Source: Polychytrium aggregatum
Lineage: Eukaryota > Chytridiomycota > Chytridiomycetes > Polychytriales
Assembly: GCF_025602895.1 (NCBI RefSeq)
Contig: NW_026516241.1
Location: 186,001-250,000 of the forward strand
Direction of reading: 5' to 3'
Length of the DNA stretch: 64,000 nucleotides
Shown here: positions 1 to 64,000 of the stretch, one piece after another
Position numbering within the stretch: the stretch's first letter is position 1
Layout of the letters: every line of letters begins with the position of its first letter
Notes under the pieces: model-generated
What the model saw: only the letters and a program-made list of their open reading frames with translations
The model's database searches: none
Told to the model about the DNA's origin: nothing
Translations under genes and position numbers: made by a program

Positions 1-67
1 CGTCCGCTGGCTGGCCTCGCCTATTCCACTGCACTCTCCGACTCACGACGCCTTGTATTTGCCTCAG

Positions 68-1168
68 TATGCGAGTCACCATCCAGGGCGAGATCATCGA
101 TAACCACTTTGGACATCCCGGCACGGCCGAGCAGACTCTCGAGCGTTACGCCACCGCCACGCTGATTGCCACCATGGCTCCTCCTGAGGCCCCGAAGAAG
201 GAATGGCTCGAGACGATGGCCCGCATGTCCGAGGTTCGTTGAGTGTGGCAAGATGGATGCATTCGTGGTGTGTCTGATGGCTCGTCCTTCATCATCGACA
301 AGCGAGAGTCTGTGACGACGAGCCATGACTGCATGCATGCACGCACAACTGACCGGCTCGGCTGCTTGGCGGCGGCGTTGCTGTAGATCTCTTGCAGCCA
401 CTACCGAAGCGTTGTCACCGGCGACCAGGACTTCATCCCATACTTCCACGACGCCACCCCGCTCCGTGAGATCGGCATCATGAACATTGGCTCGCGACCG
501 GCCCGCAGAAAGGTTGGCGGCGGCATCGAGACCCTCCGCGCCATTCCTTGGATCTTTGCCTTTACCCAGACCCGTGTCCATCTCCCTGTCTGGCTCGGCA
601 TCGATGCTGCCATCCAGCAGATGAAGGACGAGGGCAAGATGGATGTCCTCAGGGACATGTACTACAACTGGCCCTTCTTCCACAGCACCCTCGATCTCGT
701 CCAGATGACTCTGTCCAAGGCCGACCCCAGAATCGCCGGTGAGTTGAAAGGCAGGCGGCTTCTCAAGCTGACCGTCTCTCCCTCCAGCACTACCAACCAT
801 CCTGACCACACAACTCACGATGTTTCGGTTTTATGTCTCCGCCAGCCTACTACGACCAGTGCCTGGTTCCGCCCGAATACCACTCCATGGGTGTCAAGCT
901 CCGCGGCCACCTCCAGAACTGTATTGACCTCGTGCTGGAGGTTGCCGAGCAAGACCATCTCCTGGCTTCGGACCCCGTCGTCGCCCGTGCCATCCACTCC
1001 CGCCTTCCCTTCACGGATCCCTTGAACCTCATCCAAGCCGAGATTATCCGCCGGATTCGCGTGGAGCCGACCGAGGACGGATCTGTCGACGAGCCGCACA
1101 AGGATCTGATGGACGCCATGATTGTCACCATCCAGGGCATCGCCGCCGGCATGGGCAACACCGGCTAA
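68..1168 (+). CDS. ppc: Phosphoenolpyruvate carboxylase, C-terminal part (5' end outside window)
   Basis: PEPC carboxylates phosphoenolpyruvate to oxaloacetate, an anaplerotic reaction of the cytosol. Three exons are visible: 68-233, 387-738 and 846-1168; bases 1-67 look like intron ending in CAG. The exons encode the hallmark stretch IGSRPARRKVGGG followed by LRAIPWIFAFTQTR, which forms part of the active-site region in this family. The protein ends in GMGNTG, close to the canonical GMQNTG terminus, so the terminal Asn used for aspartate binding in bacterial PEPC is kept. The donor at 234 (GTTCGT) is unusual. The N-terminal half, with the catalytic His, lies upstream of the window. Identity is secure; the exact first intron border is less so. 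PEPC is uncommon in fungi. Confidence 0.93.
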
Positions 1169-1496
1169 GGCTCCCATGGAGGGAGAGGGTCTGAAAATTT
1201 GCTGGAGCGGTTGTGTTGTGCGGAGGTTCCTTGGGGCATCCAGCATTATCACATTTGCTCTTTTTTCTCTCTCTCTCACTTTCCATGGAGGTAGATCGAC
1301 ATTGGGGAAGGGGACTCCACATGTTTATTGACCCTCTGCTCTTTCGATATCGCTTTTTCAATCGCCCTTTCTCTCTTTTCCTCTCTTCATAGTCAAAGGA
1401 CTTTCTGTGCCCGGTGAGGCGAGGTGGCAACATTGTCGCTGGAACTGGAGCCGACAGATCGCCACACACACACAAGCCAATATAGCATATCATTAC
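1169..1496. other. Intergenic, 3' of PEPC
   Basis: About 330 bases with CT-rich stretches and no supported gene. It presumably holds the PEPC 3' UTR. The short ORFs here have no coding signal. Confidence 0.5.
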
Positions 1497-1800
1497 AGGC
1501 AATCCAATAAAAAACGGGACACCCGGGTTTTTGACCATTCATCGAATATTTTGTTACCCAATGTTATCGCGCGCTGGCCATGACCATTCGCCAGACGGTG
1601 TGGAATCGCGACGTCAATGCGGCGCGCAACATGATCACAGTGTGCAGGTCGATTGTGGAGATCGGAGAGCGACCGGCGGTCTTCACTCGGAGGCTGCCAA
1701 AGTGATCTGTTTTATTTCTTGTGGCTTTGCTTGACGCAAGCACAGCACATACTACATGTTCATGGAAACGGCTATATTGTCCCGTTTTTTTCTGAATAAA
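1497..1800 (+). mobile_element. Short transposon remnant carrying the Fanzor tail
   Basis: The motif AAAAAACGGGACA near 1508-1522 is repeated inverted as TGTCCCGTTTTTTT at about 1777-1790, giving a roughly 290 bp unit with inverted ends. The left 110 bases are clearly similar to 29139-29233, beside a Tc1-like transposase relic. The unit holds the Fanzor C-terminal fragment at 1580-1705. Seen: the inverted motif, the two-copy similarity and the coding relic. Inferred: that this is a decayed, non-autonomous insertion. Exact borders and target-site duplication are not clear. Confidence 0.5.
1580..1705 (+). pseudogene. Fanzor (TnpB-like RNA-guided nuclease) C-terminal relic
   Basis: An open frame of 41 codons reads MTIRQTVWNRDVNAARNM and then about two dozen further residues to a natural stop at 1703-1705. 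The motif VWNRDVNAARN is the last RuvC motif (catalytic Asp plus the conserved NAARN) of eukaryotic Fanzor and prokaryotic TnpB/OrfB proteins, and it lies at the expected place just before the C-terminus. All upstream Fanzor domains (wedge, recognition lobe, RuvC I-II, zinc finger) are missing, so this is a relic. It could instead be the last exon of a gene with lost or distant upstream exons, but nothing supports that here. Confidence 0.65.
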
Positions 1801-2070
1801 GTGTACAAACGGTTGCGGAGCCTTGATCGGCCCAGCCCCAGAGTGTTCCCGAAGGGTGTTCTCGGATCAGCCGGCGGTCGGATGACTCGCGGGTTGTTCG
1901 GCGAGTCGTCAACAAGCTCCTCACTTGGCTTTTGCTGGCTTTGCCTGCGATGCAGCATCCGGATTCTTCCAACCGCTGTGCCCAACTTCTCACAGATCCC
2001 TCCTCACTTGCAACTCGACAAACACCCCGCAATCCCTCGACAAACCCCTTGCAGTCGCTGTCCTTCCGAC

Positions 2071-3273
2071 ATGCCAAGCAAGCCCAAGTTCATTCTCAAG
2101 TTTGCCAAGATGGCTGGTAAAGGCACAGCAGATGAAACGGTGAGTGCTTGCTGCCACTGGCCTGGCTGGTTGGACAGGAGCACTACCAAAGCCACAATCG
2201 ATGCAGATACTGACCGACCCCGACTGCCTCCAGCGGCCGCTACTTCCTGAGCGTGCGAATCGAGAGGGCGTCGCTGCCACAGGCGCTTGCATCGAGCCGG
2301 CTGCTGCTCGGGCATCCTGCGCATCCCAGTCGACGCTGAGAGAATCTGAAACGAGCCCGCCGCCATCATACAAGTCTATCGTTACGGAGCCCGAGGCTCG
2401 GCCTCGCAGCATCGCAGTCTCAGTTGCTCCCCCCAGCTATGAGCCTCTTGAGCCCGAACGTCGACCGCGGACACCAGAGTGAGTCCAGGTGGATGTTGCT
2501 CATCGACAATTGCTGCCGAGTGTCTCGATCCATCGCTCCCTTATTGTTCAGAGTCAGCTCATTGTTGCTCATGACCGTCGAGCAGCCAGCCATTCAGTGG
2601 TGGCCTTCACCGCCACGACGTCCAGCGCATCCAAGACGAGATTGATGTCGTGAACGAGCTCATGATAACCGTTGTCGATCGCACTGTCGAGCGAGGAGAC
2701 AACCTCGACCAGCTCAAGAAGAGCACGGGCAAGTTACCCAAAACCGACTCGCCGCCCAGTCGCTTCAGAGACTCTCGCCCGACTGACCCTGAGCACTTTC
2801 ATTTTGCAGCCAGCTTGGCAAACACCAGCAAGATGTTCAAGAGGCAGGCGCGTGCCGTCGAGACCGAGAGCTGGATCCAGGCCACCAAGGTCAGTGAGAA
2901 GCGTCCGGGTGAGCAAACGGAGGATGTGAATCTCAGAGCCAAGGGTGTGCTGTGCTGCTGGGGGTGCGCTCTCCTAATCCGAGCGGGTGTCTCACGGCCA
3001 ACACTTTGCAAATACAGGCCAAAGCCATGGAGAACCTCTCTCAGAGCGCTGCGATAGGCGCTGCAATATGTAAGTGACCGATCGTTTGCTGCAACGGATT
3101 CATATCGGACAGATATTGCAAGTGCTGCTGCCAGGACGCCATAACCGCTCCATCGCACTGGGCCTTTGCGTTGCTGTACTAACACCCGTGCATGCGTTGC
3201 GGACTGGCCATTATCAATATCAGTCCTTGGCGTGGTCTTGCTCTTAGTGCTGTTGAGCCGGATGCTTCAATAG
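2071..3273 (+). CDS. R-SNARE (synaptobrevin/VAMP-like), tail-anchored
   Basis: SNARE that pairs with Q-SNAREs to fuse vesicles. Six exons: 2071-2139, 2207-2478, 2586-2728, 2810-2889, 3018-3069 and 3224-3273. The N-terminal part is Pro/Ser-rich with no longin domain. The SNARE motif begins at VQRIQDEIDVVNELM, has the zero-layer Arg in VERGDNLDQL, and continues after splicing as ANTSKMFKRQARAVE. The last exon adds a hydrophobic anchor (FLGVVLLLVLLSRML) and a stop two codons on, as expected for a C-terminal membrane anchor. Intron 3 starts with GC (2729), a GC-AG intron. The last intron has a perfect TACTAAC branch site at 3177-3183. Which compartment it serves (VAMP2-, VAMP4- or Snc-like) cannot be told. 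Confidence 0.85.
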
Positions 3274-3502
3274 AGATGGAGTGTCTTTGAACCAGACGGA
3301 TGCATCAAGCGAGACGGAGTGCGAGCCATTTGAGGCTGGCCAGTGATGTAGCTGCACTGTGGCCAGCCACGTATCTTAACTGTGGCCAGCCACAGATCGT
3401 GTTTGTGAGTTTTTTCGGCTGCTGGACGATCGTCGTGTCAAGATCCATCGCAGCCATCCCAAAGACCCAATCTCCCTCTGCCACCCACCACAGCGCATCA
3501 CA

Positions 3503-5393
3503 ATGAGTGCCGATATCGCTACGTCTGCTGGTGTGGCCGCCGACTCGTCGGACTTTGTCCTCGACGCTGAGACGTTCAAAAAGATCCATCCTGCCGAGTA
3601 TCACCGGCGGTTCTTTGCTCAGGGCGTGCGGCCAGACGGCCGGTCGCTGGAAGACATCCGCACCACTCTCGTCACCACCGGTACGTCGTGGACATCCTGG
3701 AGGACCGTTTGCAGAGCATCGGTTGCCGAACGCCATGGCCAAGGCGGCTGTGGCAAGGACAGCAAATGGCATTCATTCAGCGAGCCTCGCGCTGGATGAA
3801 GATCAGGGCGCACGATCTCGTCGCTTTGCTGCTTGCATCTGGAGGATGGGAGAGGGAGAGGGAGAGAGAAAGAAAGAGCGCATCGTGCGTTGGTGGCCCT
3901 GACGAACTTGCGTTTTGACTTGGGCGGATCGGGCTTGCTGGTTTGCCGCGGTCGGTTCAACAGACGTCGTCAAGACAGCACATGGCTCGTCAATGGTCAA
4001 GATCGGCAACACCACCGTGATTTGCGGCATCAAGGGCGAGGTCGCAGCGCCGCTCGTGAATACACCCGAGGAGGGCTATCTGGGTGAGGCAGCGGGTCGG
4101 CCTGCGCATCGTCGATCGAGCTGGATTCCGCAGACCCAACAGTGCTGGCTGTCCAGCACGAGAGGCAGATATGCTGGCGGTTGCAGAGCGATCACCCCGC
4201 AGCGATCCCCCGTCCTCGGGACTCTCTTCATGTCGCGGCTGATGCGGCACTTTCCACGAGAGATTCGCACTGACGAGCTGATTGCTGCCCACGGCAGTCC
4301 CAAACATCGATCTGCCTCCGTTGTGTTCGGCGCACTTCAAGTCTGGACCTCCTGGAGAAGCAACGCAAACGATGAGCGAGCTTCTAAACAAGATAACCAC
4401 AAGGTGCGCCAGAGTTGCTCGATGGCTTTTGACCGCGGCGATCCCTCTTCCCGCGGCATCGGGCGAAAGAAGGATGGTGCTCGTGAGCAGACCCATGGAT
4501 GCCGAGACAGTTCGGTGATGGTTCGGGCAGGCGGATGCGCAGACGATCAAGCGCATGTTCTATAACCCATGATGCCGTCGGCTCCTCTGCAGCTCCAAGA
4601 TGTTCGACCTCAAGACGCTGTGCATCGCGCCCGGCAACGCCGTCTGGGTCCTGTATGCTGACATTGCCTGCATCAACTACGACGGCAACGTCTTTGATGC
4701 CGCCTTGGTTGCGCTGCTTGCGGCTCTCGAGAACGGTAAAGTTTGCCTGGAACAGAGCGGCGTCAGCCCAAACAATTCCGGTCGTCGCTGGCTGACCCAT
4801 TCATCTCGGTTCTCTCCGTGAACGACCTTGGTGCTCGCCTTGGCCAATGGGTGCTGGCTCTGCTGACAACCCCAGTGCGGCTGCCAAAGGCGACCTGGAA
4901 CGAAGAAGAGGGCTCTGTCCAGTCGTCAGAGAAGTGCACCGTCGCCCTGACCCTCCAGCGCCGGCCGACATCCACAACGTTTGGGATTTTCGACGGGTAA
5001 GACCGCTTGGATTGGACAGAAGGCAAACAAGCGTCTGTGGGGGGCTGGCCGGGGCTGTCCCATGCCAGCCGGTGGCTGAAGGATGCTTTACACTTTTTCA
5101 TTTCCGAAGCTCACCCTCCTCCGCATTGCGCTGCATCGCCCCTGCCCCCCTCTCCCCCTTCTCGCCCTCCGCGCGATAGCGAGACCCTCCTTGTCGACCC
5201 GACCGACGACGAGGAGATGCTGCTGTCGTCGACGGTGACCGTCGCCCTTGACGAAGCGGGGGTCCTGTGCGGTATCCGCAAGCCGGGCGGATCTGCACTG
5301 CCGCTTGCTGTGCTGCAGAGGTGCATCGAGATTGCTCGCATGCGCTCCCAGGAGCTCTTACAGGTCCTTCGCAAGGCAAGCAGCCGGCGTTGA
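3503..5393 (+). CDS. RRP43: Exosome subunit RRP43 (EXOSC8), RNase PH-like
   Basis: Core ring subunit of the RNA exosome, which degrades and processes RNA 3'-5' in nucleus and cytoplasm. Exons: 3503-3680, 3964-4083, 4298-4403, 4593-4735, 4876-4996 and 5180-5393. The product follows human EXOSC8 through its length: FKKIHPAEYHRRFF and RPDGRSLEDIR at the N-terminus, VKIGNTTVICGIKGEVAAP, PNIDLPPLCSAHFKSGPPGE, PGNAVWVLYADIACINYDGN, LLVDPTDDEEMLL and GIRKPGGSALPL near the end. Subunits of this ring are catalytically inactive in fungi and animals. The acceptor of the last intron is TAG at 5177-5179, chosen because it restores the frame. Start ATG 3503 precedes MSADIATSAG; no upstream in-frame alternative is better. 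Confidence 0.93.
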
Positions 5394-5990
5394 GCGACCT
5401 GGTGGCCTGGCAGCTCGTGGAACATGTCTGGCACCTGAGTGTTGTGCATTGGGGCCTTGGACGCCAGCTCGTGTAGCTCAAAGCTCAAAGCGCAAAGCTC
5501 AAAGCTCGAGACGCGAGGTTCGACGGTCAAGGTTTGGCCGCGGCCAGTCGATGGGTGTGAGCGAGTGCAGCAATACACTCGGCATCCCGCTGCTTGAGCA
5601 GCTAACCGTGAACAGCCAAGTGCTCCAGCATCCGACTCTGAGCAGCCAACGCCCGAGCGCCGAGTGTGATTTCATTGATTCATTATTTCATCCGGCTGGG
5701 GACTCGTCCGCGTCGAGAGGGTTGCCCATGGCCGTTCTGCCAGGGGTGGTGCCTTGCTGGGCTCTTTCTGTCAAAGCCCGTCCTGCTCTGCGGCCGCGGC
5801 GTTGTGCTCGCCAACCTGCCCGGTCGCTCCACCTCCCACAGGGCGACTCTCGCCCCATGGTTCCACAGCCACAGGCAGCGCTTCTGCTGTTGACGGTATG
5901 GGCTGCTGGCTCCCTGGATATATAGCTGTCGGATTGTCTCCTGCCCGCCCCTGCTCCACACCCAGCCAGCCCCTCGCTTGGCCTGCAACC
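5394..5990. other. Intergenic region with short tandem repeat and TATA box
   Basis: Contains an imperfect tandem repeat of AAAGCTC units at 5476-5508 and a TATATA box at 5919-5924, about 70 bases upstream of the next start codon. No gene is supported; ORFs here are short and lack codon structure. Confidence 0.55.
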
Positions 5991-8013
5991 ATGTCGGCCG
6001 TCCCAACACTCAACCCTGCTAACGTGCAATGGCTCCTCTACCACGAGAATAATACGTTTACGCCGGACTGCGTTCCTCAAAACATCGGCGACGCCCAGTT
6101 CGGTCAAAGTCTATCCGACGCCTTGGTCGCTACCAACCGCTGCTACTGCTTCTCCAACCCTCCCAGTTGCACGTTCTATTCCCTGTCCGGGGACACTGTG
6201 AACCGTGTCCAGTGCGATCTCGACGGAGTCTGTGCCTCGAACTGCAAAGTTACAAATTCGACTGCAACCAGTGCATTCGATCACTGCGCATCCGGAATCA
6301 CTGGCCTCTTTACCTCACAGGATTACACAGCATCGCCGTAAGTGTCGTTTCATAGCTTCGGCTTGTGTCCATCGACTGCTGTTTCGCGTTTCGCTCACCC
6401 ATCCCCTCACCAACGCCTCGCTTCTAGGTTCTGGAACAGCAGCTTCCAGACCACATACAAGATGTATTTCATATATGCAGCCAATGACCCCTCCTGTCAA
6501 ACCCCAAGAGAGGTCATGCGATACCCGATCTACCCGAGCTGCACCAAAGTCGCTGACCGCTACATGATCAGCATCCGGCCCTCCGGAACAGACTCCGTCG
6601 AGCAGTACGTCTGCCGCGACCCCCAATGCACATCATGCCATTACTTTACATACTATACTCTGTCGAACACCACTTCTTCCCCAACGGCTATCGGCGGCAC
6701 CAACATGACAGTCTACGGCAAGGGCTTTACTCTGAGCGATTCTTCGCTGACGCTGTACAGCAAGTTTCCCAATGGCTCCGATCCCTTACCTTTGCCTACT
6801 TTGCCAATTTCGCCAATTTCGCCAATTTCTCCTACTTCGAGCCCCAGTCAAACGGACTCGGGAAGTAGCTCGCTTATCGCCGGGATTGTAGGGGGCATCG
6901 CAGGTGAGCCAGAGATAGCTCGTCTGGTGCATATCTTGACCCCGCCAATGCCCAGCACCGCATCGGATGATCTTGTTTATCTGCCGACAACACTGTCGCA
7001 GTCCTTCTGTCTCATTTCTTCGTTTGGGCGACTTTACCAATTCAGACTCCTCCTTGGAACATTTTCTCAGGTGTGCTCGTGGCCGCCACCATCGGCGTCG
7101 TTGTGTGGCTGCGCTGGAGATCAAAGCAAGCCAAGTCTCCATCTGGTCTTTTGCCGCCTCCCCCAGAAACATACACCTATGACGCCGCCCCCGGTCTGGC
7201 TCCGGCCCTGGTCCTGACTCCTCCTGCCCCAGTGGCCCGCGATCTCCCTTCCAAGCTCGCGGCGGATGAAACCAGATACACACCCGAGTCCCCGATCTAC
7301 CCAGCCGCTGCCCCAGCGTATCCACCGGCCCTCAGCGACCGCACTCCGTCGGGCTCGGACCATACGCCTCATACAGGAACTGATATACCGTCCTACCAAA
7401 CTCACTATTCCCAACAGGCCAGCCCCCTGCCGTCAAAGTCGAACTACTTTGGTTTCGCCTCGTCCACATCGCATATTCCCATGCAGACTCTGTCTAGCTC
7501 CACGGGCTCAGCTCCTTCGACGCCTCATATCTCGGATCCTGGGCAGGTCCATCAGCTTCCAGGCCCCGGTTCAAGTCGCCAAGACCTCGTCACCCCGCTG
7601 CCGGACGACAGCAAGGATACTCTTGCCATGTACCGTGCCCGCGACCCAGTCTCTGGCGAGCTGTACCCAACCGAGCCTCCGGAATATGATAGCCTGACAG
7701 TATCGGGTGGCTACCCAAGCCCCATCCACATGCGCCAGAGATATGTCGCCATCCGATCCCATGTTGCAAACAGCCCACTGCAGCTATCGTACAATAGCGG
7801 TGATGTTGTTCTTCTGTTGAGGCCGTTCCAGGATGGATATACCGAGGTACGTTTGAGCTCGAGCTGGAGTGGGGTTGTTTGCTGCTCATTCGCTGCTCTG
7901 ATGCACAGGCAAGTACTGACATTGATATTCATCGACTGTACCAGGCCTTTAGCCAAGTGGCAGGGGCAACTGGCATGATCGCCGAAGCCGATGTGGTGCC
8001 CATACGAGAGTAA
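5991..8013 (+). CDS. Single-pass membrane protein, Cys-rich ectodomain and SH3-like cytoplasmic tail
   Basis: Family not recognised. Exons: 5991-6337, 6428-6903, 7071-7846 and 7945-8013. The N-terminal half is Cys-rich with many N-glycosylation sequons (NSS, NTT, NMT) and Ser/Pro-Thr repeats (PISPISPISP). A transmembrane helix, IAGIVGGIAGVLVAATIGVV, is assembled across the third intron-exon junction and is followed by a basic stop-transfer (WLRWRSK). A long Pro/Ser-rich tail ends in a segment resembling an SH3 fold: YVAIRSH, LQLSYNSGDVVLLL, then GMIAEADVVPI at the terminus. No classical signal peptide is seen from ATG 5991, which fits a signal-anchor or reverse topology. The architecture suggests a plasma-membrane sensor or adaptor. 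A TATA box lies at 5919-5924. Confidence 0.75.
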
Positions 8014-8054
8014 TGTGGTGCCCGTCTGAGAGTAATGTGGTGCCCAAACGCTCT
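7989..8054 (+). repeat. 22-bp tandem triplication over the stop codon
   Basis: Three units of about 22 bp built on TGTGGTGCCC start at 7989, 8011 and 8033. The first encodes the last residues of the membrane SH3-like protein and the second begins with its stop codon TAA. Confidence 0.75.
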
Positions 8055-8162
8055 GCGCTGGCTCTCACAATGACAAACAAACTCGGAACAGACGCGCTGC
8101 CGCTCGCTCCGTCTCTATGCTGCTGTATGCCCCTTTGTCCCTGAAATACACATGATGCTTCT

Positions 8163-8206
8163 ATTCGCATTCGGGCTTGCATTCGGGTTTGCATTCGGGT
8201 TCGCCC
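8163..8206 (+). repeat. Short tandem repeat, TGCATTCGGGTT-like units
   Basis: Four imperfect 12-bp units of GCATTCGGGYTT in the intergenic region upstream of the next gene. Confidence 0.7.
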
Positions 8207-8491
8207 TTGGACTCGCTTGTGCTGTGGCAGTGCACTACTGCGCAGCATGTACAACCTAGTACCACACGTGATGCTCCTGATTGGCCGCTCTGGCGCGCCC
8301 TGTTGCGTCATCAGCGGGGGGTATCTGCGCAGCGCGCGCGGATTGGACGCGGATCACCCAATCGCGGCCGTGCACACGCCGTGCGCGCGCCCTGTGCGAC
8401 CCCGGCTGACCCACTGTGACCGCTGCGCGGGCCCCGAGCCGCATTTGCAATCAGGGGTCGCCGCTTGCGCCGCAACCCTTCCCCTCGCTGC

Positions 8492-8499
8492 TATATAAA
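8492..8499 (+). promoter_or_regulatory. TATA box (TATATAAA)
   Basis: TATATAAA in GC-rich context, about 230 bases upstream of ATG 8727. It is followed by a pyrimidine-rich leader that includes a (CT)n run at 8622-8640. Confidence 0.6.
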
Positions 8500-8726
8500 G
8501 CGCCGGCGGCCTGTCTCTCTTTCCTGCTTTCTTTTCCTTCTCCATCAGGTACCTGGACCCACCCCCGGCCATTCATCCGTGATCCGTGTCCTGTCTCATC
8601 GCCTCTGTCTGCGATCCGGCGCTCTCTCTCTCTCTCTCTCGCCCTGCCGTTTGTGCTAATCCCGCTACTGCTCTGCTCCGCTCTGCTCGCCGCCTCGTCT
8701 GCGTCTGCCTGATCCTCAACTTCATC

Positions 8727-9470
8727 ATGGTCTTCAAGCGTCACATTCTGCACGATGGCGACGATGTGGTATGTTGGCGCCCTCGCCCGCCCAACCCTGC
8801 AGCCCCACTGCGCTGCCTGACATTGTCTGGAATGTCACTTGAGCCGACCTCGCCTGACGTGACGCCTCGCTGTCTCCTTCCCCAGGTCACTCTCAAACGT
8901 ATCAAAGCCCATCCGCACTTTTCAGTCGCATCCAGCGCCATCCCAAACATGCCCGCATACGGCGGCGATGTCATGATGGATTGCTCATCGGCTCTCCCGC
9001 AGCAGTCCGTCTACGACCGACCCATCATCAAGCCCAGAGGCTCGCGCACCCCGTCGATCCACAACACCTACGAGGCTCTCACGGCCCTCATTGTGTCGTA
9101 TCGCGCAAGATTGAGCGAGCTCTGCCAGTTCATCCAGCTCTGCGAGCACGACCAGGCCTCGACCGGCGGTCGCTCCATCCAGCTTTCTCAGCTTGACGAG
9201 TGCGAAGCAGCCATTGCACGGCTCCTCAAGGACCTGGTTCTGTTTTCTCGTCGCACCAGCCAAGTGTCGTCCAGCTACGAGTACATCATCTCCCACGAGA
9301 TCCAGACGCTCAGAAAGCAGACCCACGAGACCTTCCTGCGCCTATGCTGGCTCTGCCGCGATGCCAGCCCGACCCCGAACCACATCCATCCGTGTCTCCA
9401 AGAGAACGGCGTCTCTGTCGAAGAGTTTCTGCAGTCCCACTGGCAGCATCAGGAAATCCATAGCCACTGA
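8727..9470 (+). CDS. Conserved-looking hypothetical protein, helical
   Basis: Not recognised. Two exons: 8727-8768 and 8886-9470, giving about 208 residues. The start is MVFKRHILHDGDDVV, with the exon junction after GDDVV. The C-terminal two thirds are rich in Leu, Glu, Arg and Cys and look alpha-helical (LTALIVSYRARLSELCQFIQ; CEAAIARLLKDLVLFSRRTS). Pairs of Cys and His (CWLCRDA, HIHPCL) near the end could bind metal but make no known zinc-finger pattern. A strong TATA box and a CT-rich leader support expression. No membrane segment or signal peptide is seen. Confidence 0.65.
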   Translation: MVFKRHILHDGDDVVCWRPRPPNPAAPLRCLTLSGMSLEPTSPDVTPRCLLPQVTLKRIKAHPHFSVASSAIPNMPAYGGDVMMDCSSALPQQSVYDRPIIKPRGSRTPSIHNTYEALTALIVSYRARLSELCQFIQLCEHDQASTGGRSIQLSQLDECEAAIARLLKDLVLFSRRTSQVSSSYEYIISHEIQTLRKQTHETFLRLCWLCRDASPTPNHIHPCLQENGVSVEEFLQSHWQHQEIHSH

Positions 9471-10437
9471 GCCTTTTCAGCCTTGCTTCTTGTATAGGCA
9501 CTGCTCCACCACCGGCGTCGCTGACTTGCTCGATGGATGCCCTCCTTTCTCTCCCACTCAATTTCTTCCGCTCTCTGTTTCTTATTTATTAATACGACGT
9601 CCTCTCGATTGCCATCGGCGCTCACGCGCGAATTCTCTGCATGTCGTCGCCCCCTTCGAATTGCTTCGCTTTGCTTTGCTCCCTCTGTCCTAGACAGCGC
9701 ATCTCTGCGCTTTATATCCCTCTACCTTCTTCTAAAGAATCTGCTCTCCCTGTATTTGTTTAGCTTCTCTCTCTCCCTATCCTTGCATGTATCTTCCTTT
9801 CTATGGCCACCGAGCGACTTGGTGCATCCAGTCCGCTGTGTGCCGAGTTTCTATTTTTTCCTTTCCCTAACCACCCACTGCCTTGGGCCAAGATGAATCC
9901 TAGTGGCCGGGTGAATATGTAGAGCGAGCTCCTTCCGGGCTTGGGTAGATCAGCCAGTATTCCTGGTCTCCTCCCGATGTTGCTGATTGACAACTCTCCC
10001 GATTTGTCAAGTGATGAAAAATGTATCAATGTACTCATCCTGCTGTCATATGGATGCGAATACAGCCACGTTATGCACCAACCATCCTGATCCGGTGTGC
10101 CAGTTGACCATCGCCCATGGAGATCGACCGAGTGTATTCAAGACCATGCTTCCCAAACCAACCAAAACCACTCGATTGCCAACCAGGACGGGAAACAATC
10201 TCACGGCTTGCTCGCTGGGGCCTACAGTCAGTCAGTGGGGTTCAGACATCTGAAGCCAGAAAGTGACTGTCCCGTTTCTTTCTGGACCGACTGTAGCTAC
10301 AATAAAGAACTCTCAGTGACTGGCTATACGCCCAGTAGTATGTTGCTGTCGCCGGCTGCCTTGATCAAGACGAGTCCGCCATCAACGACTACCAAACCAT
10401 TTGAGGCGAGCGCGGAGGGTCCCCCGGACTTGATCTA
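9471..10437. other. Intergenic between convergent genes
   Basis: About 970 bases between two 3' ends. A CT/T-rich stretch runs from 9540 to 9870. At about 10263-10288 the sequence TGACTGTCCCGTTTCTTTCTGG repeats the inverted-end motif of the element at 1497-1800. No gene is supported; the 163-codon ORF on + from 10097 runs into the HID1 last exon and has no coding character. Confidence 0.5.
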
Positions 10438-13400
10438 CTACACCATCATCTTGACGAGGAAGAGCTTGATGTGCGTGCCTGGAGTTAGGGAAACAGGTCA
10501 GGACCGCTGGATACACCCGGCCCCCTCGATCCAATCTCAAAGGTTCCAGTCTCCACGGCGAGCTGCGCGGGACCTCCGGATCATATAGCAGTGTTTATCT
10601 TCTGGAACCAAGACTCACCGGTCCAGATGGGAGGGCAGAGTTTGGCCGTTTCAGCCACGGCATTCATGTCGCCGCTCTTCAAGAAAATGGTTCCCTGGAA
10701 GTTGCGGGGGCATCGAGAATCAGCACTTGTCGCCCAAAGGCGACACTGCCCCACAGACATCGCAAGCATCATCGCCATGTCTCCTATCGGGCTATGAATG
10801 TCCCGAGCGCATCCGCCTTACCCAAAGATAGGAAGTGAACCAAATCGCCACCGCTTCGTTGTGTGGGAACCGGCGGGTGAAGATCTTGTGGGGTGGCGGA
10901 AGGATTCCGACGAGGGTGCCGGACTGGAGATATTCCAACACCCTGCGGTCATCGTTGAGCTCCTTGTCGACGCAGTACTGCTCGACTACGGGGCCCATTG
11001 CCTCCGCAATCGTGAGGAGAACGGTGAGGGGAAGGTGCATCTTCCAAAAGTTGAACTGACGGGCCGCGTCGAGCATCCGCGTTTCCAAACCACAAATTTC
11101 AGGGTGCATTGGCAAGACAGGGCCCATGGAAAGAAAAGTCAGCGGGCGGGCCATGACCATGCAGCAAGCATGCCACGGAGCGAGCGACTTGGGCATCCAA
11201 AATCGGTCCTACCGGCGTCTTGACAAAGACACGCGCTGTCGACGCAGGATTCATACTCACCCACTCCTCCGTTGGGACAAACTTGTCTTGCTGGTAGGCT
11301 GGCATCTTGCCCCTGGCCTTCTCGGAGGGACCGTCAAGACTGGGCTTTGGCGGCGCCCCTTCAGTGTTGGCGGGATTGCGAGGTGCTTCGGCTGGCACCT
11401 GGTCCTTGTCGGCTGCTGTATCCTCTGCAGATGGGCTCGCCTCGGCGTCAAACAGCACCTCCGAGTCAACACGCTTGGGCGCAGCCGAATCAGAAGCCGT
11501 TGGCGAGGCGTTTGAGTGCGTGAGCTTGTAGCGCAGCGTCTTGAGCCGCTGGAGTTCGGCGTTGGCGCTCGCAAAGGTCATGTCTCGAAGAGCAAAGATC
11601 TTTTCCTTGTTGCGAATGATGGCATACACGAGGTGGGTGTTGCCTTGAGAGCACGGGCCACAAATTAGACCGGAGGCAAGGCCGTAGCGACTCGTTTGGG
11701 TGTGTGCCCTACAGGTCCTTTGCTCCCTGTTGCCTGCTCGCTGCTCCAGCACTACTGCGTCTACCTGTCAGCTGATACTGGATAAGATTGTTGAACATCT
11801 CAACCAGGTAGTAGAGGAGCCGGTGGTTGGCTTCGTTGACCAACAAGAAGGCCGGGTTCGAGAACGACGACAGAAGGTTCATCAACTTGGTCAGCGTCAT
11901 GATTGTCATGCCTTTCAGATAGGGCGACGTGTTAACCAGCGCAACCATGAGGGTCTCGAACAGAGTCGAGACCTGGGTTTTTCCGCTTGTCGTCACAATC
12001 GCATGGACGCTCTGGATGCGAATGTTGGTGGGGGGGGGTTAGCGATTGCGCTTGTCGCTATCTGCATATGAACGCAATTTGCACCCTAACGCTCTCTCGG
12101 TACAAGTGTCATCCATCACAGCAGATTGATCCGTCGATCCACCTCACCAGAATCAAAAAGTCACCCCAGTTTCCACCCTGGAAGGCGGGAAGGTCCTTGA
12201 TCGTCACGTTAACGGCGCTGTGGTCGAAGCTTGTGTTGAGCTGGACGCCAAAGCTTCGCTCCTGCGACATTGTCTGCAACAGGAAGCAGCACAGTCGGAC
12301 GAGTCCAATGGCACCTGCAAACCAAGGCGGATGAGGAAGGGGGTTGGGGTGCTGCTGTGTGAAGTAGCGCAGAGCAACGACAATGCATCATCATAGCGAC
12401 GACAAGAGGCTGTATGGCGGAGCAACAGTGGCGCCGTGTGGCTGCGTACGACAGTTGCGGCGATACTTACTCGGATTGTTCTTGGACTCCATGATGAAGA
12501 AAATAACGGCGGCTAGAATGGTCAGGATGCCGTCGGATTCGAACGAATACCTTGCAAATTTCTGCAAACCCAATTGATTGTTTATGGAATCAGGATGTAG
12601 CTTGCCCAGGGTGCACGCACTTGCAATCGCCAAGGGAGTCGCACTCGTGTCGTGATGCAGTAGCGACTTGCTGCGCTTGCGATTGACGCTGCAGTCCGTC
12701 CGTTGGCATATCCGTTCAGCTACCCATCAAGTCCATCGCCAAGCAAGGGTCTGACTCCGATTTGTCAGCAATCACAGACCTCGTTGGCTTGGATGAGCTG
12801 CCAGAACAGCATCAGAACCTCGGACTGCAAGTTAATTCTTTTGTTGGCACCGGGCAGATAGGTGCTGGAGGCCTGGATTCAGTGTCGAGTCCGAGCACAC
12901 GGGTTAGCTCCAACGGCGGCTGGCATAGCAGGCGTGCATGTGGTGGAAAGCAACCTACGTTGATTGGATTCTTCAGTAGGCGGCAAATGCCACTCAAGAT
13001 CAGCGCAAAATCGGCAGGACGGTGGAGCTTTGCAAAGTAAAACAAAAAATCGTTGTTCTTGTATGCTTGTCGCTGCGGAAGCGGGGCGTAGAGGATGTGT
13101 GGTACGTTTAGATACGGCAAAGCAGGCGGTGGTTTCTCTCGGAACACCAGACGCACCGCCAACGCTTGTGGCAGTCAGAACATGAACCTTGAATCCAATA
13201 ACAGCCCTCACCTTTCTCTGGTTCGCAGCCTGTTCCATGCTATGGGAAGCGATGCAAAGGGGCGCTGTCGCTGTCAGCAGCGAGACTACTCCACGGTATC
13301 CTCCATTCCAAGATTGCTACGGCGTACATCCCATCAATTGAAGGCCGGACGGGCTTGTGAGTGCGGAGGATGGTACCTGTTGCGCCCACCGGCAGCACCG

Positions 13401-15305
13401 CTGCTCAATGGGTCTTTGGGAGAAACGCCGGTCGCTGAGTCGGGCACACCTCCATTTTTGCCTAGATCGGCACTCGGATCGCGAGCATCCAAGATGGCCG
13501 TGATAGCCTGAACCGAAAGCGTGGCCAGATGCTCTTGCGAGTCGCCAAAGATGACCTGATGGTGTTGCAGGGGATATGCATCGCCATAGTGGAGGCACCG
13601 TCGTTAGTGATGCAGTGGGATGCGAACACCTTTGCGACTTGATCGCACTGGGGGGAATGAACGACAGCCCATGGTCGGACAAGTGCCGTGGTGCTGCCGT
13701 CGTTTCACTGCCATCGGCAACATCAGGTATCGAAATTGCTCGTGGGCCTTCCTTGGGTGCGGACGCACACCTCAGACGCACGTAGATGATCGACTCGGCT
13801 GAACCAACCGCATCCGTGGCACTGCCGGCCATCGGTAGCCCACGGCGCACCGACCCAGTCCCACCAGCGTCAGGAGAATGGATCATGCGATGCAACGACA
13901 CGTTACATGGTTATAGGGAATCAGGCCCCATCCGACTGGGTCGTAGTTGATGGCGGTGTTGATGAGCGAGCACATCAATGTCAAGGTTTGCTTCTTTTCC
14001 AGCCCCGCGATGACGACCAGGGTCCAGTTGTTGCGGTAGTTGATAATGTCCGACGGCGCCACATAGACAACCCTTGAGAAGAACGCGAGGAGCAGCCGCA
14101 GCGTCTCGGTTCGGTTGTTGTTGATTTCATGAGTGGAGCCGATGTTGGTGGAGGTGCCGATGCCCTGGTTCCAGATCTGGAGAACAACACCTTCCTCGAC
14201 AGCGACCGAGTCAGGAAGGGTGAATCTGCAGCCACAGCCATGGGGATCAGCGACGGCCAAGGCCAGATCATTACCGAGTCAGCTGCGAGCACATATGCAA
14301 ATGCCTTCCAGGGAGATCGAGCCATTCCAAGCTGCTCGATTACTGCCCCATCAACCAGACGTACCCCTTGAAGAACAGCAGGCCAACGGTTGCCCTGACC
14401 AGCTTGGCGCCAAAGCGCTTGTCGCTTTCGTCGTTCAGCAGCCGGAGCGATCCGTCGGCGCCGATCTCGACGTCGTCAGGGTGGATATCCGGCCCGTCGT
14501 CAAGGCTCCAGAAGAGAGACTCCTCCAGAGACTGGTCGTCCATCTCGAACAGATACGGCAGTACCCTGGTCAGGATGCGAACGCAGTTGAGTATCTGCTT
14601 GAAGTCGCTGGCGGACGGGCGGGTTGTCCGGGGTTGGGTAAACGCGATGATCTTTTCGGAGACCTGGAGATCCAGAAAAGTGCCGTGGTGTCAGAATGGT
14701 GGTCCGCGCACCTTTCTTGCTCGGCGGCAGCAGACTCCTCGCCGTATTCCAAGGCACAGGGAGGCATCAGCGCTGCTTGGGCGAGGTGTTCGATCCCTCG
14801 TGCGAAGCGGCCAGCGAGCGCTCGCTCCGTACCTTTTTGATCAGAGTGATAAAGTTCTCTGGTGCAGAGTCTCGCACTCGCCGGATGTCCTTCGGAGAGA
14901 AGAGGTTGAAGATGTCTTCGGCCGAGTCGGGGAGCTGGTAGAAGCCCTCCCATATCTTGTCCTCCGACGGAATGTTCTGATCCAGGGCGAGGTAAGGGGA
15001 CATGGGTCGTCGAGCAGGTTTGTCAATAACGAGCATGCTTCCCACTACCGAGCCGCCACAGACACCGATAGATGGGGGACGGCGCTTTCAAAGATGGCGA
15101 GCCGGCAGTGCATAGAGCCCACGACAGCAAGGGGGAAGGGGAGGGATGCGATTATGGACAGCGGGCATTCGTGCGATCCCGACGACAGCAGCGGCGACGA
15201 CGACAATATCCAAGCGCAGATCGGACCAAAGCCCGGACTCACCCTCTGCTCGAAGAGAGCAAAGACCTGCTTTCTGAATGCCAGCTTGCTCTCGGCGGCG
15301 CCCAT
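10438..15305 (-). CDS. HID1: HID1 homologue (Golgi/dense-core trafficking protein)
   Basis: HID1 acts at the medial/trans-Golgi in secretory and vacuolar sorting. Fifteen exons join in consistent phase, in transcript order: 15305-15243, 14976-14833, 14663-14365, 14225-13907, 13555-13377, 13239-13212, 13072-12959, 12872-12780, 12561-12471, 12314-12148, 12011-11765, 11643-11261, 11055-10822, 10694-10619 and 10478-10438. They total 825 codons plus stop, against about 790 in human. The N-terminus MGAAESKLAFRK has Gly2 for N-myristoylation, like human MGSTDSKLNFRK. Family blocks include DPVGWGLIPYNHV, VNTSPYLKGM, NNLIQYQLTGNTHLVYAII, LQSGTLVGILPPPH and the ending PPIWTGTHIKLFLV. Exon 6 is only 28 nt. 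It shares a 445-bp divergent promoter with the next + gene. Confidence 0.95.
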
Positions 15306-15750
15306 GCTTGCTTGCTCGCTTGCTTGCTTGCCGTGGTGTCGGCGGCTTGGGAGAGATGCGAGACAGACACCCGGCCAGCACAGACCTTGGATGGAGACCC
15401 AAAACGGGACGGGGCGTGGGATGCGGCGCGTCCGCCAAGAACCGGCACCTGGAATGCGGCCGTTATCGCCCGGCCTGATGATGGACATGCGTGCTGCCGA
15501 TGATGCTCACCGACGCTGGCGAGGGTGTCGTGGAGACATCGAGCATGCTGCATGCCGCGGGATGTCCTCCGGCGTTGCCTGCGATTGGGCAGCAGCGGCA
15601 CTGACGGGCAGCCCGTATTGTGGTAGTTTGTGATTGGCACAGCATCCGCCAAGGCAAGTTCTCTGTCTGCTCCTACCTCGGACCAGCCTCTCCGGCTCGG
15701 TGCATGCGAGCCCCAGCAGACAAGTGCTGGGCAAGCTCGACAGAACACAA
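15306..15750. other. Divergent promoter region (HID1 / poly-Asp protein)
   Basis: A 445-bp stretch between two divergent start codons. It contains a short GCTTGCTTGCTCGCTTGCTT repeat at 15306-15328. No convincing TATA box or gene is seen. Confidence 0.5.
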
Positions 15751-16800
15751 ATGCCTCTGCAGCTCAAGAAGAAGACCGGCCGGCTCACGCTACCGCCCCT
15801 CCACGAGGAGCATCGGTTTGGCAGCCGCTACATGAGCACGAGCATGATGGAGTCATTATCGCATATCCGTTCGCCGAAATCACCAAGTCGGACTCTGACG
15901 CCCAACAAATCCATCGGCTCGCTCAAAAAGAAGAAGAAAAGGCGTCGGCGGAGGTCGGCGGTCGATGACGACGACTGGGACAGTGACGACGACGACGATG
16001 ACGACGACGATGATGACGATGATGATGACGATGATGATAATGACGATGATAGCAGCGACAACGACGACGATGAAGACGGGCACGACGACGACAGCGACGG
16101 CTCCGGAGATAATGTCTCGAACTCTAGCCGTGAGGAAGAGGATGCCCGGCGCTCAGTTGGAGGTGACTCCAAGGGCTCATCGCAAGCGAGTCTGATGCTG
16201 TCGGCTGCCGGGAAGGCGACGCTGTCGATTCGCGATCGACGGAAGCTCGGAGCCAAAAACGAGCGTGGTAGTGGGATACTGGCAACCGATGGGGTTTCTG
16301 CCAAGCTTGGATCCAAAGTCGCGCTGATGTCGAACCAAGGAGAGACTCAGGCGGTACATCCTCTCCACCTCTCGCGACTGGCACACTATCCCCTGAGACT
16401 GACAGGCTCCGAGCTCGCTCTGTTCAGCACCACCACGGGTTCATTCCGTGGGCCCCGGGACGCCTATGCCCGCTTCCTCACGCAAGCCAAGGGGCTGAAG
16501 ATGCGGCCGATATCCGGATCTCCGAAGCAAGTCGTGCTCGTGGGAAAGGGCCCCGGCAAGAGGAAAAAGTCCCTTGCCGCGGTCGGGCCAAACTCCTGGC
16601 GATACCTCAAGAGCGTTAGCCCGTCGGCATACCAGCGGAAAATGAAGCGTGAGCAGCAGAAAGTCACACAGGAACGAAAGATTGAGGTCCTTTACGATCT
16701 GCGGCTCAAGTATGAGGAGGGGGGGGGCAGTCAGCGACAGCGCAGGAACGCACTTCCCCACCATGTGATGGATGGTATCGGTGCTGCACTAGCCGACTAA
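15751..16800 (+). CDS. Intronless protein with basic block and poly-Asp tract
   Basis: Not recognised. It runs 349 codons in one exon; ATG 15751 (MPLQLKKKTGRLTLP) is preferred to an in-frame ATG at 15634 because the segment between lacks coding character. A Lys/Arg run (KKKKKRRRRR) is followed by an Asp tract with few interruptions, encoded by GAY triplets from about 15964 to 16060 and extending as Asp/Ser/Glu to 16145. The C-terminal half is basic and more conserved-looking, with RGPRDAYARFLTQAKG, VVLVGKGPGKRKKS, and a Lys/Arg/Glu helix ending in EERKIEVLYD-like sequence. The composition suggests a nuclear or nucleic-acid/histone-associated protein, but this is only inference. Confidence 0.6.
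   Translation: MPLQLKKKTGRLTLPPLHEEHRFGSRYMSTSMMESLSHIRSPKSPSRTLTPNKSIGSLKKKKKRRRRRSAVDDDDWDSDDDDDDDDDDDDDDDDDDNDDDSSDNDDDEDGHDDDSDGSGDNVSNSSREEEDARRSVGGDSKGSSQASLMLSAAGKATLSIRDRRKLGAKNERGSGILATDGVSAKLGSKVALMSNQGETQAVHPLHLSRLAHYPLRLTGSELALFSTTTGSFRGPRDAYARFLTQAKGLKMRPISGSPKQVVLVGKGPGKRKKSLAAVGPNSWRYLKSVSPSAYQRKMKREQQKVTQERKIEVLYDLRLKYEEGGGSQRQRRNALPHHVMDGIGAALAD
15964..16090 (+). repeat. GAY trinucleotide repeat inside a CDS
   Basis: Imperfect GAC/GAT repeat coding for Asp. On the opposite strand the same bases make Ser/Val-rich shadow frames. Confidence 0.85.
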
Positions 16801-16833
16801 AGCCAAGCATCAATCCGCAGAATCATTGCACTT

Positions 16834-18298
16834 ATGGGTTCGCTGAAGCTGTACCATCCGATATTCGAGGAACTGTGAGTGTCGTCGCGCTAGTGACAAG
16901 ACTTGCCCGAGGAACATCGATGCTCAATATGACCGAAGCCGATCTGACATACGGAGACTGTGTTCTTTCCAGAAAAATGGAAAACGAGGTGCTCAAAGAA
17001 AAGCATCAAGTCCTCACCGAGAAGAATGTGAGTCTTGCCCCATGGGCCGAGGGAGTGTCGGCTCGCCCTTTGCGCTCTGACTGCTTCATTTCTCGGCCTC
17101 CAGAACATGCATGTCTCCGAGTGCTTGAAGGAGACCGAAGATGCCGACAGGACAATTACCAACCTGCAAAGACAACGCAAGAAGCAGCGGGCACGGCTGG
17201 AGAAGGAACTCAAGGAGTATGAGCTCGAGGCCGAGAAGGATGTCGAAGGTGTGACTGTAGCATACAAGCGAAGGGTGTTTGTGTGGGGTTGTCAAGGCTC
17301 GGCTGTCGGGCGAAGCGAGACTGCCGTTGCGACAGTGTTCCAGCCGCTGACACCCTTCATCGTGTCGGACAGTCCTCAAGCAGCAGGCATACAAATCAAA
17401 GATGTATCTCAACGAGGTGGAGCTCGAAGTCGAGGATTTGCTCGAGTTTCAAGTACGTGCCTGTGTCTGGCAGGGCCGGACTGCACTCTGTCGCAATGGA
17501 GTGGATGGAATGGAGTGGATGGAATGGAGTGGATGGAATGGAGTGACATATGCCCGATATGTGAAATGCCGTGCTTAGAATCAGCCATGCAGCCGTCATC
17601 GCTGGCGATTCAGTCAAATTCTCACGAGCCGATTCGGGTTTAATTGCAGAAACGAACAACAGATAACCCGGAGATACTGAAGCGAGAAATCGATGCAGTC
17701 CGGGCTGAGCAGCAAAAGCTGATCCAGGACCACCAGACACAGCTGCGAGTCGTCGAGGAAAAGGCCAGGATCGAGCTACAGGAGAGCGAAGACAAGATGT
17801 TCAACACCATCCAGAGTCTGATTGATGACGCCAAGATGGTTCGTTGCCCAAAGCCAGTGGGGGAGGATACCTTTGGTGGAAGAAAGGAGAGGATGGGGCG
17901 ACTCACAGCGACTTACAACGACCTGCGACGACTTTGCAACGACTTGCAATGGCTCACAACGCAGCTCTGTTACTGTGGCACGTCTGTTCATGTCCTTGAT
18001 CCCCGCATGCTGACGCCGTCTGTTCCCGCAGAGCCTGACCGATTATGTAGCCAAGGTCACATCGGTCGCCTACAAGCAGAACGCCCGTCTACGGAGGGAA
18101 ATCCAGCTCCATCAGCAGCAGCAGGAGCGCTATAAGCAGGAGCTTTCCAAGGTCAAGGAGGAGATCCGGCGTCTGACCGAGGAGAAGAAGCAGAACGGCG
18201 ACCCACGCCGGAAAGTACTGGATCTCCAGAGCTGCATGACTTGCACCCCAGACATGGAGTTTCCCGTCACCGAGAAGCGGTCGTCGCTGATTCTGTAG
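16834..18298 (+). CDS. Coiled-coil protein, possibly cilium/basal-body related
   Basis: A predicted long coiled coil with no catalytic domain. It starts MGSLKLYHPIFEELKMENEV across the first intron (exon 16834-16874, next exon from 16973). Later exons read KKQRARLEKELKEYELEAEK, KMYLNEVELEVEDLLEFQ, LKREIDAVRAEQQKLIQDHQ, VVEEKARIELQESEDKMF, then VAYKQNARLRREIQLHQQQQ and a stop at 18296-18298. Heptad-type spacing of Leu/Ile is continuous. The order of helices resembles DUF4515 proteins (BBOF1, CCDC166), which would fit a flagellated fungus, but I cannot confirm this by eye. Introns hold a 14-bp minisatellite at 17495-17544. Exon borders in the middle are approximate. Confidence 0.65.
17495..17544 (+). 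repeat. 14-bp minisatellite, GGATGGAATGGAGT
   Basis: Three full copies (17503-17516, 17517-17530, 17531-17544) and a partial one, within an intron of the coiled-coil gene. The unit resembles (GGAAT)n satellites. Confidence 0.85.
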
Positions 18299-18478
18299 AA
18301 ACCAGCCCAATGTGTGAACGACAGTACAAAGCCCGCGCCATTGAGATACTTTATTGGCGGTTTGGAGGTTCAATATGGTCGCATGCCATTTCTCGCCAAT
18401 TTGCCGATCACAGACACGGGTGCCTGCACGGGAGCATTGTTCGATGGGGCGGTTCCTGGGCGGCACTCAACTCTGAGC

Positions 18479-21400
18479 CTATGAGCGACGGGCGTTCAGG
18501 CCAGGCACCCGAACTCGCGTGGAGCGGTGCATCATGCTCCACCCAAAGGGCGCCACCTCTTCGTCCTGGTCCGGACGAGCAACAGGCACCATGGCAAAGG
18601 GCCGGTTTCGATCGGTGGCGGAGGCAGTCGATCGCTCGCCAGCAGGCCCACTAGCCGAGTCCTGGAGGTGATGGCTGATCAAGGGGCCGTCCTGGACTAC
18701 CTGCATCATGTCGATGGACTTGCCGCCCAAGTTCAGCATTCTGAGTCCAACCAAAGCACTTGGTTAGTGTTGCCATATGTGCCATTTGCGCCAGAATAGT
18801 CGCCAACATATCGGCCTGGAGCCTGACGATGAAGCAGCCACAGTCTTGAACCATTGCGACAGTGCACCGGCTGAGAAGAGCAGCGCAGCAACAAGGTCGA
18901 CTCAGCCCGTCCGTACCCGAGATAACCAGCCGAGGTCACGTTGATGTAATGGGCAAAGATGCAGAGAGTGTCGAGCAGATTGTTACGTTTCTGTAGCAAA
19001 CAGGAAGTGATGAATGAATCCGATCAAGGGGGGGGGAAGTAAGCATCACGTCAGTCACTGGAGTTGACTGATGGATAAGTTTGATGGGATTGCTGAAGCG
19101 ATGGGAGAGTGCGAGGGGCTCGCCCAAGAATGTCGACGGATCTGGCATACCGAGTGAATGTCCCAGATCATGTTCTCCACAATAAGCTGGAAGTGAGGGG
19201 GATACTTGTTGGTCTGTCGAATCTGGATGGAGCGCGTTGGGTCTGGGCAAATGGAATCGCCGGTTCGGTCCGGTCCGGTCCGGTCGCAGCAGGGTCAGGG
19301 GCAAAGGAGGAGTCGATACGCAAAGACTCGGCGGCGTTTCTTGTGACCAGTGCCAGCCAGGTTGAGTGTGACCTCTGGCACGGAGCCGGCACTTACCGAT
19401 CGGGGCCTCCAAACTGGGAACAAAGTATTGCTGTGTGAACACGGCTCCTTGGGAGGCACCGCTCTCGCTCCAGTTGATGTTCTCGTTCATGTATTGGCAG
19501 AAGAGATGCATGAGCAGCTGGAAAAACAAAAAAGACGTGACCAGGGTGAGATCATCGACTCGACAGTCTCTCGGCCGATATCGCCGTGGTTGTCGGTTGT
19601 CAGTCATTGAACATCGGTCGTTGTACGTACCAGTGCGTCGCATGGTCCCATGGCCGAGGTGAAGCCCTTATTGTTAAACTTCATACCGTGCAACCAGTTG
19701 TAGGTCGAAAGACAGCCACCCTTTCCAAGAGCTGTCGGGTGAGCAGAGACGAGGGAAGCTTGTGATCAGCAAGGGACATTCCAAGCAGTACACGGAGCAA
19801 AGTGGTGCCCAGGGCGCGTGTATCGCAGGGTCAGCACAGACCGACGTACCAATGATTCGTTCAACAATATACCGTCGATTTGATGCATCTGTGCCAGGGA
19901 CATTCAAATACGACTCCAGAATCCGACGCTCTTTGACTTGAGGCAGCTGCGCAAAGTGAGGTCCATGGTGGTCAGTAGCAGTATGGCGCCAGACTATGGT
20001 GGGAGACGACAAGCATGGCCAAACGGCGAATGCTTCGATGCGCAACAAAAGTCCGTCGAGCCTACGTTTCCGTGTCTTTGGAACAAGTCATGCAGGCTCA
20101 TATTTGGCGGCTGAGCAGACGCAGCAGGAGCCACTTGGCCCAAGCCGAATGTCGAGGCTCCGGGTTTGGCGAAAATACCCGTAGCTCCTACAGTGGGTGT
20201 AGATTCGGGTGAGCACAACGTTACTCGAATCACGAATGTAATTCAATGCATCGGACGGATGGGGCGATTTTGGCGGCTTGAGATCTGTCAACACCATCAT
20301 GTGGCAGCAGTAGATCAAGGGGGGGGAACGGACCTGAAAAGGTGCTAGCGACTGGCGGCGCTGGGGCCACGGCGGTATCGAGTGTGAAGACAGCCGAGCG
20401 GCAGTCGAGGTGAGCCACATTCTCCTTCTTGAAGAGATCGTCGCAGTCCTGGATTCGCTTAGCCAGCGGCTCGACGACCTTGACAGCAAGCCATTTGCGC
20501 ATGCGGTCTCGCCATTCATCCATATATTCGTTCAGATTCAGCTTGTCGAGAATAATCTCGGGCTCGGCGTATTGCATCCCATTTTCGATCCGGATGTCGG
20601 AGTGGTTCCGGATGATCTTGGCTAGACTTGGCTGTCCCCGGGCGTCGGCATCGGAGGCATTTGGGTCCGTCGCCTTCATATTGGCTTTGGAAGAAGTTGG
20701 GTTCACCAGAGACTTTGTTGCAGTCTGGAACTTGGGAATACCAAATTGGCCGCGAGTGACAGGCAACGGGACCGGCGGCGGCGAAATAGCGGCGGCAGCG
20801 ACGACGTTCTCGGATTCGCTGAAGAGTTTGCTCAGCGTGGTTTGGTCGCGGATGGGCTCTTCCGTGTGGAAGGCTGGCACGGCCCAGGACCAAAGTGGTA
20901 GAAGAGTTATCGGGATGGGCGATATGAGACCAAGCCAATGGTATCACCATTGTGGCGAGCCAGAGCTCTCAGCGCCAACCTACCGCCAGAGCCATAGAGC
21001 TTCTTGGCCTTCAAGATCTCTGCTGGGGGCTCAGCTGCGAGTGCTTCAGGCACCGCAGGTTTGTTGGGGCTTTGACTGCGGGGTTGGAGAGAGAGGCTGG
21101 GTCGGGCGACCTGGGGTGCGCTGGGTCTACAGACAGCGCAACGACAGAGCTTAGCTCGGCGAGAAGAGTGTAATAATAGGCAGGGATAGTCGGCACACCA
21201 GGGACTCACTTGAAAGTGAGGGGCTCGTTGGGTTTGCCAGTCGCTGCTGCCGTGGGTTTCTGTGGATGTTGGGTGATATGCATGATACATGGTGGAGGTG
21301 AGTGGGCTTGTTGCGGGACAACAGGGGTGCTTCGTATGACTATAACCATAGACCTGCAGCAACTGTCAAAGGCTTGAGAATGCACCTTGGGAGACTTTTC

Positions 21401-22688
21401 TTTGCTTGGTGGATTGATTTTGATGAGAGGCTGATCGGCTTCACGATCGGGGACTGCAAAGCGAAACCGGATCAGAATATCAACGCTCGCGTTGTAGCCG
21501 AGGCTGTTGCCCAGAGAAGATCACCACGGACAAGCTCGAAGGCTCTACCTGGAGCTTTGACGCCAAGGACTTCTCTTTCGGATGGCGAGAGGTCGTAGCG
21601 CAGCGGAGGGCTCAGAGGTGACATGATCTTCATCAGCACCGAGAGCACGTTGATTGAGCACACAACAATCATTCCAAAGACTGGATTGCGGCGCGACGAT
21701 GGAGAAGTGAGGCGAGCGGTTGGTGTCGAGAGGAATGTCAGTGAGGGCAGGCGCATTGGTTCGGGTGCATTGGTTCGGGTGCATTGGTTCGGGTGCATTG
21801 GTTCGGGTGCATTGGTTCGGGTGCGTTGGTCGATACAAAAGCTAAACTTGAGCCGATGGTGCTGCCTCGGCTCAACTCGTTCAGACTCATTCAGGATCTG
21901 AACTACCCGGCATTCTTCCAGAGACTCGAACGTGTGATCGCCATCGCTGGCACAGGCCAATGCGAGACGCAAATACTCACCGATCCACAGGATGCAACCG
22001 GTTATCATATCGCCCTGCCAGACATATCGCTTGGGTGACTGCACAAAACTCCAGATGAGTGCTCTGTGGTGCGCAGGAAGATGGGGGCCAAGCGTTGCAA
22101 GTCGGTTATCTGTCGAGATGGAACACATAGGCTTTGCTTCGTTCGGGATCGAACTAGCCTTGTATTGTAGCGGCCGCAATGGAGGTGCCAGTCGACGTTT
22201 CTGTACCTGACCAAGCTTCTGGGAATCTGGAACTGGCGCACAGCGATCAACACCGCGACGGCGACGCCGTTGTAGGCCAGGATGGCCAAGTCAACGTCAT
22301 TGAGCTCGAGCTTGTATCGCTGCGTGGTAATGTCTCGGAACGCCGGATGCTCCCACGGCTGGATGGACTTGACCTTGGATGGGCGAGTGGGCTGGGTCCA
22401 GCTCTGGTTCCTGCTCGGCAGCGATGGAGCAGCAGCATTGCCAGTGCCGACGGTGGATATGGAGCCGGCAGGTGCAGTGGAGGCGGCTGGGGCGAGCGGG
22501 GCGAGCGGCTTGGACAGATTCACGCCAAAATGTGGAGCAAGAGGAGCTTCCTTGGAACCTGTCGGTCGGCGGCCTGGAGTCGGAAGAGGCCCGGAAAAGT
22601 TCTTCCTGATCGACTCGGTTGGAGGAGGCGTATTGACGACATCTCTGGCAGCGAGCCGGTGGGTGAGCGGGGCGGGAGAGCGGAACAT
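18479..22688 (-). CDS. TMEM209-like nuclear-envelope/pore-associated membrane protein
   Basis: TMEM209 is a nuclear-envelope protein linked to the pore complex in animals. Start ATG 22688 (MFRSPAPLTHRL); an in-frame ATG at 22742 is possible. The N-terminal third is Pro/Ser-rich, followed by hydrophobic helices near LDLAILAYNG-like sequence (AILAYNGVAVAVLIAVRQF), LWIGEYLRLALA and NPVFGMIVVCSINVLSVLM. Downstream exons match the family's C-terminal domain: EYMDEWRDRMRKWLAVKVVE, LESYLNVPG, RYIVERI, LLMHLFCQYMNENINW, FTQQYFVPSLEAPI, and a final exon with MLNLGGKSIDMMQVV. Many introns interrupt it and I have not fixed all borders. One intron holds a 14-bp minisatellite. Identity rests on the order of these blocks. 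Confidence 0.75.
21753..21832 (+). repeat. 14-bp minisatellite, GCATTGGTTCGGGT
   Basis: Five exact copies from 21753 to 21822 plus a degenerate sixth, in an intron of the TMEM209-like gene. There are no spacers, so it is not CRISPR-like. Confidence 0.92.
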
Positions 22689-23190
22689 GGCTGGAAAGAC
22701 AGACAGGAGAGGGTGCACAGAAGCGGCGGGGTGGGTGGGCATGTCGATCGACAGGTAGATTTAGCGATTGGAGTTGCGAGGGCGTCGACTGGCGAGCACT
22801 TGGTCAGCCCGATTGCAGAGCCGCCAGAGATCGCCGACGGCCGAATCCGACCAGAGACTCGGTCCGTCGAAGAGCGCTCGCCAAATACAGACTCGCGGCA
22901 GACAGGCAGTCGCAAGGCACCCACCAAAGACAGCACCCGCCAGCGGCTGACACGGCCGATGCAGATCTGGAGAGAGAGGGCGATCAGAGGCGCGAGCGAC
23001 CCGACCAAAAGACCTGGGCGTGTGTGTGTGGTTCGTGTGTGTGTGTGTGTGTGGCCCGTGTGTGTGTGTGTGGTTCGTGGCCCTGGTTGATCCCGTCGCC
23101 TCCCACCACCCCTGTCCAGAACCACCACCCTCTGTCCAGCACCACCACCCGCCCAAGCCATCATCTGTCCAGAACCGCCATCCCGAAGCC
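22689..23190. other. Divergent promoter region with (TG)n
   Basis: About 500 bp between the start codons of the TMEM209-like gene (-) and OTU1 (+). It holds an interrupted TG/GT microsatellite at 23020-23073 and CCACCACC-rich sequence at 23101-23160. No gene is supported. Confidence 0.6.
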
Positions 23191-25279
23191 ATGGTAGGTC
23201 CTCCGGGCTAGCCTGTGGTCTCAGCACTGCCAGCCGCCATTCTCACCGACCGCCCGGCTCCTGCAGCGTCTCCGATGCCGCTCGTCCAAAGGTGTCCACG
23301 CCATCGGCGCTTCCCTGGGCGCTAGCTCTACGGTGCTCGAGCTCAAGACAGAGATATGCGCCATCGCCGGCATCGATGCCGCTCGTCTTCAGCGTAAGTG
23401 CGCAATCCAGGCGCATCCTAGTTTCTGGGCACAGCGGGGCCATCTGGATGCCGATGGTAATTCTCTCTCGATCGCAAGTCAAAATGGGATTCCCGCCCAA
23501 GCCGATCAGCATCGCAAACGACAGCATCACCCTTGCATCGCTTGGGATCAAGGACGGCGAGCAAGTAATTGCAGAAGAACTTCCGACAGCATCGGCAGTA
23601 GAGCTCCCACAGCCATGGGTATCGCAAGCCCAGAGCGCCAGTCCGTCCCAGCGCCTTCATGTTCAGGCGCCATCGGGCTCAAACGTGACCAAGACGGCAG
23701 CGGGCGAGGGTATCCGCTTGCCTGATGGAATTGTGTTAGTAAAGGTAGGATCCCATGTGATTCGCTGGGACAGGGCATCCGCTGGCATGCAGGGCTTGGT
23801 GATGATCAGGTCGAGGTAGCTCACATGTCTGCCCATCACGTCGTATTCCCCACAACCAACAGGAGATGAAGGACGACAACAACTGTCTATTCCGATCGAT
23901 CAGGTATCTACATGCCGGTATCCAACTTGGCATCTCTCAACAGAGCAAGCCTATTGAGCCTTGCCTGCTGATATCGATCCCAATCCGCCAGTTACGCTAT
24001 GGAGGGCACTTCGGAGCGATATCCATTACTCCGCAAGGGTATGCCAAGATCCTGCTGCAACAGCGACAAGACACAAGCCCACACCACGCCGATGACTTTG
24101 GGCATGCCGATCTGTACGATTCGGGTTCTCATCATGGTCCACTATTACCTTGCTCCGGCCACGGGCCATTCCAGTCGTTGCCGATGCCATCATCGCAGAT
24201 CCTTTCCGTTGGAACGAGGCCATATTGGGCAAAAGTCCCCACGACTATGCAGCTTGGATACAGAAGCCCCAGAGCTGGGGCGGAGCCATCGAACTCGTCA
24301 TCCTCTCTGAATACTATCAAGTTGGCAAGTAATATGGTCGACCGACACTCGCGGCTTGCCTGCTGACGTTCGGGCTCGGCTGATCTTGGTAATCGTCGAT
24401 CCACTTCCCCGGTAGACATCAGCTCGATTGACGTATCGACTGTGCGAGTCGACCGATTCGGTAAGTGCGCTGGAAACCGACTACTGATCCAAAGTTCTTG
24501 CCACGATGCTTGCCGCTCTGAGGCAAGCGTCTCACAAGATTTGGATTGCGTCTGTGTTTGGACTGAGAGTGCGTGGGACATCAGGGCCGCTGGAGATGCC
24601 GGAGCAGTGAAATCGACTCTCCTTCATTTGGTCCATACAGGAGAAGGAAAATACTCCAACCGAATCTTTGTGCTCTACAGGTTGGCTCGGGGCTGCTGCC
24701 ATCGTGCGATTCGCTATTGGCTGCTGCGATCGGCTGCTGTGCTTGACTTGAATGTCGATAAGCGCTCTGCCATCCTTCGACGGCCACCGTCATTCGATGG
24801 GACACAATCTCGCCGTTTCTGACAATCACCTCCGATTCTTGACGCCCTTTGCTGCAGCGGCATTCACTACGACGTAATCGCCATGTCCCCTGCGGACAAT
24901 GCACCAGAAGAGTTCTTCACCCGAACATTCACCGATACTGCAGAACTCGTTGCCACGGCGGCCGTGCAACTGGCCCAGATCTGGAAAGCGGTCAGTTTCA
25001 TTGGATTGCTCGTTCGCACGATGCACTCCCTCTGGTCGTGGTGCACGCATCGTACTTGAGATGTGCCGCGACTTTGATACCATCGATGGCCAACGAACGG
25101 GAGCGCCCACTGACTCGCCGAAATTGCCCGTTTCATTCGCTGTTTCACAGAAACGCAAGTTCACAGACTTGGCCAACTTTACCCTTCGCTGCAGTGTATG
25201 CAAGATCGGTCTCCATGGTCAGAAGGAAGCACAGGATCACGCCACCAAGACAGGACATACATCCTTCACCGAGTATTGA
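23191..25279 (+). CDS. OTU1: OTU-type deubiquitinase OTU1 (YOD1)
   Basis: OTU1/YOD1 is a Cdc48/p97-associated deubiquitinase of ER-associated degradation. The first exon is only the start codon (23191-23193); the next exons are 23267-23393, 23479-23744 and 23873-23903, then several more to the stop at 25277-25279. The UBX-like N-terminal domain reads MRLRCRSSKG then GFPPKPISIANDSITLASLG. The OTU domain has the catalytic Cys in KDDNNCLFRSI, then RWNEAILGKSPHDYAAWI, SWGGAIELVILSEYYQV and VRVDRFG, with the catalytic His in SGIHYD. A C-terminal C2H2 zinc finger (LRCSVCKIGLHGQKEAQDH) ends the protein, as in human YOD1. All catalytic residues are present. Confidence 0.95.
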
Positions 25280-25540
25280 CCAGCGTGTTGTTTGGCGCCG
25301 GCAAGTGACTGTCTCGATTGCCATCGACGATGAGCATCGGGGAAGCACACAGGACCAAGTGGCTCTCGCATCGTGTACAAATGCCGATACCTTGCCGTAA
25401 GAACCCCTTCTGTGTGCCAATAAACCAATCCGCGCTTCAACAGCACTGACGGCCGCACCTCCGGCCGCACCTCCGGCCATACGCTCTCCGCACATGCGTC
25501 CGCAAGTTGGCACCATAGCCGACCCATATCCGTACTATCT
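25280..25540. other. 3' intergenic between convergent OTU1 and DNAI2
   Basis: About 260 bases with a short CCGCACCTCCGG tandem repeat near 25453-25478. No gene seen. Confidence 0.5.
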
Positions 25541-28500
25541 TCAAGCACCTTCCTTCGATAGGCGGACGGCCTCATCCCGCTTTCGTTTGTCCTCCATGAG
25601 TCTTTCACGCGCTGTGCCCGATCCGTCGTCGATGGAACTGAAAAAGTCGTCCTCGGCCATCTTGAGCAGCTCATCCAGCGCCGAACCCTTGGGGCGATAG
25701 GAGGCCGATGTAGGACGCTTCTGGGCTGCCTTGAGTCTCTTTTCTCTGGCCGCGCTCTCGAGGGTCTTTTCACGCTTGGCTTCTCTCTCCAGCATCTGGC
25801 GAAATACAGTGCCACAGTCCAGCGATGAGATGGGCTGATCAGGGACCAAGCCCTCCTGCTGTCCCCGAGGCAGATTGACTCACCTGCGAAAATATGGACT
25901 TCTCGTTTGGCTGAATTTTGGCCAGGCCATCCGATAGCTCCAGGAGAGTGGTGGTTCCGTTTCGGGCGGAGGCGGCGAGCAATCGACCATGATCCTGGGC
26001 CTTGATGCAGTGGATTGGCGCACTGCAGACCTGGTAAACAAAAGCAAATATATAATCCAAGGTAGAGTCAACCTCATCGTTCGACGGCAATGCGCCGGCA
26101 TAATGATGGAGGACCGGTATTGCAGCGGCCATTCTGGCGCACTGTGTTTGCACAGCGAGCCAGCCGACGCTCAGCGCCACTCTTACTTGAACCGTGAGCG
26201 TGGGGTCATTTTGCTTGAATATGTAGTCCCAAAAGTCAATGGTGCCGTCCATTTTGGAGGTGAAGAAGAGCGATGGTCGGGTCGGGCTCCAGCAGGCGTC
26301 GGTCAAATAAGACATGGTGTATCGCGTGCTCATGATCGGCGTCTTGGCATCCTCGACCCAGATCTGAATGGTGTTATCAACAAACAGGAATCAGCTGCCT
26401 GGATAGCTGCCCTGTGCAGATTTCGAACAGCGGTGCACTCTTGACTGGTCCAGAGTCGGCGCATCGCGCACTTGCCTTAGCTGTCCAGTCGCCGACAGTG
26501 AGAAAATTCTTCAGGAAGAACGGGTTGCGCTATCAAGAGAGCTGCTGGTTAGCGCTTCCCATACACCCTTGCTCATCGGTGTGGTGGAGGCGCAAAGCCA
26601 CTTTGACAGACCGGTCACAAACATGGCGACTGCCGCGACGGCTCACCTGCAGTGCATAAACTGGACCGTGGTGGCCAGGGTACGTGTGTGTGATCTTCTC
26701 GCTCGGGTTCTTGGCTTTCTTGTTGCACATGAATATCGAGCCGTTCTCGGCACCGACCATGAATTTTGTCGGCTACAGTTGACGCAGAGAAGGCAACAGG
26801 CATCGTCAGCACCAAATCATCTTAGAAACGGGCGAGCGTGTTTCGGAGGCCGATCCACAGAGCACTGAATGGTCGAGCATATCCCGCCAAAAGCAGCAGC
26901 GGCCGCGAGGACATTCCTGATTCGCCTGATAAGACGCCGTGGGAGTGCGCCATCACAGTGTTTGTTCTGTCCACAAAGTATGTGCCGATCCACCTTTCCA
27001 ACGATCAAGACGGATCTGTGCCAGGATACGCTCATACCATGGTGGTTTCAAAGTCTAGCACGGTGCCTCCGATAACGTTTCCGTTCTTCTCAGGGTCCAG
27101 AAGGAGACTCTCGGTGGGATCGGTGAGCTTTCGGATATCCCACCACAGCACCTGGCCGTCAGTCGAGACGGAGAAGAACTCGGATCCTATAACACGAGGT
27201 GCACGAGGTTCGGGAAGTCAGTCCTGCTGCATCTAAGGTCGCCAGTGCGATTGAGAGCGAGTGCGCAAGAGGCGGCGTGCTTCTGCTGGCGGATCCAAGG
27301 CACCCGACAGTGGATGTATTCAAGTCCCAGCGTGCTTTGCCAAGTCTGGGTACCTGATTTCGACTGGACCCATTGCACATTGTAAACCGGGTCCCTGTGG
27401 CTCTTCTGAATGGGTGAGGTGTCGACCGGATAGGAGCCCTTTCTCGTATCCCAGTACGCTGAAAGGCAGGAGCGTGGGAAAGGGACGAGAGATGAGGGCG
27501 CCATCCATCCGTGCGGGGCCAGACCCAGCACCCGGGGCAGGGCATGCACATGGTGTTTGTAGGAAACAGCCAAGAGCGAAGGCCAGCAGCACCGTTGCGC
27601 TTACTCACACAGCAGACCGTTGTATGTTCCACCCACGAGAATATGGGGGTCCTTCGGGTTGTACTTGATGCAGACGAGCGGGCTGCTGGGCGTCAGTGTC
27701 AGATCGGGGGTGCTGGGGTTCTCCACGTCCCAGATATACGAGTCGTTGGACATGCCCGAGACCTGTTTCTGGAACTCGAGTACGGAGTAAGCCACGGCGA
27801 TTTTGTGGCCGTCGTCCGGATACCACGACAGATAGGTTGCGGCACGGGGAATGGGATTGGGGTCGCTGGGGAGCCACACAAGTCAGCAAAGGCAGAGTCT
27901 CTATGGCCGCACGGTCTGTCGCTCGCTGCAGACACGGTGGATCGACGCTGTCCTCTGGATGGCCCATCACTTCTTTGGCCTCTTGACGACAACGGCCAGC
28001 GCACACAGCACAGGCGCGCGCATACCGGTAGACATTGAGGGATTTGGCGGTGGGAGCCTCGATCACGGACGTGTCGGGCATCTCGGCGAAATATTCCTCA
28101 TAGATATCGATGGCATTGTTCTGCTTGATACAGTGCTCCATGGACTGCGATAAGACACGCGGGCGGGAGTTGGGCCCAAGTCAGGTCCGGATGCCTGGGA
28201 AGAGATGCAGCACGCGCAGAATCGATGGCCGGCAGCTTTGGATCAGGCAGGCATGCGGACAACAGCGGCGGACTCACCAAACCCAGCGCCTGGACGGCAC
28301 GGATGTACTCCTCGTCCTTCTCGATCTTTTTGCGGTAGCGGATGGTGTGCTCGACGTCGCTCGCGTCGACGTCCTTGGGCCATCCGCCTTGAAGGTGCAG
28401 AATGCCACGGTTGGTGAAGGAGATGCTCTCGGTGTTGACCTAGCAGTCGGCGGGGGTTGGTAGCGCTGACATTAAGCCCCTTGAAACCGCAACGCAGAAG

Positions 28501-28717
28501 CACTGGGCCGCTGGTGGGAAGATCGTGGGCTCACCTCATGCTCGCTTTGCTCGGGCACCGACTGCGATTCGACCAGGCACTGCGGCCGCTCGACATAGTG
28601 CCGCGCGAGCGACGGGTCTGGTGGGATCGAGTACGAGAGCTCGGCAGGGCGGTCGACGAAGGTCGGCTGCCGGCCAAACTCGGAGCGCTTGCGTTGGTAG
28701 ACGTATACGATTTCCAT
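25541..28717 (-). CDS. DNAI2: Axonemal outer-arm dynein intermediate chain 2 (DNAI2)
   Basis: DNAI2 (IC2/IC69 type) is a WD40 intermediate chain of the outer dynein arm and is needed for flagellar beating. The start [18 protein letters not shown] at 28717 is almost the human start (MEIVYVYVKKRSEFGKQ). Further exons give [29 protein letters not shown]-like sequence ([16 protein letters not shown]), [79 protein letters not shown] and a C-terminal basic helix to the stop at 25541. Seven WD-type repeats are expected and at least five are legible. There are about ten short introns. It is the strongest sign that the organism makes flagellated zoospores. Confidence 0.95.
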
Positions 28718-29138
28718 GACTCATGCACAGCCGACGCAGATGGGATGTCGCGAGGATGGGCTGCATAAAAACGAGAGGCAGGGCGCAAGCAGCGGGCCGA
28801 TGGCCGAGGGGGCCGCTGGAGCCATTTCCGCGCCAAATCAGCTCGCTCTCGGCCTTGATTCGTGGCTGGGCCAGCATCGAGCGGCCAGATGAGGGAGCAG
28901 GTGAGGGAGCAGGCGAGCGAGCAGATGCGAAGAACTGGTTCGAGCATGCCCAAAACGAAACGGGGCATTCTGTTCTGGGCCAGGGTCGTCGCGCTGCTCT
29001 CTGGGCTCATGAGTACACTCCAGTGTCCAAGGAGACTGGGACCAACACACAGATCGCTGCGAGGGAGACTACTCGTTTCGCTACAGCCAAGCTGTATATT
29101 CGCTGATCCAGGTTCAACTTGAAGGGGAAACACACGAA
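28718..29138. other. Upstream region of DNAI2
   Basis: About 420 bases with a (GCGAGCAG)/GAGGGAGCAGG repeat near 28886-28925. Nothing coding is supported. Confidence 0.45.
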
Positions 29139-29760
29139 GCCCTTACCGGCGATCCAATAGAAAACGAGACACCTGGGTTTTGACCACTGATCAAATACCA
29201 TCACACACTGGCCATGATCATTTGTCAGAGTGTCCAAGAGCACCATTCACCACTGGCACTCCGAGACCAGTGCAGCGACCCACAAGCAGGTCACACTTCG
29301 TCGACCCACAACTCTACTCTGCTCCAGCAAGCCACAGAGCTGATCCAGCCCATCGTTGAACGCAACCCTTTCCAGTCTGGTCCAATGATTCGCTGTCTAC
29401 TCGAGTCCACTCTCCAGAGAAAAGTGTCGCTCTCGCTCTGCCACACTGCCATCCACCGAGCCGGTTCCCTCACAAGAGGCTGCAGAACCTCTACAAACCC
29501 AAGCGACTGGATGAGCGAGTGACGCAGTTCAGGGACGAGATCCACTCCATCGACCCACATCGGATTGTCTTTGTCGATGAGACGGGCATTCGACTGTTCA
29601 TGTTTCCTCTCTGGATATTCCGAGAAAGGTGCCCGACTGCAGAGGCGCCACAACATGAAGCACAAGAAGACAAGAACATCCTCGACACCTATGACCTGTA
29701 TCGAAGTGCATGGAGTGAGACGTGTATCCTGCCTCCTGTGTCCCTTCCAAAGGGTACTGC
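29139..29760 (+). mobile_element. Decayed Tc1/mariner-IS630-like transposon
   Basis: The first 95 bases match 1497-1606 at about 75-80 percent with small gaps. Then a broken transposase follows in + orientation. The helix-turn-helix part (ATELIQPIVERNPFQSGPMI) is in one frame. The catalytic part with the first Asp (PHRIVFVDETGIRLF) is in a second frame from about 29470. A GYSEKGARLQRRHN block is back in the first frame from about 29610. VDETG is the typical first DDE/D motif of Tc1/IS630 enzymes. Two frameshifts make it non-functional. The distal catalytic residues are not recognised. Confidence 0.65.
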
Positions 29761-29761
29761 T

Positions 29762-30130
29762 TCATGTCCTCACATTGACTGTTCCTGTCTGCACCATATT
29801 GAAACACTTTCGAACAAACGAGGGTTCACTAGACGACACTGCGGGGAGGGTGATGCCCTCGTCCAAGCACCGCCTGAGATGCAGCTCCAGGAGACGAGAT
29901 GCTTCGAACTGCACGTGTGTCATGGCTCGGACAGTCTCCTCGATCTTGTCGTGCAAGGTGTCGTTCTTGATGATGGCGTCGAGGGTGCACTTGACGGTGG
30001 AGTACTCGGCCTTTAATTGCTCGTTGGTCGTTCCCCAGCGTCCTTGTTCCATCGTCGCCTCTCGATTGCCTCCTCTTCGCGGAGAAGCATTGGCAACCCT
30101 GTTCCAGTCTCCGCCCAACAACAAAACCAT
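29762..30130 (-). pseudogene. Possible Fanzor N-terminal fragment
   Basis: An ORF of about 120 codons on the minus strand, abutting the Tc1-like relic, contains EYSTVKCTLDAIIKNDTLHD, VRAMTHVQFEASRLLELHLR and LPAVSSSEPSFVRKCFNMVQ. This order (a VK-L start, an Ile-rich turn, a long helix with a His/Leu-rich face, LP, then F-R-CF-V) resembles the N-terminal recognition-lobe region of Fanzor proteins. A probable start is MEQGRWGTTNEQL. The RuvC part is missing, and the frame stops at 29762, where the transposon relic begins. This assignment is from remembered pattern, not alignment, so it is moderate. Confidence 0.45.
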
Positions 30131-30458
30131 CTGTCAATGCATGAAGTGCAGAACGGGCGAACAAGCCTACAACGTCGTCTCGACAACAACATACTACAAT
30201 CACTACTATATCTACGGTTTCCTCCCGAGGTTCCCCAAGTCCGTAATTACAGCACCTCCACTGCAACAAGTCAGCCCTCCAACACTTCTGTCAATCCTCG
30301 CTGGCCCCGGGCTCCAGTTCGCCGTTCCCAAGTCGTCATCCGGGAGATATCTTCGCCGCTCCCTCAGCCGAACCAATCGATGAGCAGATGGACCCACCCT
30401 CATCCAAGCACACAGTTGCATGCACCCCTTTGCCGAAAAATGACAGATCCTGATCACT

Positions 30459-31260
30459 TTGGTTTCTCTCGAAAATGGTATCGAAGAAATCGACCCGTTT
30501 TGCCTGGGAATCGTCGAAGTCATGACTGACTGCAACACGTCCGATAGAGTGATCAAGGAGATTCTCAAATATATTGACATATATACTGGAAACCCCGTGC
30601 CCACCATCCCGAGTCTTTACAAAATCCGAAAACACATGGACCAATTATCAACTGAGAGCGCAGTTTCTCTTCCTTGTTGCCGAAACAGCTGTATTGCCTT
30701 TGATGTCGATCATCAATCGGAGAGAACATGCCCGCATTGTGGAGAAAATCGGGGCTTAAGCTTTCGAAAGGTTCTCTCGAATGACGAGATTCAACTTTCT
30801 GAAAAGAACGCCCAGACCTATACGTACTATGAGTTTATGCCCAAGCTTCAAAGCCTTTATCAGAACCAGGAGTGGTTCGATTTGATTTGATGATGTATCG
30901 AGCCACTCGTGCCTCCGAACCAGGTGAGACATTCTTCAGACTTCCTATCAACAATCGTCCATCGTCAATACCCCATCAGTGAGCCCATACTACATATCGG
31001 TCTACGCTCGAGCGTTCTGGTCTTGTTCTCGTCTGCTGAATATTCACCATCTTCTGCGGATATACCACTCCATTCCCTCATTACTCCACAGGAATACTGA
31101 TGGGTTTCGACAGTCTCCCAAACTGGGCAAGGAGTACTGCCAGAACTGCACCGCACCTTCGTTTATGATTGCATAACTGCCTCGTAACTGACTGCCAATT
31201 GCACTTTGATTCTCAGTGTATCCATGGCTGGATACCGGTAAGTAATTTTCCAATTCTATT
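30459..31260 (+). pseudogene. CACTA-like transposase (Tnp2-type) relic
   Basis: The open frame from 30459 holds a zinc-knuckle pattern (LPCCRNSC then TCPHCGENR) followed by TYYEFMPKLQSLYQNQEWFD, the order seen in Tnp2/CACTA-type transposases. A 5-bp duplication (GATTTGATTTG at about 30879-30890) breaks the frame. Without it the sequence would go on as LMMYRATRASEPG, where a GTGAGA donor follows at 30923. Further on, NTDGF and LHNCLVTDCQLHFD-like pieces lie in changing frames. It is therefore decayed. The family (CACTA, KDZ or another) is not certain. Confidence 0.45.
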
Positions 31261-31663
31261 CAATTATTATGACTGCTGCAAATCAGCTTGGACAGCTGAA
31301 TATAAGAAATTGTTCGCTATTTACAGCCATTTCCGTCGCCTGGGGAGCGGTTCTGTCCAAGAGGCAAAGCAGTCGGGAGAAGTCGGAACAGGGGGCCGAG
31401 CCGTACGGGAATGGGTTTGTGCAACCGCGCTAACACTAAGAAATTCTGTGCGGAGACGACACGGAAATTCGAGCCAATGATCTGGGTCCAGGATGAGTCG
31501 TTATGACTCGCTTTGAACCTGCTGATCTGGTCACGGGTTTCTCAGCTTGGGCAGCATAGGTGGCCCCAAATTTTTCATCGTGGCGCTAAGGACACAGGAG
31601 ATGATGATCCGGTCAGAAACGGTCCAGAGCGTCCGCGGCAATAGCACGCCGATTCGCACGGTT

Positions 31664-31757
31664 GACCACGGCTCAGTAAGGGTGCCCTGGGGGCGATTTC
31701 ATTCAAGGTTGTTTATGAAGACCGTCGTGATTGATTGGAATAACATCACAAGTGGTC
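31664..31757 (-). ncRNA. Box C/D snoRNA, snR73-like copy b
   Basis: Boxes in RNA sense: C GTGATGT (31749-31743), D CTGA (31676-31673). A perfect terminal stem GACCAC (31757-31752) with GTGGTC (31669-31664) encloses them. The internal guide TCACGACGGTCT (31730-31719) is complementary to LSU rRNA AGACCGUCGUGA, the region of yeast 25S Cm2959, target of snR73. The D' box next to it is degenerate, so the methylated base is not fixed by eye. A second possible guide lies before box D with no target recognised. It sits where snR72 would be expected from yeast order. Confidence 0.82.
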
Positions 31758-31953
31758 CTAAAATGCATATGCAGGCAGCGTTGATAGGACTCATTGAGGG
31801 TGCTTACCTGAGAAGGATCCATAGTGGCAGTAGCAAGGTGCCAGCGACGCCGAGGCTGCCGGATGAGACTCGGGATCTGATGAGGAAGCAGAGCGCGGGG
31901 AGTTAGGCACGAGCACGATCACAAGAACTCGGCGACCGGTGTTCCAGGCGCAG

Positions 31954-32049
31954 GCATATACGACTCAGTAAGGGTGCCCTGGGGGCGGTTTCATTCAAGA
32001 TGATTATGAAGACCGTCGTGATTGATTGGAATAGCATCACAAGTATAGC
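31954..32049 (-). ncRNA. snR73: Box C/D snoRNA, snR73-like copy a
   Basis: Boxes in RNA sense: C GTGATGC (32040-32034), D CTGA (31968-31965). The terminal stem is TATAC (32047-32043) with GTATA (31961-31957), extended by GC/GC past a bulge. It carries the same LSU guide as copy b (32021-32010), and the core of about 80 nt is nearly identical while the stems differ. Its 3' end is 77 nt before the acceptor at 31876. Confidence 0.85.
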
Positions 32050-32234
32050 TCAGGGCGACGAGAAACAGCGGGTGCTGACTGTGGGACGGAGACTGACCTG
32101 CAGGGGAGGAGTGGCACTGACCAGCAGGGCGTTCTCCGTCGAGAACTGGTGCACAAGGCAGGCTGGCTGGACATTCAGGATCGCGATTAATACCAGATCG
32201 AGAGCGACGGCCCAGTCCTGGCTGCGCTTGACAG

Positions 32235-32319
32235 GGTGCTTGTCAGACGTCAAAACTGTCCACATGGCGATTCAGACATATGCTTGTCTACTTGTTTTGG
32301 AATATCATCGCTCAGCACC
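32235..32319 (-). ncRNA. snR74: Box C/D snoRNA, snR74-like (SSU Am28)
   Basis: Terminal stem GGTGCT (32319-32314) with AGCACC (32240-32235). Box C GCGATGA (32311-32305, one mismatch), D' CTGA (32275-32272), D CTGA (32246-32243). The 13-nt guide AGACAAGCATATG (32289-32277) before D' is fully complementary to the 5' end of SSU rRNA, CAUAUGCUUGUCU. The fifth base before D' falls on A28 of yeast numbering, the snR74 site. Confidence 0.9.
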
Positions 32320-32436
32320 TGATGATCGGCGATGGGGCTGTCCAGACACTCACGCTGTTCGTTCCTGGATCACAGTACACAAATGGTCAGCATCGAACGG
32401 TCTCGGCCCGCGTTCCAAAGCGGAAACAACCCGCAG

Positions 32437-32531
32437 CCTCTTTGCTCAGTGTTGCATGAATGGTAGTTAAAGGGTTTGTCCGCATCGATAACTCGTCAGA
32501 CTCGTCATCTAAAGAGTTCATCATAAAGAGG
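32437..32531 (-). ncRNA. snR75: Box C/D snoRNA, snR75-like (LSU Gm2288)
   Basis: Terminal stem CCTCTTT (32531-32525) with AAAGAGG (32443-32437). Box C ATGATGA (32524-32518), D' CTGA (32499-32496), D CTGA (32449-32446). The guide before D', TTAGATGACGAG (32512-32501), is complementary over 12 nt to LSU CUCGUCAUCUAA. The D'+5 rule points to the G of CUCG, yeast Gm2288. Confidence 0.9.
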
Positions 32532-32679
32532 GCATCATGTGTGTTGGACCAGAACAGACTCGCCACTCACCATTCACTCGGGCTGGGGAAGCAGATGCAC
32601 TTGGATCACCCTGAAAAGTCACAGCAACGTTAGAGCCATGTGTCTGCAGAGGCCACTCGTCAAGCAAGCGGCTGCGATT

Positions 32680-32773
32680 CAGCATCAGACAATGCACATT
32701 CTACATATTTGTTCAGTGCCCAGTGCGCTTACACACGCCAAGTTGTCAAGACTCGGCGTGGCATCAGTTGCTG
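32680..32773 (-). ncRNA. snR76: Box C/D snoRNA, snR76-like (LSU Cm2197)
   Basis: Terminal stem CAGCA (32773-32769) with TGCTG (32684-32680). Box C CTGATGC (32767-32761, weak), D' CTGA (32716-32713), D CTGA (32688-32685). The guide before D', GCACTGGGCA (32726-32717), pairs over 10 nt with LSU UGCCCAGUGC. The D'+5 rule gives the third C, which is yeast Cm2197 when counted from Gm2288. Weaker boxes than its neighbours, but target and order fit. Confidence 0.75.
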
Positions 32774-32934
32774 GCGATGAAGAAGGGGGGTTTGGGCAAA
32801 TCACGTACCTTTGAATGCGGTTGGCGGCATGAGTCGCTGGCATTTGTTGTGTACGGAGTGAAATGGCCTGAACTGCACAGTCTCATGGTTAGCGAGCGGC
32901 CTGAAATCCGAGCGACACGGACAAACTGCGCCGA

Positions 32935-33020
32935 GGTGGTACTCAGAAGCCAATACGTCATCACTATGTATCAGCCGGTAATTCCAGCTTAAAGTATTGT
33001 GTTGTCTCATCATAGCCACC
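32935..33020 (-). ncRNA. snR77: Box C/D snoRNA, snR77-like (SSU Um578)
   Basis: Terminal stem GGTGG (33020-33016) with CCACC (32939-32935). Box C ATGATGA (33013-33007), D' CTGA (32974-32971), C' TGATGA (32963-32958), D CTGA (32946-32943). The 14-nt guide AGCTGGAATTACCG (32989-32976) is complementary to the universally conserved SSU 530 loop, CGGUAAUUCCAGCU. D'+5 points to the U of GGUAA, yeast Um578, the snR77/SNORD65 site. Confidence 0.94.
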
Positions 33021-33194
33021 CGTTTCGGAGTGCACAAGCATCGGCTCGGGTTGGATACTTACAACAGGAGCCGCACAGAACGGGCTTGTGGGTGTGCGAG
33101 CCGAGTGGTCTGGCTTCTGAGCAAAAGCGATGCGGCGGTTAGCAAACGTCGATAGACGCTGGGTCTGCGCTGCCAATCGTCGGCCGGGCAGTTC

Positions 33195-33277
33195 TAACGT
33201 TCAGAGACAGAGGCTATAATCACTGGGATTCAGAGACTCTAGTTTATGTGATCAATGTCGAAGGTCATCCTTGTTTG
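33195..33277 (-). ncRNA. snR78: Box C/D snoRNA, snR78-like (LSU Um2421)
   Basis: Box C AGGATGA (33271-33265, one mismatch), D' CTGA (33233-33230), C' near TGATTA (33222-33217), D CTGA (33204-33201). The 11-nt guide AAACTAGAGTC (33245-33235) pairs with LSU GACUCUAGUUU. D'+5 points to the U of GACU, yeast Um2421. The terminal stem is weak (AAC with GTT), so the ends are approximate. Confidence 0.82.
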
Positions 33278-33526
33278 CCTGGCTGGTTGGCGCAGAACAG
33301 GGCCGGACACTCACATCGAATAAAGAGGCCAGGCGGCGGGGACTTGGTGCCAGCCGCGGCTACCGTCATCTGGAGCGAGTGCTCATCGGGGTGGCGGTGC
33401 CGGAGAAGCGCCGGCGACAGCCGATGCATACGGCAGCACAACAGGGCAGCATTCGGGATCCGAGCGTCTCCGCAGGCCAAGACTGCAGCGGGAGATGCGA
33501 CAAAGAAGGGGACCGTGCGCTGTCGG

Positions 33527-33535
33527 TTTTTTATA
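33527..33535 (-). promoter_or_regulatory. TATA box of the snoRNA host gene
   Basis: TATAAAAAA in minus sense, about 210 nt upstream of the first recognised donor (33314). Confidence 0.5.
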
Positions 33536-33691
33536 GCGTCGATTTCATTTCGTGCTGATCGGACGGGCGGCGTGGCTTGTGCACCACATTAAAGCAATAT
33601 ATCCACTTTTGGACAACTGCGCAGCATGCTGCTGCGCGCCAGCCGTTGTCTCTGTTGCTGTTTCTCGAACAGGCCAGGCTGCGCACGCTGC

Positions 33692-33740
33692 TCTCGCCCG
33701 CGTCTCGTCTGCATCTCGTCTGCATCTCGCCCGCGTCTCG
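33692..33740 (+). repeat. CGTCTCGTCTGCATCTCG-type tandem repeat
   Basis: Imperfect repeats of CGCGTCTCGTCTGCATCTCG in the leader region of the next + gene. Confidence 0.65.
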
Positions 33741-33901
33741 GCGGCTCGCTGCTCGGCTTCCCACGCTGCCTCGAACCAGGGCAAGTACACCTTCCCGTCT
33801 ATTCCACAAGTGCGCTGAGGCTCCCGGGACCATTAGTGAAGGTCTCTGCACCGTCTGTTTTTCTATATCCCTCCGCGTCTCCGCCTCCTCTGCATACACG
33901 G

Positions 33902-36133
33902 ATGCGCATTCCTCAGGCCAACGCCGCCCTGCCCCAGCCGGCAGGCGAGATGAACAACGACCCCTCAATGGCCGATTTGAAGACCAAAAAGGCCTTGTTC
34001 GAGCTCCAGAACCAGGACAGGCCCCGCTCCCTGAGTAAAAAACTTTCCAAGAGCAACGATGTCTTGGCTGGTAAGATGCCTCTTGGCCCACATTGTCGTC
34101 CGACGTCGGCCAGATCGCTGGGGCAGGGGACATGCGCCGACCATCGACGGATGCATTTTCACACGCCTGTTGCTGTCGTGCTTTGCATTCCGGGCCGTGC
34201 AGATACCATTAGCGGATCGCCAGAGAGTCAAAGGATACTTCAATCTGCTCAAACGGGGCAAGATTCGCCAAAGCAAAGCTTCCGCAAATCCTTTTTGGGC
34301 AAATCCTCAAAGAGTATCGAGAAGCTGAACGACGCCGGTACTCGCTGCTGCGTCCTAGTAGACGCTGGTTTTGAGAGACAGCACGCCGCAACGGCACAAG
34401 CCAGCGATGCCGACTCACAGTCACTCCCGAACATTTCCTGCCCCAGACAACAGCGTCCCCGAGTCCGTACAGCCGTCAGCATCGGATGCCGCCGGCCAAA
34501 GCGCCAGCAGCAGCAACGGGAACTGGAGCTCGCCGCGGGCCGTCTACAAAACGTTCAAGTCATCTGTCTCGGGCACCGTTGACCGCATGTCTCGCTCGTG
34601 TATGTAGGCCGGGCAGCCGCAGATATGCTTGTTCGTGTAAATCTCCAACCAAGGCGCGCACTGCATTGCGGAATCGTCGAAAGCAGCGCTCACTGCTGGC
34701 GGGTTGATGCTGGAAATACCCATGTGATCGTTGGTGATGCTCACTACCGACTCCCTCCCTACCTTACCCGAATGGATTGCCAATGCCAAATGGACACTTG
34801 TCGACTTGACTTGAAATCCACGCTCGGCACTCGGGCTCGGGCTCGGATTGGTTTCACCGCAGTTCACAACCATCCGCCAGGGGCCAACTCTGCTGAACCA
34901 CTTGAGGTGGCCGCTGTCGATCAGAGCGAGCGCGACAGTTCCGAGCTGCCTGTCAAGGAGAAGATCTCGGCTTTTGACCAAGGGCCCGACTCGCCCAAGA
35001 AGGAGTCCAAGAATCTAAAGAAGCGCATCTCGGCAGCGCTGCTGACAAAGTCAAAAAGCCACTCCAATTCCAGAATCAGCATGCACGATCCGGCCCTGCT
35101 GTCGCTGGTCGAGAAGCGCGAGGTCTTCGAGCGAGATCCCGCTGTTAAACCTGGCGAGGAGGGTCGAGGGACGCCCAAATCCGCAAGGAGCTTTGCTGAC
35201 AAGGAACCGACAGCTGGTACGCCCGAGAATCAATCGCCCCTGAAAAGCTCGGCCTCGAGCCTGTCGAGGTGGGCCGATGACACTCGGTCCGTCAAGGGCG
35301 CCGCCGGAGCCGTGGGAGACCCGCCCCGCAAGGGATCGGACGCCATCAGCATGTCGTCGTCTCGGAGCTTCTCAGCCTTCAGGGCAGCAAAGTCGACCGA
35401 CTCACTCGCTCGAACCGAGGAGGAACTGCCGTCCGAAATCGAGTCCGCAGACAATAAGCCGCCAACTCCAACGTCGACGCCGATGCCGGTTTCGGTGCCA
35501 GTTTCGATGCCAACACCAGCATCGGTGCCTACTCCGCAGTTTGCATCTGGCTCGGCCCCTGCGTCAGTACCAATACCGTCACAAGCACCAGCCGCACTGC
35601 CAAAGACTCATCCTGACCATCCATCGGTCCCAAAGTCCATCGAGACAGCCCTGGCCGACCTTACAAAGACACACCAGTCGATGGTCGAGGCCAGGCACCA
35701 TTCCATACCGATTTCCCGCAGAAGCACGAGCCCCGCCAAGACACCGACAAGCCCTCTCTCCAAATCCAAGGAGCAGCTCGAGTCGCTGCTGTCGAACGCC
35801 ATTCTTTTCTCAGACTTTGGCGAAGACGACGCTATACCCGCGGCATCCATCCAGGGCCGCGTCAATCCGCCCGAAGTTGTCACTGCAACTGTGTCCAGTG
35901 CCTCTCGCCGTGGTTGTCGGGACAAGGCCGATTCGACCACGGCTGCTGTCAGCTCCAAGGCACCGCCAAAGCCAAAGCGATTCGGTACCGGCCACCCTGC
36001 CGCACCGCCCAAGCCGCCGCGAGAGCGGATGCAGGAGATATTCGATCCGCCTCCTGGACCGCCGATCCCGTCACTGGACAAGAAACCCAAACGAGGGAGG
36101 CTGGTGCGGCGGACCTACGGCGTCACAGACTAG
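33902..36133 (+). CDS. Ser/Pro-rich, probably disordered adaptor-like protein
   Basis: Not recognised. Four exons: 33902-34070, 34263-34337, 34405-34599 and 34881-36133, all in phase. The N-terminal part has repeats of basic-Ser motifs (SLSKKLSKSNDV; SFRKSFLGKSSKSIEKLND). The long last exon has Ser/Lys-rich sequence, a Pro-Thr-Val repeat (TPMPVSVPVSMPTPASVPTP) and, near the end, Pro-rich ligands of the SH3-binding type (APPKPKRFG, AAPPKPPRERMQ, DPPPGPPIPS). One short ordered motif, LLSNAILFSDFGEDDA, may be a docking helix. No transmembrane segment or enzyme domain. In-frame ATGs upstream (33626) are less likely because that stretch is repetitive. A cell-cortex or signalling scaffold role is inferred only from composition. 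Confidence 0.65.
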
Positions 36134-36387
36134 AAATCATGCTTGGGTTGGGAGGCCGGCGGCAGACCCTATCGCAACGGGCCCTGGGGATGCACTTTTG
36201 GCGTGTAGACGCCGTGAGGCCCTGAGGGGTAGATGATACCAAGCAACAGCTGCAGTAAAGTCCCAGAGCTATCATCCACAGCAGCACCGACTGACTCAGC
36301 CAACCTTGGCTCTCAATCTGTCTCGGGGCAGTGTCTACATTTCCGTCGACAGACACGATGTATTATTGCCCCAAAGGGCCTTTGCAA
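36134..36387. other. 3' intergenic between convergent genes
   Basis: About 250 bases with no gene seen. Confidence 0.5.
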
Positions 36388-39300
36388 CTATGCATGGTAC
36401 CGGAGATCATGGAGAGTTATCTTTTTCTCGCGTGGCAGATGCATTGTGATCATCATATTCCGGCTGGGATGGAACAGCGAGCCGCGGACGTCGTCTGTTG
36501 CCGACAAGCGAATCGTGTCGGTGTGGCAAAGTAGCTGGGCGTGAGCGTTCGGGTCCGATACATTTCAGCGACAGCGCAAGAGCGAGGCAAGGACTTACTT
36601 CCGCTGTTCACCGACATGAGCGGCGCTTCCCTGCAGCCGGTGTGCCGCATGTCCCAGAAGCTGACTAATCCGTCGTTCTCAGTATACGGCCGGCCCATGG
36701 ATACGAGGTATCCATTCGGGTGCAGGGATGGATAAACCAGGAGTGTGAGACTCTTGTTCGCTGGCGGTGGCTTTGTGAATCCAAAGTTCAGTGCATGGCG
36801 GTTTTTTTGGCGGTCGTCAAAGAGGAACAGCTGCTTGGTCTGGTAGTTGGTGCTGTTGAAGACGCAAGTCAGCAACATAGCGAAACTGCCATTGCGGTTG
36901 CGTCGGCTCTCTGTGTGCTCGGTCAGCTGCGTGGTGAGCAGTGGCAGCGCCGTCGCCTGATCCCCAAACCGGAGTGGCGGTGCACGTACCAGATCAGACT
37001 CAGCGAGGGGCTGTTTTCGATAACGAGGATCTTGTTGATCTGCATATCGTTGCGTGGACAGGATTCGAACAGGCCGTTTGATCAGCTCGCCGATTCTTTG
37101 TATGCTCACTACAATGCTCTTATGGACTGCCTGGGCCATGCCTCTACCCGAACTGCCTACCGCCGCAACAGGTCGCATGCGCCTCATCATAAAGGATCTC
37201 ATCATCATCAAGTCCGTGGCAAAGATTTTGCTGCGCATTTGACACGGGGCAAGAAACAAACACGCTGAGTTAGCCATGAACCAGCTTGATATTCCGCGAA
37301 TCTGAACCAACGACAAGAATCTGCGGCTGCCAGTGACGTACCCGTCCTTGCCGGCAGTGTAGACAAGGTTCGTGTACTTGTTCCACGCCGTTGATATCAC
37401 CGCAGCGGTGTGCTTGGGCCTCAGGTCTTTAAGATCTCCCACAACATATTGCTGCTCGTCGCGGTCCAATCTCCACCAATACTGGATGGAGACATGGCCG
37501 GATCAGGGTGAATCGAGGCACCGTATTCCAAGAGGGCGAGTTGATCAGGACGTGCAATTGCTGTCCGCGTGAGGCTCTCTCGGGCAGCACTTGCACACCA
37601 GGGCAACTTACCAGAGTTTTGTCATCGTTGGCTGTCACAAAAGACAATGAGTTCTGGCCCCGTGAAGCGTCGGGGATCCCGGTGATGGAGTTGATAGTGT
37701 TGATACGATCCATGAGCTTATCGAATGGACCGCCATCGAAGAGCGAGTCCGAGCTGGAGATGATCTGGTTCTTGCACAAGAATGTTGGCGTCGACTGAGA
37801 GCGGAAAAAGATGCGCGTATCCAAGGATTAGGAGGGTGCCAGTCGAGAGAGAGACTGCTGCCATCATGTGACTGGGCTGCTTGATTTGATAACCCCGCAC
37901 GGACTGGAGGGCACCAAATGAGTCAAGACGGAGGCAAAAGCACGACTTGCGACACATCTTGTGGGGATAGGCTGCAAGAGTATGGAGTCGAAGCGACGAC
38001 GAAGTGCCGGTCTGTTCTGTGGGGTCAGGCTCTTGGTTCCACCGGCTTGCTCACCTGCTCTGGGGGGCGACGATACTCGCAGTCAAACAGAATCGATATC
38101 TTCTTTCTCGCATGGGTACGCTCGGCGAGCTTGTCTGAGACCATAACCAACACATCCTTCGAAGCCCACGCCTGCACGACCAATCAACGTGGCACACCAG
38201 ATGCGTTAGCTGCTTCAGCAAAAGGAGCGGACGAACAAAGCTGAACGCCAATTCACACGCTCGGATGGCTCGCGAAGGAGACGCCACGATGTTTCTCCGG
38301 CAATGTACCAACTGGAGTGCAGCGTGACCATGCGAGTTCGATGGATTACCATGTCATGGACTCGTGGCAGCCCCACAATCTCTGGCTTGAGGTTTCGGAT
38401 TTCCCTGAACAGCCGGAGGATAAAGGTTATCGTTGCTGTTCCGAAAGTTTTGTTTAACGCCACTCATCGCAACTCTGTTCACCAGCCACTCTCCTCCTCT
38501 GATCTGGCACTGACACTCCGCAGCCCTCCTGTGCCCTATCTGGCAGCTTACATGCAATACGAAAGTGAGTTGATTTGCAACGCGCTGATGCATGGTAAAG
38601 TACAGAGAAGGGTGAGCATTTTGGATCGAGCATGTAGTGGCGCTTTGGCTGCAGCGACCGACACTGGTGCTCTGCTGCTTGCCATGTTGCCAACTGCAAA
38701 GAGCTTACCCGCTCATACATGAGCTAACCAGGATATCGTCGTTACTCGGCATGATAGCAAGTGTGCGCAGCTTGTGATTGGTGCTTGTGGTGATCGATCG
38801 GGGATTGTTCATAGACAGTCGATCGTACTGGTTGCGCGAGCCTAGTTGCCATGCCGGCGTTGGCAGGGTCTTTAGTCCTGCAGGCGTTGCTGCAGTTTGC
38901 TGGCTGTTGGCTTGGGGATTGTTCCCGCCTTGGGATGCGGACTGGTTGTTCTTCTTCTTTGATTTACTCCTTGATTTCTTGCTCGATTTCTGATGCTCAG
39001 GGTTTTGGCTGTCGGAATTTTGGTTGCTGGGGTTCTGGCCGCTTGGCACTTGATTGCTGGGCATTGGGGTGGCGGGTGCTGGGCCGGTGGATCTTGGAGG
39101 GTTGGGTGCTGTATTGCCAGGCTTTGGCGGATTCGGCGCTGGATTGACAGGCTTTTGGGCTTTGGGCTTTTGCGATGAGCTCGGGGTCGCCGAGCCGCCA
39201 GCCTGGGACGGATCTGGAAGCTGATGATCCGGGCGTGGTGTGTCGCGGAGCATCTCGGCTGCAATGCTCTGTGCGTCCATCAACGCGGCCTCAATGATCT

Positions 39301-40651
39301 CCATTTCTTGGTTCATGTCATCGATGTGGTTCGATATCTGTACAAGAACAGTCGGGTCAGGCTTTGGCAACATGGGCCGCAGAGTTCAGAATGTGTCGCA
39401 TCAGCACAGCCTTCGCGTGTGCACACCAGCCGCCTACCTCTTCCTGGTGCATTTTCCATTGCAGATGGTGGCCCTCGATCTGCAACGTGAATGAGCGACG
39501 CCGTGGTTAATGGCAATCCATGATATAGCGCAGCTCGTCTGGCGGCCCCCGCCGAGATGTGGTGTGCCTCACAGAGGCCACTGGGCGGCCTTCACCTTGG
39601 ACATCAGGTCATTGAATCGGATTAGCAACGGGCCGCGCCAGTTTTCGGCCGGGCCATCTTTTGGGCTGAGAGATCGGCTCGGCGAGCGGTCTCGACTCTG
39701 GCGTAAATCCTCGGAGCGGCTCTGCGAGCGGTCTCGGCTGTAGTCGTCCGAACGGCTGTGGGAGCGACCCCGACGATCGTCCCGTGAGCGACTGCGTGCA
39801 CGGCTTCTGTAGCGGTCTCTCGAGTCATTTCGAGAGTCATTTCGAGAGCTGCTCCAGCGGTAATCCCAAGAGCGACTCCTCGATCGATCCCGGTAATAAT
39901 CCCGCTCGCGGTCTCTCGATCGATTTCTCGAGAAACCCCACGGACGATCTCTCGACCGATCCCGAGAGCGGTCCCGGCTGCGATCGTACGAATGGTCTCT
40001 GGAGCGGTCGTGCCGGCGATCCCTGGATCGATCCCGAGAGCGATTGCGCTGCCGGTCCTTTGAGCGATCCTTCGACTGGTCCCGGGAACGGTTGGCTGAT
40101 CGATCGGCTGTGCGTAAAGGCTCAGAGCGCTCGTCCCGGCCCCTGGAAGGCTCTTCCTTCGACACCGATGAGCTCGTCGGCTTCGATACTGGCCCCGTGG
40201 ACGACTTTGCTGCTGGTTCGAGCGACGGCCTGAGCAGTGGCTCCGGAGCCGGTCTGGTCGTTGGTCCTGAAGGCGGTCTGGTCGCTGAGCCCAAAGATGG
40301 CTTGGGCGCTGACCCTGGGGACGGCTTGGCCGCTGACACCGAAGATGGACGGGTTGCTGGCTCTGGCGACGGTCTCAGAAGCGAACCAGATTCGCTCCTC
40401 GGCTCGGTCTTGACCTTCTTGAAATCTTCAGAAACAGTTGGTCCGCCGCGGATAGGATCCGAGTAGCTGTATGCCGACCATGTCCGCTTTTGTGAGCTCC
40501 CTGCGGCCGCCGCATGGCCCGGCTGGCGGTTGCTGGGATCCGCAGACGAAGATTGCAGTCGGTTTGGGTTGGTCGAGGACAGACCTGCACCGGGGCCCTC
40601 ATTCGCCCTGAGTGGGGTCTGGCTGAAAAAGCCCTGCGGGAAGAGATCCAT
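36388..40651 (-). CDS. SR-rich, coiled-coil and WD40-repeat protein (gene model tentative)
   Basis: Three parts seem to belong together. First, an exon from about 40651 (MDLFPQGFFSQTPLRANEG) with Pro/Ser repeats, then a long Arg-Ser-Asp region (RSRDRSRDRSRDRP-like). Second, a coiled coil built over three exons: LIRFNDLMSK, IEGHHLQWKMHQEE, then ISNHIDDMNQEMEIIEAALM, joined at GTGAAG and GTAGGC donors in phase 0, followed by a Pro/Asn/Gln-rich linker. Third, WD40 exons: LRTLAIMPSNDDILVSS, SLSFVTANDDKTL, ISTAWNKYTNLVYTAGKDGY, NGYLVSMGRPYTENDGLVSF, and the last exon LLCHTDTIRLSATDDVRGSL to the stop at 36388. The family is not recognised. It could be two genes; the join at the coiled coil is the weakest point. 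Confidence 0.5.
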
Positions 40652-41465
40652 TGGATCTGGCAGATCTGTGAGGATCGAGACAGAGGTTGCTGGACACCGT
40701 CCGGGTCGCTGGAGAGGGGACGGCCAGCCAGGACAGCCAGCACCCGTGAGCTTTGCTGGGAGAAGACGCTGCTGGTCTGCCTCTGGCATTCCGCGCCATT
40801 TCAGGGAGCGCACAAGCAGCGCAGCCGAAAAACTCGAGCTGCGCATTGTGAAACGACCGCCTTTTCGTCTGCGAGCTCCTCGAACCGAAACCAAGCACCG
40901 ATGGCTTTGGATTTGGATTTGGATTTGGGGAGCCATGCAGCCCGTCGAATCATAAGCGGCTCAGTCACGACAACCTGCATCAGCCTCAGTCGGGGCAGCC
41001 ATGGCCGCGCAGTGCCAAGCTCTATGCCCCCGCTCTCTCGGCAGTGGTCCGGAATGCGCTCTTATATTCAAAGTTACTTGGCAGAGGACGGTAGCAGAGA
41101 CTGGTTGGATCGCAAAGCCAAGTTAGCAAGGGTCTCGACATAGGAACAATCGACGCGGCTGCTCTCCTTTTGCCAAAGCCGCATTGTTCCTTCGCAAGAG
41201 GCGAAAGATCTACGTCCGTCCCCGAACTTGTGCGCTGGATGCAGGCACAGGCTCTGACACCAACAACACCAACAACACCAACAACACCATCAACGCCGAT
41301 CCGCACCATGCGACCACTAACGCTGTCGACGCCAGATTCACCCACGACACATACCTCTAGCTAGCATATCGGACGTGTGCCAACAGCAACATGTCTGAGC
41401 GAGCTCGACAAAGTAGTCCCCAGGCCATGCGATGTCAGCCGGCATACAGCGGTCGGTTGCAGCAG
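40652..41465. other. Intergenic, with AACACC repeat
   Basis: About 810 bases upstream of the WD40 gene and downstream of the F-box-type gene. It holds a 9-bp ACCAACAAC tandem repeat at 41258-41289. No gene is supported. Confidence 0.5.
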
Positions 41466-43568
41466 CTATATCCGCCCTCCTAGGGCCATGAAGAATGAGA
41501 TGGCGGCATCGTCGGGCGTCTCTTCGCCGAATGTGGCCTTGGTGTCATTGGAGAGCTTCTCGGCGCTAGAAGTCACCGCCTTCCTTTCCTCGTTTTCCGC
41601 AGCAGAGAGCTTGGCGGCAGGCTCCATCCAGCCAATATCGGTACTGCCACGTTCGTCCATTAGCTTGGAGACCTCCTCCAGCTTCCCGGACAGAAACGCC
41701 GTCCAGACGGTATCGGAGGGGTCGATGAGGATGCGACCGGTGTGTCTGGGTGCTGTGGCTCTGAGGGTGGCTCGGCGGCGCAGGGTGCTGCTCCGGCCCT
41801 CAGCCACGGAGGTGCGCCCCTGAAGTTCGAGGATGTCATCACGGAGATCCGAAACGGAGTTGCCGACCGAGGCGGCCTTGACGACGGCACTGGTGTTGTT
41901 GATGATCTTTTCGATTTCATTTCGCTCGGGGCCATGAGAAGGGGCAACCTCGGTCCCCCTTTCCCACGCACCACCAAGAGCGGCATACAGCGCAACGGCC
42001 ACGGGCTCGAGGACGGTCTTGAGGTTAAGAGAATTGGCTTCCTTTTGCTGCTCCTCCTGCTGGATCTCGACATGGTCGTCCTCCATCCAGTCCAAATTGA
42101 CGCCCTTTTCGCGGAGCTGTCGGGAAATGTCGAGAACACCGAGGCCGACAGAGGACCAGATGCAGTCCTGGCCCAGCTTGCTGTTGGCAACGACGTCGAC
42201 TCCCGGCTGCGTCGCGGGTTGGGGAGGATCCAGCAGATGGGCAACAACCTGTCGGCGGTGCAGGTTGACATTGGCCTTGCAGTTGATGCCTGCAAAGGAG
42301 GCTCCGAGCTGCTGCGCAAGCTCTTGGTTGGTGATGCGGCAGTATCGCCAGAGCAACTGCTCGCGGCGGATCTTGGGGTCTGAGTTCAGTTTGTTGAGAG
42401 GATTGATGACGACCTCGTCCGGGTTCCGGGGACCGATGGTGGAGTCCCGTGTGGTGTACTCCAGCAACAGCTCGAAGATGGCGTCGCTCTTGGCCTCGAC
42501 AGCCATGGCCACCATGCGGAGGGTGATGATGGGTCTGTCCTTGATGAGGTTGGCGTAGGCCTTGAGCAGATGGTAGACAAGGTTGTATTCTCCTTTCTCA
42601 CAGGCATGCTCCATGGCAATCTTCCAGCGGATCAGGAACGCCTTGTTGGACTCGCTTCGCCAGTGGTCCAGGACCTCGGCGACTTTGGTGGCCATGTCGG
42701 CGTTGCGGGTTTGCTCAAGGAGATAAATGTCATGAAACATCTTGATGAGGGACACCTGCTCCTCGGTAAAGCCGTCCATCGAAACAACGTAGTTGGCGAT
42801 TTCCCAGTCGCCGGTCTCGGCGGCTCGCTTGAGAATGTCGGCCTTGGATCGGAGCGGGAACCCACCGACGCGGACCATGAGGTCGAGCATGTCGAGGTTG
42901 TTTGCGACGACGGCGAGCGAGGTTGCATCGGGCACCATCTTCCAGAGCTCCTTTTGGATGAGGACAACCTTTTCCATCTCGCTGTAGGCAAGGTCCAGCT
43001 CGGAATTGGCGACCTCTTCCGTCGCCGGCACGGCGGCCAGAATCCGGGTGGACTCGGTGATGAGAAAGTATACAACCGACTTCCAGCACACCTCGTCAAA
43101 TTGGGTCTGCAGATGGGGCGATGGACTGATAGCGGCGATCCAGACGGGGAGCCACAGTTCCTCGCACACCTTGCTGACGGCGGCGTTCAGAACGTTTCGC
43201 AGCCCAAACGACTGGTCGCCTTTTGCGGTCGAGAGCTGGACAGAGAGCTGCTTCAGGATCTCTTGGCAAACGAGCTTGGTGATGATGCGGCCGGGGAACT
43301 GCGTCGACTGCTCATCGACAGGCGTGCTAAAGCTCAGCTCGGCCTTTCCCGAGTGCAGGGCGATCCATTCTGGGTAGTTCATGGGGCGCTTCTCCAGCTT
43401 CTTTGTCGCCCAGGACTCGAGGACCCTGGGCCGGTGCAGAAGCCATTGGGCCCGGAACCGCGAGTCCTGGCTGCAGTAGTAGTACTTTTGGGAGAGGCGT
43501 GCGAACGAGCTCGGGTCGTCGAGATACTTGAATATCTCGATGAGGGGCTTTTGAGGGAGAGAATCCAT
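41466..43568 (-). CDS. F-box-type protein with helical/ankyrin-like repeats, intronless
   Basis: One uninterrupted frame of 700 codons. ATG 43568 (MDSLPQKPLIEIFKYLDDPS) is preferred to ATG 43724 because the upstream piece lacks coding character. Residues 1-45 fit an F-box: LPQKPLIEIFKYL, SFARLSQKYYY, then RFRAQWLLHR. The rest is alpha-helical repeats, some ankyrin-like (LDMLDLMVRVGGFPLRSKAD; GEYNLVYHLLKAYANLIKD), with a C-terminal acidic tail (ATFGEETPDDAAISFFM). F-box proteins recruit substrates to SCF ubiquitin ligases. Such F-box/repeat proteins often form multigene families in chytrids. The F-box call is by pattern only; the repeats are too divergent to count. Confidence 0.7.
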   Translation of the reverse strand: MDSLPQKPLIEIFKYLDDPSSFARLSQKYYYCSQDSRFRAQWLLHRPRVLESWATKKLEKRPMNYPEWIALHSGKAELSFSTPVDEQSTQFPGRIITKLVCQEILKQLSVQLSTAKGDQSFGLRNVLNAAVSKVCEELWLPVWIAAISPSPHLQTQFDEVCWKSVVYFLITESTRILAAVPATEEVANSELDLAYSEMEKVVLIQKELWKMVPDATSLAVVANNLDMLDLMVRVGGFPLRSKADILKRAAETGDWEIANYVVSMDGFTEEQVSLIKMFHDIYLLEQTRNADMATKVAEVLDHWRSESNKAFLIRWKIAMEHACEKGEYNLVYHLLKAYANLIKDRPIITLRMVAMAVEAKSDAIFELLLEYTTRDSTIGPRNPDEVVINPLNKLNSDPKIRREQLLWRYCRITNQELAQQLGASFAGINCKANVNLHRRQVVAHLLDPPQPATQPGVDVVANSKLGQDCIWSSVGLGVLDISRQLREKGVNLDWMEDDHVEIQQEEQQKEANSLNLKTVLEPVAVALYAALGGAWERGTEVAPSHGPERNEIEKIINNTSAVVKAASVGNSVSDLRDDILELQGRTSVAEGRSSTLRRRATLRATAPRHTGRILIDPSDTVWTAFLSGKLEEVSKLMDERGSTDIGWMEPAAKLSAAENEERKAVTSSAEKLSNDTKATFGEETPDDAAISFFMALGGRI

Positions 43569-44164
43569 TTCTTGCTCGGTAGAGAAGGGGGTAATGCAAT
43601 GGCGAACGGCCACTGATGAAGATAGGCAGAGTGCGTTGAGAGGGCGAGTCTGGCGAGACTGCACATCCAAGAGCAGGACTGCGGAGAGGAAGGTTTTCTG
43701 TGTTGGGATATGTCGATGAGGCAAGTGATGCTACCGGAACGGTCCGGCGCCTTCTATCCATTGCCGATGCTAACGACAGCGACTGCGGATGGTTTGTTGA
43801 CGGACAACAATGGGGCCGGGGGTGATTGGCACTGATTGACCAATGGCGGTGCCATTTGCCCGCTAGTATCGGCGGGCAAGCGGACATTTAGGGCTGTCTC
43901 TGATATAGGATCGGCGGTATGTGGATATTGGATTCCGAAGCCGGTCCAAAAGGCCGCAACTCCCGGAGAAACGCACATCTCGACGCTGTGCGAATGGTAC
44001 GGTACGTATATTGGCCTTTGCCTCTGGCTATTTGCGGCTGCAACAGCATCAGTCAGAAGTCAATGGATATGGCTCTTCATAACACACGCGGAAGAGAGGC
44101 GCAAATCGGGCAAATCGGATGGATCGGGTCCATCAAGAAAAGATCAATACAAAATGGCAGCCAA
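43569..44164. other. Promoter side of the F-box-type gene
   Basis: About 600 bases. There are ATTGGTCAATC-type CCAAT elements near 43829-43853 in both orientations. No gene seen. Confidence 0.45.
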
Positions 44165-46457
44165 TCAGTCGAGAGCGACATAGTTGGCTGGGAACTGGAC
44201 GCCGACAGCATCGGGCGCCAGGAAACGAAGCCATGGCCACAGAGGGGATGGACGAGTATGGGTTAGAAACTGCAACCAGCCATTGCGAGCACGTTGACAA
44301 GCGATCGGCTGCAGCGATTAGCTTACCACTCCCTCTGTGCCATTGTGGCGGCCGGTCCACCAGTCGTCCTGGCTCTCGGTCTTCTTCAGAACAACGATGA
44401 GATCGCCTTTTCGGAAGGACAGATCACCATCACGCTCGCCCTGGAAGTCGTAGAGGGCCGTGGCCGTGATTCTGCCCTGTGGACGAGCGGGGGGACGCCG
44501 CGGCGCGGGGCTGTCGGATGGGGTCGAGAAGGGGTCGTCCTGGCTTGAAAAAGGGTTGGGCGGTCTTGAGCTGCCGCTATCCCGGCCAGTGAATTGGCTG
44601 CGGTCCAGGCTGTATCCGGTCTTGGTATCTGCGCGGCCAAAGTTGTTTCGATCCCGGTTGGACGACCATGAGTCGCGCTCGACCCGGTTGGGGTTGGGGA
44701 GGTCGTCTCGCTCGAGCTCGGTCCGATTCCGGTCGCCGATCATGTTGCCGATGTCGGATTTGATATTCAAGGCACTGCCGTTTGAGGACGAACCCGGACG
44801 GCTTTAGCACCGTGCGCAGAACCTGAGCCTGCTGAGAGCCCCGAGACATGGGCGAGCAACGCGCTGCAGGGGCTCCTTTCAAATGAACGAGGGACCGCCG
44901 CGGGTCGCAAACCGAATGTCCCAGAAACCCAACCAAAGGTAGCGGCAGCTTCGAGAGGCAGGGTCGGCAGCAAACCCAGACCGGTCAGCTCTGTTGCTTA
45001 CCGGTACAGTTCTTCGGCTTGCCGGGGCGGGGGCACACGGCCACTGAGAATCTCCTTTGCGGAGATCTGGCGATGATAGAAGCTTGCATTGGTTTCCTTT
45101 CGCTCGATGATGACGGATCCTTCGAGCGAAACGCCGGCAAAGAGGCCTTTGGTTTTGCTGCAGTCCCAAGACGCAGTCCAAATCGACAGCCGGACGATGC
45201 CCCAGTCAGTATCGGTCATGGCTCGAAAACCAATTGGTCAAAGGGTCTGCTCATGCAATGCGCCAGCTGTACCTGTAAGAATAGACGGCCGTGAAACCGC
45301 CTCCGTAAGTTCCACTGGCCTCGGCGTTGCGGCCAATGGGCCCAGCGGCGACTGGAGAGTCAATGCGGCCCGATTTGATTGGGCAGAGGCGGCAACGGAT
45401 GGAAAGCAAGCGAATGGAGTCATGAGCGTCAGCAAGTCATGACAAACACACAGCCAAACGGGCAGTCTCGGAGCAACGTCGCGGTTTACGTCGCAGCCAC
45501 CGATACGTCAGTAGAAAGCAGCGGACGGCCAAGCGTCACTCACCAGAGAGATTGCCGCCGAGGGTGACGTTGCCGCCCTGGCTGAACGCCCGCACAGACT
45601 CGGCTGTGTTGAGGATCATGACAAAGTCCGTGAGCTCGGCACCGATTTGTCCGCCGACACCCTGGGCGATGAGAGAATTCGCGGACATGGTCAGCGTTTC
45701 TGTGCACAGCCAAAGCAAGTGAAGACAGCCCACAAGCAGTCGGCTGGGAAGCAGGCAGGCAGGCAGGCAGGCAGGAGCAGCAATTACCATTCCGGCGGTT
45801 CCCTGAAGGCAGTGTCGCGGATATTTGAGTTGAGCGAGCGAGGGGCAAGGGATTTAGCACGGATATGTCAAGAGCAGGCCGACCGCATCACCGCAAATGA
45901 CCGACTTCACAAAATCAGGCAGAGAGGGACCAGATACCGCAAACTTACGATTGCTGAGGGAGCGGACCAGCCTGGAGAACAGCCCAAGCAGTTAGATGAA
46001 TGCGTCAAACAGGCGGGCGCTGGAATCAGAAACACGGGCTATAGATCCCAGGATCCTGACTTACCGCCATCGGGCAGGCTGCATGCGCGAAGAGATTCGC
46101 AAGAGGGGGGGGGAAGGGAAGTAGGCGGACAACATTCTCGGTCAGCCTCAGCCGGACAGATGCGGGCGTGTGGCGGACTTTGTTTGTGGCATCGCCCAAG
46201 GAATAGAGCCGGGGGAGGGAGAAATAGCTGTGGCCGAGCACTTACCGGGCAACGACGATACCAGAGCCGGCTCTTCCTGACCAAACGAAGCCGACCTTGA
46301 CGACAGAAAGGATGGCCACGCCCTTGGCGTTGGCGATGATCGACGGAGGGATAACTTGGTCGACGACGCCCTTGCCCTTGACAAAGTGGGCCATGATATT
46401 CGCGGCCTTTGTGCACTCGGAGCCGAGGTCTTTTGGAATAGGCGAGTTGATGTTCAT
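44165..46457 (-). CDS. YSC84: SH3YL1/Ysc84 homologue (SYLF lipid-binding domain + SH3)
   Basis: Ysc84/SH3YL1 binds phosphoinositides through its SYLF domain and actin/WASP partners through its SH3 domain at endocytic patches. Start MNINSPIPKDLGSECTKAAN at 46457 matches human MNNPIPSNLKSEAKKAAK. Then come IPPSIIANAKGVAILSVVKV, GSGIVVARLPDG, GVGGQIGAELTDFVMILNTA, NVTLGGNLS, KGLFAGVSLEGSVIIERKET and ILSGRVPPPRQAEELYR. A Ser/Arg linker follows, then the SH3: ATALYDFQGERDGDLSFRKG, DWWTGRHNGTEGV and, in a separate last exon, FPANYVALD with the stop at 44165-44167. All SH3 landmark residues (ALYDF, WW, G-FPANYV) are kept. Six or more introns. Confidence 0.93.
45751..45775 (+). repeat. (AGGC)n microsatellite
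   Basis: Six AGGC units in an intron of the SH3YL1 homologue. Confidence 0.9.
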
Positions 46458-46852
46458 GGCGGGCAGGCGGATGCGGGGTGGTTGGGGAGTTGGGCTTGAT
46501 AACGCAGTCGAGTGAGCGAAGGATGTCCTGGCCGGAGAGCGCCGAGGAGGGCGGTTCTGCGCTCGGCGGCGCTGCCAAGGCACACGTGATGCACTGCCTG
46601 TGGCTGTGCTTGCGACAAGGGCAGCGATTCCTGCGCATTCGGGGGATGGGGCGAATGCATCTCGCTGGACATGCGGTGTTTACTGCTGGACATGCTGTAT
46701 TTTCTGCTGGACATGCTGTATTTACTGCTGCGCAGACCCAGAGCTTCCTGAGGGCCTCGCTCTTTGTCGGTCGCCTCCGAGATAGTCACTCGAGGCGCCT
46801 TGCTTCTCTACTCTGCCAGGAACGGTCGTTGCCGCTGTCTCGCGCAGGGCGA
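46458..46852. other. Intergenic between SH3YL1 and F-BAR genes
   Basis: About 395 bases, tandem same-strand genes. A repeat of GGACATGCTGTATTTACTGC-type units lies at 46668-46728. No gene is seen. Confidence 0.55.
46668..46728 (+). repeat. Tandem repeat, TGCTGGACATGCxGT units
   Basis: Three imperfect units of about 20 bp (GGACATGCGGTGTTTACTGC, GGACATGCTGTATTTTCTGC, GGACATGCTGTATTTACTGC). Confidence 0.8.
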
Positions 46853-49800
46853 CTAGTTCTGAATCTCCTCCGTATAGTTACTTTGTCGAGAGCCGGACAG
46901 CATGTCGTGGGCCATTGCCGAGCCAAACAGAGAGCAGCATCAACAGTTAGTGCCGCCGGAAACTGGGCTCAAGTCAAGAGTGCTACACATTGCATCAACC
47001 TCCACATCGCTTACCCGGGAACAAAGCCCTCCTTGAGTTCTCCATTGTCGGATTTGCGGCAGCGCCACCACCTGCAAAAGTGAGATTGCTATTGAGGCAC
47101 AGTCCCACGCCAAAGCGCTCATCGGCGGTCGAAGAGCATATATGTACAGTTTCTTGGCCATGTTTCACCCAAGTGCAGCGCCATGATTCGGCAGTACCAG
47201 CCTCTTACCCGTCGTCCAGCTTCTCCAAGACATCGAGAATCTCGTCCACCTTGACCGACAGCTCGGCAGAGTCGGGGGCGCCATCAAAATCAAAAATAAC
47301 CTTGGTCTTGGAAAGAACTCTATCTGATCCTGCAAGAGTTGCGTGTGCCGCCGGAGGGATGGTGGACTCTGCACCCTCCTCGGGAATCGCTGTCGACGGA
47401 CTGACAGGAATGCTGGCTGTCGTAGAATCAAATCCGACGGAGCCACGGGACATGGACTCGGTGCCGATAGACATGGCACGATTCATGGTCACAGGCGAGC
47501 CGGTCAGAGAGCGGCCGTGCACGGGCTGCGGAGGCTGAGGAATAGGAATGCCTTCGACGGTGCAGAGATAGACCTCGATCTTGTGCTTCCGGGCAAGCAG
47601 CGAGTCGAGCTTGGACTCGACGAGATTGAGCTGCGCCTCGAGGTCCTTTTGCGACTGAACCTGGTGGTCGTCGACAAGGACCTGCGAATCAACAGGGTTA
47701 GTCATTGTGTTTGCACCTCTGGAGGCAGCATGCTCGTTGGTTATGGGTGGTCATGGACTGCTCACCCGACAGGCCCCCATGAGGGACTCGACGCCTGTTC
47801 GTTTGCGATCGTAGTCGGCAATCTCCTTTTCCAGAGACTTGAGACGGTCGATGGCCTTCTTTTTGCCTTTCTTGGTTGGAAGGGCGACAATCTCATCTTC
47901 GGTCTCCTCCAACTGCGATATGACAAAGAGTGTCCATGGCGGTACATGTGAGCCAATATGACGTTGTTGGAGGCATCCGAGCAGAGATCAAATCGCCAAA
48001 CCGAGTGCACAAGTGACGGAATCAGACCAGAACAAGCAGAATAATGAGCGGGTGCACATATGGTGCTGACGACTCGGCCGTTCAGACTCCCATGCCCTGA
48101 GACGGGAACACAGCCACTGAGCATCCGCTGGACAAGAACATTTGCACATAGACCGACGCCGCATGAGCAAACTCTCACCTTGTCGCCAGACTTTGTCGGT
48201 GATTTCAGGGCGTCATCGTTTTTGGGCTGCAAGCACGTACCCACATCCTGGAAGCATAGTGGCGGGCAGTTGAGAGCACTGGGTCGGCACCGGTACCTCG
48301 GTTGGTTTGGCCCACTGTGCCTGGTTCTATCGATGTTTGCGGCTGGCAGTTGATGCAGAGGACACTCACCACCTTTCCTTCGAATACAAAATCATCAGGC
48401 GGGGTCTGGGTCGTCTTGAGCATCTTGATCACCAGATCCGAGTCGTACTTTGGGTCGATGGTGGCAAAGGTCTTCTCCATTAGATCCAGTCCTCCCTGTA
48501 TCGAGGGGAGACTGCCTCGGACAAGACCGCTCAGCTTTTGGAACATGGTCCGAGTGAAGGCTATTCTCTGCTGCTCGTCGTATTGCTGCATAGCCTGGCG
48601 AGGATCAAGCATCGACACATATTGAGTGAGTCGTGGAGGTGCTGGGAGGGCATTTTTTCCTGTCAGGGAGACCGCGCCACTTACATCGAGAGTCTTTGGG
48701 ACATCGACGGTGAAATGGCTGTTCTTTTTCTGGTTGGTTTCGGCTGGGGCGGCGCAATTGGGGATGTGTGAACACCGGACTAGGTTTTAATATCAGCGCA
48801 GGTTGAGTTGGCCCATACCGATGCACTTCTTGTACGCCTCCAAGGCATCGCGAGCCGAGACAGCCTTGCGCTCAGCCTCGACTCGAAGCTGAGCAAGGGA
48901 GAGGAGAGGAGGGCTGGTCAGCGCTCACGAGAAGTGAGGATAGAGAGCGGCTATGGAGTCATCTCCATCGCGCTGTTGCACTGGAGGGGGTGTTGGACCA
49001 TGCATCTGTGTGATGCGAGCCAGAGGGTCCCTCCACCTACTCGCTCCACTTCTTTGACAAGTTTATCCTGGTTTTTGGTCGTAAGCACATCCTTTTGAGC
49101 CTTCTCGTAGCTTGCTCGCACCGAATCCATGTCCTTGACAGATTTTTCGTATTTTTCGCGTTGCTGTGGAGGTGGTGTTGGAAGAATGGCATGCCAAGAG
49201 AAGACGATGCCAGCAGAGCCATCAAAACCATTGCCACCGCATCAAAATTGCCAACCACTCCCGGGTTGACGCACGCCGCCGAGACCACAGCCATCACATT
49301 GATCAAGTACAGTTTGATCTGAGAGCGCCTTACGACTAGCTTGCTCCAAACGCAGACCGGTGCTGCCTACCTTTTCCATGAGCTCGACTTGCTTCTTGAG
49401 CTCCGAATACATTTTGCGGATCTCGTCAAAGCTCTGTGGCGTGCTCCGTTAGGATGTCAAGCGAGATCAAGCATGGGCACAAGACCCTGACACGTCGGTA
49501 AGCACTGCCCCACCTCCTTTGTAAACCGCTCGATATCCTTGCTCTGTTGCTTCATGGGTCGACGTATGTCGGTCTCGATTTGATCGGCGACACTCTGGTG
49601 ACAGTTTCCGAGTGACTCCACCTCGTTGAGAAGCAGATTCCAACTCTGCATCACGGAGCTGTCACGCATAAGAAGTGGTTGAGCTATCGCACCATCAATC
49701 GACCTGAATTCTCTGTCTCTCACTGCCATAAATGATCCACCCTAGAGCGGGACTTCCACAGCTAGGCCGGCACAAGTACCTGGCCTGAACCATCTTTTGT

Positions 49801-50110
49801 ATCCCGGTCATCTTCTTGGAGGGATCGTCGCGATACGACTTTGCGAGCTTCTGCAGCCCCTTTGCGTAGTCCATCTCCAGCTCGGCCCGTTTTTTCATAA
49901 ATTCGTATATGCGGTCCATAAAGACTGCATTCTGGCCGGCGTACTCTTCGACCTCCTTCCATTGGTCCTAAGCTCGTGGCACATCCGCATTAGCACTGCT
50001 GAGTCCGATTTCTTGCCAACTCCACCGCGGTTGTTGGGGGATCGGTCGAATAGCCCTTGCAACGGCCGACGCTTATCGAGCCTTACCCACAAATCGATTC
50101 CGAATCCCAT
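46853..50110 (-). CDS. F-BAR and SH3 domain protein (Bzz1/TOCA/syndapin class)
   Basis: F-BAR proteins bend membranes and recruit WASP and actin at endocytic sites. The first exon encodes only MGFGIDLW (from 50110); the next reads DQWKEVEEYAGQNAVFMDRI, then KRAELEMDYAKGLQKLAKSY, the hallmark start of an FCH/F-BAR domain. Further exons carry the long helices (DPRQAMQQYDEQQRIAFTRT near the end of F-BAR) and a coiled-coil, HR1-like part (LEAQLNLVESKLDSLLARKH). A single C-terminal SH3 follows: KVIFDFDGAPDSAELSVK, LEKLDDGWWRCRKSDNGELK, then across the last two introns EGFVPGNYTEEIQN and stop at 46853-46855. Yeast Bzz1 has two SH3 domains, so a TOCA- or syndapin-like single-SH3 form fits better. 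The neighbour downstream is Ysc84-like. Confidence 0.9.
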
Positions 50111-51141
50111 GGCGCAACTAGTGGATGTCTTTCGTGGTGTGCTTATGAGTGGCGGTGGCAGGAGGCTGAAGCGGACGCCGGCTTTTGCCTCGAGGAATAG
50201 CTCTGCCTCAAGAGGACGCCGATGACAGAACGGACTGAAAAGACAAAGGGTCTGAATCCCCAAGACCTTTGCTCCAGAGAATATGCCCAAACCTTCCGAA
50301 CTCGGACACAAGACTATGAATCACACCATATGGATGCCCTGATTCGCAGCCATTGCCAGAGACTCACATTACCAGAGAGGCGCATTGCGAGAGAGGCACA
50401 CCGCGAGTGGCAGTCGACACACACATGCCCACCAGGTGCGGCCTGTTGCTGGCCCGATGGACGAGGCAGCGATATGCCTGTAACCCAGCGACTCTGAGTC
50501 CAGCCGAGGCCAGACAACACCCGCATGGGTGCAGAGAGGCCATGGTCAGCCCCGCAACTCGTTTCTCGCGTGGGAAAGGCGGTGCGTGTGCGACAGAGCC
50601 AGGGCGTGTGTGTGTGTGCACATATTGGCTTCATTTGCACGCATATGAAATCAATTCCGCGCCGCGTCTTTGCGTTTCGCTCTTTTGAGGATCCCAGACG
50701 CAGCGCATCATCCAAGACGACACAGTCCAAGACGTTCAGGAACGACAGGCGCCCGGAAACGGAGGTAAGGCAAGGCAAGGCGAGGCGGGGCAGGGCAAGG
50801 CATGCTCTGGACGAGCCGACCGGCCCAGTGCACATTGGCTCGGTAGCGGTCGTGCCGGATGCTGCTGCCGCTCCGGCGGTGTCCGCTGCTCGCAGCCGCA
50901 TGTCACCCTCTCGAGGGCTTCATCGCGGGACAATATGCCGCTGTGCTTCCCGGCACCCTCAATCGCATATGAGCAGGCGCACGCTGACGGCCATGGCCCC
51001 ATCTGATTCAACCGTGTCTACCATCCCAATGCGCCGGAACGGCAACCTATCGCGCTGCCAGATACACCGCCGGCCCCTCATCTTTCGCTCCGCAACGACT
51101 CAGCCTCGGCATCAGCCCTCGAGCCCCCTTCGACCTCTGCC
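50111..51141. other. Divergent promoter region (F-BAR / NDUFS8)
   Basis: About 1 kb with a GGCAAGGCAAGG repeat at 50765-50800 and a short GTGTGTGTGTG run near 50608. The open frames on + (50525-51187) read through low-complexity sequence into the NDUFS8 leader and are not credible. Confidence 0.55.
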
Positions 51142-52529
51142 ATGTTTGGATCTGTCCGCCTTGCTCAAACTTCGCGATCTGCCCTGAAGCGGGGCCAGAA
51201 CCTCGTCGCTGTTCGCCACTACTCGACACCCGATGTCACGCAGGCCGTCCGCTCTCGACGTGCCTACGAGGCGAACCAGCCCTCGACCTACCAGCACTTT
51301 CCCCAGCCCATCCTTGACCGAGCGGCCCAGGAAATGATGATGACCGAGATCTTCCGAACCATGTGGCTTGTGATGGAGCAGATGTTCAAGCCCCCCTACA
51401 CGATCATGTACCCGAACGAAAAGGGCCCCCTGTCCCCCCGATTCCGCGGCGAGCACGCTCTCAGAAGATATCCCACCGGTAAAGCCTCTTGGCGCTCGAT
51501 CTCAGCCTGCGGTGATGGATACTTGAGTGGCACCCCTAGCCCGCCGTAGGCACTCTCTGGACCTGCGCCGACAGAAAGTCCAGTCGGCCATGCCCCACCC
51601 TTGCTGGGGCAGACCGTTTGGCATGGCGGCAGGATTGGAACAAGCCACGTTAGGGCAGGGCTATCCCTCCTGGATCAGCGCCAGCTCTCGAGTGATCTGG
51701 AATGCGATGCGATGCGGGATGCGCGTCGGATGATCTTGGTATTCTGGAGCCGGTCCAGCATCGTATTGCGACGTCAAATGCGCCAACGAGCATCACTACG
51801 AAACTGCTTGGCTTTGGCTGGATAGCAAACTCGCCAGTAGCTGATGGCGAGCGACGTTCTGTGGTTGTCCTGTATCGTTTTGGCGCCTCGATTGGGAATG
51901 TGCTGTGGCTCATACATTCGTATTGCTTTCCTGCAGGTGAGGAGAGATGTATTTCGTGCAAGCTCTGTGAGGCCATTTGCCCCGCTCAGGCCATCACCAT
52001 CGAATCCGAGCCTCGTGAAGACGGCAGCCGTCGCACCACCCGCTACGATATCGACATGACCAAGGTAGGACAGTCCACTCACACCCCCTGGATACAGCAG
52101 AGACATTGTATACACCAGGAGGAGCTATGCATACACCAGGACAGGCACATCCCTGACCGCCCACCCCTGCCTGCCGTCGTTCCTCACCCGCGGTGCCGAT
52201 GCATATCCGAATGCTAGTGTATCTACTGCGGCTTCTGCCAAGAGGCCTGCCCTGTCGATGCCATTGTCGAAGGCCCCAACTTTGAGTACGCCACGGAAAC
52301 CCACGAAGAGCTGCTCTACAACAAGGAGAAGCTTCTCGCAAACGGCGATAAGTGGGAGGTACGAACACGTGCGATTGCAGAATATCTGGCGAGTGTTTGG
52401 CGGGTATCTGGTGAATGTCTGGCGAATATCTGGCGCCGTGACCACGTCGATCTCTGACTCAGGCTTGTTCATGTCCTGCTTTAGCCCGAGATTGCTCGCA
52501 ACCTGCGCGCCGATCACCTGTACCGATAA
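51142..52529 (+). CDS. NDUFS8: Mitochondrial complex I 23-kDa iron-sulfur subunit (NDUFS8)
   Basis: Ferredoxin-like subunit of NADH:ubiquinone oxidoreductase that carries clusters N6a and N6b on the path to ubiquinone. Exons: 51142-51478, 51937-52064, 52218-52358 and 52485-52529. The N-terminus [18 protein letters not shown] is a typical mitochondrial targeting peptide. Conserved blocks: [40 protein letters not shown], then the two 4Fe-4S motifs [18 protein letters not shown] and [20 protein letters not shown], all eight cysteines present. It ends [13 protein letters not shown], like human AEIAANIQADYLYR. Intron 3 contains a degenerate TATCTGGCGAATG repeat at 52385-52438. Confidence 0.97.
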
Positions 52530-53340
52530 AGCAAGCACCAGCTGGCAATCGTATGCGCTCGAGCCCAGCGATCGACGATTCACATCAAAGGGAAATACCT
52601 CTAATTCCGACGTGCCGGCGAACAATCCTCTGCGCCCGTTTCTCATCAGCAATAAACGAGAGTGACTCGAATCTCTGGGTATGCATGCGTCGACGCGCCG
52701 TTCCAGGACTCCCTCGTTGCATCCACAGTGTCGTCGAGAAGCGGTGGGGCACTGCAAGTTTGGCTCGAGAGTGTTGCGGCGCGGGCTGGCTCGGCAAGGG
52801 GGCAGCAGGCAGACTCGGGCGTATGCTTGGGTCGGGGCGGATGACTTGCCGGATGGAGGACTGCTCACCCTGAGCCTGTCTTTGTTGGGTGGCGAGTGGG
52901 TATCGAGTCACACAGCCGCCGCCCGACGGTAGGATCCCTGCCAGATGAAAATTTGAGCCCTGCATGGCTCAACCTTCCGGGCGTTGGTCCCGGCGGTCAG
53001 GCACTCGTGGGACGGCGACAATACCCGGGTAATCCCGGCTTTGTCGCGGTCGCTCCCCACCAGCCGAAAATTTGCAGCGCCGGTGTGGGAAAGGGAAAAT
53101 TTGGGTGCTGCCCCTCGGGTGCAGTGGGCTGCGTCGGAATATGACTGTTTTCCAGCCACCCAGGCTGCGAGAGAGAAGGGCTTTTGAAGCGCTGTACATC
53201 TCGAGTGGGGCTTGGCAGGGCCGGCAGATGACCCAGCACGAACAAGAGCCTTCAGGATCGATCGCTCAAATTTGATGGCGGGTCGCGGATATAAATCGGC
53301 TACTTTTTCGATGTCGATGGGAGAGGCCGCGCTCACCTCG
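52530..53340. other. Intergenic, promoter of the secreted-protein gene
   Basis: About 810 bases with no gene. A TATAAA box lies at 53290-53295, 46 bases before ATG 53341. Confidence 0.55.
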
Positions 53341-56300
53341 ATGAAGACCACAATCCTCCTCCTCCTTCCTGCGCTCCTCTGCCCCTTGGCTGCAGGCGTC
53401 CCTGTCTGCAGCGCACCTTCCGGTGGCTGTGTCTATGGCAGCTTCGACTCCGCGAACTGCGTCTGTGTCTGCACGGGCCAGAGCGGCGGAGGCAACGGGT
53501 ACTGCGCTGACCACGTGACGGGCCAGTGCACCTTGCTCAAGTCCCTCAACCCCAGTACGCTGCAGTACTACTGCCCGTCTGTTGCTTCGTCCAGCAGCGC
53601 TGCATCGTCTACAGCAGCAACCAAGACCTCCTCTGTCACGACGGCATCCAAGTCGGCGACAACGACGGCATCCAAGTCGGCGACAACGACGCCGTCCAAG
53701 TCGACTACAATGACGCCGTCCAAGTCGACTACAACGACCACGACTACAACCACCCCAACTCCCACCAATGTCTGCGTTGACTATCTCGAGCCGCCCTTCC
53801 TTACCCCTTCGGCTCTCTCGATCATCTACGACCCGACAGAAGACCCCTCCCACACGGCAAACGTAACTGTTACTCCGGTGACGAGTACGTTTGGTTCGTT
53901 TGCCCTCAACGTCCATTCCAGCAACGTTGGTTATGCCTTCAAGATCAAGTACAACTTGCCCGCCAGTGTCAACAACCTCTCGTCGTCCTCGGGATTCCGT
54001 CTCTCGTTCTATATGAAAGGCGATGGCCCACGCGACCCCAGCTATGACGGGGGCTACACACTTTGGCAGATCAATACTCCCCAGGTCACTCTCACGGACA
54101 CTGCCGGACACAGCAATATCTATATCCCCCTGAATACGTACATGAACTCATATGTCGTCGGTGAAAAGTACACGCGCTATGAGATCAACCTGAAGCCAGG
54201 CGTACGTTGTGGCCTTTGCTAGCGAGCTTGTTGTGATGCTGCGATGCCGAGAGGCGTCCGAGGCTGGCCCACTCGTCTACAAGCTACTGAGTATCTGACC
54301 TGAGTATCCCTCGAAATGCAGGCTCGCTCTCCTCCCTTTGCCATGACTCAGTCGACAATCGATCCAGCTTTCAACTATGGGGCCCTTGCGAGCATCGCTT
54401 GGTCTTGGGACGTTTTTGGCTGGGGTTTCGATGTCACTTTGGATGGACTCATATTCGACGACAAGACCAATCCGTGTGGTAAGCACCATGGAGAGATGGC
54501 ATCAGAACGCATGGCAATTCTGTGAATGTTTTCTCGGTGGCTTCCCCCTGCACTCCAGAAGCAATGGCCCATTCAACTAAACGGACTCATTCATACGCCT
54601 TGCCCACGTAGCTCTGACTCCGAGTTGCCCCCCGAACAGCTTGTGGTTCGCCTCGACGTACAACTGCGAGTGCCTGTGAGTACCGTTGCGCTGAGAGACT
54701 GTCATCATCGCGAGAGTATGATCATTGGCTGCCCGCCCTTCCCGCTCACAAGTCCCTATCGCTCCAGGCTTGGCTACACTGGCCCCAACTGCAGCTCGTG
54801 TGCCACCGACTATGTGCTTTCCAATGGCAAATGCGTCCTCGCCAATGACGGCAATTTCACATACTGGCCCAACCCCGTCTCGGGCGCCAACTCGGATTCG
54901 TGGCTGATGGCCCATCACGCCGACATTCAAGTCATTACCCGAAACATCTTGGTGCTCAACTTTGCCAACCCAACGGATCCGGTGCTCTCCAAGACTTACT
55001 ACAATAACAAGTACAACAACATGACCATATTGCTCAACAACATTGTGGCCAACTATGAAAAGGCCTCTCAGTTCCAATGGTTCCAAAACCCCAAAAACCC
55101 ACCCAATCTCAAGCACAACCTTAACATTGGTAAATTGTGCTTGACTCGCAGTCCGGCTGTCATGAGACTGACCACGGCGGATATGCCGCCCCAATGCGAC
55201 GGGCTGAACGAGTCATGAATGAGTGCTGAGCCCATGAAACGGCCTTCCTGACCATCTGCATCCAACCGTCTTCCCGCTCCCAGTGAATCTCTTTGACGGA
55301 ATGTACGGAACCAGCCCTGTGCCTAACACCACTTTCGAGAACTCAGGCCTGACCCCTCGCTTCTACACCGACCCAACCCACCCCACTTGGAGCAACTTTG
55401 ATTACTCTGCACTCTACAACTCGACCTATGCCTCCTACTATGGATACTCGGACGGCAACGGTGGCTACTATGATCTCTGCACCCTGGTTGATAAGGGTTT
55501 GGTGCACGAAGTCTGGACTATCCTCAGTGGCGATGTTACCAACGATGCATATAGCCGAGAGGTGGGCAGCCTTGAGAGCGCTCCGGCCCATGCAGAGGAT
55601 GCGAATTTGCACTGCTGCTATGAAGGGTCGTCGCCGTGACCACAATGCTGACTACTCTTGTGTTCTGCAGTCCGCTCAGTGGGTCCAAAAGTACAGCCCC
55701 ACAGGAAACAAGATCCCCGGCGCCTTCTCTCCCTGTGCCGGCAATGGATGCTTTGAGCCGCCCGTTGCCTGGTTCCCGACCTGCGCCAGCACCGGCCGAA
55801 GTCTGCGCTTCGTGGGCATCAATCCCTTCCGCGGCCCTAGTTTCCACGGATTTGGCCACAACCTGGAGGAGCTCGGTAGCCGCCGCAACTACATTCCGTC
55901 GTTCAGCGACTGGTTTGTGGACTTTGCTGGACTGAACCTCGATCTGCGCTACAATGTCGACTTTGAGAGCACGTACGGACAGGCCAAGTGGTTTACAAAT
56001 ACGACAACAGCGACGCTCCAGATGGGCTACGACTACATCAACAACGTGGCCACAGGCCCTAACTACACCATCGGCAACTTTGATCCCGTCTGCGGAACGG
56101 TGCACTTTGCCATTAACAGCCACGGAGGTAAGCGACGTGCCCTGTTGTGTCGATGGCGAGTGAGACAATCTCGTGGAGTGATGCCCTTGAGTGGGACGAT
56201 GGCATAGACTCGCGATGCAATCGACTCACCACTGATTTGGGCTTCCTCAGACTACCAATACCACAACACCGAGTTTTTCCAATCCTCATGCGTGCAGTTC

Positions 56301-56495
56301 GGCAAAACCCCCGTGGTTCCTCTGCCGACATATGCTTGGCAGACGACTTGGTCAACCCTTCCCGACACCACCTTTGACGACAATGGAGGAGACTGGCTGC
56401 AATGGTGGATGTCCAACATGCCGTGGTATCCTTCCAACATGAAGACCGCCAGCGGCAAACCGATGCTCAGCCCTGGTCCGTTCTTCCACTACTAG
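53341..56495 (+). CDS. Secreted glycoprotein with Thr/Ser-Lys linker and EGF-like module
   Basis: Start ATG 53341 opens a clear signal peptide (MKTTILLLLPALLCPLAAG). A Cys-rich module follows (CSAPSGGCVYGSFDSANCVC), then a low-complexity Thr/Ser/Lys linker (repeats of TTASKSAT and TPSKST, 53600-53760). Next is a beta-rich domain (FALNVHSSNVGYAFKIKYNL; IAWSWDVFGWGFDVTLDGLI) and an EGF-like module spliced as SLWFASTYNCECL then GYTGPNCSSCATDYVLSNGK. A large C-terminal domain with many NxT/S sequons includes KNILVLNFANP-like sequence, RNYIPSFSDWFVDFAGLN and FDPVCGTVHFAINSHG, ending GKPMLSPGPFFHY. No catalytic family is recognised. It looks like a secreted cell-surface or wall-associated protein with a carbohydrate-binding type of architecture. 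About seven introns; some borders are approximate. Confidence 0.75.
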
Positions 56496-56826
56496 TTATT
56501 CTGCTTGGAGTCCATCGGCCACCAGTTTCGGGCCATGAATACACTGATGTTTTCTATCGTGCTTACCGCGTGTCGGAAAAAGCATATGGTGTCTGTTCCG
56601 TGGAGTCAGTCCGTCCCAGGGAAACGGTCTGCCTGTCTGCGTTTCCCAACATGGACCGAAGCGACTGACCCTGGCCGACAGGGCAGTGTGACACTCGCAT
56701 GACCAAAACCCTGGCTCGAGCCCAGATCCACCTGTCCCTTCTGACCAGGCGGCGTCGCCCTCCTCTCTGCCTGCTGTTCGCTTGCCCCGCATCTCTGAAT
56801 CGCACCGCCCTCGACCACCAGCAGTG
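56496..56826. other. Short intergenic region
   Basis: About 330 bases between tandem + genes. No gene or clear TATA box. Confidence 0.5.
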
Positions 56827-59800
56827 ATGGGCACCAAAGTCCAGCTCTATGTCTACGACCTGTCCAAGGGCATGGCCCGCATGCTCTCGATGCAGCTGAC
56901 CGGCACCCAAATCGATGCCATCTGGTGGGTCTGGATGACCGGCAGATGTGCTGTTGCTGCCTGCAATGCCACCTCGCTGCTGCCCTGTGCTCATGTCTAT
57001 CGATCGGGCAGGCATACTGCCGTCGTGGTCAATGGCCGCGAATACTACTTTGGCTCAGGAATCGAGGTTTCTATGCCGGGGCAAACCCACCTCGGGCCGC
57101 CACAGGAGATTGTCGACATGGGCGAGACCATGCTGCCCGAGGACGTTGTTGAAGCTTTCGTCGAGTCAATGAAGGAGATTTACACGTAAGACAGCATCCC
57201 TTCACCATCGATCGATATTGCCGAGCTGGCTGGCTAACCCTGCATCGGCATCCCATCGCTGCTACTTGGCAGTCCAGACAAATACCATCTGCTCGAAAAC
57301 AACTGCAACAGCTTCTCGAACGAGTTCTGCAACTTTTTGGTTGGCAAGGATATTCCTTCACACATTACCGGGCTGCCGGCCCAGTTCTTGAGCACGTACG
57401 ATGTCGCTCTATGCCATTTGCCGCACTGGCGCCGTTGCCCTGATTCGAGCTCCTTGCTGAATGTCCGGCGCCTAACGATTCGTCTTCCCGGTGTGCTCTA
57501 TCCTTGCTCGCGCTTCAGCCCGTTTGGCCAGTCACTTCGTCCCTTTATTGATGTAAGCAGCGCAGATGGCTCAGTCCAGGCCAGGGTTGACATGTGCATA
57601 CGAATGGCTGCTGAGGACTGGCTGTGTGCTTGCTCTTGATGGATCAACGGACCGATCAACGGACGGTTTCACTTTCCTCCCACCAGAACATGTTCAGGCC
57701 CAACATCCAGCCCACAGCGCCAGCCCCACAGGCCGCCTCCGCCTTCCAGCCGTCTACCACCGCCCAACAAGCTCCGGCAAGCGTCTCAACAGCGACTGCC
57801 GCCGCGATCCTGCAACCTATCCTCTGCACAGCTTCGAGTCTGCCCGAGCTCGACGCCATTCTTGCACGGCACCGGTGCGTGGTGGTTGACTTTACCTCGA
57901 TGACATGCCCTCCATGCCGAGCGATTGCGCCAGAATTTGAGCGGCTGCTGGAAGAGCATCAGAGATACAAGCCTGTTGGTGTGCGCTGCGTTACGCTGCC
58001 CCGTCCCATGATTGTCGGCGTCAAAGTAGAGGTGGGCACAGCCCGGGATATTGCCACCCGATACGGAATCACTGCCACCCCGACGTTTGTATACTTTTTG
58101 GATGGAAAGCAGGTGAGCCATGAGTCCAAAGGCACCCACACTTTGCTGCAAACCGCAACGGCCGACGTGCTACGCATATCGGATTGGCAGGGATCACCTC
58201 GTGTGTGGCCGCATTCGTCATAACTGACTCTCTCCTCTCACCCAGTTTGCCGAGTTCAAAGGCGCCGACCGCCACGAGCTGAGGAGCAACATGGAGCTCC
58301 TTTTGTATACTGCATATCCTTGTAGGTGGCGAGACGCTGCAAAACGTTTATGGTGACGGAGTGCGATGCTCCCGACGCAATGTTGAGTCAACTGGCAAAA
58401 CCGCTGCCTACTGTTCTGCAAATGGGATCGCAATGGCCATCGTCCACTCACGACATCTCGCCGTCCTTGGTCACTCCAATTATCGCCACTACTGCATGCT
58501 CAATAGCGCATCCACACGCCCGAGTTGCGACGCCGACGCTGGAGGCGGCCGGGAGATCAACGGTCTTGTTTGTCCAGTCATCGCAGGTGGAAGCAATCTT
58601 CAAGAAGCTCAAGGAGTTTGTATCGCCGGATGACTGGGCTCGGCACGAGTCCCAACTCTTTGGACTTCAGAGAGCCTTGGGCGAGCACAAGGGAGGCCGA
58701 ATCGGCGAGCGAGAAAAGCTCAATCTCCCCCCGGACTGGCACATTCCCATCGGTGAGTTCTCGGGCATTCGACAAGCGATACTGGCGTGTTCCGAGTCTG
58801 AGTGAATCTTACGGTGGCTCCTCCTGTCTTGCGCTGCAGAGCATCTCCTTTCGACTCTCCCTGTCGACAAGCTGTTTCCGCTTCTGGATATCGTCAGAAT
58901 CCTCATCCTCGATGACCAAGTGCGCTCGTTCTTTGTGGACAAGGATCCGAGTAAGCCCTCACAGCGCAGCTGAAGCATGTCGCAACTACTCGTACGATAT
59001 GTGGCCGTGCCGCTGACACCGCTTTGATGTCTACTGGGTTGACAGACAATACGCTTATGAAGCTTTTCTACCGATTCGGGAGTATTGGCAGCGAAGGAAC
59101 AGCAGTGCCTCGCACCGTGCATCTCATGCTGCTCCGTGTGGTCAGTTGCTTGCAAATACGATCATAATGTGCTCGATCTGCGTGCGTCTTGTGCAGTTTC
59201 GGCATCATCGCTTCCAGGTTGTGTCTCACAGCCCCATCTCCATGCTGCAATCAGGCATGCAACCTGTTCTCCTCTCCTGCAGGCGTTGCCTTTGTCCTGG
59301 ACACCCAAAAAGAGCTACCGGCTCACAACGTTGCCCACAGGAACATCACCACGGCTGTGCTCATCGAAACCCTGCTCTCGGACGATATTCAGGTGAAGCA
59401 AGGCGCCTCTGCCCTGTGTCTCAACATCGCACTCGAGGAGCGCAAGCTCCGCACAAAGCTCCTGGAATCTGCTGGTGCTACAGGCACGGCATCCCTCCCG
59501 ATGGAGGATGAGGATGAGATACTCCACGAGGAATGGTGTTGCGAGGTCCTGGCCGCTGCGCTTCAAGCCCTCATTGGCACCCGAGACGACGATGCACGTA
59601 AGTGTTGTCCGAGGTTGATCGCCATCCACCGTGTCCGCTCCATCAGTGTCTCGAACAATGATCGCCCGCCACTGCGGTCACCATAATCGATATGCTCGGC
59701 ATCGGATGGCATGCTGACGGTTTGTTGTGCTGGCTTTTTGCAGTCATTCGTCTTGCCTCTAGCGTTGCTCACATTGTGAGATATGGCACCCCGACGCTGA

Positions 59801-59961
59801 TTGAGCTGGGCAGCACTCTCGTCGATACGGCGGCGCTGGACAAGCTCAAAGCCGAGAAGCGAGGCGAGGCCCAGACCAGGGCACTGGCTGCGGAGCGAGA
59901 AAAGGCCGGCAAGGCTGCTAAGCTCTTGGGTGAGCTTTCGGAGCTTTTGACTGTCAGTTAA
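56827..59961 (+). CDS. PPPDE (DeSI-type) peptidase, thioredoxin and PUL domain fusion
   Basis: Three domains. PPPDE papain-fold peptidase (deSUMOylating isopeptidase type): MGTKVQLYVYDLSKGMARML, the catalytic His in IWHTAVVVNGREYYFGSG (spliced at 56932), and the catalytic Cys in LLENNCNSFSNEFCNFLVG. After a Pro/Ala/Gln linker comes a thioredoxin-like domain with VVVDFTSMTCPPCRAIAPEF (CPPC motif), YGITATPTFVYFLDGKQ and the cis-Pro in ATPTF. The C-terminal PUL domain (Ufd3/PLAP type, binds Cdc48/p97) reads KEFVSPDDWARHESQLFGLQ, DKLFPLLDIVRILILDDQVR, NTLMKLFYRFG, ELPAHNVAHRNITTAVLIET and ends in a helical KAAKLLGELSELL. This order is known from other fungi. Likely roles are removal of ubiquitin-like modifiers and Cdc48-linked quality control. 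Confidence 0.9.
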
Positions 59962-60196
59962 TGGCCCTGGTGGACTGAGCCAGCCGGCTGTTCTTGGCTG
60001 CATCTATGCTGGAAATTGTTCTCTGAAAGTTTTATTGAAAAATAAGAAACGGGCGAAGCAATCTTTTTGAACAAACAGGATCAAGCAAAGAGGCAAAATA
60101 GCCCAAGGGAGGGAAGCAAAGGGATCAAGAGAGAGGGAGCCGAAGGGATAAAGGGAGTGAAGCAAGAAGGCAAGAGAACATTGGAATCGCAAAGTA
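59962..60196. other. 3' intergenic between convergent genes
   Basis: About 235 bases, A-rich from 60030 on. No gene seen. Confidence 0.5.
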
Positions 60197-63100
60197 CTAA
60201 GATAGCCCACAACTCAAATCGTAAACGGAGATGATTCCATTGTCAGAAACCATGGCGATCCTGCGTCCAACAATACGGAGGAGCTCGCTCGAGATCTCCT
60301 GGGAAATCCACAGCAGTTTGTCCTTTGTCTTGGTTTCGACAATCCATCGCTCCTGCTCAATGGTTTGCAACTGGAGTTCGGGAACAGTTTGATCTTCTTT
60401 GATCATATCCTCCAGCTCCTTGTCCATCGCAAACTCTTCGAATATCAAGCAGTCTCGATCGAGATGACTGATTTCGTAGGCACTGAGTTGTGTTGCCAGC
60501 TTCAAGGTTTTTCTCCCCCCAGCTGCGACGGGGACTTCCATAGAATTAACGTCGAACACCTTGGCGAACTTGTTTCCCAGAGTCATGATGAAACGGCTGT
60601 CTTTGGAAAACAAAATGTTCATCATGGTTCCCGTGAGACCCTCAATGTACCGAGCATTTTCCAAATATGGAAGATCCCACAGAACGGCTGTGCCATCCTC
60701 TAAACGAGCCGCGAGTAATTTTTCGTCCGGAGATATTGTAAGGGAGTTGGCCAAAAGGTGCTGTGGGGTGGGTACATCAGTACTCCTGTGGTCAGCGCAA
60801 GTCCACACTTCGACGGTTCCGTTATATCTTGCGACGGCGCAAATATTTCCCTTGGATGAGAGCTCCAGACAGTGAGCATCTGATTTAGCGCTTTCATTTT
60901 CGGCTGCAATTTCTTTGTTGGAGAGTTCCCAGATTGTGATATGTCCAACTTCGTCACTTGTCGCAAGCAACTCGCCACTTGGGGAAAAGTTTACAGACCA
61001 ATTGGGAGCGCCTTCGCCTTTGAGACATCTTATGCACTCCTTGGTTTCGAGATCCCAAATATTAACATTAGATGTTTCAAGGCCGACGGCAATCCGATTG
61101 TTGATGGGACAGTATGCCAGAGATCGCACCGAGAATGCGTTGTGGAGAACTTGTTCAATCTTCCCTGTTTCGATAGAACATATTTGTACTGATCCATCAG
61201 CTACGCCGATGGCAAGAAACTTGTCATCCGAAATAAAGGCAATGGGATTTATGGACTTGGTAGTTTTGTTATCATCAGGGCTTCGAAGCTTCTTGGAGGT
61301 TTCAGTTTCCCAGTTCCACAGGATCACGCAGCCGTCCTGGGAGCTTGAAGCGATGGTCTTGCCGTCAGCCGAGAGCTTCACAAATCGAACAGGAGCTTCG
61401 TGCCCCTTGAGGGTTTTGATACACTTTCCAGATTCACTGTCCCATATCTTGACAGTTTTGTCTCCGGATGACGACACAATCTTCTTGCCATCCTTTGAAA
61501 TACACACGCCAATGACCTCATCGGCGTGACCCTCGAGCGTACGCAACAGTTCTCCGGTTTTGAAATCCCAGATCCGGATGGTGCGGTCGTCACCACAAGA
61601 TGCCAGCAGGCACCCATCATGGGAAACGTCAATATTCCATATCCCTTCATCATGACCTTCCATCGCACTCACATAATTTGTGGTTGAGAGTTCCCAAACC
61701 TTCACCAAACTATCGTCGCAGCACGAGACGAGATAGTTTTCGTCTGGAGAAAAGGCAACCGTTGCCACACATTCGAGCTGAGACTTGAAGGTGGCCATAC
61801 GAGTTCCCCAGCTCCCTTGAAGTGCAATTACAATTTTGCAATGTGATTCCGATGGAAGGAGATGCTGGCGGAGCTCAGACGATAGGGGACATTGTGCCAG
61901 AATGGTTCTGTAGAGATCAGCGGGATCTTCGAGAATGGGGATTTGATATTTTCGAAGCATTCGCTGAACATCCTTCAGTAGTGTTCGGGTGGTCTCTGTT
62001 ATGCCTTTGAGGTATTGAGCGTTTTGAAGGATATCAGGCACTTTGAAGAGTTGACCCAAGCGAGCCATGACTTGAATCCAGTAGAGTATCGTCGTTGTCG
62101 CAAACTGCTGAAGGAGCTTGGGATAGGCTTCGAAAAACTCGCTGAGGGGCACATCATTGTGAGAGGCCTGGATCACAGAGTCGTCACTTCCGTGGTTCGA
62201 GCAAAACTCGATGACTTCAAACAAATGATCGGCCCAGTATTTGCAGGCATATTCAACCGAAAATGGCAAAATCGATCTGAAACTAGCATCTCGATCAGTT
62301 GAGAGCATCATCCAATGGAGGCGAAGATGAATATTGAGTGCCTTGTTTGGAGGCGTGACGGTGTTGCTATCGCTTTGGTTACGATTCGATTTGCCGTATT
62401 CTTCATACGATCCCTGGTAATGATAAGCCGGTCTCTCTTCGGTGAGAATTCGGAGGCAAGCAAGGGCCATTGTCGCGTGGTAATCCTGAAGTCGAAGCGG
62501 AGCTTGGCCCCTGTTGGCAAGAGAGTCTTGAGAGGAATCAAGTGCGTCTTTGATAGATTTGTGACTTCGTTGGTATTTGCGCACCTTAGGAATTGCCTTA
62601 TAAGCATAAAACTGCTGATTATCCGCTCGCATTTTCGGGTCGAGAAGGATGTATGGCACTTCATGATTCGCAGCCGCGATCGTTCCACTCTTCTCAAGAT
62701 ACTCAGTCATGTCCTGGATAGTTCGGAGCTGACGGTCCAAGAACATCACAATATGTCTGCGACTTATTCCTTTCGAGGCGAGGTAGCAACAGAGCTGGTG
62801 GCGCTCGTTGTCCAAAAGCAAGCGAGGACTTTCCTCATGGTCGCTGAAATACAGCCAATCCAAATCCCCAGGCTGAACATAATCCTCGGGCATGAGCTTT
62901 CGTGAGATGATCGGATCTGAAAAATTTTGGGCCGCTTGCGCGAGTTGAGAAGATACAAAGGACAAGAATTGAGTCATCGATATGGAGTGGCTGTAATAGA
63001 AAAAGTCTCTCAGGTCCTCATCGCCTATTGCCTCAAAGGCAACGAGGACGGTCGATATCGTCTGCGGGAAGATTTCGCCAAGGTCGCTCGGCATTCTCGC

Positions 63101-64000
63101 GCTGGTAACTTGCAGGAGGTCCCGGAAGACTTGATCAAGTTCAGCGGCAGGGGTGAATGATTCGGTGGCCAGCCAAGTGGTACCTTGTGCCATTTTATCT
63201 CTGATAGCGTTAATTGCGAGTTTAATCCAGAGCATTCTTCCCTCTGACTTGGTGATGATTTCTGTGATCTGGGATTTGTTGAAAGCTCTCATCTGGAATT
63301 TGGCCGCTAATCCGCGAGCATATATGGTCAGGTCATTCTCAACCGATTTTTGAATGAAACCTGGATCAAGATTCGAAAGCTGAAACTTGCTCATGGTTTT
63401 GCTTGCGTTATATTCCAGGTGAGCCCTGGTAGAATGGATTTGTTTCGATTCCAGCTGTTCGTAAATATATCCGCTTGTTCGGGAAGTCAGAATAAGCTGG
63501 ATATTTGGCGGGGCCACTTCTCGGAAGGATCGAATGAATCCAAATACTTTTGCTTGGATTGTCTGGGGGCATTCATCCAACGAGTCAACCGTGATTACGA
63601 TCGGGCATGACAGAGCCTTGATTCTTGGGAAAGCAGCAATTAAAACTTCGAATTGATGGCGGATGTTGTGGGCTGAGTAAAAGCCATCAGCGCCACTTGT
63701 TTTGTATTTGACAATCCCCAACAAAATATCGTAGGCCTTTCTGTCTGGGTGCTGTCTCTCGGACATCGGGGCGCTGGAATTGTCGAGGGGGGTTTGATCG
63801 TTAAAAGGTACTTCTGGTAATTTACCTTGACTGGGGTTCAGGCGCGCCAAAGTTGCAAGCCTGGTATCCAATTCGTGATCTTCAAGATGTTCGATCTCAT
63901 CAATAATCTTTGTGATTTCCTCAAGATACGTTCGATAGGCTTTACTCTGCTCAGCCAGTTGAAGTGCCAAGGAAGTGACCATGTCGACACGATTCGGCTT
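60197..64000 (-). CDS. NACHT-WD40 STAND NTPase (fungal NLR-like), N-terminus outside window
   Basis: A single open frame to the window edge; the ATG at 63982 is internal, since the frame continues upstream as NRVDMVTSLALQLAEQS, the usual stretch after the P-loop. The Walker A motif and effector domain lie beyond the window. Walker B reads CPIVITVDSLDECP (about residue 125 from that Met), followed by LILTSRTSGY (sensor 1 region). A helical linker of about 500 residues leads to some ten WD40 repeats, for example CGDDRTIRIWDFKTGELLRT, SSSGDKTVKIWDSESGKCIK and SSSQDGCVILWNWE. Such proteins act as ligand-triggered switches in fungal self/non-self recognition (HET-E type) and innate immunity. It is intronless and more AT-rich than its neighbours. 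Confidence 0.9.
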   Translation of the reverse strand, partial: KPNRVDMVTSLALQLAEQSKAYRTYLEEITKIIDEIEHLEDHELDTRLATLARLNPSQGKLPEVPFNDQTPLDNSSAPMSERQHPDRKAYDILLGIVKYKTSGADGFYSAHNIRHQFEVLIAAFPRIKALSCPIVITVDSLDECPQTIQAKVFGFIRSFREVAPPNIQLILTSRTSGYIYEQLESKQIHSTRAHLEYNASKTMSKFQLSNLDPGFIQKSVENDLTIYARGLAAKFQMRAFNKSQITEIITKSEGRMLWIKLAINAIRDKMAQGTTWLATESFTPAAELDQVFRDLLQVTSARMPSDLGEIFPQTISTVLVAFEAIGDEDLRDFFYYSHSISMTQFLSFVSSQLAQAAQNFSDPIISRKLMPEDYVQPGDLDWLYFSDHEESPRLLLDNERHQLCCYLASKGISRRHIVMFLDRQLRTIQDMTEYLEKSGTIAAANHEVPYILLDPKMRADNQQFYAYKAIPKVRKYQRSHKSIKDALDSSQDSLANRGQAPLRLQDYHATMALACLRILTEERPAYHYQGSYEEYGKSNRNQSDSNTVTPPNKALNIHLRLHWMMLSTDRDASFRSILPFSVEYACKYWADHLFEVIEFCSNHGSDDSVIQASHNDVPLSEFFEAYPKLLQQFATTTILYWIQVMARLGQLFKVPDILQNAQYLKGITETTRTLLKDVQRMLRKYQIPILEDPADLYRTILAQCPLSSELRQHLLPSESHCKIVIALQGSWGTRMATFKSQLECVATVAFSPDENYLVSCCDDSLVKVWELSTTNYVSAMEGHDEGIWNIDVSHDGCLLASCGDDRTIRIWDFKTGELLRTLEGHADEVIGVCISKDGKKIVSSSGDKTVKIWDSESGKCIKTLKGHEAPVRFVKLSADGKTIASSSQDGCVILWNWETETSKKLRSPDDNKTTKSINPIAFISDDKFLAIGVADGSVQICSIETGKIEQVLHNAFSVRSLAYCPINNRIAVGLETSNVNIWDLETKECIRCLKGEGAPNWSVNFSPSGELLATSDEVGHITIWELSNKEIAAENESAKSDAHCLELSSKGNICAVARYNGTVEVWTCADHRSTDVPTPQHLLANSLTISPDEKLLAARLEDGTAVLWDLPYLENARYIEGLTGTMMNILFSKDSRFIMTLGNKFAKVFDVNSMEVPVAAGGRKTLKLATQLSAYEISHLDRDCLIFEEFAMDKELEDMIKEDQTVPELQLQTIEQERWIVETKTKDKLLWISQEISSELLRIVGRRIAMVSDNGIISVYDLSCGLS

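What the first reader, a model, noticed from the sequence alone, without database searches (positions are those of the whole stretch)
31436..33505. A seven-member intronic box C/D snoRNA cluster in the order of yeast snR78-snR73
Seven C/D RNAs, one per intron, were read directly: boxes C/D/D', terminal stems and 10-14 nt rRNA guides. The targets are LSU Um2421, SSU Um578, LSU Cm2197, LSU Gm2288, SSU Am28 and the LSU Cm2959 region (twice), by the D+5 rule and yeast numbering. In S. cerevisiae the same guides form one intron-less polycistron in the order snR78-77-76-75-74-73-72. Here they are intronic, as in mammalian multi-snoRNA host genes such as GAS5. If right, gene order has been kept while the mode of expression changed. 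The exons show no recognisable protein, so automated annotation would call this region empty or a junk ORF.
Basis: partly seen in the sequence, partly recalled or inferred. Interest (0 to 1): 0.95.

Follow-up and report, generated by a model that had tools for sequence, protein, structure and literature searches.

The report
Intronic snoRNA cluster in a chytrid
A chytrid fungus carries, inside the introns of one apparently non-coding gene, the same row of small guide RNAs for ribosome modification that is already known from many other fungi; it is a good, real example of a known arrangement, with one guide duplicated.

Summary
On the minus strand, 33.3-31.6 kb, seven box C/D snoRNAs sit one per predicted intron. 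With rRNA strings from printed oligos and one rDNA fragment, the D+5 rule gives exactly seven hits in the region, in the order snR78-77-76-75-74-73-73; 300 simulated regions gave a mean of 0.08, at most 1. All seven introns have GT...AG ends; six have a CTAAC or CTGAC branch site. A hand-joined neighbouring gene identifies Polychytrium aggregatum, Chytridiomycota. The joined exons show no coding signal or homologue.

This is 'cluster I', reported as intronic in Euascomycetes, Basidiomycota and Rhizopus, with gas5-like non-coding hosts in Neurospora; the intron-less Saccharomyces version is derived (PMC3596301, PMC2780460, passages). What may be new is the chytrid record and a second snR73 where yeast has snR72. 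The copies are 73/78 identical in the body while flanks and terminal stems diverged with pairing kept, so both are probably functional. They share a D-adjacent element whose target I could not find. The organism's own rRNA could not be reached; expression was not testable.

The parts
33529..33535 (-). TATAAAA, the only exact copy in the window, 20-30 nt upstream of a C/T-rich putative start at 33502-33511
   Evidence: 0.88 copies expected by chance in the window, so suggestive only; sequence; start site inferred
33315..33510 (-). host gene exon 1 (5' end inferred)
33117..33314 (-). intron 1 (GTGAGT...CTAAC...CAG) holding the snR78 homologue
33192..33262 (-). snR78 (SNORD52-like) box C/D RNA; D' at 33233; guide to LSU Um2421
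33063..33116 (-). exon 2, 54 nt
32873..33062 (-). intron 2 (GTAAGT...CTAAC...CAG) holding snR77
32935..33020 (-). snR77 (SNORD65-like); D' at 32974; 14-nt guide to SSU Um578
32809..32872 (-). exon 3, 64 nt
32611..32808 (-). intron 3 (GTACGT...CTAAC...CAG) holding snR76
32678..32773 (-). snR76; D' at 32716; guide to LSU Cm2197
32571..32610 (-). exon 4, 40 nt
32365..32570 (-). intron 4 (GTGAGT...CTGAC...CAG) holding snR75
32438..32530 (-). snR75 (Rfam RF01185 above gathering score); D' at 32499; guide to LSU Gm2288
32354..32364 (-). exon 5, 11-nt micro-exon (a downstream AG would leave 1 nt; the exact junction is uncertain)
32146..32353 (-). intron 5 (GTGAGT...CAG; weak branch site TTAAT) holding snR74
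32235..32319 (-). snR74 (SNORD27-like); D' at 32275; guide to SSU Am28
32098..32145 (-). exon 6, 48 nt
31877..32097 (-). intron 6 (GTCAGT...CTAAC...CAG) holding snR73 copy a
31957..32047 (-). snR73 copy a; degenerate D' (CATA) at 32008; guide to LSU Cm2959; D box at 31968
31808..31876 (-). exon 7, 69 nt
31586..31807 (-). intron 7 (GTAAGC...CTGAC...TAG) holding snR73 copy b
31664..31757 (-). snR73 copy b; D' (CATA) at 31717; guide to LSU Cm2959; D box at 31676
31301..31585 (-). last exon (3' end not determined; 31301 is an arbitrary cut)

Best explanation
This is the Polychytrium aggregatum version of fungal snoRNA gene cluster I. One apparently non-coding host gene is transcribed from the minus strand, presumably by RNA polymerase II; its introns are spliced out, the lariats are debranched and trimmed by exonucleases, and each intron leaves one box C/D RNA protected by its snoRNP proteins. 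The RNAs direct 2'-O-methylation of rRNA at the equivalents of LSU Um2421, SSU Um578, LSU Cm2197, LSU Gm2288, SSU Am28 and LSU Cm2959, the last served by two tandem paralogues. The exons are only a carrier. Shown by sequence: the snoRNAs, the guides, the splice signals, the lack of coding signal. Inferred from established snoRNA biology: transcription, splicing, processing and methylation.
For: Rfam matches; seven of seven D+5 guide hits in the known order against 0.077 expected and at most 1 in 300 simulated regions; the LSU target nucleotides agree with the LSU rows of the yeast modification list in PMC8307265 (passages; its SSU rows for these sites were not seen), SSU Am28 and the snR77 site with guide assignments in N. 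crassa, Am28 also with a cross-eukaryote table; seven GT...AG introns, six with CTAAC or CTGAC 20-31 nt from the end, and 9 5'-splice-like sites in the region against a mean of 2.5 in 200 shuffles, with a pattern drawn up after seeing the sites; no coding signal: a 167-codon open frame is equalled in 252 of 2000 shuffles and the longest ATG frame of 61 aa in 1412 of 2000, no protein match at E up to 1, no Pfam match at E up to 1. The two snR73 copies keep 73/78 identity in the body while flanks fall to 33/63 and 53/103; their terminal stems differ in sequence yet both pair (UAUAC/GUAUA and GACCAC/GUGGUC; read by eye).
Against: Six of seven snoRNAs do not reach an Rfam gathering score, and the matches on snR78 and snR76 are at or near chance level. 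The rRNA strings come from yeast, metazoa and a contaminant rDNA fragment, not from this species; the own-genome search did not complete. No RNA reads were available. Intron 5 lacks a good branch site and the 11-nt exon 5 is uncertain. The snR73 D' box is degenerate (CATA), and C boxes of snR78, snR76, snR74 and snR73 depart from consensus (by reading).
Confidence: 0.94

Rival explanations
1. An intron-less polycistron as in Saccharomyces, cut by an RNase III between snoRNAs, with the splice-like sequences accidental.
For: The same snoRNA order is expressed that way in S. cerevisiae (PMC5033589 passages).
Against: All seven snoRNAs are flanked by GT...AG pairs at similar spacing and six of the seven introns have CTAAC or CTGAC 20-31 nt from the end; Euascomycetes, Basidiomycota and Rhizopus are reported as intronic.
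Confidence: 0.03
2. The host is a protein-coding gene whose product is lineage-specific.
For: A frame of 167 codons stays open from exon 1 into exon 8.
Against: 252 of 2000 shuffles do as well; the only ATG in that frame is in exon 7, with 54 codons left, and ATGs in exon 1 precede it; no homologue. Codon usage and ribosome occupancy were not tested.
Confidence: 0.06
3. A decayed copy of the cluster, with the working one elsewhere in the genome.
For: Own-genome copy number could not be tested; some boxes are degenerate.
Against: All seven guides, D boxes and splice ends are present, and the two snR73 copies are conserved inside the snoRNA and not in the intron flanks.
Confidence: 0.03

Closest known systems
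Fungal snoRNA gene cluster I (snR78-77-76-75-74-73-72), Euascomycetes, Basidiomycota, Rhizopus (PMC3596301, passages)
   Same: same snoRNAs and order, described as all intronic in those groups, with poorly conserved spliced exons of little coding potential
   Different: no snR72 in its slot (the paper reports it lost from the cluster in most fungal species); snR73 occurs twice; the paper also reports loss of snR76 in Rhizopus and scattering or loss of members in some Basidiomycota, whereas six are together here; chytrids are not named in its main text
Neurospora crassa cluster I (PMC2780460, passages)
   Same: homologues of snR78, 77, 76, 75, 74 and 73 are all listed on chromosome VI, five of the six rows seen as 'Intron' (the snR76 row was cut off in the passage); non-coding gas5-like host
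   Different: in N. crassa the snR78 and snR72 guides sit in one double-guide RNA (CD5); here I found no snR72-type guide, but the rRNA stretch around Am876 was not among my strings, so this was not properly tested
Saccharomyces cerevisiae snR78-snR72 polycistron
   Same: same guides and order for six members
   Different: unspliced, cut by Rnt1p between snoRNAs (PMC5033589 passages); attributed to loss of splicing signals
Mammalian GAS5 and UHG snoRNA host genes
   Same: works like them: one snoRNA per intron of a non-coding host gene
   Different: different snoRNA content (recalled; PMC2780460 says the same of Neurospora); resemblance of mode, no evidence of common descent of the host

Membership tests
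box C/D snoRNA | C (RUGAUGA-like) and D (CUGA) boxes brought together by a terminal stem | tested here: met
   seven of seven by reading; motifs located; C boxes of snR78, 76, 74 and 73 are imperfect; pairing read by eye without energy or shuffle test
box C/D snoRNA | guide of about 10 nt upstream of D or D', fifth nucleotide on a methylated rRNA residue | tested here: met
   seven of seven, runs of 9-14 nt, on rRNA strings of other species; snR78 has only 9
box C/D snoRNA | binds the box C/D core proteins and directs methylation | not testable with these tools
   needs RNP capture and RiboMeth-seq
fungal snoRNA cluster I | snR78-77-76-75-74-73 in this order on one strand | tested here: met
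fungal snoRNA cluster I | snR72 as last member (reported lost from the cluster in most fungal species) | tested here: inconclusive
   the seventh RNA is a second snR73; the rRNA stretch of Am876 was not available to test for an snR72-type guide elsewhere
non-coding snoRNA host gene (UHG/GAS5-like) | one snoRNA per intron | tested here: met
   by splice signals only
non-coding snoRNA host gene (UHG/GAS5-like) | spliced exons without a conserved long open frame | tested here: met
   no second chytrid genome was available to compare the frame
non-coding snoRNA host gene (UHG/GAS5-like) | spliced transcript observed | not testable with these tools
   no RNA data

The most novel reading that the evidence does not exclude
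Cluster I with one snoRNA per intron already existed before chytrids split from other fungi, and in this lineage the snR72 position is occupied by a second snR73.
Probability: 0.3. Interest if true: 0.4.

Novelty: new member of a known kind. Interest (0 to 1): 0.25.

Why it matters
It gives an ordered six-guide cluster I in a zoosporic fungus, which supports the published view that the one-snoRNA-per-intron state is ancestral and the yeast polycistron derived. It is also a two-copy system (snR73a/b) for asking what a duplicated snoRNA keeps. At this locus Rfam gathering scores recover one of seven members, so snoRNAs of chytrid genomes may be under-annotated; I tested only this window.

Tried and rejected
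Own-genome search for LSU rRNA (genome search, where 'own', RF02543) was sent 19 times in the same form and never answered. rRNA strings from papers were used instead. One pattern scan of viral contigs for eukaryotic LSU found nothing; the one genome-contig scan found four contigs that carry the snR75 target stretch of LSU, none of the other guide targets, and no Rfam match at gathering score.

Second guides: the 20 nt upstream of each D box were compared with 42 printed yeast rRNA oligos (1330 nt, part of the rRNA only; G-U pairs allowed). The shared snR73 element had no run above 8; snR77 and snR74 had 10-nt runs, which I do not count as targets. snR75 has a further 10-nt complementarity just downstream of its target site, in a stretch also conserved in the Rfam snR75 model.

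Protein-coding host: rejected on shuffles, Pfam and homology. The bacterial promoter scan of the upstream region was uninformative. One search was read in the wrong frame and gave nothing; one search repeated it in the right frame.

Papers: PMC3596301, PMC2780460, PMC5033589, PMC3511168, PMC8476143, PMC8307265, PMC3036644, PMC9275221, PMC3154480 and PMC3626359 were seen as passages only; PMC8044721 as passages and one section; PMC4517788 (a correction notice) in full; every other paper only in search listings. The papers by Mitrovich and colleagues (Science 2010) and Canzler and colleagues ('The fungal snoRNAome', 2018) are not held, so I cannot say whether the latter already lists chytrid members of this cluster.

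Full report
What was claimed.

Organism. A neighbouring gene (26.3-28.8 kb, minus) encodes axonemal dynein intermediate chain 2: a 93-aa frame matches solved DNAI2 chains (best E 1.3e-33), and the hand-joined exons match a Polychytrium aggregatum protein at 100% identity and coverage of the 406-aa query, on a 438,330-base contig; the next fourteen entries of the list (120 shown of 1487) bear names of other chytrids, at 76-81%. The identification rests on this one gene. The species is in Chytridiomycota, Polychytriales. The window's GC content is 56%.

The snoRNAs. Rfam at gathering score reports one match in the whole window: snR75. A permissive scan of 31300-33700 lists 17 matches: 12 on the places of snR78, snR77, snR75 and snR74, one at chance level on snR76 (snoR118, E 8), none on the snR73 copies and 4 elsewhere (E 0.47 to 5.5). 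The good ones are snR75 (E 4e-13), SNORD65 on snR77 (E 4e-6) and SNORD27 on snR74 (E 2e-5); those on snR78 are weak (E 0.044 and 0.49). The equivalences U27/snR74 and U52/snR78 are listed in PMC3511168 (passages) and HBII-135/snR77 in PMC2780460 (passages); that SNORD65 is HBII-135 is recalled.

Guide test. I could not reach this organism's rRNA. I used strings printed in papers: yeast 18S depletion oligos (PMC8044721), metazoan 28S primer #6 (PMC4517788), an arthropod 28S primer (PMC9275221), a conserved 28S primer (PMC3036644) and the LSU end on contig L001. Requiring a CTGA, CATA or CATG box, the fifth upstream nucleotide paired and a run of at least 9 Watson-Crick pairs, the region has exactly seven hits, one per intron, in the order snR78, 77, 76, 75, 74, 73, 73. 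Three hits of 9 nt occur in the rest of the window, both strands, none at a CTGA box. In 300 first-order Markov regions the mean was 0.077 and the maximum 1. The test leans towards the finding in two respects: the six strings were chosen because they hold the expected targets, and the CATA box was admitted because I had seen it in snR73. snR78, with 9 nt, is the weakest of the seven.

Site numbers. SSU A28 follows by counting from the 18S 5' end in the printed oligo. For LSU, the spacing in the strings agrees with the yeast list in PMC8307265 (passages), counted by hand: Psi2416/Um2417/Um2421, Psi2191/Cm2197, m5C2278/Am2280/Am2281/Gm2288, and, in yeast oligo 25S-15, Am2946/Cm2948/Cm2959. The number SSU Um578 is recalled; the site itself is paired by 14 nt.

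Introns and host. Seven introns of 198, 190, 198, 206, 208, 221 and 222 nt separate internal exons of 54, 64, 40, 11, 48 and 69 nt. All have GT...AG ends; six have CTAAC or CTGAC 20-31 nt from the end, and intron 5 has only TTAAT. The region has 9 5'-splice-like sites against a mean of 2.5 in 200 shuffles; the pattern was drawn up after seeing the sites. The single TATAAAA of the window lies on the correct strand 20-30 nt upstream of a C/T-rich stretch (0.88 copies are expected by chance in 64 kb, so the place, not the presence, is suggestive). The joined exons hold a 167-codon open frame, equalled by 252 of 2000 dinucleotide shuffles; the longest ATG frame is 61 aa, equalled by 1412 of 2000. 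The 167-aa frame has no Pfam match at E up to 1 and no homologue at E up to 1 among 129 candidates. I conclude that the host is most likely non-coding.

The seventh RNA. Its slot is that of yeast snR72, but it is a second snR73. The two bodies are 73/78 identical; the intron flanks are 33/63 and 53/103 in global alignment, which I take as background for unrelated sequence, without a control. The terminal stems differ in sequence but both pair (UAUAC/GUAUA and GACCAC/GUGGUC, by eye). So I infer that the duplication is not recent and that both copies are maintained. They also share an identical stretch of 18 nt next to box D. No run above 8 nt was found for it in 1330 nt of printed yeast rRNA oligos, which is only part of the rRNA.

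Prior knowledge. PMC3596301 (passages) defines cluster I as snR78-77-76-75-74-73-72, calls it all intronic in Euascomycetes, Basidiomycota and Rhizopus oryzae, reports poorly conserved spliced RNAs with little coding potential, loss of snR72 from the cluster in most fungal species, loss of snR76 in Rhizopus, scattering or loss of members in some Basidiomycota, and de-intronization through splice-site degeneration in Saccharomyces. The words chytrid and Batrachochytrium do not occur in its main text. PMC2780460 (passages) reports the N. crassa cluster with RT-PCR and compares its host with gas5. PMC5033589 (passages) reports five cluster I snoRNAs in introns in Candida, with splicing seen in RNA-seq. 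My paper searches on chytrids, Polychytrium and snoRNAs (12 of 12 listed, 15 of 279, 12 of 8253) listed no paper on this locus; two searches showed only part of their hits, and the main survey of fungal snoRNAs is not held. So I do not claim that the chytrid cluster is unpublished.

Verdict. The mechanism is most likely the ordinary one for intronic snoRNAs. The proposed novelty is in print, with the direction of change the other way round. What may be added is a chytrid record with six members in order, an snR73 duplication and an unexplained conserved element in both copies.

Noticed in passing
31957-32047 and 31664-31757 (-): Both snR73 copies share an identical D-adjacent stretch GCCCCCAGGGCACCCUUA with no target found in partial yeast rRNA; possibly a second guide or extra pairing element.
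   Followed up: partly
32438-32530 (-): snR75 has a second 10-nt complementarity (CCAUUCAUGC) to LSU just downstream of its target site, in a stretch also conserved in the Rfam model.
   Followed up: partly
32354-32364 (-): An 11-nt micro-exon, or 1 nt if the next AG is used, between the snR75 and snR74 introns; alternative or stepwise splicing is possible.
   Followed up: no
60197-63982 (-): Large WD40-repeat protein; the predicted 1857-aa protein of the same contig (P0001) also lists PF24883. The next-best match by score has 29% identity over 37% of the query.
   Followed up: no
29360-30016 (+): Open frame with a motif that recalls a DDE transposase (DPHRIVFVDETG, recalled resemblance); no Pfam match at E up to 1.
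   Followed up: no
33968 (+) onward: A possible divergent gene starting MADLKTKKALFELQNQD, opposite the snoRNA host promoter; no Pfam match for the 53-aa stretch tested.
   Followed up: no
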